A DNA stretch of 36,228 bases from Bacteroidia bacterium (lineage in GTDB: Bacteria > Bacteroidota > Bacteroidia > B-17B0 > Aurantibacillaceae): the NCBI GenBank assembly GCA_025362575.1, contig JANYIQ010000135.1:1-36228 (forward strand), given 5' to 3'. Position numbers and translations under genes: made by a program. Below, in pieces: positions 1-36,228 of this stretch (position 1 is its first letter; each line of letters opens with the position of its first letter). The notes beneath the pieces are model-generated. The model searched no databases and was not told where the DNA came from. It saw nothing but the letters and a program-made list of their open reading frames with translations.

Positions 1-2
1 CC

Positions 3-716
3 TTGAGAGATCCTGATGAAGATATTGGTGAAGCAATGAATCTTTTATACAACATTCCGCCCTTGCCAATGCCTTACGCGAGTTATACATGGGGCGATGA
101 TGGGAATCCCGTAAAACCAAAAACACTTTTTATTGGCGACAGTTATTTCTGGAATATTTATTATCAGGGATTAAGCAATAATATTTTTACAGATTGTAAA
201 TTCTGGTATTACGATCAAACTGTTTTTCCTGAAAACGAGCCGGAACGGGAGGTAAAAAAACTTAACTTACTGGAAGAGATCCGGAAAAATCAGGTCATAG
301 TTTTAATGGCAACCGAAAACAATGTTCACGATATTGGTTGGGGCTTTATTGAGGAGGCTCATTCCATTTTTAAGAATAAAATTAAAAACGTAGCGCGCCG
401 CAAAATGTACTTACATGAACTGAAAGAAAGCATTCTTAAATCGGAAGGCTGGATGAAAGACATTGAGAAAAAAGCAAAAGAAAAAAACATAAGTGTCGAA
501 GAAATGATAAACCTTGACGCTCAATACATATATGAAACAGATTACTGCAAGCCCGAAGTTATTGAAGCCACGGAAGAAATAAAGATCCGAATTCATAATA
601 CACCTAAATGGATCGAAGACATTCACAAAAAAGCGAAAGAAAAGAACATAAGCTTTGATGAAATGCTTGAGCTTGATGCGAAATATATTTACGACAGCGA
701 AAAATCTAAAAAGTGA
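3..716 (+). CDS. AlgX/AlgJ-like SGNH-fold protein, C-terminal part (5' end outside window)
   Basis: The reading frame is open at the window edge. The first in-frame start-like codon is only a TTG at base 3, so this is the C-terminal 237 residues of a longer protein. It aligns by eye with the next gene: PDEDIGEAMNLL, then IGDSYFW (residues 44-50, the likely nucleophile-serine block of an AlgX/AlgJ-type SGNH domain), KFWYYD and VLMATENN. After the hydrolase-like part come two copies of a ~38-residue repeat (about 140-177 and 193-230) with the pattern W-x3-I-x2-KAK-x-KNIS-x3-M-x2-LDA-x-Y. Family members take part in O-acetylation of exported polysaccharides, usually beside an MBOAT acyltransferase; whether one lies upstream cannot be seen. 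The stop overlaps the GTG start of the next gene, so the pair is probably translationally coupled. The function is inferred from the fold family only. Confidence 0.72.
   Translation: MRDPDEDIGEAMNLLYNIPPLPMPYASYTWGDDGNPVKPKTLFIGDSYFWNIYYQGLSNNIFTDCKFWYYDQTVFPENEPEREVKKLNLLEEIRKNQVIVLMATENNVHDIGWGFIEEAHSIFKNKIKNVARRKMYLHELKESILKSEGWMKDIEKKAKEKNISVEEMINLDAQYIYETDYCKPEVIEATEEIKIRIHNTPKWIEDIHKKAKEKNISFDEMLELDAKYIYDSEKSKK
420..692 (+). repeat. Two coding copies of a ~38-residue W...KAK..IS..M..DA repeat
   Basis: The copies lie at about 420-533 and 579-692 within the first gene. Both carry a tryptophan, a KKAKEKNIS core and an (I/L)xLDAxY ending. They match three copies in the next gene. The module looks helical and lies outside the SGNH-like domain. 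I do not recognise it as a named domain. Confidence 0.7.
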
Positions 717-2362
717 AGCTGAACTTAAATGAAATAAACATTCCTCTTATTTTTAAACGTTTATGTTTAAGCGGGGTCCTTTGCGTTTTTATTCTGTTAC
801 TGCTTCAACAAGTAACAAATAGGGTAAAATTAAAACCACTTAAAGGATACTTTATCCAAAAAAAGTGCTCAGATATTTCGGCTGCAGGTTGGTTTTCCGG
901 CGACTATCAAAGCGGAACAGAAGCTTTTTTAAATGAGGGTTTTGGCTTTAGAAATTTTCTAGTGAGGCTGGATAATGAAATACGATTCCTGCTTTTCAAA
1001 AAAACAAATACGGAATCAGTTATCATCGGAAAAGAAAATTTCTTGTACGAACATTGCTATTTGCTTGCATACAACGGCAAAGACTTTGTGGGCGAAAATG
1101 CGATAAATGATACAGTTGCAAAAATTAAATTCCTTCAAGACACACTTAATAGTTTAGGCAAAAAATTGCTTATTGTAATTGCTCCAAGTAAAGCTAGAAT
1201 TTATCCGGAATATATTTCTGATTCCTTGAATTCAGGCCCTGAACACGCCACTAATTATATGTTCTATAAAAAATACTTTAATGCTGCCGGTGTTAATTAC
1301 ATTGATTTTAATGCAATTTTTCAAAATAAAAAGTCAGACTCTCCATATTTATTGTTTCCGCAATTAGGAATACACTGGAGTAGGCTTGAGGCCGTAAACG
1401 CCATAGATACGATCATAAAACGCCTGGGGGATCTTTCTGGCGCTCACCTGCCCGAAATAGTGATAAGATCGGTTAAAGAAAAAAGAGAGCTCGAAGAGCC
1501 CGATGATGATATTGTGAACAGCATGAATCTTTTATTTTTACCTCAATTTAAAAAAATGGGTTACCCTGAATTTGAAATAAATAAAACAAATAAAAATCTT
1601 AAAAACCTTATGATGGTTGCCGATAGTTACTGGTGGGATGTTTTTTTGCGACAAATTCCTAAAAACATTTTTGCCGATAACGAATTCTGGTATTATAACA
1701 AAGAAATTTGGGGGAATGGATTCATGGGGAAACTGAATGCAGATTCTGTAGACATGAAAAGGCGTATTTTACAAAAAGACTACATTGTTATCATGGCAAC
1801 TGAAAGTAATTTGTATCGCCTTGGTTATGGATTTATTGGGCAGGCCATATCGGCTCTAAAAAACCCCATTTCTCCTACGCAAAAAGAATTAATTGATATT
1901 AAAAACAACATTCAAAATAATAAGAACTGGTTGGGTCAGATAATTGAAAAGGCGAAAGCTAAAAACATCAGCATCGAAGAAATGATGGACCTTGATGCGA
2001 ATTGGTACTTTCAATTTCACGGGCCCATTTTACAAGACCTTACTTTGTCAGACTATAAACAATTAGTTTATTCTTCAAAAAACTGGATTGACGAAGTGAC
2101 AATAAAAGCAGAGGAAAAGAAAATAAGTCTAGATTCTGCAGTTACCATGGACGCCCGATGGAAGATGAACCAGGATCTAAATAACAGTGCTTTTAACCAA
2201 CCTACAGTACAATCCATTGAAAAGGTCAAAGAAAGCATCCTTCATAACTACGAATGGATGGAACAGATCCGAGAAAAGGCTAAAAAAAGAGGTATCTCGG
2301 TTGACTCTATGATAAGTATTGACGCGCAATGGTTCATAGAACATCAAAAAGCCAAAAACTAA
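713..2362 (+). CDS. AlgX/AlgJ-like SGNH-fold protein with three C-terminal repeats
   Basis: This is a 549-residue paralogue of the preceding gene, starting at a GTG inside the GTGA overlap with its stop. A membrane anchor or uncleaved signal lies at about residues 14-32. Residues ~100-390 resemble the AlgX/AlgJ SGNH hydrolase-like domain used in polysaccharide O-acetylation in the periplasm. The histidine block is GIHWSRLEAVNA (His221) and the serine block VADSYWWD (Ser305). The histidine block normally reads D-x-H, but here Gly219 stands where the triad aspartate is expected, so catalysis is uncertain. The C-terminus has three copies of the repeat seen in the gene upstream (about 396-433, 448-485, 505-542). 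The neighbour pair suggests two co-acting acetyltransferase-type accessory proteins; the polymer acted on is unknown. Confidence 0.75.
   Translation: MKLNLNEINIPLIFKRLCLSGVLCVFILLLLQQVTNRVKLKPLKGYFIQKKCSDISAAGWFSGDYQSGTEAFLNEGFGFRNFLVRLDNEIRFLLFKKTNTESVIIGKENFLYEHCYLLAYNGKDFVGENAINDTVAKIKFLQDTLNSLGKKLLIVIAPSKARIYPEYISDSLNSGPEHATNYMFYKKYFNAAGVNYIDFNAIFQNKKSDSPYLLFPQLGIHWSRLEAVNAIDTIIKRLGDLSGAHLPEIVIRSVKEKRELEEPDDDIVNSMNLLFLPQFKKMGYPEFEINKTNKNLKNLMMVADSYWWDVFLRQIPKNIFADNEFWYYNKEIWGNGFMGKLNADSVDMKRRILQKDYIVIMATESNLYRLGYGFIGQAISALKNPISPTQKELIDIKNNIQNNKNWLGQIIEKAKAKNISIEEMMDLDANWYFQFHGPILQDLTLSDYKQLVYSSKNWIDEVTIKAEEKKISLDSAVTMDARWKMNQDLNNSAFNQPTVQSIEKVKESILHNYEWMEQIREKAKKRGISVDSMISIDAQWFIEHQKAKN
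1898..2338 (+). repeat. Three coding copies of the same ~38-residue repeat
   Basis: The copies lie at about 1898-2011, 2054-2167 and 2225-2338 in the second gene, spaced 52 and 57 residues apart. The first and third keep the full pattern (W, KAK, IS, M, DA, W). The middle one is diverged: KAEEKKIS, with alanine where the methionine sits, but still MDARW. Linkers between copies are not conserved, so the repeat unit itself appears to be under selection. Confidence 0.7.
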
Positions 2363-2393
2363 AGCTGCCTTTAACAAATCTTACCTAATAAGT

Positions 2394-2414
2394 CCCAATT
2401 TATGGGCCTTTTTT
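2394..2414 (+). terminator. Weak possible terminator after the SGNH gene pair
   Basis: A short CCCA/TGGG stem with a five-base loop is followed by six T residues (2409-2414). The stem is only 4 bp, so this is a weak candidate. Its position between the SGNH pair and the dxs promoter fits. Confidence 0.3.
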
Positions 2415-2441
2415 ACGTTAAAATCCATAGAATTTTTGTAT

Positions 2442-2449
2442 TATCTTTG
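2442..2449 (+). promoter_or_regulatory. Bacteroidota-type -7 promoter element for dxs
   Basis: TATCTTTG is an exact match to the TAnnTTTG -7 consensus of Bacteroidota sigma-ABfr. It ends five bases before the dxs ATG, so transcription would start at or beside the start codon. No good -33 element is seen. Confidence 0.55.
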
Positions 2450-2454
2450 TATCC

Positions 2455-4404
2455 ATGGAATTTGTTAAAGGTTCGGGGGTTATACCCGGCGAATTACTTG
2501 CTAAAATCAACTCTCCCGCCGACCTCAAAAATTTGCGTGAAGACCAGCTTGAACAGTTTTGCAAAGAACTCCGTCAATTCATTATCGATATTGTTTCCGT
2601 TAAAGGCGGGCACTTCGGCGCATCGCTCGGCGTGGTTGAATTAACCACCGCCATTCATTATATTTTTAATACGCCTTACGATCAATTGGTTTGGGATGTT
2701 GGTCATCAGGCATACGGACATAAGATCATTACCGGTCGGCGCGATGAATTTCACACCAACCGTGTCTATAAAGGCATCAGCGGTTTTCCGAAACGCAGCG
2801 AAAGCGAATACGATTCCTTTGGTGTTGGACACTCCTCTACCTCTATTGGTGCTGCGCTTGGAATGGCAGTTGCATCCAAATACAACAACTTAAAAGATAA
2901 ACATCATATTGCTGTTATTGGCGATGGCGCCATGACCGCGGGAATGGCCTTTGAAGCGCTTAATCACGCCGGAGTTGAAAATGCAAATTTGTTAGTGGTG
3001 CTGAATGATAATTGCATGAGCATCGACCCTAACGTTGGTGCCTTAAAAGAATATTTAACGGATATAACGGTCTCTCCTACCTACAACAAAGTAAAAGATG
3101 AGGTTTGGAAATTACTTGGTAAAATAAGTAAGTTCGGACCAAACGCACAGGAGATCGCCAGTAAAATGGAGAACGCGATTAAAACCAGTTTACTCAAACA
3201 AAGTAATTTATTTGAGTCGCTTAAGTTTAGATATTTTGGTCCCGTTGACGGGCACGATGTTGTTCGTTTAACAAAAGTATTGCATGATCTTAAAGATATT
3301 CCGGGGCCGAAATTATTGCATATTCTAACTCAAAAAGGAAAAGGCTATCAATTCTCGGAAGAAGGAAATCCAACGGTGTGGCACTCTCCTGGACTTTTCA
3401 ATAAAGATACGGGCGAGATCATTAAAGTTGTTCCTAAAGAACCTCAACCTCCAAAATATCAAGATGTTTTTGGGCACACCATTGTTGAGCTTGCAGAAAA
3501 AAATAAAAAAATAATGGGCATCACACCGGCCATGCCCTCGGGTTGTTCTTTAAATATTATGATGAAAGCAATGCCCGATCGTGCATTCGATGTTGGTATT
3601 GCCGAACAGCATGCTGTTACATTTAGTGCAGGATTAGCTACGCAAGGTTTGGTTCCTTTCTGTAATATTTATTCATCTTTCATGCAACGCGCGTATGATC
3701 AGGTAGTGCATGATGTAGCTTTACAGAATTTAAAAGTGGTGTTCTGTTTAGATCGCGGCGGATTAGCCGGGGCCGACGGACCAACGCATCACGGAGCTTT
3801 TGATATTTCTTATTTTCGCTGCATACCAAATATGATCGTGAGTGCGCCAATGAACGAAGAAGAGCTTCGTAATTTAATGTACACTGCACAATTGGATGAA
3901 ATAAAAAGTCCGTTCAGCATCCGTTATCCACGCGGAAATGGTGTAATGGTAAACTGGAAAACACCTTTTGCTAAACTGGAAATTGGAAAAGGAAGAAAAA
4001 TAAAAGACGGTAAAGAAATTGCCATTCTTTCTTTAGGTCACCCCGGAAACCTTGTTGCCAAAGCGCTTGAGCAATTAGAAGAACAAGGCATTCATGCAGC
4101 GCACTACGACATGCGTTTTGCAAAACCGATAGATGAACAATTATTACACGAAGTTTTTTCGCGGTATAAAAAAATAATCACGGTTGAAGACGGAAGCATT
4201 ATTGGTGGAATTGGTTCAGCCGTTTTAGAATTCATGGCCGATAATAATTACAGCGCTCAGGTAAAACGTTTGGGCATTCCTGATAATTTTATTGAGCATG
4301 GCGAACAAAATGAATTGTATGAAGAGTGTGGTTTTTCACCAAAACAAATTTATCAAACGGCCTTTGATCTTTTAAAAGAGAAAAAAGATTCGATGGTTTC
4401 TTAA
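2455..4404 (+). CDS. dxs: 1-deoxy-D-xylulose-5-phosphate synthase
   Basis: Dxs condenses pyruvate and glyceraldehyde 3-phosphate with thiamine diphosphate to give DXP, the first committed step of the MEP isoprenoid pathway in the cytoplasm. At 649 residues it is of usual family length. Visible hallmarks are the GGHF histidine near residue 53, the TPP/Mg motif GDGAMTAG (156-163) to NDN (184-186), the catalytic glutamate in GIAEQHAV (Glu384), the transketolase pyrimidine domain with RAYDQVVHD, and a C-terminal transketolase domain. The ATG at 2455 is the only plausible start, because there is no internal Met, GTG or TTG before the conserved INSPADLK segment. It sits almost on top of the -7 promoter element. 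The 3' end overlaps the convergent hydrolase gene by 4 bp. It feeds the same C55 lipid route as uppS and uppP further along. Confidence 0.97.
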   Translation: MEFVKGSGVIPGELLAKINSPADLKNLREDQLEQFCKELRQFIIDIVSVKGGHFGASLGVVELTTAIHYIFNTPYDQLVWDVGHQAYGHKIITGRRDEFHTNRVYKGISGFPKRSESEYDSFGVGHSSTSIGAALGMAVASKYNNLKDKHHIAVIGDGAMTAGMAFEALNHAGVENANLLVVLNDNCMSIDPNVGALKEYLTDITVSPTYNKVKDEVWKLLGKISKFGPNAQEIASKMENAIKTSLLKQSNLFESLKFRYFGPVDGHDVVRLTKVLHDLKDIPGPKLLHILTQKGKGYQFSEEGNPTVWHSPGLFNKDTGEIIKVVPKEPQPPKYQDVFGHTIVELAEKNKKIMGITPAMPSGCSLNIMMKAMPDRAFDVGIAEQHAVTFSAGLATQGLVPFCNIYSSFMQRAYDQVVHDVALQNLKVVFCLDRGGLAGADGPTHHGAFDISYFRCIPNMIVSAPMNEEELRNLMYTAQLDEIKSPFSIRYPRGNGVMVNWKTPFAKLEIGKGRKIKDGKEIAILSLGHPGNLVAKALEQLEEQGIHAAHYDMRFAKPIDEQLLHEVFSRYKKIITVEDGSIIGGIGSAVLEFMADNNYSAQVKRLGIPDNFIEHGEQNELYEECGFSPKQIYQTAFDLLKEKKDSMVS

Positions 4405-5039
4405 ACCAAAAAAGGATTATTCATTTTCTCAAACCCTATCGTTGTAGCTTGCCCGTGACCGCTATATACTTTCACATCATCTCCCAAAGGAAATAATTTT
4501 TGTTCTATGGAATCGATAAGGGTCTGGTGATCGCCGCCGGGAAGGTCAGTACGGCCAATGCTTCCGTAAAATAAAACATCGCCGGCGATCATGAATTTTT
4601 GTTCTTTGGAGTAGAATGTCAAGCTGCCGGGAGAATGTCCGGGAGTAAAGATCATTTCCATTTCGCTGTTTCCAAATTTCAATTTTTCTCCTTCTTTTAA
4701 AAAAACTTCCGGCAAAGGCGATTCTTCACAAGGTAAATTATACATCATTGCCACATCCTTATGTTTTTGAATATAACCAAGATCATTTTTGTGAACTTCC
4801 GGCAATAATTTCCAGGTATCAAAAACAAATCGGTTTCCCGAAATATGATCGATGTGTGCGTGCGTTAAGATGAGTCGTTTTAAATTAAGTTCTTTTGCTT
4901 CAATGAATTTTTTCAACTGTGTGTGTTCAGATGAACTCGAGTTTCCCGGATCAATAATTATGGCCTCTTTGGTTTCATCCCATAAAACATAGGTGTTTTC
5001 CTGAAAAAGTCCGAAACAAAAAGAATGCAGCTGGATCAT
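4401..5039 (-). CDS. Metallo-beta-lactamase-fold hydrolase (glyoxalase II-like)
   Basis: This 212-residue protein of the MBL superfamily has the metal motif THAHIDH (His60, His62, Asp64, His65), an FTPGHSPGSL histidine, the bridging aspartate in AGDVLFYGSIGR, and a late GHGQAT histidine, so a complete binuclear zinc/iron site is predicted. It resembles the short glyoxalase II-like group that hydrolyses thioesters such as S-lactoylglutathione analogues; the true substrate cannot be told from sequence. A TTG four codons upstream (5051) is possible, but the ATG at 5039 matches the usual MIQLHSF-type beginning and is preferred. It is cytoplasmic, with no signal peptide. It is convergent with dxs, overlapping it by 4 bp, and has no obvious operon partner. 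Confidence 0.88.
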   Translation of the reverse strand: MIQLHSFCFGLFQENTYVLWDETKEAIIIDPGNSSSSEHTQLKKFIEAKELNLKRLILTHAHIDHISGNRFVFDTWKLLPEVHKNDLGYIQKHKDVAMMYNLPCEESPLPEVFLKEGEKLKFGNSEMEMIFTPGHSPGSLTFYSKEQKFMIAGDVLFYGSIGRTDLPGGDHQTLIDSIEQKLFPLGDDVKVYSGHGQATTIGFEKMNNPFLV

Positions 5040-5109
5040 GTTTTTGCACAAATATCCGTTGTTTAATCGAATTTTGAACGAAGGCTTAGATTATTTTTAA
5101 CATAATTAC

Positions 5110-5137
5110 TTGATTTTCAATGTTTTATTTATCTTTA
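5110..5137 (+). promoter_or_regulatory. Candidate promoter for the porG-like gene
   Basis: TTG at 5110-5112 (-33-like) and TATCTTTA at 5130-5137 (one base from the TAnnTTTG consensus) are separated by 17 bp. This leaves a leader of roughly 40 bases before the TTG start at 5184. The remaining part of the 5040-5183 gap holds nothing else I can name. Confidence 0.4.
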
Positions 5138-5183
5138 AGCCAAAAAATCGTAATAAATTCGCCATCTTTACGTTACTATTGTC

Positions 5184-6002
5184 TTGAAACGCCCACTCCT
5201 CATACTAATTTGTCTGCTTATCATTTTCCAGGTACAGGCGCAAACCCGCAAGCGGAATTTCCGACAGCACGAGATTGGCTTGTTTCTTGGAGGAGCTTAC
5301 TATATTGGGGATCTAAACCCAAGTCGCCAGTTCTTTTTGTCGCAGCCCGCTATTGGTTTATTTTATCGTTTTACTCCTAATTACCGTTATGCTTTCCGGA
5401 CAGGCTTAAATTTTGGAAGCATACAGGGCGATGACTCACAGAGTACTGATGCCGACCAGAGACAACGTAATCTTAATTTTAAATCGCAAATACAGGAATT
5501 GTATGTTATTTCTGAGTTCAATTTTTTAGAATATCGTATCAGCAATGACAAGTACAAATTCAGCATGTTCTTATTCGCCGGCATCAGCGGATTTCATTTT
5601 AACCCGCAGGGAAATTTAGGAGGGGGTCATTGGGAAGATCTACGGCCACTAAGGACAGAGGGGCAGACAAAAAAATACAAAGTATGGCAGGTTAGTGTTC
5701 CTTTTGGTTTAGGATTTAAAATTAATGTCTCGAAAAGCATTGGCATTGGTTTAGAATGGGGTCCCCGTAAAACATGGACAGACTATTTAGATGATGTGAG
5801 CGGCACCTATCCTGATCCAAATGTAAACCCCGCGAATGGCCCTGCCGGAGCCTTATTTTCGAATCGTTCCCGCAATGCCGGCGATGTTATCAATACTCAA
5901 AGAGGTAACCCCCGTACAAAAGACTGGTACATTTTTTATGGACTAACGCTTAACATAAAACTGCGTTCCCCGAAAGAGCCATGCTATTCAATAGGCATGT
6001 GA
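5184..6002 (+). CDS. porG: PorG-like outer-membrane protein (DUF6089 family)
   Basis: This is a 272-residue protein with a clear Sec signal peptide (hydrophobic residues ~4-15, cleavage after VQAQ) and alternating aromatic/hydrophobic strands typical of an 8-stranded beta-barrel. The GLFLGGAYYIGDLNP start of the mature protein and its position directly upstream of uppS-bamA are characteristic of the DUF6089/PorG family. PorG is an outer-membrane part of the type IX secretion system in Porphyromonas. The start codon is a TTG at 5184, and it begins the signal peptide cleanly. The family assignment is firm; the T9SS role here is inferred and is supported by a PorZ-like gene at 26.8-29.1 kb. It is followed by a 119-bp gap before uppS. 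Confidence 0.78.
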   Translation: MKRPLLILICLLIIFQVQAQTRKRNFRQHEIGLFLGGAYYIGDLNPSRQFFLSQPAIGLFYRFTPNYRYAFRTGLNFGSIQGDDSQSTDADQRQRNLNFKSQIQELYVISEFNFLEYRISNDKYKFSMFLFAGISGFHFNPQGNLGGGHWEDLRPLRTEGQTKKYKVWQVSVPFGLGFKINVSKSIGIGLEWGPRKTWTDYLDDVSGTYPDPNVNPANGPAGALFSNRSRNAGDVINTQRGNPRTKDWYIFYGLTLNIKLRSPKEPCYSIGM

Positions 6003-6121
6003 TCCTCACACAACATACTGAATTCATAAAAATTATTAAAAAGCCCCAAACCGCCCCAAAAGTCCGATTTTATTAAGGTTTTCGCCGTATTTTTACTAAA
6101 TTCGCAATCCTTAAAACGGTT

Positions 6122-6871
6122 ATGAACACGGCTGAAAAAATAAATAAACTGAATATACCAAAACACATTGCCATCATCATGGATGGAAATGGCAGATGGG
6201 CAAAACAACAAGGTGAAGACCGGATCTTTGGTCATCACGAAGGAGTGAACTCTGTTCGCGAAATTGTTGAAGCTGCCGTTGAAGTTGGTGTTAAGTATTT
6301 AACCATTTACGCCTTTAGTACCGAGAACTGGAACCGACCAAAAGAGGAAGTAGATGCATTGATGGAATTACTGGTTGCAACAATAAGCATTGAGGCACCA
6401 CAATTAAATAAGAACGGCGTGAAGCTAGAAGCCATTGGCAATTTGAAAAGTTTACCTCCGGCCTGTTATGAAGAATTACAGGAAGCCATGAAACTGACTG
6501 AAAAAAATACAAAATTGACATTAGTACTGGCCCTTAGTTATTCAGCTAAATGGGAAATTACTACTGCCATGAAAGAAATTGCAGAGAAAGTGGAGAAAGG
6601 AACCTTGGCCGCAAAAGACATCAGCGAAGACTTAATTGCTTCACATTTATGTACAAAAAACTATCCTGATCCTGAGTTAATGATACGCACCAGCGGAGAA
6701 CACCGCATCAGTAATTTTTTATTATGGCAACTGGCTTACGCCGAATTTTATTTTACAGATAAGCTTTGGCCTGATTTCAGAAAAAATGATTTTTACGAAG
6801 CAATAATTGGCTACCAAAACCGCGAACGCCGTTTCGGAAAAACAAGCGAACAAATAGCCAAACAAAGCTAA
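6122..6871 (+). CDS. uppS: Undecaprenyl-diphosphate synthase (cis-prenyltransferase)
   Basis: This 249-residue cytosolic or membrane-associated enzyme adds eight isopentenyl units to farnesyl-PP in cis configuration, giving C55-PP, the precursor of the lipid carrier for peptidoglycan and surface glycans. The signature HIAIIMDGNGRWA carries the catalytic Asp21. The FSTENWNRP block (65-73) and the C-terminal RTSGEHRISNFLLWQ block are intact. It starts at the ATG at 6122. Its stop directly abuts the bamA start (TAA-ATG, no gap), so the two are co-transcribed. The product pool connects to UppP (18.0-18.8 kb) and the WecA-like enzyme (23.4-24.5 kb). Confidence 0.96.
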   Translation: MNTAEKINKLNIPKHIAIIMDGNGRWAKQQGEDRIFGHHEGVNSVREIVEAAVEVGVKYLTIYAFSTENWNRPKEEVDALMELLVATISIEAPQLNKNGVKLEAIGNLKSLPPACYEELQEAMKLTEKNTKLTLVLALSYSAKWEITTAMKEIAEKVEKGTLAAKDISEDLIASHLCTKNYPDPELMIRTSGEHRISNFLLWQLAYAEFYFTDKLWPDFRKNDFYEAIIGYQNRERRFGKTSEQIAKQS

Positions 6872-9415
6872 ATGAAATTTAAACTCCTTCACATATTCCT
6901 TTTGTTCATTGCTGTGCAAACTTTTGCGCAGGTTGACTCGGCGCAGATTATGGATTATGCCAAGCCTAAAGAATACATCATTGGAGGCATTGAAGTCAGC
7001 GGTGCTGAATTCACCGACAAGAACGTAGTTCGTTTATTGTCAGGTTTAATTGTTGGAGATAAACTTCAGGTGCCCGGAGATAAAACTACTGATGCCATTC
7101 GCGCCCTTTGGAAACAAGGTTTGTTTGAAGACGTAAAGATATTCCAGGAAAAAATTATCGGCAACGAAATATTCATTCGTATTGATGTTACAGAGCGTCC
7201 GCGTTTATCGAAATTTTCTTTCAAGGGCCGCGTTAAAAAGAATGAAGCTGATGATATCCGTAACAAGATCCGTTTGATCCGTGAAAAAGTAGTAACTGAT
7301 TACACGATAGGATTCATTAAGAATACCGTGAAGGATTATTATGTGAGTAAAGGTTTTTATAACGCTGTTGTTGAGATCACTCAGGAAAAAGATCGTCTTG
7401 CAAAAACACCTCACATCATTTTAACGATCAATGTTGATAAAGGAAAAAAAGTAAGGATCAAGAATTTCATCATTCATGGTAACACGGTTGTAGCCAAATG
7501 GAAGTTGATGCGTAAGATAAAAGACAGCAAACCTTTCCGTGCTTACAATCCATTTAACTCGGGCAAATATCTTGAAGAGAACGTTGCTCACGACTTACCT
7601 TCCATCATTGAAAAATACAACAGTAAAGGTTACCGTGATGCGCGTATCGTAAAAGATACCGCCTACTTTGTAAGTAAAAAGCGTGTTAACATCGAAGTGT
7701 TCTTAGAGGAAGGTCACAAATTCTACTTCGGAACATTCAAATGGTTTGGCAACAGCAAATACCGCAGCGGACAATTGGATACGATCTTGAACATTAAGAA
7801 AGGTGACATTTTTGATCAAAGTCATCTCGAACAAAAATTACAAATGAATCCTAATGGGATTGACGTTTCTTCTTTATACATGGATGATGGTTATTTATTC
7901 TTTCAGATCAATCCGCAGGAAAGCAACATTCATAACGACACGATTGATTTTGATATTCACCTCTACGAAGGTAAACAAGCCACCATTAACAAAGTTACCG
8001 TTAAAGGAAATGACAAAACGAACGATCACGTTATCTATCGTGAGATCCGTACGCGACCGGGACAACTATTTCGCCGTTCTGACATCATGCGTACACAGCG
8101 TCAGTTAGCGCAGCTTGGATATTTTGATGCAGAGAAATTAAATGTGGTTCCTACTCCAAATCCTGCAGAAGGAACCGTGGATATTGAATACACGGTTGAA
8201 GAAAAACCAAGCGATCAGATCCAGTTATCAGGTGGTTGGGGCGGTGGCCGTATTATCGGAACACTGGGTGTTACATTTAATAATTTTTCTACGCGCAACT
8301 TCTTTAAACGCGAAGCATGGCGACCATTACCTACCGGCGACGGACAGCGCTTAAGTGTTCAGGCACAAACTAACGGTCTGTATTACCAGTCATACAACAT
8401 TTCATTTACCGAACCATGGATGGGCGGCAAAAAACCAAACTCATTAACACTATCTGCATTTCACTCTTCTTTTTCTAACGGAGTAAAAAAGAAGATCACT
8501 ACCGATGGAGTAAAGGCGGCAAATCCATTAGCCTATTACATGAACATCACAGGTGGTTCCGTTGGTTTTGGAAGAAGCTTGAAATGGCCTGATGATTATT
8601 TTTCAATGTACTCCAGTTTAAATTATAACTATTATGAATTGTGGCAGTATCCTTCCTTCATTTTTGGAACAGGTTATGCTAACGATGTTAACTTAGGTCT
8701 GAATATTTCCAGAAACTCGGTAGATGCACCTATCTTCCCTAAAAACGGTTCTAACATCACCTTCCACGGTCAGTGGACTCCACCCTACTCATCTTTCAAT
8801 CATAAAAATTATACCGATCTGAAAGCAAGTGAGCGTTATAAATTTATTGAATATCAAAAATACAAATTCACCGCCGAATGGTTCACTCAGTTAACCAATA
8901 AGCGCGCAGAAGAAGGGAAAGACGTTCGTAATTTAGTACTGAGAACAAAAGTCGGTTTTGGTTTCTTAACCTATTATAATAAAGATGTAGGTATTTCTCC
9001 TTTCGAGCGTTTTTACTTGGGAGGAAGCGGATTAAGCGGATATCAGAATTTTGTGGCCAGAGAAATTATTGCTTTGAGAGGTTATCCTGACAACTCTTTA
9101 TCAGGCGGACAAGGTGATCCGATCGTGAGTCGTTACACCATGGAGTTGCGTTATCCTGTTACTTTGAATCCGCAAGCCACCATATTTGTTTTAGGTTTTG
9201 CTGAGGCAGGAAATTCATGGGCCTCTTACAAATATTACAATCCCTTTCAGGTGAAGCGAAGTGCAGGCTTTGGTTTAAGGGTATTTTTACCAATGTTTGG
9301 TTTATTGGGTATAGATTACGGATGGGGCTTTGATAATGTTCCGGGAAGCCCCGGTATTGGAAACGGCAAGGGTCAGTTTCACTTTACCATTGGCGGAACG
9401 CTTGGAGAATTATAA
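6872..9415 (+). CDS. bamA: Outer-membrane protein assembly factor BamA
   Basis: This 847-residue Omp85-family protein begins with a signal peptide (cleavage near FAQVDS). Several POTRA domains follow (about residues 35-450), then a 16-strand barrel. The conserved loop-6 motif appears as LRGYPDN (735-741), the Bacteroidota equivalent of VRGF/Y. BamA inserts and folds beta-barrel proteins into the outer membrane and is essential. Its client-chaperone partners, the Skp/OmpH proteins, follow immediately downstream. One detail: the protein does not end with the usual terminal aromatic residue but extends a few residues to GGTLGEL. It is immediately adjacent to uppS. Confidence 0.95.
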   Translation: MKFKLLHIFLLFIAVQTFAQVDSAQIMDYAKPKEYIIGGIEVSGAEFTDKNVVRLLSGLIVGDKLQVPGDKTTDAIRALWKQGLFEDVKIFQEKIIGNEIFIRIDVTERPRLSKFSFKGRVKKNEADDIRNKIRLIREKVVTDYTIGFIKNTVKDYYVSKGFYNAVVEITQEKDRLAKTPHIILTINVDKGKKVRIKNFIIHGNTVVAKWKLMRKIKDSKPFRAYNPFNSGKYLEENVAHDLPSIIEKYNSKGYRDARIVKDTAYFVSKKRVNIEVFLEEGHKFYFGTFKWFGNSKYRSGQLDTILNIKKGDIFDQSHLEQKLQMNPNGIDVSSLYMDDGYLFFQINPQESNIHNDTIDFDIHLYEGKQATINKVTVKGNDKTNDHVIYREIRTRPGQLFRRSDIMRTQRQLAQLGYFDAEKLNVVPTPNPAEGTVDIEYTVEEKPSDQIQLSGGWGGGRIIGTLGVTFNNFSTRNFFKREAWRPLPTGDGQRLSVQAQTNGLYYQSYNISFTEPWMGGKKPNSLTLSAFHSSFSNGVKKKITTDGVKAANPLAYYMNITGGSVGFGRSLKWPDDYFSMYSSLNYNYYELWQYPSFIFGTGYANDVNLGLNISRNSVDAPIFPKNGSNITFHGQWTPPYSSFNHKNYTDLKASERYKFIEYQKYKFTAEWFTQLTNKRAEEGKDVRNLVLRTKVGFGFLTYYNKDVGISPFERFYLGGSGLSGYQNFVAREIIALRGYPDNSLSGGQGDPIVSRYTMELRYPVTLNPQATIFVLGFAEAGNSWASYKYYNPFQVKRSAGFGLRVFLPMFGLLGIDYGWGFDNVPGSPGIGNGKGQFHFTIGGTLGEL

Positions 9416-9491
9416 TAGCAGAACAATATTTTTACAGATATTCCGTATCTTGTTTAACTATATTAAAATTATAAAAATTAAACTTACATAC

Positions 9492-10010
9492 ATGAAAAAA
9501 ATAATCTCAATACTTTGTTTGGTCTTAGTATTAGGCTTTACAAGTTCAGCGCAAAAAATTGGATTTATTGACACTGATTATGTTTTAGGAAGCATTCCTG
9601 AATACAAAGCAGCGCAATCAGAAATTGATAAGCTTTCGGTTGACTGGCAAAAAGAAATTGAAGCCAAATACACTGAGATCGATAAATTATATAAAGCATA
9701 TCAGGCTGACGCCATTTTATTGACGGATGACATGAAGAAGAAACGCGAGAATGAGATCGTAAATAAAGAGAAAGAAGTGAAGGAATTACAGAAATCTCGC
9801 TTTGGTGTTGATGGTGAATTATTCAAAAAACGTCAGGAGTTGGTTAAACCAATTCAGGATAAAGTTTATAATGCGGTTAAATCGGTTGCCGAAAAAAATG
9901 GTCTTGCCATTATTTTAGACAAAGCCGGCCAAGTTGCCATTTTATACGCTAACCCTAAATATGATAAAAGTGAAGACGTCCTGACTTTTTTAGGATACAA
10001 CAAAAAATAA
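9492..10010 (+). CDS. skp: Skp/OmpH-family periplasmic chaperone (copy 1)
   Basis: This 172-residue protein has a signal peptide (MKKIISILCLVLVLGF, cleavage after SSAQ), then KIGFIDTDYVLGSIPEYK, typical of the OmpH family. A charged helical coiled-coil arm (about 35-120) and a closing segment (LAIILDKAGQVAILYA) complete the jellyfish-shaped subunit. Skp trimers hold unfolded outer-membrane proteins and deliver them to BamA, encoded just upstream. The frame is open further upstream (to 9330, inside the bamA 3' end), but the signal peptide places the start at the ATG at 9492. The 76-bp gap after bamA is AT-rich with no clear promoter. Confidence 0.92.
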   Translation: MKKIISILCLVLVLGFTSSAQKIGFIDTDYVLGSIPEYKAAQSEIDKLSVDWQKEIEAKYTEIDKLYKAYQADAILLTDDMKKKRENEIVNKEKEVKELQKSRFGVDGELFKKRQELVKPIQDKVYNAVKSVAEKNGLAIILDKAGQVAILYANPKYDKSEDVLTFLGYNKK

Positions 10011-10028
10011 TATCAGATAAATTATACT

Positions 10029-10643
10029 ATGAAAAAAATGATCAAAACACTGGCTTTCTCATTATTTACAATAGGAGCTTTAACTTTTGCAAGTGCACAA
10101 AAAATGGCACACGTGAGCTTAGACTCTTTAATTGGACTAATGCCTGAGACTAAAACCGCTAAAGATGTTGCTGAAGCTTATTTGAACGATCTCAAAAAAA
10201 CAGCCGCTGCCATGGATGGCGAATTACAAACCAAGTATGCCGATTATCAGACAAACGAAGCTACCATGAGCGACCTGATCAAAAAAACGAAACAAGATGA
10301 ACTACAGTCTTTACAGCAACGCATTCAGGATTTTCAGCAACAGGCTGAACAGGAATATCGCAAAAAATATGGCGAACTAACTGCTCCTATTTACGCAAAA
10401 GCCAAAAAAGCAATTGAAGCCGCCGCTAAAGAAGGTGGGTATAAATATGTTTTAGACACAAGTGTTGGAAATGTTTTATATTCTGAACCAAGCGAAGACA
10501 TTTTAGCGGCTGCTAAAAAGAAATTAGATGGCATGCCCTTGGCGGTTCTTCCGGGAGCGAATTCTGCCGGTAATCCAAAAACAAATAATACTACAAGTTC
10601 TCCTAACAAAGGCGGGACAACAAAACCAAACGGAGGAAAATAA
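10029..10643 (+). CDS. Skp/OmpH-family chaperone (copy 2, duplicated)
   Basis: This is a 204-residue OmpH-family protein with signal peptide (cleavage after FASAQ), coiled-coil middle and the conserved end GGYKYVLDTSVGNVLYSEP. It carries an extra low-complexity C-terminal tail of ~35 residues rich in N, T, G, P and K, absent from copy 1. It is very similar to copy 3: both contain DSL...LMPETKT, ELQTKY, KAKKAIEA and AKEGGYKYVLDTS. It therefore arose by tandem duplication after diverging from copy 1. It begins 18 bp after copy 1 and is probably co-transcribed with it. A role as an outer-membrane protein chaperone is inferred from family. Confidence 0.9.
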   Translation: MKKMIKTLAFSLFTIGALTFASAQKMAHVSLDSLIGLMPETKTAKDVAEAYLNDLKKTAAAMDGELQTKYADYQTNEATMSDLIKKTKQDELQSLQQRIQDFQQQAEQEYRKKYGELTAPIYAKAKKAIEAAAKEGGYKYVLDTSVGNVLYSEPSEDILAAAKKKLDGMPLAVLPGANSAGNPKTNNTTSSPNKGGTTKPNGGK

Positions 10644-10700
10644 TGAAGCAGATTTCCTGCGGAACACGCCTCATTATAAAACAAAATAAATAATTGAATT

Positions 10701-11300
10701 ATGAAGACAACAATTAAAAACGCAACCTTAGCTCTTTTTGTGATCGGAGCTTTAACAACAAAAGCACAAAAAGTGGCACACATTAGCATGGACTCATTGG
10801 TAATGCTAATGCCTGAAACTAAAACCATGAAAGATGTAGCAACAGCTTACATGAAAGAACTGGAAAAAACTTCCATCAGCATGGATAACGAATTGCAGAC
10901 AAAATACAACGACTATCTTGCTAACGAAGCAAGTATGGGCGAACTGGTTAAAAAAACAAAGCAGGAAGAGTTTCAGTCTTTGCAAAAAAGAATTGAAGAA
11001 TTCAAACAACAGGCTTATCAGGACAATCAGAAAAAACAGCAGGAATTAGCTGCGCCAATTTATGAAAAAGCTAAAAAAGCAATTGAAGCGGTTGCAAAAG
11101 AAGGCGGATATAAATATGTGTTAGATACAAGTCCGGGTAACGTATTATATTCTGAGCCTACTGAAGACATTTTAATGGCGGTAAAAAAGAAATTAGACAC
11201 CATGCCGTTAGCAAACATACCCGGTGCAACAGGCGGTGTTAAAGACCCAAAACCGGCACCGGCTAAAAACACTGCTCCAACAAAGGCCGGCGGAAAATAA
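10701..11300 (+). CDS. Skp/OmpH-family chaperone (copy 3, duplicated)
   Basis: This 199-residue tandem paralogue of copy 2 begins at the ATG at 10701, 57 bp downstream. It has a signal peptide ending LTTKAQ, a coiled coil rich in K, E and Q, the ending GGYKYVLDTSPGNVLYSEP, and a Pro/Ala/Lys tail. Differences from copy 2 are spread along the length, so both copies appear maintained as genes rather than decaying. Most Bacteroidota I know of carry two ompH genes here, so a third is unusual. A strong hairpin after the gene ends the cluster. Confidence 0.9.
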   Translation: MKTTIKNATLALFVIGALTTKAQKVAHISMDSLVMLMPETKTMKDVATAYMKELEKTSISMDNELQTKYNDYLANEASMGELVKKTKQEEFQSLQKRIEEFKQQAYQDNQKKQQELAAPIYEKAKKAIEAVAKEGGYKYVLDTSPGNVLYSEPTEDILMAVKKKLDTMPLANIPGATGGVKDPKPAPAKNTAPTKAGGK

Positions 11301-11316
11301 TCAGAACTTAGATCTG

Positions 11317-11380
11317 AAAAGCTGCCTTTCGTCATCCCGATAGTTATCGGGACACGATGACTGGCAGCTTTTATTTTACA
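11317..11380 (+). terminator. Nested-hairpin terminator / REP-like palindrome
   Basis: There are three nested arms: AAAAGCTGCC (11317-11326) with GGCAGCTTTT (11363-11372); GTCATC (11331-11336) with GATGAC (11356-11361); and the inner CCCGATA (11336-11342) with TATCGGG (11345-11351). A TTTTATTTT run follows. It should act as an intrinsic terminator for the bamA-skp operon. The inner GTCATCCCGATAGTTATCGG element resembles dispersed palindromes common between Bacteroidota genes. Confidence 0.7.
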
Positions 11381-11387
11381 AAATATT

Positions 11388-11741
11388 TTGAATAAAAAAT
11401 TTGTCATATTCGCTGCAACAAGCCTTCTCATTTTCAACACCTCTTGCGGTGGAGAAAAAAAAGAAGAGGTCATTCCCGACTACGTTTTAGGCAAAGAAAA
11501 ATTCAGTGATCTTATTTGCGATTTTACTTTAGCTGAGGCTGCGGTAGGTTTAAACATCAAGAATATTTCCGGCGAGCATATGGATTCTGTTTATGCTTTT
11601 AATCCTTTAAAAGACAATAATGTTACCCGTAAAGATTTTGATACTAGTTTGTACTTTTACAGTCACCACCCCCTATTGTTTAAAGAAGTTTACGATCTGA
11701 GTTTAGAGAAACTAAGTAAGCTGCAGGCCAGCAGGAAGTAA
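11388..11741 (+). CDS. DUF4296-type small lipoprotein
   Basis: This is a 117-residue protein starting at a TTG (11388), directly followed by a lipoprotein signal MNKKFVIFAATSLLIFNTSC, with the lipidated cysteine at residue 20. The rest matches the DUF4296 pattern: an acidic linker, DLICDFTLAEAAV near the front, then RKDFDTSLYFYSHHPLLFKEVYD at the end. These proteins are Bacteroidota-specific, periplasm-facing and of unknown function. It lies just after the skp terminator and 13 bp before another lipoprotein gene. Confidence 0.72.
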   Translation: MNKKFVIFAATSLLIFNTSCGGEKKEEVIPDYVLGKEKFSDLICDFTLAEAAVGLNIKNISGEHMDSVYAFNPLKDNNVTRKDFDTSLYFYSHHPLLFKEVYDLSLEKLSKLQASRK

Positions 11742-11754
11742 TTAGGTATTAATC

Positions 11755-12168
11755 ATGAAATCTAAAGCATTTAAATATGTAGGTTTGCTGTTTACAATTG
11801 TCGCTTTTTGCGCCTGCAAGAAAGATCGGCTTGTTGATGAGGGTGAAAAAAAGTTGGCCGGAACTTGGAACTGGCAATATACTTCGGGTGGGTTTGCTGG
11901 AGGCGGTTTTTCGCCACAAACTTCAGGTTATACTTTAAAACTAGAAGTTTTTGAAAAAGGAAAATACAAGCTTTACAAAAACGAAACAAAAATTGAACAC
12001 GGACGCTTAATAAAAGAAGATGGACTTTTTAAGTTTGTTCACGATGGTGTTTTTAAAAAAGACGACATTTTGAATTCGCAAAAAATGCTTAAACTTCATG
12101 GCGATTCGCTAGACATTGGTATTGCCTATTGTTGCGACACTTATATTGCTTTGTACACAAAAAATTAA
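11755..12168 (+). CDS. Lipocalin-like small lipoprotein, function unknown
   Basis: The 137-residue product has a signal peptide ending in the lipobox AFCAC (Cys21). The mature part, LAGTWNWQYTSGGFAGGGF, then alternating short strands with YTLKLEVFEKGKYKLY, looks like a small lipocalin-like beta-barrel of the sort found in many Bacteroidota lipoproteins. It has no catalytic motif. It follows the DUF4296 gene closely and is convergent with the envC-like gene, with 17 bp between the stops. I do not recognise a specific family. Confidence 0.7.
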   Translation: MKSKAFKYVGLLFTIVAFCACKKDRLVDEGEKKLAGTWNWQYTSGGFAGGGFSPQTSGYTLKLEVFEKGKYKLYKNETKIEHGRLIKEDGLFKFVHDGVFKKDDILNSQKMLKLHGDSLDIGIAYCCDTYIALYTKN

Positions 12169-12185
12169 GATGTTTTCGAAAGTAA

Positions 12186-13526
12186 TTACTTCCCCTTACT
12201 TAACCAAAGCGCGGGATCCATTTTAGTTTGGCCCTTCCAGATCTGAAGATTCATACTGCTTTTGTTTTCGTCTTCGTTGAATTTAATATTACCTATGTTT
12301 TGTTTTACAGTTACTTTATCGCCACGTTTTACTGAGACTTCTCCAAGGTTAACATAAACACTTAAATATTCGCCGTGACGAATAATAACCAACTTACCAC
12401 CCGTTGGAGACTCTGCAATACTTGTTACCTCACCATCAAACACCGCGCGCACCTGAGCGCCCTGAGATGATGAAATTTCGACACCATTATTCACCATCAT
12501 AAACCCTTTTATGGCAGGATGTTCGTGTTCGCCATATTCTTCAGATATAAATCCTTTCGTTACCGGCCAAGGTAATTTACCGCGGTTATTAGAAAAATCG
12601 TGACTCAACTCTACGGCTTCATCAGAAAGTTCAGGAATGACAGCTTCTTTCTTCGGTTCAACCGATTCTTTTACTTTTATGTTCTTCAGATTTTTTTCAG
12701 TTTTTGCTTTTTTGGCTGCAATGGTAACCGCATCTGCTTTCGCGGCCTCTTCGAGTTTGCGTTTAATTTCGGCCTCAATCAATTTTTTAATGGCGAGCTG
12801 TAAGTTCTCTGTTTCACGTCTTTTCTTTTCCAATTCACCCTTCAGTTCTTTTTCTTTTTTCTGTAACTCTGTTAACACCACTTCCTGGTCTTCTTTCTCT
12901 TTGCTTAAAGATGTTTTTTCAACTTCTTCATTACCCAATAGCAAATTCTTTTCGTGGCGCTTTTCCTTTAGTTCGTTTAGTTTGGCGAGGATCTGCGTTT
13001 GCGCATTGATGATCTCTTCGGCCTGCTTTTTACGGAACTGAGAATACTGCTGAAAATATTTTAGGCGCATGTAGGCCTGATTGAAATCGCCGGAGGCAAA
13101 AATAAAAACCAAGCGACTGTATGAATCGCGGTTGCGCTGTGCAAAATAGATCATTCGTGCATAATCCGCCTTTAGTTTTTCGAGGTTCTGTTTTAGTTTA
13201 TCGGTCTCTTTTTGATTTTGTTTTATTTCGCGGTTCAATTGATTGATCTCCGCGTTAATGGTATTAATTAACTCCTCACGAATGCTGATTTTTTTATTGA
13301 GTGCGACCAGTTGGTTAATTGAGGATTTTTTATTTGCCTTTGTTTCGTCGAGTAATGAATTGATCTCATTTATCTCTTCGTTCAATTTCTTCTTTTTATT
13401 CTCGAGTTCCTTTTTATTCTGCTTGCCGTTTGTTTGAGAAAAGATCGGCTGAATTCCTGCCATTAAAAAGATCATAAACACCAATAAGAGGTATTTACTT
13501 TGTCTTTTTAATAGGAATTGGTTCAT
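12186..13526 (-). CDS. EnvC-like murein hydrolase activator (degenerate M23/LytM domain)
   Basis: The product has 446 residues: a signal peptide (cleavage near IFSQ, residue ~31), a long coiled coil (about 35-265, very rich in K, E, N), a linker, and a C-terminal LytM/M23 domain (about 314-440). Where active M23 enzymes have a zinc-binding H-x3-D, this protein has NNGVEIS (346-352). The late H-x-H is also replaced (MNLQIW), so it should not cleave peptidoglycan itself. This is the pattern of EnvC, which activates amidases at the division site. Its start overlaps the upstream DUF4292 gene by 32 bp; the next Met (residue 18) would truncate the signal peptide, so the overlap is kept. It is the last gene of the operon that begins with the nucleotidyltransferase. 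Confidence 0.88.
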   Translation of the reverse strand: MNQFLLKRQSKYLLLVFMIFLMAGIQPIFSQTNGKQNKKELENKKKKLNEEINEINSLLDETKANKKSSINQLVALNKKISIREELINTINAEINQLNREIKQNQKETDKLKQNLEKLKADYARMIYFAQRNRDSYSRLVFIFASGDFNQAYMRLKYFQQYSQFRKKQAEEIINAQTQILAKLNELKEKRHEKNLLLGNEEVEKTSLSKEKEDQEVVLTELQKKEKELKGELEKKRRETENLQLAIKKLIEAEIKRKLEEAAKADAVTIAAKKAKTEKNLKNIKVKESVEPKKEAVIPELSDEAVELSHDFSNNRGKLPWPVTKGFISEEYGEHEHPAIKGFMMVNNGVEISSSQGAQVRAVFDGEVTSIAESPTGGKLVIIRHGEYLSVYVNLGEVSVKRGDKVTVKQNIGNIKFNEDENKSSMNLQIWKGQTKMDPALWLSKGK

Positions 13527-14379
13527 ACTTAGAGGGTATGTTTAAGCTTAGTTTTTGTGGTTGATTTTTTTCAATACGAACATAGTCAATTTTAACGCTT
13601 ACTTTCTTTTCGGCCACTATGTCAATATTAACAAGGTGTGGTGCATAAACTGAGTCTTTTACGTTAAATTTATCGTAAGTGACGGTAAATTTACGGTTGG
13701 TTTCCGCATCCACAAACTCATTCTTCAAAATTTTATAGGTCTCCGGATTAAGGGTCATCGTTTGCAGCGACTTCCTCAGCTCTTTCTGGCCCTGAACAAT
13801 TTTCCTTAATTTGCGTTTACGCTCGGTACTCAATAAATAACGGCAATTTTGCCTGTCGGTTACAGGTTTTAACTTGGTTTCATCTTCATCAAACTCGGCA
13901 TAATTACCAAACAAAAGTGCCTGGATCACGTCAAAATCAAGATCAGCATTCAATAATTCGTTTATATAGTTAAAATCGCCTTTGAAGTACTGGCGTTTTA
14001 CATCTATTCGCATAAAAACCGAATCGCGGGTTATTAGCACCTTTGCCACATCCACCATAGAAAGTGCCTGAATGGTGATCAAGATGGCGCTATCCTTTCT
14101 TCCTCTCACGCGTATATCCAAAGAGTTTTCTTCGCTATCCACTTTTGCAACCACGCTTGCTTTTGCGTAGATCCAATTATAAGTAAAGGCAGTTTCTTTA
14201 AGGTGATTGGTAAGTGTTTTAGCACTTTTAAAATCGAGGCGACATCTTCCGGCCAACGAATCATTGTTTGCAACTTGCGTTTTCAACAATTGCTTTTTTG
14301 ATTTGCAGGATTGAATTAGCCCCATGGAAACAAGGATCACACAGACCAAAAACGAATATTTTAAAACGTATTTACTCAT
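13495..14379 (-). CDS. DUF4292 lipoprotein
   Basis: This 294-residue lipoprotein has the lipobox LIQSC (Cys25). The mature part contains long amphipathic strand-like segments (VRGRKDSAILITIQAL, DSVFMRIDVKRQYFKGDF), resembling the LolA/LolB-like half-barrel proposed for DUF4292. It is Bacteroidota-specific and its function is not established. The position between a TPR lipoprotein (8-bp overlap) and an EnvC-like activator (32-bp overlap) is a recurrent arrangement and suggests an envelope or lipoprotein-related role. Confidence 0.82.
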   Translation of the reverse strand: MSKYVLKYSFLVCVILVSMGLIQSCKSKKQLLKTQVANNDSLAGRCRLDFKSAKTLTNHLKETAFTYNWIYAKASVVAKVDSEENSLDIRVRGRKDSAILITIQALSMVDVAKVLITRDSVFMRIDVKRQYFKGDFNYINELLNADLDFDVIQALLFGNYAEFDEDETKLKPVTDRQNCRYLLSTERKRKLRKIVQGQKELRKSLQTMTLNPETYKILKNEFVDAETNRKFTVTYDKFNVKDSVYAPHLVNIDIVAEKKVSVKIDYVRIEKNQPQKLSLNIPSKYEPIPIKKTK

Positions 14380-16144
14380 TTATTTTTTTCAACACTAGTT
14401 TTTTTGCAAGCGATTCTGATTTACCGCCTGCATCCTGAGCGAGCTTCCAGTAAGTTATCGCTTGTTCGAGCTTATTCTGTTTAAATAAAATATCGCCGTA
14501 ATGTTCTAAAAAAACAGGATTTTTTGGAGAAATTCTCACCGCTCTTCCCAACAATTCTTCTGCTTCATTGTGTTTTCCTAATTGAAATAAGATCCAGCCA
14601 TAGGTGTCTAAATAATCGCTTCGGCTAGGATATAATTCCGTACAACGCTTTCCGTATTTTTCCGCCTTTTCCAGTTTTTCGTTTCTCGCAGAAAGATAAC
14701 AGGCGTAGTTATTTAACACGTGATCATTGTCCGGATCTACCTTCAAAGCATCATCAAAAGCTTTATCTGATTTCTCGTAATCCTTTAAATAATTATAAGC
14801 ATCGCCAAGATTAGAATAAAAACCCATCATCAATGATCTGTTATCATACACAAATTCCAAACCTTCATTTAAAGACTGAGCTGCTTTCTTATAATTACGA
14901 AGTTGAATGTTTGCCACTCCATTGAACAAATAAGGTTTTGGCTGATTCGGGAACAATTCAATGGCCATGGCGCTGTGTTTTTCCATGGAGTCGTTTTGAT
15001 TCAGATCCGATTCAGTAAATAATAATCTTTCCCAGATCACGAGATTTCCTTTATCGTAATTAACCGCCAATAAATATTGATCACGTGCTTCTTTTATCTT
15101 TCGGTCACGAATTAAAAAATCCGCATAAATACTATGCCCTTCAGCAGAGGTTGGATTTACCAGTAGCAATATTGAACATAGCTCGTAACCTTTTACTGTA
15201 AATTCAGGATATTGTTCAGACAAATTAAAATAGGATTCAAGGATCTTTAATTTGGTGTACACATCAAGATCCGGATTTGTGAAAGCGATCTTTAATTCGT
15301 TGTGAGATTCTTCGGCTTTGCTTTGCTGCTTGTAATAGTTAGCCAGAGCCAAATGCACCATGGCATTATTAGGATCAAGGCTGATCAGTTTATCATAAAC
15401 TCCTTTTGCTTTTCCGAAATCGTTAATGTCTTCGTAATACTCTGCCAGGTAAGAATAAAATCTTGGTTCCTGAGGATTTATTTGGATCAGTTTTTTTAAT
15501 TCAGCTTCAGCTTCATTGAATTTTCTTTGTTCTTTAAGCAATTTTATTTTGTTGATCGTGAAAGTTTCATTGGTACCAAATCGTTTTTCCAGATCATCGT
15601 AAACTTTAAAAGATTTCGAAAAATTTCTTGCCAAAGCGTATTCGATCGCCATCGATTCATAATAGTCACTTCGGTCAGGGAAATATTTTAAGAGTTTTTC
15701 ATAGGCTTCAGCTGCCTGAGCATACATTTTTTTATTGTGAAGGCTTTCGATGTAACGCAAATGATACCATTGGTTCTTTGGTTCGGCATCAACACATTCT
15801 TTCGAAAATTTAATGGCCAGATCCAAACGTCCGGTCAATTCATAAATTTTGGCGAGTTCGTATTTTACTGCCGCATTTTTTGGATCGATCTTTAAAGCTT
15901 TATTGAAACTCTCCTCGGCATTTTCAAGCCGGCCTGCGTGGCGCTCCCCCGACATTCGTTCTTTACAGCCATCGATAAAATATCCTTCCAGATCTTTTTG
16001 TTCTTTTTCACTTAGCGTTCTATTCTTATCTGAAGTAGAAGATGCGGTAACTTTTGAGCTTGGATGACACGCGGTTAAATAAAGACTTAATGTAAAAAAC
16101 AAAAAGCATGTAATTAAACTGTGATATTTTTTTTTATCAAGCAA
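14372..16144 (-). CDS. TPR-repeat lipoprotein
   Basis: This 590-residue lipoprotein has a hydrophobic signal and the lipobox LYLTAC (Cys26). From about residue 45 to the end it is an array of tetratricopeptide repeats. Recognisable units include NKALKIDPKNAAVKYELAKI, YDKLISLDPNNAMVHLALAN and DDALKVDPDNDHVLNNYACYL. TPR arrays scaffold protein complexes; here it would sit periplasm-facing in a membrane. It starts at a TTG (16144), overlapping the upstream nucleotidyltransferase stop by 8 bp. A run of nine A residues follows within the first codons, a possible slippage site. It is part of the four-gene operon ending in the EnvC-like activator. Confidence 0.88.
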   Translation of the reverse strand: MLDKKKYHSLITCFLFFTLSLYLTACHPSSKVTASSTSDKNRTLSEKEQKDLEGYFIDGCKERMSGERHAGRLENAEESFNKALKIDPKNAAVKYELAKIYELTGRLDLAIKFSKECVDAEPKNQWYHLRYIESLHNKKMYAQAAEAYEKLLKYFPDRSDYYESMAIEYALARNFSKSFKVYDDLEKRFGTNETFTINKIKLLKEQRKFNEAEAELKKLIQINPQEPRFYSYLAEYYEDINDFGKAKGVYDKLISLDPNNAMVHLALANYYKQQSKAEESHNELKIAFTNPDLDVYTKLKILESYFNLSEQYPEFTVKGYELCSILLLVNPTSAEGHSIYADFLIRDRKIKEARDQYLLAVNYDKGNLVIWERLLFTESDLNQNDSMEKHSAMAIELFPNQPKPYLFNGVANIQLRNYKKAAQSLNEGLEFVYDNRSLMMGFYSNLGDAYNYLKDYEKSDKAFDDALKVDPDNDHVLNNYACYLSARNEKLEKAEKYGKRCTELYPSRSDYLDTYGWILFQLGKHNEAEELLGRAVRISPKNPVFLEHYGDILFKQNKLEQAITYWKLAQDAGGKSESLAKKLVLKKINE

Positions 16145-17147
16145 TGATCTGTGTGTAATCGCTGATACTTAAATCGAGTGCTTTTCCCTTTACTTCGGCG
16201 CCTTCGCCAAGCATGCTGTTACTAATGTTCGCATTATTTATCTTAACTGAATTCTGAAGTATCGAGTTTTTCACTAAAGCATTTGTAATTGTAGATCCTG
16301 AACCAATGCTTACATGTGGACCAATAATTGAGTTAGATATGTTCACATCATCACCAATAAAACAAGGTTCAATGATAATACTGTTCTCTGTCTTAATATT
16401 CTTTCCTTTCAGTTCAGGTTTTCCTTTATGAAATTCGAGAACGCGTTGATTGGTAAAAACGGTAGCGTCTTTATTTCCACAATCCAACCATTCAGAAACT
16501 TTTCCTGGAACAAATTTTGTTCCTTTGGCTTTCATGTTCTCTAAAGCATTCGTTAACTGATATTCGCCTTTTTCTTTGATGTTGTTATCCAGTAAATACT
16601 GTAATTCTTTTTTCAGATAGTCTCCATCTTTAAAATAATAGATGCCAATAATTGCAAGGTCGCTTACAAACTCAGCCGGTTTTTCAACAAAATCGGTGAT
16701 CACTCCTGCAGTATCTAATTTTACCACACCAAACTGGCGCGGATCTTCGATTTTCTGAACCCAGATCACACCTTCCTGATTGGTATCCATTACGAAATCA
16801 GCTTTAAAAAGCGTATCGGCAAAGGCTACAACGGTTTTTCCCTTGATGGCATCTTTTGCGCACATAATAGCGTGTGCAGTTCCAAGTGCTTTATCCTGAT
16901 AATGAATGGTGCCTTTTGCACCTTGGCCTTCGGCTATTTTAATGAGGGTTTGCTCTACTTCTTTACCAAAATCGGGGCCGATCACATAGGCAATTTCCTG
17001 CACTTTTTGACCGCATACTTTGGTAATATCTTCTACAAGTCGCTGTACAATTGGTTTTCCGGCAACAGCAATTAAGGGTTTAGGCACGGTTAAGGTATGC
17101 GGACGCATACGCTTTCCTTTACCGGCCATTGGAATGATAATTTGCAT
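16137..17147 (-). CDS. Sugar-phosphate nucleotidyltransferase with left-handed beta-helix tail
   Basis: The 336-residue product has an N-terminal nucleotidyltransferase domain (residues 1-240) with MAGKGKRMRPHTLTVPKPL: the glycine-rich NTP loop, an Arg, and the PKPL lysine. A putative metal aspartate lies in VVAFADTLF. The C-terminal part (about 245-330) has hexapeptide-like repeats (IIIEPCFIGDDVNISNSIIG), as in GlmU or glucose-1-phosphate thymidylyltransferases. It would make an NDP-sugar from a sugar 1-phosphate; the base and sugar cannot be decided from sequence. It is the first gene of the operon with the TPR, DUF4292 and EnvC-like proteins and has its own promoter element. Confidence 0.85.
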   Translation of the reverse strand: MQIIIPMAGKGKRMRPHTLTVPKPLIAVAGKPIVQRLVEDITKVCGQKVQEIAYVIGPDFGKEVEQTLIKIAEGQGAKGTIHYQDKALGTAHAIMCAKDAIKGKTVVAFADTLFKADFVMDTNQEGVIWVQKIEDPRQFGVVKLDTAGVITDFVEKPAEFVSDLAIIGIYYFKDGDYLKKELQYLLDNNIKEKGEYQLTNALENMKAKGTKFVPGKVSEWLDCGNKDATVFTNQRVLEFHKGKPELKGKNIKTENSIIIEPCFIGDDVNISNSIIGPHVSIGSGSTITNALVKNSILQNSVKINNANISNSMLGEGAEVKGKALDLSISDYTQIIA

Positions 17148-17168
17148 AAATACTTAAATAATACCTTA

Positions 17169-17176
17169 CAAATTTA
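17169..17176 (-). promoter_or_regulatory. -7 promoter element of the nucleotidyltransferase operon
   Basis: On the minus strand this reads TAAATTTG, an exact TAnnTTTG match. It ends 21 bases before the ATG at 17147. No convincing -33 element was found. The rest of the 17148-17268 gap shows no gene. Confidence 0.45.
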
Positions 17177-17268
17177 GCAGAATTATTGAGATAAAGAAGC
17201 CCAAAAAGCTCTCAAATGATCAAGGTTAGCTTGTTAAGAACCAATTGATTTTCAGGTGATGATTTAGG

Positions 17269-17970
17269 CTAAAAAACGATCGTTTTTAAAAATTCTTCGG
17301 GACTAAGCGCATCTTCTAATTTAAAATCACCGATTTTCGTGCGGCACAATTTTGTTAAGTGAGCTCCGCTGTTTAAGGCCAATCCAAGATCACGTGCAAT
17401 GCTTCGAATGTAAGTGCCTTTTGAGCAGGTAATTCTGAAGTCAACTTCAGGCATTCGTATGGCCGTAATTTCAAACTCGTATAACTCTATCGATTTTGCT
17501 TTCAGTTCAACGGTCTCGCCTTTGCGCGCCAGATCATAAGCGCGCGCACCGTTTACGTTTACTGCACTGTACATGGGCGGAGTTTGCATTTGCGGGCCAA
17601 CAAAATTTTTTGCGGCATCAAAGATCATTTGCTCGGTAATATGTTCGGTAGGATACATATGATCAATTAGTTTTTCCAGATCGAAACAAGGTGTTGTTGC
17701 GCCAAGAAAAAAAGTTCCGGTGTATTCTTTTTGTTGATCCTGAATTTGAGAAATTATCTTTGTTTTTTTTCCGCTGCATATGATGAGAAGTCCTGTTGCC
17801 AGAGGATCCAGCGTGCCTGCATGACCGATCTTTAAATTCACGAATTTATCTTCTAACAATAAAGAAGGATGTTTTTTTAAACCGTGCTTCAATTTATTTA
17901 CCGCCTGGAAAGATGTCCAGGTAAGGGGCTTATCGATCAAAATTATTTCGCCTGTGTAAAAGTTTTGCAT
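17269..17970 (-). CDS. truB: tRNA pseudouridine-55 synthase TruB
   Basis: TruB converts uridine 55 in the T-loop of tRNAs to pseudouridine. At 233 residues it is a compact form typical of Bacteroidota, without an extended PUA domain. The signature GHAGTLDPLATG (49-60) contains the catalytic Asp55. KEYTGTFFLG and GTYIRSIARDLG are the other conserved blocks. It starts at the ATG at 17970. It is the last gene of the DUF3098-uppP-truB operon, a conserved order in this phylum. The stop lies in a short AT-rich palindrome (17272-17287). Confidence 0.95.
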   Translation of the reverse strand: MQNFYTGEIILIDKPLTWTSFQAVNKLKHGLKKHPSLLLEDKFVNLKIGHAGTLDPLATGLLIICSGKKTKIISQIQDQQKEYTGTFFLGATTPCFDLEKLIDHMYPTEHITEQMIFDAAKNFVGPQMQTPPMYSAVNVNGARAYDLARKGETVELKAKSIELYEFEITAIRMPEVDFRITCSKGTYIRSIARDLGLALNSGAHLTKLCRTKIGDFKLEDALSPEEFLKTIVF

Positions 17971-17995
17971 TTTGCTTTTTGTTTAACCGCAAAGG

Positions 17996-18016
17996 GCGCT
18001 AAGTTTTTGCGCTAAG
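17996..18016. repeat. GCGCTAAG direct repeat between uppP and truB
   Basis: GCGCTAAG occurs at 17996-18003 and again at 18009-18016, separated by TTTTT, and preceded by CGCAAAGG. It sits in the 48-bp space between uppP and truB. It resembles short intergenic repeats seen in Bacteroidota. No function is assigned. Confidence 0.4.
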
Positions 18017-18018
18017 AA

Positions 18019-18813
18019 CTAAATCACACTTAATGGAATGTGGAGTATATAAAGCAAGATCAAAACAGCTCCTACAATTATTCTGTACCATCCAAATAAT
18101 TTAAAGCCGTGCTTATTTAAAAAGCCGATAAAGAATTTAATGGCCAGCATGGCTACAATAAATGCAACAATGTTTCCAAAGATCAAAAGATTTACTTCGT
18201 GACCGCTCAATTCAATTCCATCTTTATAAAAGTCGAGCAGCTTTTTTGCGGTTGCAGCGAACATTGTAGGAACCGCAAGAAAAAAAGAAAATTCGGCGGC
18301 ATTCTTACGTGTTAGTTTTTGTGTCATCCCTCCAATGATGGTAGCTCCGCTGCGACTGATGCCGGGGAACATGGCGATGCACTGAAATAATCCGATCTTC
18401 AATGCTTTGGGATAAGTAATGTCTTCTTCTGCATCAAGATCATTATTCTTGATCCAATTATCCACAAATAATAAAACGAGCCCTCCAACAAAAAGCGCAA
18501 CAGCAACGCCGAAAACGTTTTCCAAAGCGGCATCAATATAGTCACTAAGTAGCAATCCAAAAATTACTGCGGGAATAAACGCAACAACTAATTTCAGATA
18601 AAAATTAATGGATCTGAAAAAGCGTTTGAAGTACAGAACAACTACCGATAAAATGGCGCCGAGCTGAATGGCCACTGTAAATAGTTTTACAAAGGCAGTT
18701 GCTTCAATGCCCATAATAGCCGTGCCGATCATCATGTGGCCTGTGCTTGAAATGGGTAAAAATTCGGTGAGTCCTTCAATAACCGCAATAATAAACGCCT
18801 GCAGATAGTTCAT
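18019..18813 (-). CDS. uppP: Undecaprenyl-diphosphate phosphatase UppP (BacA)
   Basis: This 264-residue polytopic inner-membrane enzyme dephosphorylates undecaprenyl-PP to undecaprenyl-P, recycling the lipid carrier; overproduction gives bacitracin resistance. The two catalytic blocks are intact: [14 protein letters not shown] (13-26: Glu13, Glu17, Ser22-23, His26) and PGISRSGAT (150-158, with Arg154). There are about seven to eight hydrophobic segments. It starts six bases after the stop of the upstream small membrane-protein gene. It acts on the product of UppS encoded at 6.1-6.9 kb. Confidence 0.95.
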
Positions 18814-18819
18814 GAAAAT

Positions 18820-19245
18820 TTATTTTACAATTTTAACTTCGTGAATAAAATAATCGGTTTCGCCTTGCCAGAAAAAATTCTTGAAAACCTGCTTGTAGTA
18901 TAAAATTACACGCTCACCTTGCAAAGAATCCAGTTGCTTATAAATATGTTCGTTGGAACCATAGACCGAAAAATAAAAAATGCGTGGTGCAACAACTGCA
19001 GTTCCGCTTCCTTCATTAAAACCTCCAACATATAATTCACCTTCGTATGTTTTTACGAGATATCCTTTTTTAGAAACTTTGGTAAGTACGCCGGATCGTG
19101 AGCCTTCACTATATGTTAAGCCACAAATAAAATAATAAATGAACCATGCCGCAATTAGGATCAGTGAGGTGATGGTTAAGAATTTTCTGAAAGGCTTTGA
19201 CTTTTTTGCGGGAACTTTATCGGAACCTTGATCTATTTCTGCCAT
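18820..19245 (-). CDS. Small single-pass membrane protein, conserved in Bacteroidota, unknown function
   Basis: The 141-residue product has a charged cytoplasmic N-terminus, one transmembrane helix (about residues 25-45) and a soluble part with SEGSRSGVLTKVSKKGYLVK and TYEGEL, then VILYYKQVF near the end. Similar small proteins in this phylum are sometimes labelled 6-phosphogluconate dehydrogenase, but there is no Rossmann motif and nothing here supports an enzyme. It lies between DUF3098 and uppP in a tightly packed operon, so a membrane or envelope role is plausible. The specific function is unknown. Confidence 0.72.
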   Translation of the reverse strand: MAEIDQGSDKVPAKKSKPFRKFLTITSLILIAAWFIYYFICGLTYSEGSRSGVLTKVSKKGYLVKTYEGELYVGGFNEGSGTAVVAPRIFYFSVYGSNEHIYKQLDSLQGERVILYYKQVFKNFFWQGETDYFIHEVKIVK

Positions 19246-19257
19246 AAATAAAGGAGA

Positions 19258-19494
19258 TTACTTAGAGTCTCCGCTTGGTTTTTTTTCTCTCCACATTATT
19301 CCCACAATAATAGTAATAAAACCGAAAAGACAGATCATTGGAGCAATGGTGATGTGCTGAGTATCAAAAATAGCAGGGTTAAACACATTTGGATCTTCAC
19401 TTCCGCCACCCATCATTAATAAATAGCCTAAACAAATTAAAGCAATGCCTGCTAAAAAAATGAGGTAATTTTGTTTGGTAAAGGTTGATTTCAT
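19258..19494 (-). CDS. DUF3098 small membrane protein
   Basis: This 78-residue protein has two transmembrane helices (about 9-27 and 48-68) with an MMGGGSEDPNVFNPAIFD connecting loop, the DUF3098 signature. In many Bacteroidota the order is ftsX-DUF3098-uppP-truB; here ftsX is not adjacent, and the gene instead begins the operon with its own promoter. The function is unknown. It is divergent from gmd. Confidence 0.88.
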   Translation of the reverse strand: MKSTFTKQNYLIFLAGIALICLGYLLMMGGGSEDPNVFNPAIFDTQHITIAPMICLFGFITIIVGIMWREKKPSGDSK

Positions 19495-19531
19495 TTTTGT
19501 TGTTTTTGGTTCCCTAACTCAATAATATCCA

Positions 19532-19561
19532 CAAATCTAACAAAATAAATGACGCCAAAAA
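19532..19561 (-). promoter_or_regulatory. Promoter of the DUF3098-uppP-truB operon
   Basis: On the minus strand there is TTTTTG (19556-19561) as a -33 element and TAGATTTG (19532-19539), an exact TAnnTTTG -7 element, with a 16-bp spacer. This is the best two-part promoter in the window. The facing strand has only a weak -7 candidate for gmd (TAATATTG, 19586-19593). Confidence 0.55.
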
Positions 19562-19639
19562 CCCTAAATTTTCGTTAAATTTTCGTAATATTGTCTTTTA
19601 CCAAAATTCCGTTAAAAACGGGAAAATTGATCAATATCT

Positions 19640-20731
19640 ATGTCAAAAAAAGTAGCATTAATTACCGGGGTAACCGGACAGGATGGAGCCTATTTATCTG
19701 AGCTTTTATTAAGCAAAGGCTATGAAGTACATGGCATTAAGCGCCGCAGCTCCATGTTTAATACCGACAGGATCGATCACCTTTATCAGGATCAGCACGA
19801 AAAACATGTGCATTTTAAGCTGCATTACGGCGATCTAACCGATAGCACCAACCTTATCCGCATCATCCAGGAAGTAAAACCTGATGAAATATACAATCTG
19901 GCCGCCATGAGCCACGTAAAAGTGAGTTTCGATACCCCCGAATACACCGCCAACGCTGATGGAATAGGCACTTTACGAATTTTAGAAGCTATCCGCATTT
20001 TAGGACAGGAAAAGAAGACCCGTTTTTATCAAGCTTCCACTTCTGAACTTTACGGTTTGGTCCAGGAAATTCCTCAAAAAGAAACAACACCTTTTTATCC
20101 AAGAAGTCCTTACGGCGTTGCTAAACTTTATGCATTCTGGATCACTAAAAATTATCGTGAATCATATGGCATGTTTGCCTGCAATGGTATTTTATTTAAT
20201 CATGAAAGTCCGCTGCGCGGAGAAACATTTGTAACGCGAAAAATAACGCGTGCAGTTGCCAAGATCAGTTTAGGCATGCAGGAAAAATTATTCATGGGTA
20301 ATATTGATTCGGAACGTGACTGGGGACATGCCAAAGATTATGTAGAAGGAATGTGGAGAATGTTACAGCAGGATGTTGCTGATGATTTTGTTTTAGCCAC
20401 AGGAGTTAAAATTACAGTTCGCAAATTCATTGAAATGGCGTTCAAAGAAGTTGGAATTGAAATGGAGTGGAAAGGTAAAGACGTGAGCGAAAAAGGATAT
20501 AACAAAGCAACCGGAAAAGTAGTTGTGGAAATTGATCCGAAGTATTTCCGTCCCGCAGAAGTGGATCTGTTAGTTGGAGACGCAAGCAAAGCGAAAGCAA
20601 AAATGGGCTGGACACCAACTTATACTGTTGAAGCCTTGTGTAAAGAAATGGTGGCTGCAGATGTTGAATTGTTTAAGCGAGATAAATATTTAATTGAAGG
20701 CGGGCATAAGGTTTTAAATTACAAAGAGTAG
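19640..20731 (+). CDS. gmd: GDP-mannose 4,6-dehydratase
   Basis: Gmd turns GDP-D-mannose into GDP-4-keto-6-deoxy-D-mannose, the first step to GDP-L-fucose, in the cytoplasm. At 363 residues it is of normal length. It is an extended short-chain dehydrogenase with the NAD(P)-binding TGVTGQDG (9-16), the catalytic ASTSELYG (132-139) and the Tyr158-x3-Lys162 pair in PYGVAK. The [14 protein letters not shown] block is specific to Gmd. It starts at the ATG at 19640. It is followed 95 bp later by fcl, which completes the pathway. Confidence 0.97.
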
Positions 20732-20780
20732 AATAATTTTTGAATAGTAGAGTTGCAGAATTTTAGATTGTTGCGTGAAT

Positions 20781-20821
20781 TCAAAAAAATCAAAAAATCA
20801 AAAATTCAAAAAATCTAAAAT
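20781..20821. repeat. A-rich TCAAAAAA tandem-like repeats between gmd and fcl
   Basis: Five near-copies of an 8-9-base unit (TCAAAAAAA, TCAAAAAA, TCAAAAAT, TCAAAAAA, TCTAAAAT) fill the space before the fcl ATG. Such tracts are prone to slippage and may bend DNA. No coding content is seen. Confidence 0.6.
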
Positions 20822-20826
20822 TTACA

Positions 20827-21768
20827 ATGGAATTAACATCCAAAATATACATAGCAGGGCATCGCGGCATGGTGGGATCTGCGCTCATGCGTAATCTGCA
20901 AAAAAAAGGATTTACTAATTTTGTTACAAGAACTTCGGCTGAATTAGATCTGCGTAATCAGCAGGCCGTTAGTGATTTTTTTGAGAGCGAAAGGCCTGAT
21001 CACGTTTTTTTAGCAGCCGCAAAAGTCGGTGGTATTCAGGCCAACAACACTTTCAGAGCCGATTTTATTTATGATAACATTATGATCCAGAGTAATGTTA
21101 TTCATTCTTGTTACGTTAGTAAAGTAAAGAAACTAATGTTCCTTGGTTCTTCCTGTATCTACCCTAAAATGGCTCCTCAGCCTTTAAAAGAAGAATATTT
21201 ATTGTCGGGTTATTTAGAAGACACCAATGAGCCTTATGCTATCGCAAAAATTGCCGGCATAAAAATGTGCGAATCTTATAAAAGACAATATGGTTGTAAT
21301 TTTATTTCTGTAATGCCAACTAATTTGTACGGGCCAAACGATAATTATAATTTGAACAACTCGCACGTATTGCCGGCTTTGATCCGCAAATTTCACGATG
21401 CCAAAGAAAATAAGCTGGCATCCGTTGAAATGTGGGGAACAGGAAAACCGATGCGTGAATTTTTGCATGCCGATGACATGGCTGATGCCTGTGTGCATTT
21501 AATGAATAGCTACGAAGGCACGCAACACGTTAACATCGGAAGCGGAGAAGATCTAACCATTAAAGAATTAGCCTTACTGATTAAAAAAATTGTTGGTTAT
21601 GGCGGGGAAATAAAACACGATCTTACAAAGCCCGATGGCACACCTCGCAAGCTTATGGATGTTTCGTTTTTGCATAGTTTGGGATGGAAACACAAGATCA
21701 GTCTTGAAGAGGGTATTAAAAGTGTTTACGATGACTTTAAGAAAAAAGAAGGCGTTAAGGCCTGGTAA
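20827..21768 (+). CDS. fcl: GDP-L-fucose synthase
   Basis: This 313-residue epimerase/reductase converts GDP-4-keto-6-deoxymannose to GDP-L-fucose with NADPH. It is an SDR-family enzyme with [11 protein letters not shown] (10-20), GSSCIYPK (107-114: Ser108, Cys110) and Tyr137-x3-Lys141 in PYAIAK. All residues needed for epimerisation and reduction are present. It pairs with gmd directly upstream. GDP-fucose would serve surface polysaccharide or glycoprotein synthesis, matching the Wzi and WecA-like genes that follow. Confidence 0.97.
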
Positions 21769-21807
21769 ACAATACGCATCATTAATTCATATAACCATAA
21801 GTCTCAA

Positions 21808-23370
21808 GTGTTAAAGAAAACATATAAAAGCAGTGTTCTCCTGACACTTATGGTCCTGTTTTTAAGTTCCTCTGTTCTCAGATCTCAATTTTACAATTTG
21901 CCAGGTGATTATTCTTACTCACTTTTAACCGAGCGCGCACTTGCTGAAAGAGATTCTTCAATTCACAGTTCCGTTAAACCGTACATTCCTTTTTTTTCTG
22001 ATAAATACAAACACGTTGCCGATAGTTTTAAAGTATTCAAATACATCAGCGAAGATCCTTTTCTGGATAAAGTATTTTTTGATCATTTGATTGATATCAA
22101 ATCGAAAACGAAAAAATACAGGTTAAGTGTTGATCCCATTTTAAACATTGAACTTGGTCGGGATTACAACGACACCATGAAAAGAATACTTTCTACCAAC
22201 ACCAGAGGTTTCATTGCAAGCGGATCCATTGGAAAGGATTTTTATTTTGAAAGCATGCTGGCAGAAAATCAATCTTACTTTCCTAATTATGTAGAAACAC
22301 AAAACAACAAATCGTTTGTTGTGCCCGGCCAGGGGCGTTGGAAACCTTATAAAGTAAGAGGGTACGACTATGCTTTTTCTTCCGGATTCTTTTCTTACCA
22401 GGTTTGTAAAAATCTGAACATTCAGGCAGGCCACGGAAAACAAAAGATCGGTAATGGTTATCGTTCTTTGTTGTTAAGTGATAACGCTTTCAATTACCCT
22501 TACGTTCGCATTACTCAGCAATGGTTCAAAGGAAGGCTTCAATACACTAATATTTATGCTTCGTTAATGAATTTGGATTCGGCGAGCACGAAAATTCCTC
22601 CGAACACAGAGCGTTTGTATCAAAAAAAGGGGGCCTCGTTTCAGCAGTTAAGTTTAAACATTACAAAGTGGCTTAACATCGGTTTCTTTCAAGGCATGAT
22701 CTGGCAGGTTGGTGACAAAAACAATGTTCAGCATTTAGACTGGCAGTTCTTTAATCCTGTTATTTACACTAATCTTGCTTATTACGGCCTGAATAATAAA
22801 AATAATATTTTAGTTGGCGGAGATCTGAATATAAAAATAACAAAGCGAATGAGTTTGTATGCACAATTCATGGCTGATGATCTGAGCAACACCCGATCAA
22901 CCGGCAACGCTGTTGGTTACCAGGTAGGTTTAAAATGCTTTGATGTGTTCAAGGTAAAGAACTGGTTCTTTCAGGCCGAATACAATGATGTGGCTGAAAG
23001 TTCGTATACCAGTCCGCTTACGGCAAACGGACTTAATCAATCTTATTCACAATACAACCAAAATTTAGCGTATACACCAGGATATGGTAAAGAATTGGTT
23101 CTGATAACAGACTATAAATACCACAGAGTTTTCTTTAATGCCAGGTATAATTATCAGTATTACACCGCAAATGGCTCTGATCTGGCAGCAAATCAGATCG
23201 CCAGCTTCAAATTAGGCTATACAATAAACCCTTCATATAACGCTAACATCAGTGTTGGCCTTACATACAGGCTTCAGGATTATTTTTTAACGAAAGCTTC
23301 CGATAATAAAACGGCTTACTTATATTTAAGTTTTAAAACCAGTTTGTATAATACTTATTTCGACTTTTAA
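21808..23370 (+). CDS. Wzi/RemB-like outer-membrane beta-barrel protein (copy 1)
   Basis: This 520-residue protein starts at a GTG (21808). It has a signal peptide (cleavage near LRSQ) and a long beta-strand-rich region ending in aromatic residues (TYFDF). The block HGKQKIGNGYRSLLLSD (209-225) is typical of the capsule-assembly Wzi-like family of Bacteroidota, which also includes the gliding-related RemB. Wzi proteins anchor capsule to the cell surface. Here it follows the GDP-fucose genes, and the next gene (WecA-like) starts directly at its stop, so a glycan-export or anchoring role is inferred. It has a paralogue at 24449-26047. Confidence 0.8.
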   Translation: MLKKTYKSSVLLTLMVLFLSSSVLRSQFYNLPGDYSYSLLTERALAERDSSIHSSVKPYIPFFSDKYKHVADSFKVFKYISEDPFLDKVFFDHLIDIKSKTKKYRLSVDPILNIELGRDYNDTMKRILSTNTRGFIASGSIGKDFYFESMLAENQSYFPNYVETQNNKSFVVPGQGRWKPYKVRGYDYAFSSGFFSYQVCKNLNIQAGHGKQKIGNGYRSLLLSDNAFNYPYVRITQQWFKGRLQYTNIYASLMNLDSASTKIPPNTERLYQKKGASFQQLSLNITKWLNIGFFQGMIWQVGDKNNVQHLDWQFFNPVIYTNLAYYGLNNKNNILVGGDLNIKITKRMSLYAQFMADDLSNTRSTGNAVGYQVGLKCFDVFKVKNWFFQAEYNDVAESSYTSPLTANGLNQSYSQYNQNLAYTPGYGKELVLITDYKYHRVFFNARYNYQYYTANGSDLAANQIASFKLGYTINPSYNANISVGLTYRLQDYFLTKASDNKTAYLYLSFKTSLYNTYFDF

Positions 23371-24459
23371 ATGGTAATATTAATTTTAGTTTTTATAACC
23401 GCCTTTACAGTAGTATTATTTGCCACACCGGCATTGATAAAGGTGGCTATACTTAAAAATCTCATAGATCTTCCGTCGGAAGACCGCAAGATCCATAAGC
23501 GTGCCATTCCAACAATTGGCGGCATTATCATTTATGCGGCTACCCTATTCTCTTTTTCATTGTGGTATAACATTGAAGAGCTTCACGATTATTCTGAAAT
23601 TGCAGAGTCGGTAAAAGAATTTCAAATTTTAATTGCCACAAGTTTAGTATTATTCTTTGTTGGCGTAAAAGATGATATCATAGGAACTGCTCCTGTAAAA
23701 AAATTATTTGCTCATGTTGTGGTAGGTTTGATCTTAATTTTAATGGGAGACATCCGGATCACCGGACTGCACGGTGTATTTGGCGTAGAACGCATTCCGG
23801 AATGGGGAAGTATTTTCTTATCGCTTTTCACATACATTGTTGTGGTAAACGCCATGAATTTAATTGATGGGGTGGATGGACTAGCCGCCGGCGTTGGTTT
23901 CATTGCAACTTCGGTGTTCGGCGTGTGGTTCGTGTTTGCAAATGAATACACTTTAGCATCTTTGTCTTTTTCGTTAGCGGGTGCCTTATTAGGGTTCTTA
24001 ATTTTCAATTTTTCTCCTGCGAAAATTTTCATGGGCGACTCAGGATCCCTTTTTATCGGAATGTTCATTTATGTGCTAAGTACAAAGCTGATCGAATATC
24101 CGATTGAGCGTTTAAATGATTTCTGGGTTAATATTTCAAATCCTGTACTTGCAATTTCAGCATTGATATATCCTCTAACAGATACTTTAAGAGTGTTCAT
24201 CATAAGAGCCGCAAAAGGACAATCGCCTTTTGCTGCCGACAGAAATCACATTCATCACCGTTTGATTGATTGCGGTTATTCCCATACTAAAACTGTAATC
24301 ATTATTTATGTTTTCAGCGTATTGACCATTGGTGTTTCTTTACTGAGTTGCTACTTAAATCCAAGCCTTTCTGTATTGGCTTTGGTGGTTACAGCATTGA
24401 TCTTTATTTCATGGGTGAGTCTTATTTTCAAAAAAAACTCGAAGAAACTTGCTGAATAG
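23371..24459 (+). CDS. WecA-like undecaprenyl-phosphate phosphoglycosyltransferase (MraY family)
   Basis: This 362-residue polytopic inner-membrane enzyme has about ten hydrophobic segments. It is expected to transfer a HexNAc-1-phosphate from a UDP-sugar to undecaprenyl phosphate, starting O-antigen or capsule units. Conserved family sites are present: VKDDIIG (Asp101, Asp102), NLIDGVDGLA (163-172), FMGDSGS (220-226) and RNHIHHR (His293, His295-296). The HIHH motif separates WecA-type from MraY-type members. The sugar used is not determined. It starts at an ATG immediately after the preceding stop and overlaps the next Wzi-like gene by 11 bp. Confidence 0.9.
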   Translation: MVILILVFITAFTVVLFATPALIKVAILKNLIDLPSEDRKIHKRAIPTIGGIIIYAATLFSFSLWYNIEELHDYSEIAESVKEFQILIATSLVLFFVGVKDDIIGTAPVKKLFAHVVVGLILILMGDIRITGLHGVFGVERIPEWGSIFLSLFTYIVVVNAMNLIDGVDGLAAGVGFIATSVFGVWFVFANEYTLASLSFSLAGALLGFLIFNFSPAKIFMGDSGSLFIGMFIYVLSTKLIEYPIERLNDFWVNISNPVLAISALIYPLTDTLRVFIIRAAKGQSPFAADRNHIHHRLIDCGYSHTKTVIIIYVFSVLTIGVSLLSCYLNPSLSVLALVVTALIFISWVSLIFKKNSKKLAE

Positions 24460-26047
24460 AAATTCCTATATATTCGTTCTCCTTGTTTTTCTTTCTTTTG
24501 GTCTATCCGCTCAATATGATCCGCTTGCTCGCAATATCTTTTTAAATGCCGAAACACAGCAGATCATTGATGAGTGGAATATCAAATATCCCAGTCGTGA
24601 ATTTCATAGCAGTTTCAGGCCATACCTCAGCTCTACGTTAAAAGAATTCAGTGATAGCTGTGTAAGCTATAATCATTACCCTATTAAAAATTATTTTTTA
24701 AGTAAAGCACTGAACGAGGGGCCGCAAAAGCGCAATCAGTTCAATGTTCAGTTCTTGCCGATTGCAGATCTGCAAACGGGATATGATCTTCTTCTCAAAA
24801 AAAACGTGAACGAAACAACCGGTGGGCTTCACGCTAAAATAAACATCAATAATGACTTTACTTTGGCAGGAACTTTTATTGCCGGGCAAGTAACTTATCC
24901 TTATTTCATGGACACCCTTGTTCAGGATTCGAAATTAATTCCGGGTCTTGGAATGGCATACCGATCAGGGAAATCAACATACAACTTTTCCAACTTTACA
25001 GGTTATGCTTCCTACTCTCCGAACCGGATCTTTAACTTTCAATTGGGAAAAGACAAGCATTTTATCGGCGATGGGTATCGTTCGCTCATATTGTCGGATG
25101 TAGCCAACAGTTATCCTTATTTCAGGATCAATGCCAACATCTGGAATATACAATACAGTGTTTGGTACACCTGGCTTTATGATGTTAGCAATGCCAACGG
25201 CGTTAAAAGTAAGTTCCAGAATAAATATTCAACCATGCATTATTTAAGCTGGAATGCTTTTAAGGAATTCAACATCTCTTTTTTTGAGAACATCATCTGG
25301 CAGGGTTCAGACACAAATCGTTCAAGAGGGTTTGACGTGAACTACATTAATCCTGTTGTGTTGTATCGTCCGCAGGAATATTCAGTGGGCTCACCAGACA
25401 ATGCATTTATTGGATTAAATACCTCAGCTAAATTTTTTAAATGCGTGAAAATATACGGCCAACTCGCATTGGATGAGTTTTATCTTGCCGAAATAAAAGC
25501 GCGCCGAGGCTGGTGGGCCAACAAACAAGGCTGGCAGGCCGGAATTAAATATATAAACGCTCTGAACCTAAAAGGACTCACACTTCAGCTGGAATATAAT
25601 GAAGTAAGGCCTTATACCTATTCACACGGAGCCGTAGCGCAAAATTATGCCCATTACGGTCAGCCCCTTGCCCATCCATTAGGCTCCAATTTCAAGGAAG
25701 GTCTTGCCTTTATTTCTTATCGAAAAAATCGTTTTATGATCAGTGCACAAGGTATGTATGCGGTGATCGGAAAAGACAGTCTCGGATCTAATGTTGGGCA
25801 GAATATCTTTTTATCTTACACTACCCGTCCTTACGAATATGGACACTACACCACCCAGGGCGTGAAAACAAATCTGCTGCAAAGCGATCTGCGATTCACT
25901 TATTACATCTTACCGCAAATGAATTTACGATTAGAGCTCGGGTACATTCAACGAAGTCTTGAAAACGAAAAAGGTTACATTCTTCAGAACCCCTATTTTT
26001 ATCTGGGCTTAAAAACAAGTTTCTGGAATTTTTACAGGGACTTTTAG
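24449..26047 (+). CDS. Wzi/RemB-like outer-membrane beta-barrel protein (copy 2)
   Basis: This 532-residue paralogue of the gene at 21808 has a TTG start (24449) that lies within the 3' end of the WecA-like gene. It has a signal peptide (cleavage after GLSAQ), a strand-rich barrel with the family block GKDKHFIGDGYRSLILSD (200-217) and an aromatic C-terminus (FYRDF). Similarity to copy 1 is moderate over the full length, so the duplication is old. It ends one base before the convergent recO stop. A role in surface polysaccharide anchoring or gliding-type surface structure is inferred. Confidence 0.8.
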   Translation: MLNRNSYIFVLLVFLSFGLSAQYDPLARNIFLNAETQQIIDEWNIKYPSREFHSSFRPYLSSTLKEFSDSCVSYNHYPIKNYFLSKALNEGPQKRNQFNVQFLPIADLQTGYDLLLKKNVNETTGGLHAKININNDFTLAGTFIAGQVTYPYFMDTLVQDSKLIPGLGMAYRSGKSTYNFSNFTGYASYSPNRIFNFQLGKDKHFIGDGYRSLILSDVANSYPYFRINANIWNIQYSVWYTWLYDVSNANGVKSKFQNKYSTMHYLSWNAFKEFNISFFENIIWQGSDTNRSRGFDVNYINPVVLYRPQEYSVGSPDNAFIGLNTSAKFFKCVKIYGQLALDEFYLAEIKARRGWWANKQGWQAGIKYINALNLKGLTLQLEYNEVRPYTYSHGAVAQNYAHYGQPLAHPLGSNFKEGLAFISYRKNRFMISAQGMYAVIGKDSLGSNVGQNIFLSYTTRPYEYGHYTTQGVKTNLLQSDLRFTYYILPQMNLRLELGYIQRSLENEKGYILQNPYFYLGLKTSFWNFYRDF

Positions 26048-26048
26048 A

Positions 26049-26765
26049 TCAGGCGAACACTTCCTTTAAAACCCTATAGGACTTAAGATCATTGAATCCT
26101 TCAACATGAATTTTATAATATGCCAGCAGGCATTCCAGTAATTCGTTTCTCTGACCCTGCGAGAATTTTTTCTCTGCTAAATTGCTGTCAAAGATGTTTA
26201 AAAACAATTCCGATTGGGTTTTGTCAAACCCTAAAGGAAATCCCAGCGACATGGAAGTATATTTTCCTTCACGTGTATCAAAATATAAATTTTGTTTGTC
26301 AAATGTGTTGTGTGGCTCAAAGCCAAGAAATTTACTTAGTTCAAATAAAAAATAAATATGGAAATCGTTACATGGCGTTTCACTCTTATCCAAATGTTTA
26401 TACGCCGAAGTTATAAAGTCATAAAGCTCTTCGTTAGCGGTCTGTTCTTTTATGCATTTATAAATTACCTCATTTAAGAATTGTGCTATGGCTAGTTTGT
26501 TGTGGTCGCGCGAAAGGTTATTATATACCAGCACATTTCTTGCCTCAGTTATTTGTTGTACGTCGCGGTTCTGCTTAAAGGTAAGGCTGATCTCGATCTG
26601 GTTCAATGGAAGAATGGTGGCCGATTTTATTTTTGATGTGGGTGAATTTCCGGTTATGATATTGGCGGTAATTAATCCGTAATGTCTGGTATAAATTTTT
26701 GAGATTATTTTTTTATCGGCATATTTGATGTTTTGCAAAACAATGCCTTCAGTTTTTACAAGCAT
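26049..26765 (-). CDS. recO: DNA repair protein RecO
   Basis: This 238-residue protein has an N-terminal OB-fold starting MLVKTEGIVLQNIKYADKK and a helical C-terminal part. RecO works with RecR and RecF to load RecA on SSB-coated single-stranded DNA in gap repair. It lacks the four-cysteine zinc site of some homologues, as usual in Bacteroidota. It starts one base after the porZ stop, so it is co-transcribed with porZ, and its stop lies one base from the convergent Wzi-like gene. Confidence 0.92.
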   Translation of the reverse strand: MLVKTEGIVLQNIKYADKKIISKIYTRHYGLITANIITGNSPTSKIKSATILPLNQIEISLTFKQNRDVQQITEARNVLVYNNLSRDHNKLAIAQFLNEVIYKCIKEQTANEELYDFITSAYKHLDKSETPCNDFHIYFLFELSKFLGFEPHNTFDKQNLYFDTREGKYTSMSLGFPLGFDKTQSELFLNIFDSNLAEKKFSQGQRNELLECLLAYYKIHVEGFNDLKSYRVLKEVFA

Positions 26766-26766
26766 G

Positions 26767-29106
26767 TTAATTCACCACCAGAATTTTTGTAACCGCCGAT
26801 TTTGCACCGTCGGTAGTGGCGCAATAAGCCATGTAAACTCCTGATGCAACTCTTTGTCCTTGCAAATTCTTCATGGGCCATTCGATTTGTCCTCCTTGTG
26901 ATTTTGTTTCCCAGACTAAATTTCCGGCCACATCGGTGATCTTAACAACGGTTTTATCAACAAGTCCGCGAACATATACATTACCGGCATATCCGGGTCT
27001 AACCGGATTTGGATAAGCATGCACCTCGGTGAAGTTTTCCTCGCCTTTTACTATTGAAGTTCGGTAAGACTGAAGCCCCTGTTCTGTTCCAACAAAAATA
27101 TCCCCATGAACCTCATCATAAGCAACGTCGATGATGTTGTTCGAAAAGATCGGGCTGTCTTCTTTCGTGAAATGATAGATCTGAGTCTGGCCATCGGGAG
27201 AAAAACAATATAATCCTGAAGCTTCCGTTCCGATCCACTTGCGGTTAGCGCCATCAACCGCAATGGTAGTAATTTTTTCTGTTTCCAGTAAAATTTGTAC
27301 GTGACTGTCTTGCGTGATTAAAATTTGCTGGCAGTCAAAATTTCCACCATTAAAAATATTTGTAGGGTTATAAAATACAGCAACACCTTTTGAGGTTCCG
27401 ATCCAGATATGTCCATCAAGGTCTTCTGCAATTGAATATACGTAAGCATCCGGCAATTTACCTTGCCCCACCTGTGAGTTTAAGAATTTAGTATTAGAAC
27501 CGCTTGGCGCACCAAACCCGGAATTTTTATATACTGCTATTCCATAACCTCTTGGGAACAAAACCCAGATTTGATCATTCTTATCAGCAAGAACTCTTCC
27601 TACCTGAGGGAGTATTGAAGTATTAAAATCGAAATTCAAGAATGTACCATCCGTTTTTCTTACAGATAAAAAATTTTGCACATCACTACTTCCTATCCAT
27701 AAATTCCCTGATTTATCCATTGCCAAACCAGAGGCCCTGTGCCAGTCATTGTATCCGGGAATATGTGGAACAACAGAATTATAACTGTTATAAACTTTTA
27801 CCATCTGACCATTTTTGTATTCACACAAGCCTTGGGTCCAGCTAGAAGCCCAAATATGAGTTGGGTCTTTCCGGTCTATTACCACATGGTTAATGTCTTT
27901 TATAGAATCGTATACAGTTTCTTTAATGTATTGCCACTCTGATCCGTCAAAATAATAAAGGCCCTCACTGTTATAATGTGCGGCTCCGGTTTCGTCCGTA
28001 GCCACCGGTGCAACAACAACTTTTCCATCGTTAATGTCAACATTAGAAACATAATTATTGTGTGTTCCGTTTATGCTTATCTTATCGTTTGGGAAATAAG
28101 GATATGCTCCGAAACTGTGATAAAATCCGTGGATCAGATCGGCGATCCAAAACTGATTTTTAGACGGGTTTGAGAAATCAAGATAGATGTCGCCTATGTT
28201 GGCATAACCAGAACTATAACTTGATAAATAGGCTATTCGTGTTTGAGTTGGATCAAAGATCTCGCATCCAAACTGATCAATTAAACATAAATAATTATTA
28301 TCGCCGGCAACCAGTTTTTTTACAATGTAAGGGAAGGGTTGTTTAATAGTTTCTTTTGCCCAGGAAAAACCATCATAGCTATATAAAGTATCCTTATTTA
28401 AAGTTCCGAGAGCTGCATAAGGAGAATAGTTAGTTACGATCTTATTTAAATATTTTACCACACCGTTGTAGGTTCCTGCAGGTATGCTTGAAACCGTTGA
28501 CCAGTTTTGAAAATTATTTAACAAGGTAGATAAATTTGCTTTTTTGAGGCCTGCATTTGTAGCGGCAAAAATAGTGGTGTCTGTAAAGGCTACCTGATAA
28601 ACATTTAAATAAGTTCCGCTGCTACCTATGTAATACGTGTCCTTTACTTCGAGTTTATCAGTATCAAATACTACAATTCCAAAACCACAGGCAAGATAGG
28701 CAAGGTTGTTTTTAAAGGTTATGTCATTTATGTTCTTTTTACCCGTTATTGTTTTTAATTTGATGTCAGAAAAATTAGTGATAACGTTATCTTTAATTAC
28801 ATCTATGTTAGCATTGCTGTAAACAATTAACAGGGTCTTATTGTTTGGATTATACCTAAGCAAAGAGATTCCAATGTCGGACAAACCATTTATTTTATTC
28901 AGCCGTTCAACTGAATTGTCGTCGGTGTTATATTTTAAGAGCCCAATACCGTTGGATACATAAACTATGTTTCCGGCCTTAGCAACAGTATTACATGAAT
29001 TGTAACTTAAATGATCTTTCCATTCACCAACCTTTACCTGAGAGTCGGCAAAAAAAGAAATAAAACAAGCTATTAAAAAAAGAATGGCCTTTTTAAACAT
29101 AAGCAT
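26767..29106 (-). CDS. porZ: PorZ-like type IX secretion beta-propeller protein with C-terminal sorting domain
   Basis: The 779-residue product has a signal peptide (cleavage near FFADSQ), two successive beta-propeller regions (N-terminal WKDHLSYNSCNTVAKAGN; later two-component-regulator-like blades such as DKSGNLWIGSSD and EDLDGHIWIGTSKG) and a type A T9SS sorting domain (about 697-779: HAYPNPVRPGY...ASGVYMAYC...KILVVN). Length and domain order match PorZ of Porphyromonas, a surface part of the T9SS attachment complex that delivers anionic LPS to the sortase PorU. A second Met two codons in (29100) could be the true start. It is co-transcribed with recO. Confidence 0.85.
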   Translation of the reverse strand: MLMFKKAILFLIACFISFFADSQVKVGEWKDHLSYNSCNTVAKAGNIVYVSNGIGLLKYNTDDNSVERLNKINGLSDIGISLLRYNPNNKTLLIVYSNANIDVIKDNVITNFSDIKLKTITGKKNINDITFKNNLAYLACGFGIVVFDTDKLEVKDTYYIGSSGTYLNVYQVAFTDTTIFAATNAGLKKANLSTLLNNFQNWSTVSSIPAGTYNGVVKYLNKIVTNYSPYAALGTLNKDTLYSYDGFSWAKETIKQPFPYIVKKLVAGDNNYLCLIDQFGCEIFDPTQTRIAYLSSYSSGYANIGDIYLDFSNPSKNQFWIADLIHGFYHSFGAYPYFPNDKISINGTHNNYVSNVDINDGKVVVAPVATDETGAAHYNSEGLYYFDGSEWQYIKETVYDSIKDINHVVIDRKDPTHIWASSWTQGLCEYKNGQMVKVYNSYNSVVPHIPGYNDWHRASGLAMDKSGNLWIGSSDVQNFLSVRKTDGTFLNFDFNTSILPQVGRVLADKNDQIWVLFPRGYGIAVYKNSGFGAPSGSNTKFLNSQVGQGKLPDAYVYSIAEDLDGHIWIGTSKGVAVFYNPTNIFNGGNFDCQQILITQDSHVQILLETEKITTIAVDGANRKWIGTEASGLYCFSPDGQTQIYHFTKEDSPIFSNNIIDVAYDEVHGDIFVGTEQGLQSYRTSIVKGEENFTEVHAYPNPVRPGYAGNVYVRGLVDKTVVKITDVAGNLVWETKSQGGQIEWPMKNLQGQRVASGVYMAYCATTDGAKSAVTKILVVN

Positions 29107-29156
29107 AGAACGGAAATAGCCCGATTTTATTATAAATTTAGGTCAAATAATTGAAT

Positions 29157-29164
29157 TATCTTTG
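29157..29164 (+). promoter_or_regulatory. -7 promoter element of the tRNA-Arg gene
   Basis: TATCTTTG exactly matches the TAnnTTTG consensus and ends nine bases before the mature tRNA 5' end. A TTTA at 29137-29140 may be a weak -33 element with a 16-bp spacer. Confidence 0.55.
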
Positions 29165-29173
29165 GCAAAGCTT

Positions 29174-29250
29174 GGCTCCGTAGTTCAACTGGATAGAATG
29201 GCAGATTCCGGTTCTGTTGGTTGGAGGTTCGAATCCTCTCGGGGTCACCA
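29174..29250 (+). tRNA. tRNA-Arg (anticodon CCG), CCA encoded
   Basis: The cloverleaf folds by hand. The acceptor is GGCTCCG (29174-29180) with CGGGGTC (29240-29246), including two G-U pairs. The D arm starts at 29183. The anticodon stem is GCAGA/TCTGT with loop TTCCGGT, anticodon CCG at 29208-29210. The T arm is GGAGG-TTCGAAT-CCTCT. The discriminator is A29247, and CCA is encoded at 29248-29250. It reads CGG arginine codons. It is also the probable attachment site of the accessory region that follows. Confidence 0.93.
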
Positions 29251-29251
29251 T

Positions 29252-29292
29252 AGTGGATTGGCCATCAAACTTGATGGCCAATCCACTTTTTT
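29252..29292 (+). terminator. Strong intrinsic terminator after tRNA-Arg
   Basis: A perfect 16-bp stem (AGTGGATTGGCCATCA at 29252-29267 with its complement at 29272-29287) with the four-base loop AACT is followed by six T residues. It works only in the tRNA direction, as the other strand has no T-run. It is also translated within the tail of the oppositely oriented recombinase chimera. Confidence 0.85.
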
Positions 29293-30425
29293 CTCCTCCG
29301 AACCCTTTGATTTTACGGCAGATAAGCTCGACCGCTTTTCGCAAATGCTTGGTTCGAAACTGATTTTTTTCAAAAATTAATTTTTCCGGAAAAATTAAAC
29401 CAACTAACTGTTGTTTTCCCTCTAAATCTAAGTTATCATAGTGCTTTCCAAGGTTTTTAAGGACGCTAAAACCGAACTCCCCGTACAATTTGCAGCTAGA
29501 ATCCATTGACGCAACTTCGACTTGTTTTCGAATGAATTTGTCAATAATCGGCTGATATTGATCCTTAGTTTCCCTATAATCATCAGCGTCAATTTTATCG
29601 TCAAGCATCATTTTTCTAGCCTTATTGATCCTTTCCTTATTAGCGTCAATCTCTTCCTGATATTTACGCACTAATTTATTTTTTTCGTGAACATTGTCAA
29701 TTAATTTATGCTTCATCTCCGCTTCATAATATTCTATCGCAGCAGGATTCGAAGAAATCATCAATAAAACGTCAGTAAATCTTTTATTTACGATTTCAGC
29801 TTTGACTCTTTCTTTGCATCCATGTTTACAATGGTAATAATCGTAAATCCCACCGTTTCCTTTTGAGGAACTTGCCGTCAAATATTTTCCGCATTGCGGA
29901 CAAATTAATAAACCTCTCAGCGGAAACTGAATTCGTTTAAAGTTTTTCTGTGGAGCGTTGTTTCTTCTGCCGTCTAAAAAATCCTGCACTTTATAAAATA
30001 ATTCCGGGGTTATTAATGCTTCATGTTTTCCATCCACCAATTGTTCTTCTTCATCCTTGTAAGCAGGAATAACTATTTTCCCCATGTAAATTGGATTTCG
30101 AAGTAGCCTCCAAAAATTATTTACGCAACATTTAAATCCATCTTTATTAAGTCTTGCCCAAACTTCTTTTACCATAAACAATCCGGTTGATAATTCTTCG
30201 AAGCCTTCTTTTACAAATTTCGCATGTTCGTTCGGTATTTTAGACAATCTTAATTTATCAGCATCACTTACTAAAGGAAGGTTTTGTTTGTTAAAACCTA
30301 TTTCTCCGAGATGTTCGACTGTTACAATAGGCGTTCCCACATTTACATAATCTTTCTCATGTAATTGAGTTCCAAATGGACCAGTTTGAGTATCTGCTAT
30401 ATCTTTTAAATATACTTTTTCCAGT

Positions 30426-32051
30426 TTATTCATACTTCAATTCGTTTAATTGTTTCTGAATTTCTTTTTCCAATTTTTTTGCTTCAACAAACATTGTGTC
30501 TAAGTTTGCTTTGTAGCTATCCATTTTTTTACTAAACTCTTTAGGTGTAATTTCAGTATATTCAATCTTAACTTCAAAGTATTGCCCAGCACTAAAGCTG
30601 TAATTTTTTTCTTTTAACTGTTCATAGCTAACTACTACCGTAAAATCTTCTATAGCTTCGTGCTTATTAAAGGTGCTGATGATTCTATTTTCTTCCTCAG
30701 TTGAAAGCAATGTTTTTTGATTCTTACCATCTTTAACTGTGGTGCCTAATTTTGAGGCGTCCATTAAAACGATGTCGCCTTTTTTATTAGCATTATCTAA
30801 AAATAAAATACTTACGTTAGTGCCAGTTGTTGCAAAAATGTTACTTGGCATACTTATTACACCACGCAACATTTTATCCTCCACCATTTTCTCACGTATC
30901 TTTCTTTCTATGCCACTTTGTGCAGTAATAAAGCCTGTTGGAACTACTATTGCAGCCTTCCCTTTTTTAGAAAGGGAATACATAATGTGTTGTATAAACA
31001 AGGGATATATTGCCATCTTGTCCTTATCCTTGTTGGGCACATTAGGCATGCCTGCAAAAAATCGATCTTTATTTTCTTTGCTATCAAGGTCGGCAACGTA
31101 ATCACTAAAGTCTAATTTAAAAGGAGGATTAGAAACAATAAAATCGAACTTTTTGAGGCTCTTATCTTTTTCTTTATGGTAAGGTTCTAATATGGTGTTG
31201 CCTTTTACAATGTTTGGTATAGAATGGACTAGGTCGTTCAAAATCAAGTTTAATCGCAATAGGTTAGACGATTTCTGCGAAATATCTTGTGAGTAAATTG
31301 TACACTTATCTTCGCCAATGGCATGCGCCAAATTCATTAATAATGTACCTGAGCCTGCTGATGGATCATAGCAAGTTACATATTTAACCGCACCTGTTAC
31401 CAAACAAGAAGCCATGATTTTTGCTACCGCATGAGGAGTGAAATATTCGGCATACTTACCACCGCTGTTAGTATTGTAATCCTTAATTAAGTATTCGAAA
31501 ATGGTAGCGTAAAAATCAAATTTTTCGTGAAAAATATTTTCAAAACTAAAGTTGATGAGTTTGTTTATGATGGCTCTGCAAAAGTCATCACGCTTATCGG
31601 TTACATATTTACTGATGTTTTCAAACAACACGATTTTTTCGCCACCATCGGTTACTACCGAAAATATATCGCTGTTTTCTTTCGCAATATCCAATAAGGT
31701 ATTGTCAAATATTTCAGCAAACTTAGCTTCGTTTTGTCTTTCAAAAAGAGTGGAGATGAATTGAGAAGGCTTCAAATGCGCTGTGCTTTCGCTCAATTGC
31801 ATCATCAGCATTTCATAATCATCTTTCTTATACTTCTTCAGCACTTCCGCCCAATTCTCTGCTTTCGCAATTTTTTTATCCAGTTGTTTTACTTCATGAA
31901 TAAACTTGTCGTTTAAAAATTTATACAAAAAAACCTGTGTAATTATTTTAAACTCGTTACCATCATTACCCAAACCATAATTAGCACAAACACTCTTCAA
32001 ATCATCAATGAGTGCTTTGGTTTGTTTTTCAAATTCTAATGTCTTTGTCAT
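30426..32051 (-). CDS. hsdM: Type I restriction-modification methyltransferase subunit HsdM
   Basis: This 541-residue N6-adenine methyltransferase has an N-terminal helical HsdM domain (about 5-140), then the SAM-binding motif DPSAGSG (229-235) and the catalytic NPPF (308-311). With HsdS it forms the M2S methylase, and with HsdR the restriction complex. Sequence, length and motifs look intact. It starts at the ATG at 32051, 25 bp after the hsdR stop. Its stop overlaps the start of the hsdS-derived chimera by 8 bp. Without a complete HsdS in this window, target recognition would need a specificity subunit from elsewhere. Confidence 0.95.
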   Translation of the reverse strand: MTKTLEFEKQTKALIDDLKSVCANYGLGNDGNEFKIITQVFLYKFLNDKFIHEVKQLDKKIAKAENWAEVLKKYKKDDYEMLMMQLSESTAHLKPSQFISTLFERQNEAKFAEIFDNTLLDIAKENSDIFSVVTDGGEKIVLFENISKYVTDKRDDFCRAIINKLINFSFENIFHEKFDFYATIFEYLIKDYNTNSGGKYAEYFTPHAVAKIMASCLVTGAVKYVTCYDPSAGSGTLLMNLAHAIGEDKCTIYSQDISQKSSNLLRLNLILNDLVHSIPNIVKGNTILEPYHKEKDKSLKKFDFIVSNPPFKLDFSDYVADLDSKENKDRFFAGMPNVPNKDKDKMAIYPLFIQHIMYSLSKKGKAAIVVPTGFITAQSGIERKIREKMVEDKMLRGVISMPSNIFATTGTNVSILFLDNANKKGDIVLMDASKLGTTVKDGKNQKTLLSTEEENRIISTFNKHEAIEDFTVVVSYEQLKEKNYSFSAGQYFEVKIEYTEITPKEFSKKMDSYKANLDTMFVEAKKLEKEIQKQLNELKYE

Positions 32052-32076
32052 AATATATTTATTCTTTCAGTATTGT

Positions 32077-35000
32077 TTATGCTACTCTTCCGTAAAATTC
32101 GTTCATGTATTCCTTAACAATCATTGCATTTATATACTTTGATTTAGCAGCATCCAATGGCAAATTGTGTTTGTTTTTTAATTGGTCAATTACTAAACGC
32201 ACCATCATTTTTTCTACAAAGCTTTCATTCTCTAGCATTTTAGAGTTTTGAAGTATTTGGGCATCCACCTCTTTTTTCAAACTTTGCAAGGCTTCAAACA
32301 ATTTGCTTTCACTATCTGTTAAAGGGTCTTTTTCCATTAAGCGTTTATGTAAACGAGCATACTTAGCATCGTTATCATACTTTGCTTTCAGTAATTGGTT
32401 TTTACGTTCCAATTCTTTCGCTTCGCTATAAATCTTTTCAAGTTCTTTAATGTTGCGCTCCATCTCCTCCTTTGTAACTTCATTTAAGTTTTTCTTTTTA
32501 AATAAACGCTCCAATTCTTCTTTCAAAGTAATAAAAACCGGGTCGTGAGGATCAAAATTACCACCTAACATTTCTCTTGTTTTTTGCAAAGTGTTTTTTA
32601 GTTGGTCGGCTAATACCATCTCTTCTTCTTTCACTTTCACAAAAGCAAATAGCACATCTTCTAAAGCAATATTTAATAAATTGCTTGTATCAACATTGTT
32701 TTCTAATGCTTCCTTCGTATTTATGAGTGCCAAATGATTATTGGCTTCACGAGATAAAATAGTGAGTTTATGAAAATCTAATTTATCAAGCATTTCATAA
32801 TTGCCTGATAAACGAATTAAATTGTACAAACTCTTAGCGTTGTTTAAAACCTTAACAATGGTAAGCATTGTCCCTCGGTCTTTTATCTGTGTAATTTGTT
32901 GTGAAAATATTTCTGCGTTTTCGGTATTGAATTGAAACAGCACATCTTTTATTTCACTGATCTCGGCATTAATTTCTTCCTGCGATTTAAAAATGTTGGA
33001 ATAGTGTTCCATTTCATCACCGAGTTCTGATTGTAACTCATCGAAATACGCACGATTTGTTTTATCGAACTCTGATTGTATATCTGCGAAATCAACTACG
33101 TAACCGTATCTAAAATCTTTATAGGTTCTGTTTACACGAGTTAATGTTTGCAAAAGATTATGCGCTTTAATTACCCTACCAATGTATAATTTCTTTAATC
33201 GTGGGGCATCAAAGCCAGTTAAAAGCATGTTGTAAACAAACAGAAAATCTATTTTCCCATCTTTAAAATCTTCAACTAAATCCTTGCGTTCTTCTTTTGT
33301 TCCAATGTCGTGAAGAATAACAGCAGCAGTAGTTACCTTACTATTTTCTTTCTGTTTGTCTCCATAACTGACTTTCGGCTCAGCTGCCATTAAAAGTGGT
33401 TCTTCTTGTTTTTGAGCATATTTAGATTCAAATATCTCATGCATCATTTTTGCCTGATCGGAAGAGTCGCAAACAACCAAACCTCCAATTGAATTGTCGT
33501 TCATGGCAATACGAGCTTTCTCAAAGTCTTGAATGATGTAATCTAACATCGGCTCTACAAACTTAGGGTGTGCATAAACTATCTTTTTATCTGCATTCCC
33601 TTTTAGTATTTCTATTTCTTCTAAGGCTTGCTTTAATGTTAATTTATAACTCGTTTCAATCTCCTCACGTATTAAACGTAGGGTGTAACCATCGGCAATA
33701 GATGAATTGTAATAATACTTGTGTATATAACCGCCAAACAACGATTTAGAATTGTAATCAGTCCCCAAAAGAGGTGTCCCTGTCAACCCAATTTTTATTG
33801 CATTTGTATCAGATTCATGTAAGTTAGCTAAAAAACTTCCTTTCGGATTGTAGCTCCTATGTACTTCATCTAAAAAATAAACACGTTGAATATTTAAATT
33901 ATAATCGGTGTTTCTTACAACATCCGGATCATCCTTAAATTTTTGAATATTTACAACTGTAATTTCTGCTTTACCGGAGTTGTTATGAATAACGCTAGTA
34001 GATTTAATATCCTTAGAGAATTCTTCTCTCGAATTAATATTATGCACTACCAAACCACGGCTTTTAAATTCTCGCCCTGCTTGAATTAATAAATCCAATC
34101 TATCTACAATAAAATAGAATTTTGGTATAACACCCTTTGACTGAAAGTAATCAGTTAAATATTTTACGTTGTAAAATGTTAAAGCAGTTTTTCCGCTTCC
34201 TTGCGTATGCCAAATAATTCCCTTTTTAATCCCTTCTTCTAGTTTAGTTTCAATTGCTTTTGTAGCAAACAATTGCGGATAACGCATAATGTGTTTCTGT
34301 AAACCTCGCTTTTCTTTTACATAAGCAATTGCATATTGTAATACAAATGACAATCGCTCACGCTGAAATAATGAGGTACAAATACGGTTAGTAGGAGTAT
34401 TAGGATTTTTATTTGTAATAAACTCTGGAGAATTTTTAATCCCTACTAAGTTGTTGTCTTTTAAAATTAAGGTTTCTATTTCATCAGATACATCTGAAAG
34501 GATTTTATCCAAGTCAAATTTATCTTCTTCTCTGAAATAATTGAAATGAGGTTTTTGATAAGATGCTGTTGCGTAAAATGCGCCTTCAATTGTTTGAGGC
34601 GAGCTATCATCATATTCCATGTTGTTGGAGAAAACCATCAATTGTGTAATATTTACAAACTTTCTAAATTTCTTATTTTGAAATCTAGTTTGAATGCGCT
34701 TATGTTCTGCAATGATTCCATCTTGGTTGTTAGGTTTCTTAACTTCAATAAACACAAGTGGCATTCCATTTATCAATAGGGTAATGTCCGGACGAAATTC
34801 TTCATCACCATTTTTGCATGGCAATTCTGTTACAACATTAAAAGTATTGTTGTCAAAATTTTCAAAGTCAATTAATCTTATTCCTGATTTGCTGGTGATT
34901 TTTTCATAAAAGATTTTACCCAAATCTTCGTTATCAAGAGCTAAGGATAGATCATCGAAAATGTTTTTTATATCTCCGGCATTTAACTCAGAATTAATTC

Positions 35001-35145
35001 GTAGAATACTCTCGGCGAAAATATCAGTAAAGATGTTGGTGCTTTCATCAATTTTGGCTTTAGCTATTGAAACATAGCTATATCCCAATCTACATAAATG
35101 CAGAATAGCAGGAATTTTTACTCGTGTATTTTCGTTGAATGCCAT
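32077..35145 (-). CDS. hsdR: Type I restriction endonuclease/translocase subunit HsdR
   Basis: This 1022-residue motor subunit has an N-terminal PD-(D/E)xK nuclease site (Asp120 in RPDITLL; Glu134-Val-Lys136 in IEVKKPN). Superfamily 2 helicase motifs follow: Walker A HTQGSGKT (313-320), DEVH (426-429), GLTGTPLLG (motif III region) and LTRVNRTY (motif VI). A charged helical C-terminal region for HsdM contact ends the protein. It translocates DNA and cuts it away from the recognition site. All key residues are present, so this subunit appears intact. It begins three bases after the AbiEii-like stop, so it is co-transcribed with it. Confidence 0.96.
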   Translation of the reverse strand: MAFNENTRVKIPAILHLCRLGYSYVSIAKAKIDESTNIFTDIFAESILRINSELNAGDIKNIFDDLSLALDNEDLGKIFYEKITSKSGIRLIDFENFDNNTFNVVTELPCKNGDEEFRPDITLLINGMPLVFIEVKKPNNQDGIIAEHKRIQTRFQNKKFRKFVNITQLMVFSNNMEYDDSSPQTIEGAFYATASYQKPHFNYFREEDKFDLDKILSDVSDEIETLILKDNNLVGIKNSPEFITNKNPNTPTNRICTSLFQRERLSFVLQYAIAYVKEKRGLQKHIMRYPQLFATKAIETKLEEGIKKGIIWHTQGSGKTALTFYNVKYLTDYFQSKGVIPKFYFIVDRLDLLIQAGREFKSRGLVVHNINSREEFSKDIKSTSVIHNNSGKAEITVVNIQKFKDDPDVVRNTDYNLNIQRVYFLDEVHRSYNPKGSFLANLHESDTNAIKIGLTGTPLLGTDYNSKSLFGGYIHKYYYNSSIADGYTLRLIREEIETSYKLTLKQALEEIEILKGNADKKIVYAHPKFVEPMLDYIIQDFEKARIAMNDNSIGGLVVCDSSDQAKMMHEIFESKYAQKQEEPLLMAAEPKVSYGDKQKENSKVTTAAVILHDIGTKEERKDLVEDFKDGKIDFLFVYNMLLTGFDAPRLKKLYIGRVIKAHNLLQTLTRVNRTYKDFRYGYVVDFADIQSEFDKTNRAYFDELQSELGDEMEHYSNIFKSQEEINAEISEIKDVLFQFNTENAEIFSQQITQIKDRGTMLTIVKVLNNAKSLYNLIRLSGNYEMLDKLDFHKLTILSREANNHLALINTKEALENNVDTSNLLNIALEDVLFAFVKVKEEEMVLADQLKNTLQKTREMLGGNFDPHDPVFITLKEELERLFKKKNLNEVTKEEMERNIKELEKIYSEAKELERKNQLLKAKYDNDAKYARLHKRLMEKDPLTDSESKLFEALQSLKKEVDAQILQNSKMLENESFVEKMMVRLVIDQLKNKHNLPLDAAKSKYINAMIVKEYMNEFYGRVA

Positions 35146-35148
35146 GTT

Positions 35149-36009
35149 TTATTTAAATATTTTTTTAAATAATTCTTTTAGTTCTGTTTTTACAACATCA
35201 AATTCCGGCAGAGCATCTGCTTGAATTTGATGCGCTAAACTATTTTTCCAACTTGCCCGAAGCTTCTTGTCATCGTCCTCATCCATCAATTGATCCACTC
35301 CAGTAAATTCTAGGTTTTTGAATGCCATTTTTTTATGAAATGCATTAACGATCTCATCGAAATTTAAATCCGGATAGTTCTTTTGTAGATACCATATATC
35401 ATAAAAATCTCTCGGAGCAGTATAAGATCGTTGTATTAATGCCCTGAGCTTTTCAGCCATTACCTCGTTAATTGAATAGCAAGGAATTATATTTGGTTTC
35501 AATGCAATTGCATCAGAATACTGATGAGTGATTTCCTTCTGAGCCTCATCAAATATCATTAATTCATAAAGAATAATTTCAATTTTTATTTTGGTTTGCC
35601 AGCGTTCAACAGGAGGAGGCGTTTCGTTTCGTGAATGATCTGCTCCCCAAAAACGTATCACAGCTTCATATCCTGTTAACTCATCTTTAAATTTTAACGG
35701 TCGAAGAGAATCAATGTGAGTAAGTACTTCTGTGTTTTGATGTAAGTGTTCGCAAATGTTTTGCAAATGCTTTTTCGTTAGTTCAAATGTTTTTTTTCGT
35801 GATGTAAAATCTAAATCTTCGGAAAAACGATAGTCAGGGAAATAGCATTTTTTAAGACATGTTCCTCCTTTAAAAATCAACACCTCTTTAAGTTCCGGTT
35901 GTGAATATATAGCCGCTAGAAAATGACCAAGTACCCAATCTTTATCAACGGTACTTTTAGACACGAGTTTGGCTTCAGCTATAGTAGCTATTTCTTTTTG
36001 TAAAATCAT
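35149..36009 (-). CDS. AbiEii/AbiGii-type nucleotidyltransferase (putative toxin)
   Basis: This 286-residue protein of the DNA polymerase beta-like nucleotidyltransferase fold has the hallmark IFKGGTCLKK (Gly48-Gly49-Thr50) followed by FSEDLDF (Ser63, Asp65, Asp67), the metal-binding signature of AbiEii toxins. PRDFYDIWYLQ further on is also typical. In AbiE systems the toxin modifies tRNA by adding nucleotides and is held by an AbiEi antitoxin. Its ATG overlaps the stop of an upstream gene by one base (TAATG), the position expected for the partner. It lies directly in front of hsdR, so phage defence is inferred. No recognisable AbiEi winged-helix sequence is visible in the part of the upstream gene within the window. 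Confidence 0.85.
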   Translation of the reverse strand: MILQKEIATIAEAKLVSKSTVDKDWVLGHFLAAIYSQPELKEVLIFKGGTCLKKCYFPDYRFSEDLDFTSRKKTFELTKKHLQNICEHLHQNTEVLTHIDSLRPLKFKDELTGYEAVIRFWGADHSRNETPPPVERWQTKIKIEIILYELMIFDEAQKEITHQYSDAIALKPNIIPCYSINEVMAEKLRALIQRSYTAPRDFYDIWYLQKNYPDLNFDEIVNAFHKKMAFKNLEFTGVDQLMDEDDDKKLRASWKNSLAHQIQADALPEFDVVKTELKELFKKIFK

Positions 36010-36228
36010 TAATAAACTTTGTTACAGATGTCTAAGATTTCTTCCCTACTTATGTTTAAACGTAATCTCCACTCATTCACGAACTCACCTTTATCAGTTC
36101 CTTGAGTATCGAATAAATTATATTTTGTATTTACTTTTTCTTTAGCAAATCGAATGAATGGTTTTAACCCTTTTTTATTTACGTTTTTGTCATCTTATTC
36201 CCCAGATAATATCACTTTTTGCTTCTTT
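36009..36228 (-). pseudogene. 3' part of an unrecognised gene upstream of AbiEii, with a frameshift
   Basis: Reading back from the TAA at 36009-36011 gives about 61 residues ending EWRLRLNISREEILDICNKVY, until an in-frame TAA at 36195-36197. Upstream of that point a different frame reads EAKSDIIWGI. Removing one T from the pair at 36195-36196 joins the two frames as IIWGIDDKNVNKKG. This looks like a single-base frameshift, or a sequencing error. The gene runs off the window edge. By position it is the likely partner (antitoxin) of the AbiEii-like gene, but I do not recognise its family. Confidence 0.5.

Follow-up and report, generated by a model that had tools for sequence, protein, structure and literature searches.

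The window, that is, the whole stretch of 36,228 nucleotides that was analysed, is contig C22 of a Bacteroidia genome of 4.3 Mb in 327 contigs. It opens with two adjacent genes, AlgJ1 and AlgJ2 (Table 1), and the GTG start codon of the second overlaps the stop codon of the first (GTGA). Another contig of the same genome, C109, ends in an incomplete AlgJ-like gene that encodes 242 N-terminal residues (PF16822, E 4.6e-15), and this piece is most likely the missing N-terminus of AlgJ1 (~242 residues). In related genomes, the AlgJ1 gene is found whole at the equivalent place, encoding 488-502 aa, and the gene order GH16-like, MBOAT, AlgJ, AlgJ runs uninterrupted in four of them (L043-L046; three of the same genus and one of the same family). 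From this synteny, the split between C109 and the window was read as an assembly gap. We also considered whether AlgJ1 and AlgJ2 are simple recent tandem duplicates, and this was rejected because the orthologues of the one and those of the other belong to different clades. The genes that follow in the window (2455-9415) look ordinary by sequence reading: dxs, a metallo-beta-lactamase-fold protein, a uppS-like gene and a BamA-like protein.

Table 1. Coordinates in the window of the two AlgJ-like genes, their motifs and their repeat units.
Feature	Position	Strand	Remark
AlgJ1, C-terminal part of an AlgJ-like SGNH protein	3..716	+	5' end cut by contig start
AlgJ1 unit 1 (three-helix module)	402..539	+	
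AlgJ1 unit 2	567..698	+	
AlgJ2, complete AlgJ-like SGNH protein, 549 aa	713..2362	+	
AlgJ2 N-terminal membrane anchor, residues 12-30	746..802	+	Hydropathy; model helix 11-34
AlgJ2 PF16822 (ALGX) region, residues 103-238	1019..1426	+	Includes GIHW at nt 1367-1378
AlgJ2 D304-S305, (G/A/S)DS nucleophile motif	1622..1627	+	Invariant in alignments A3 and A4
AlgJ2 unit 1	1883..2017	+	
AlgJ2 unit 2	2039..2173	+	
AlgJ2 unit 3	2210..2344	+	

The initial annotation regarded both proteins as AlgX/AlgJ-like members of the SGNH type, and this assignment was borne out. A profile search matched AlgJ2 to PF16822 (ALGX) with E 1.3e-12, and the best PDB match in Foldseek was AlgJ (4o8v, E 1.5e-9, TM to target ~0.6), together with 4knc (E 3.7e-8). 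The system of alginate O-acetylation to which AlgJ and AlgX belong (PF16822; 4o8v, 4knc, 7ula) also shows an SGNH domain, a single N-terminal anchor and an MBOAT neighbour, and in AlgX, as in the proteins described here, the catalytic domain is followed by a further domain, but neither AlgJ nor AlgX has their C-terminal helical units. The N-terminal anchor of AlgJ2 places the remaining protein in the periplasm. The nucleophile motif (G/A/S)DS is kept in 180 of 181 AlgJ-like homologues, the remaining one having DC. The catalytic motif of AlgJ is reported to be DxH (PMC4148444). In the AlgJ-like proteins, by contrast, GxHW stands where AlgJ/AlgX has DxH(W): the glycine is found in 171/181 homologues, and in AlgJ2 it aligns to D190 of AlgJ. 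It suggests that the catalytic Asp has been lost or moved in this SGNH clade, and Asp232 of AlgJ2, which is invariant in the alignment, might substitute for it. As the DxH motif is absent, we term these proteins AlgJ-like and not AlgJ.

On C109, the gene directly before AlgJ1 encodes an MBOAT protein (PF03062, E 2.7e-31), and the same operon holds the gene of a 681-aa GH16-like lipoprotein (L004:2166-4211), both on the strand of AlgJ1. The MBOAT protein ends in FIYFRF, which is the FxYxxF acyl-Tyr shuttle motif, and the Tyr at position -4 is present in 96/96 full-length MBOAT homologues. It has been reported that the C-terminal Tyr of PatA accepts the acetyl group and passes it on to PatB (PMC12148441). 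Taken with this shuttle, the FIYFRF motif argues strongly for acyl transfer by the operon, and very likely the operon O-acylates an envelope glycan. PatA/PatB and DltB/X/D likewise pair an MBOAT protein that has the C-terminal FxYxxF motif with a Ser nucleophile in an SGNH partner; unlike them, the operon described here encodes two SGNH proteins, which bear helical tails, and also a GH16-like lipoprotein. The latter scored E 0.0013 and 18.6 bits against the GH16 profile, below the cut-off of 22, while a homologue in L057 reached 23.3 bits, and sequence reading located the ExDxE catalytic signature of GH16 in it (YSEIDIEIV). The co-occurrence with MBOAT acyltransferases that the initial annotation had envisaged is common, as an MBOAT gene lies within 3 kb upstream of 68 of the 76 AlgJ-like genes.

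Both proteins had been noted to end in tandem units of an unrecognised repeat, and all five copies were recovered, two on AlgJ1 and three on AlgJ2. The length of about 38 residues given for them is right for the core that runs from Trp to Trp, but the full unit has ~46 residues and three helices. It is gapless over 46 positions, and the starts are spaced 52-57 residues apart in the window and mostly 51-59 apart in multi-copy proteins in general. Among 197 copies below 70% identity, the pattern was I(R/K)x(N/D)PxWMxxIxxKAxxxxISxDxMIxLDAx(W/Y), with Ala40 in 191, Trp17 in 180, Lys24 in 162 and Asp39 in 152 of them. A profile made from 66 copies, all taken from non-AlgJ proteins, found the five window copies (E 4.2e-17, 6.7e-17, 2.4e-12, 5e-9 and 5.4e-16) and matched 167/182 AlgJ-like proteins, and it gave zero matches in shuffled tails, which indicates that the repeat is not due to chance. 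It had also been noted that the core is kept and the linkers vary. The linkers do mostly drift more (identity to orthologues 0.28-0.44 for units and 0.08-0.45 for linkers). The whole genome has seven copies of the unit. Besides the five in the window, the sixth belongs to an AlgJ-like protein encoded in a second MBOAT operon (C154), and the seventh is internal to the GH16-like lipoprotein, whose gene lies on C109 in the upstream part of the AlgJ1 operon.

The AlphaFold2 model of AlgJ2, built with 59 sequences, had a mean pLDDT of 90.8, and the tail was predicted as folded helical units and not as the disordered filler that had been named as a refuting outcome. Numbered from residue 2, the helices are 389-401, 403-416 and 420-435 in unit 1, 444-453, 455-467 and 472-494 in unit 2, and 498-509, 512-525 and 529-547 in unit 3. 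The model thus predicts that each unit is a separate three-helix bundle. When modelled alone, the three-unit tail gave a pLDDT of 90.9 and a pTM of 0.49, and we read this low pTM as rigid units on loose linkers. Covariation was observed between positions 24 and 39 (z 9.1; Fisher p 5e-21, a value that ignores the relatedness of the sequences), where K24-D39 is exchanged for Q24-N39, and also for 28-35 (z 6.1) and 8-37 (z 5.6). These pairs agree with the predicted fold of an antiparallel helix pair and a third helix.

No named domain could be assigned to the unit when 62 copies of it were scanned against Pfam, NCBIfam and PHROGs, in agreement with the initial annotation, which could not match the repeat to one. 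The best of the scattered matches had E 0.0018, and none was common to more than four copies. In the PDB, neither a sequence nor a fold relative of the unit was found (best E 0.35 in the tail fold search), and the module was nowhere described in the open-licence literature that was searched. Weak Pfam matches to RsbU_N (0.0097), DUF3886 and CopG were dropped as not reproducible across copies, and sequence matches to designed toroids (dTor) in the PDB were the sum of many sub-threshold repeats and not homology. A local helix-turn-helix likeness to YdbL of E. coli (PDB 28oj; 32 columns, 0.9 A, prob 0.72, E 7.6) and Pfam matches of a few copies to CopG and RHH, the ribbon-helix-helix proteins (E 0.017-0.03), cover part of the module only and are not significant; we take them as analogy or chance. 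Mobile accessory modules such as carbohydrate-binding modules and dockerins are likewise small, terminal, tandem and mobile among the enzymes of one pathway, but they have no sequence match to the unit. The unit is a new module, though of a type already familiar, the mobile accessory domain.

The unit occurs far beyond the two window proteins. Six-frame whole-genome searches found it in 79/87 genomes of the order and in 101/395 genomes of the class, belonging to 54 of 196 genera. The same search in a phylum sample of 296 genomes, which probably consists mainly of lineages that lack the unit, found it in the genome of the window only. The private feature of one genome that this sample suggested was corrected by the order and class samples and by named loci, which include records of Bacteroidales, Prolixibacteraceae, Draconibacterium, Saprospiraceae and Sphingobacteriaceae bins.

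The carriers, identified by Pfam or family search, are diverse. AlgJ-like proteins have one to four C-terminal units and GH16-like lipoproteins an internal one, and the unit is also found on PMT_2 and ArnT-like membrane glycosyltransferases, DUF2079 proteins, GDSL lipases, a Wzy_C/TPR protein, CotH proteins (E 3.6e-55) and several polytopic proteins that gave no match in Pfam. Moreover, there are lipoproteins of 138-143 aa that consist of little beyond the signal, the lipid Cys and two units (L195:6809-7240 and L196:6897-7313). In these two, charged residues follow the lipid Cys (CSSSEEN and CKNEDEN), and such a stretch is possibly the signal by which lipoproteins of Bacteroidota are exported to the surface. 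Polytopic carriers have the unit beyond their last hydrophobic segment, near the C-terminus, a part that is periplasmic in ArnT-type enzymes, in agreement with the anchored and lipidated carriers. Among these, the AlgJ-like proteins possess one N-terminal anchor each, and a lipoprotein signal is present in the GH16-like and small ones. As its carriers are anchored or lipidated, the unit works outside the cytoplasm. The computations show it to be a real, predicted-folded, mobile domain on unrelated envelope-glycan assembly enzymes and on two-unit lipoproteins.

The carrier genes also cluster. Another carrier was present within 10 kb of 30 of the 60 carrier ORFs, against ~0.75 expected, an excess that comes partly from the operon neighbours included in the count, and for 24 of these 30 a carrier of very different length lies in that range. 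In one genome, all six units are on five genes within ~10 kb, with an MBOAT gene among them, and the five encode a lipoprotein, an AlgJ-like protein, a 7-TM protein, a further AlgJ-like protein and a CotH protein. A CotH kinase-like protein with a C-terminal unit (L195:14078-16060) adjoins an MBOAT-AlgJ cluster. An association of multi-unit AlgJ with a GH16-like neighbour (13/15 vs 9/61, p 2.6e-7) was counted from strong matches only (E <1e-30) and failed phylogenetic control, with ~4 independent contrasts; some GH16-like locus labels, such as that of a 635-aa, 6-TM protein of L197, may match through the unit only.

Our preferred though tentative reading, drawn from sequence patterns and still short of an even chance, is that the unit serves as a periplasmic docking module which gathers glycan-modifying enzymes. 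Its occurrence on unrelated folds (SGNH, GH16-like, PMT_2, DUF2079, CotH and GDSL), the stand-alone two-unit lipoproteins and the clustering of carriers fit a docking or binding module. In the operon, MBOAT would load the Tyr in its own C-terminal FIYFRF motif with an acyl group, and the two AlgJ-like SGNH proteins would receive it on the catalytic Ser (Ser305 in AlgJ2) and transfer it to a sugar polymer, which the GH16-like lipoprotein would then trim or rearrange. The flexible unit strings on AlgJ1, AlgJ2 and the GH16-like protein would keep the catalytic domains near each other or close to a common lipoprotein or envelope partner, by analogy with the alginate complex, where the lipoprotein AlgK keeps AlgX in place.

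The main alternative, to which we give a somewhat lower probability, is that the unit binds glycan, holding the polysaccharide or peptidoglycan on which the attached enzyme acts. Tandem copies would then raise avidity, and the two-unit lipoproteins would be glycan-binding proteins. Like carbohydrate-binding modules, the unit is terminal and tandem and sits on acyltransferases, a GH16-like protein and glycosyltransferases, and AlgX has a binding module C-terminal to its SGNH domain. On the other hand, the Pfam, NCBIfam and PHROGs scans gave no match to CBM, LysM, SPOR or similar families, and CotH-type proteins carry the unit too. The conserved positions form the hydrophobic core and the helix caps or belong to the 24-39 pair. 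Trp17 and Trp/Tyr42, which are both conserved, sit on hydrophobic helix faces, the net charge is about zero, and the sequence reveals no evident patch of exposed, conserved residues that are aromatic or charged. As the conserved residues mostly read as fold-forming, no binding site can be named on the unit, and the lack of an evident common glycan site led us to favour docking. Against docking, the fold alone can explain the conserved residues, and modules binding one shared polymer would give the same genome pattern, so that sequence data cannot separate the two.

An inert cap or spacer, which stabilises the C-terminus or extends its reach and has no ligand, seems improbable. Conservation is indeed mostly in the core and helix caps, in the AlgJ-like proteins the units diverge more quickly than the SGNH domain does, and the number of units changes or drops to none in several lineages; yet lipoproteins made of units alone exist, the unit is spread over many unrelated folds, and different carriers cluster. 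A partner-specific clamp, which would hold the SGNH protein on MBOAT so that the acyl-Tyr motif reaches the active site, is quite improbable, for although the MBOAT gene is directly upstream in most loci, all ten AlgJ-like proteins that lack the unit (10/10) keep an adjacent MBOAT, which makes the unit dispensable for this pairing, and the PMT_2, CotH, GDSL and lipoprotein carriers are not MBOAT partners.

The envelope-glycan machinery of Bacteroidia is mostly uncharacterised, and here one widespread module that none of the searched domain databases contains is common to acyltransferases, glycosyltransferases, a GH16-like protein, CotH-type proteins and small lipoproteins. If docking is its function, the unit offers a sequence handle for which of these enzymes work together. 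A wider proposal, to which we give about one chance in a few, is that it provides the periplasm of Bacteroidia with a general docking code, acting by like-with-like contacts or through the two-unit lipoproteins; any enzyme bearing the unit would then join assemblies in which envelope glycans are built, acylated and trimmed.

In the second MBOAT-AlgJ operon of the genome (L005:5700-8425), the single C-terminal unit is degenerate, with Leu in place of the Trp, and it is kept in that form across related genomes.
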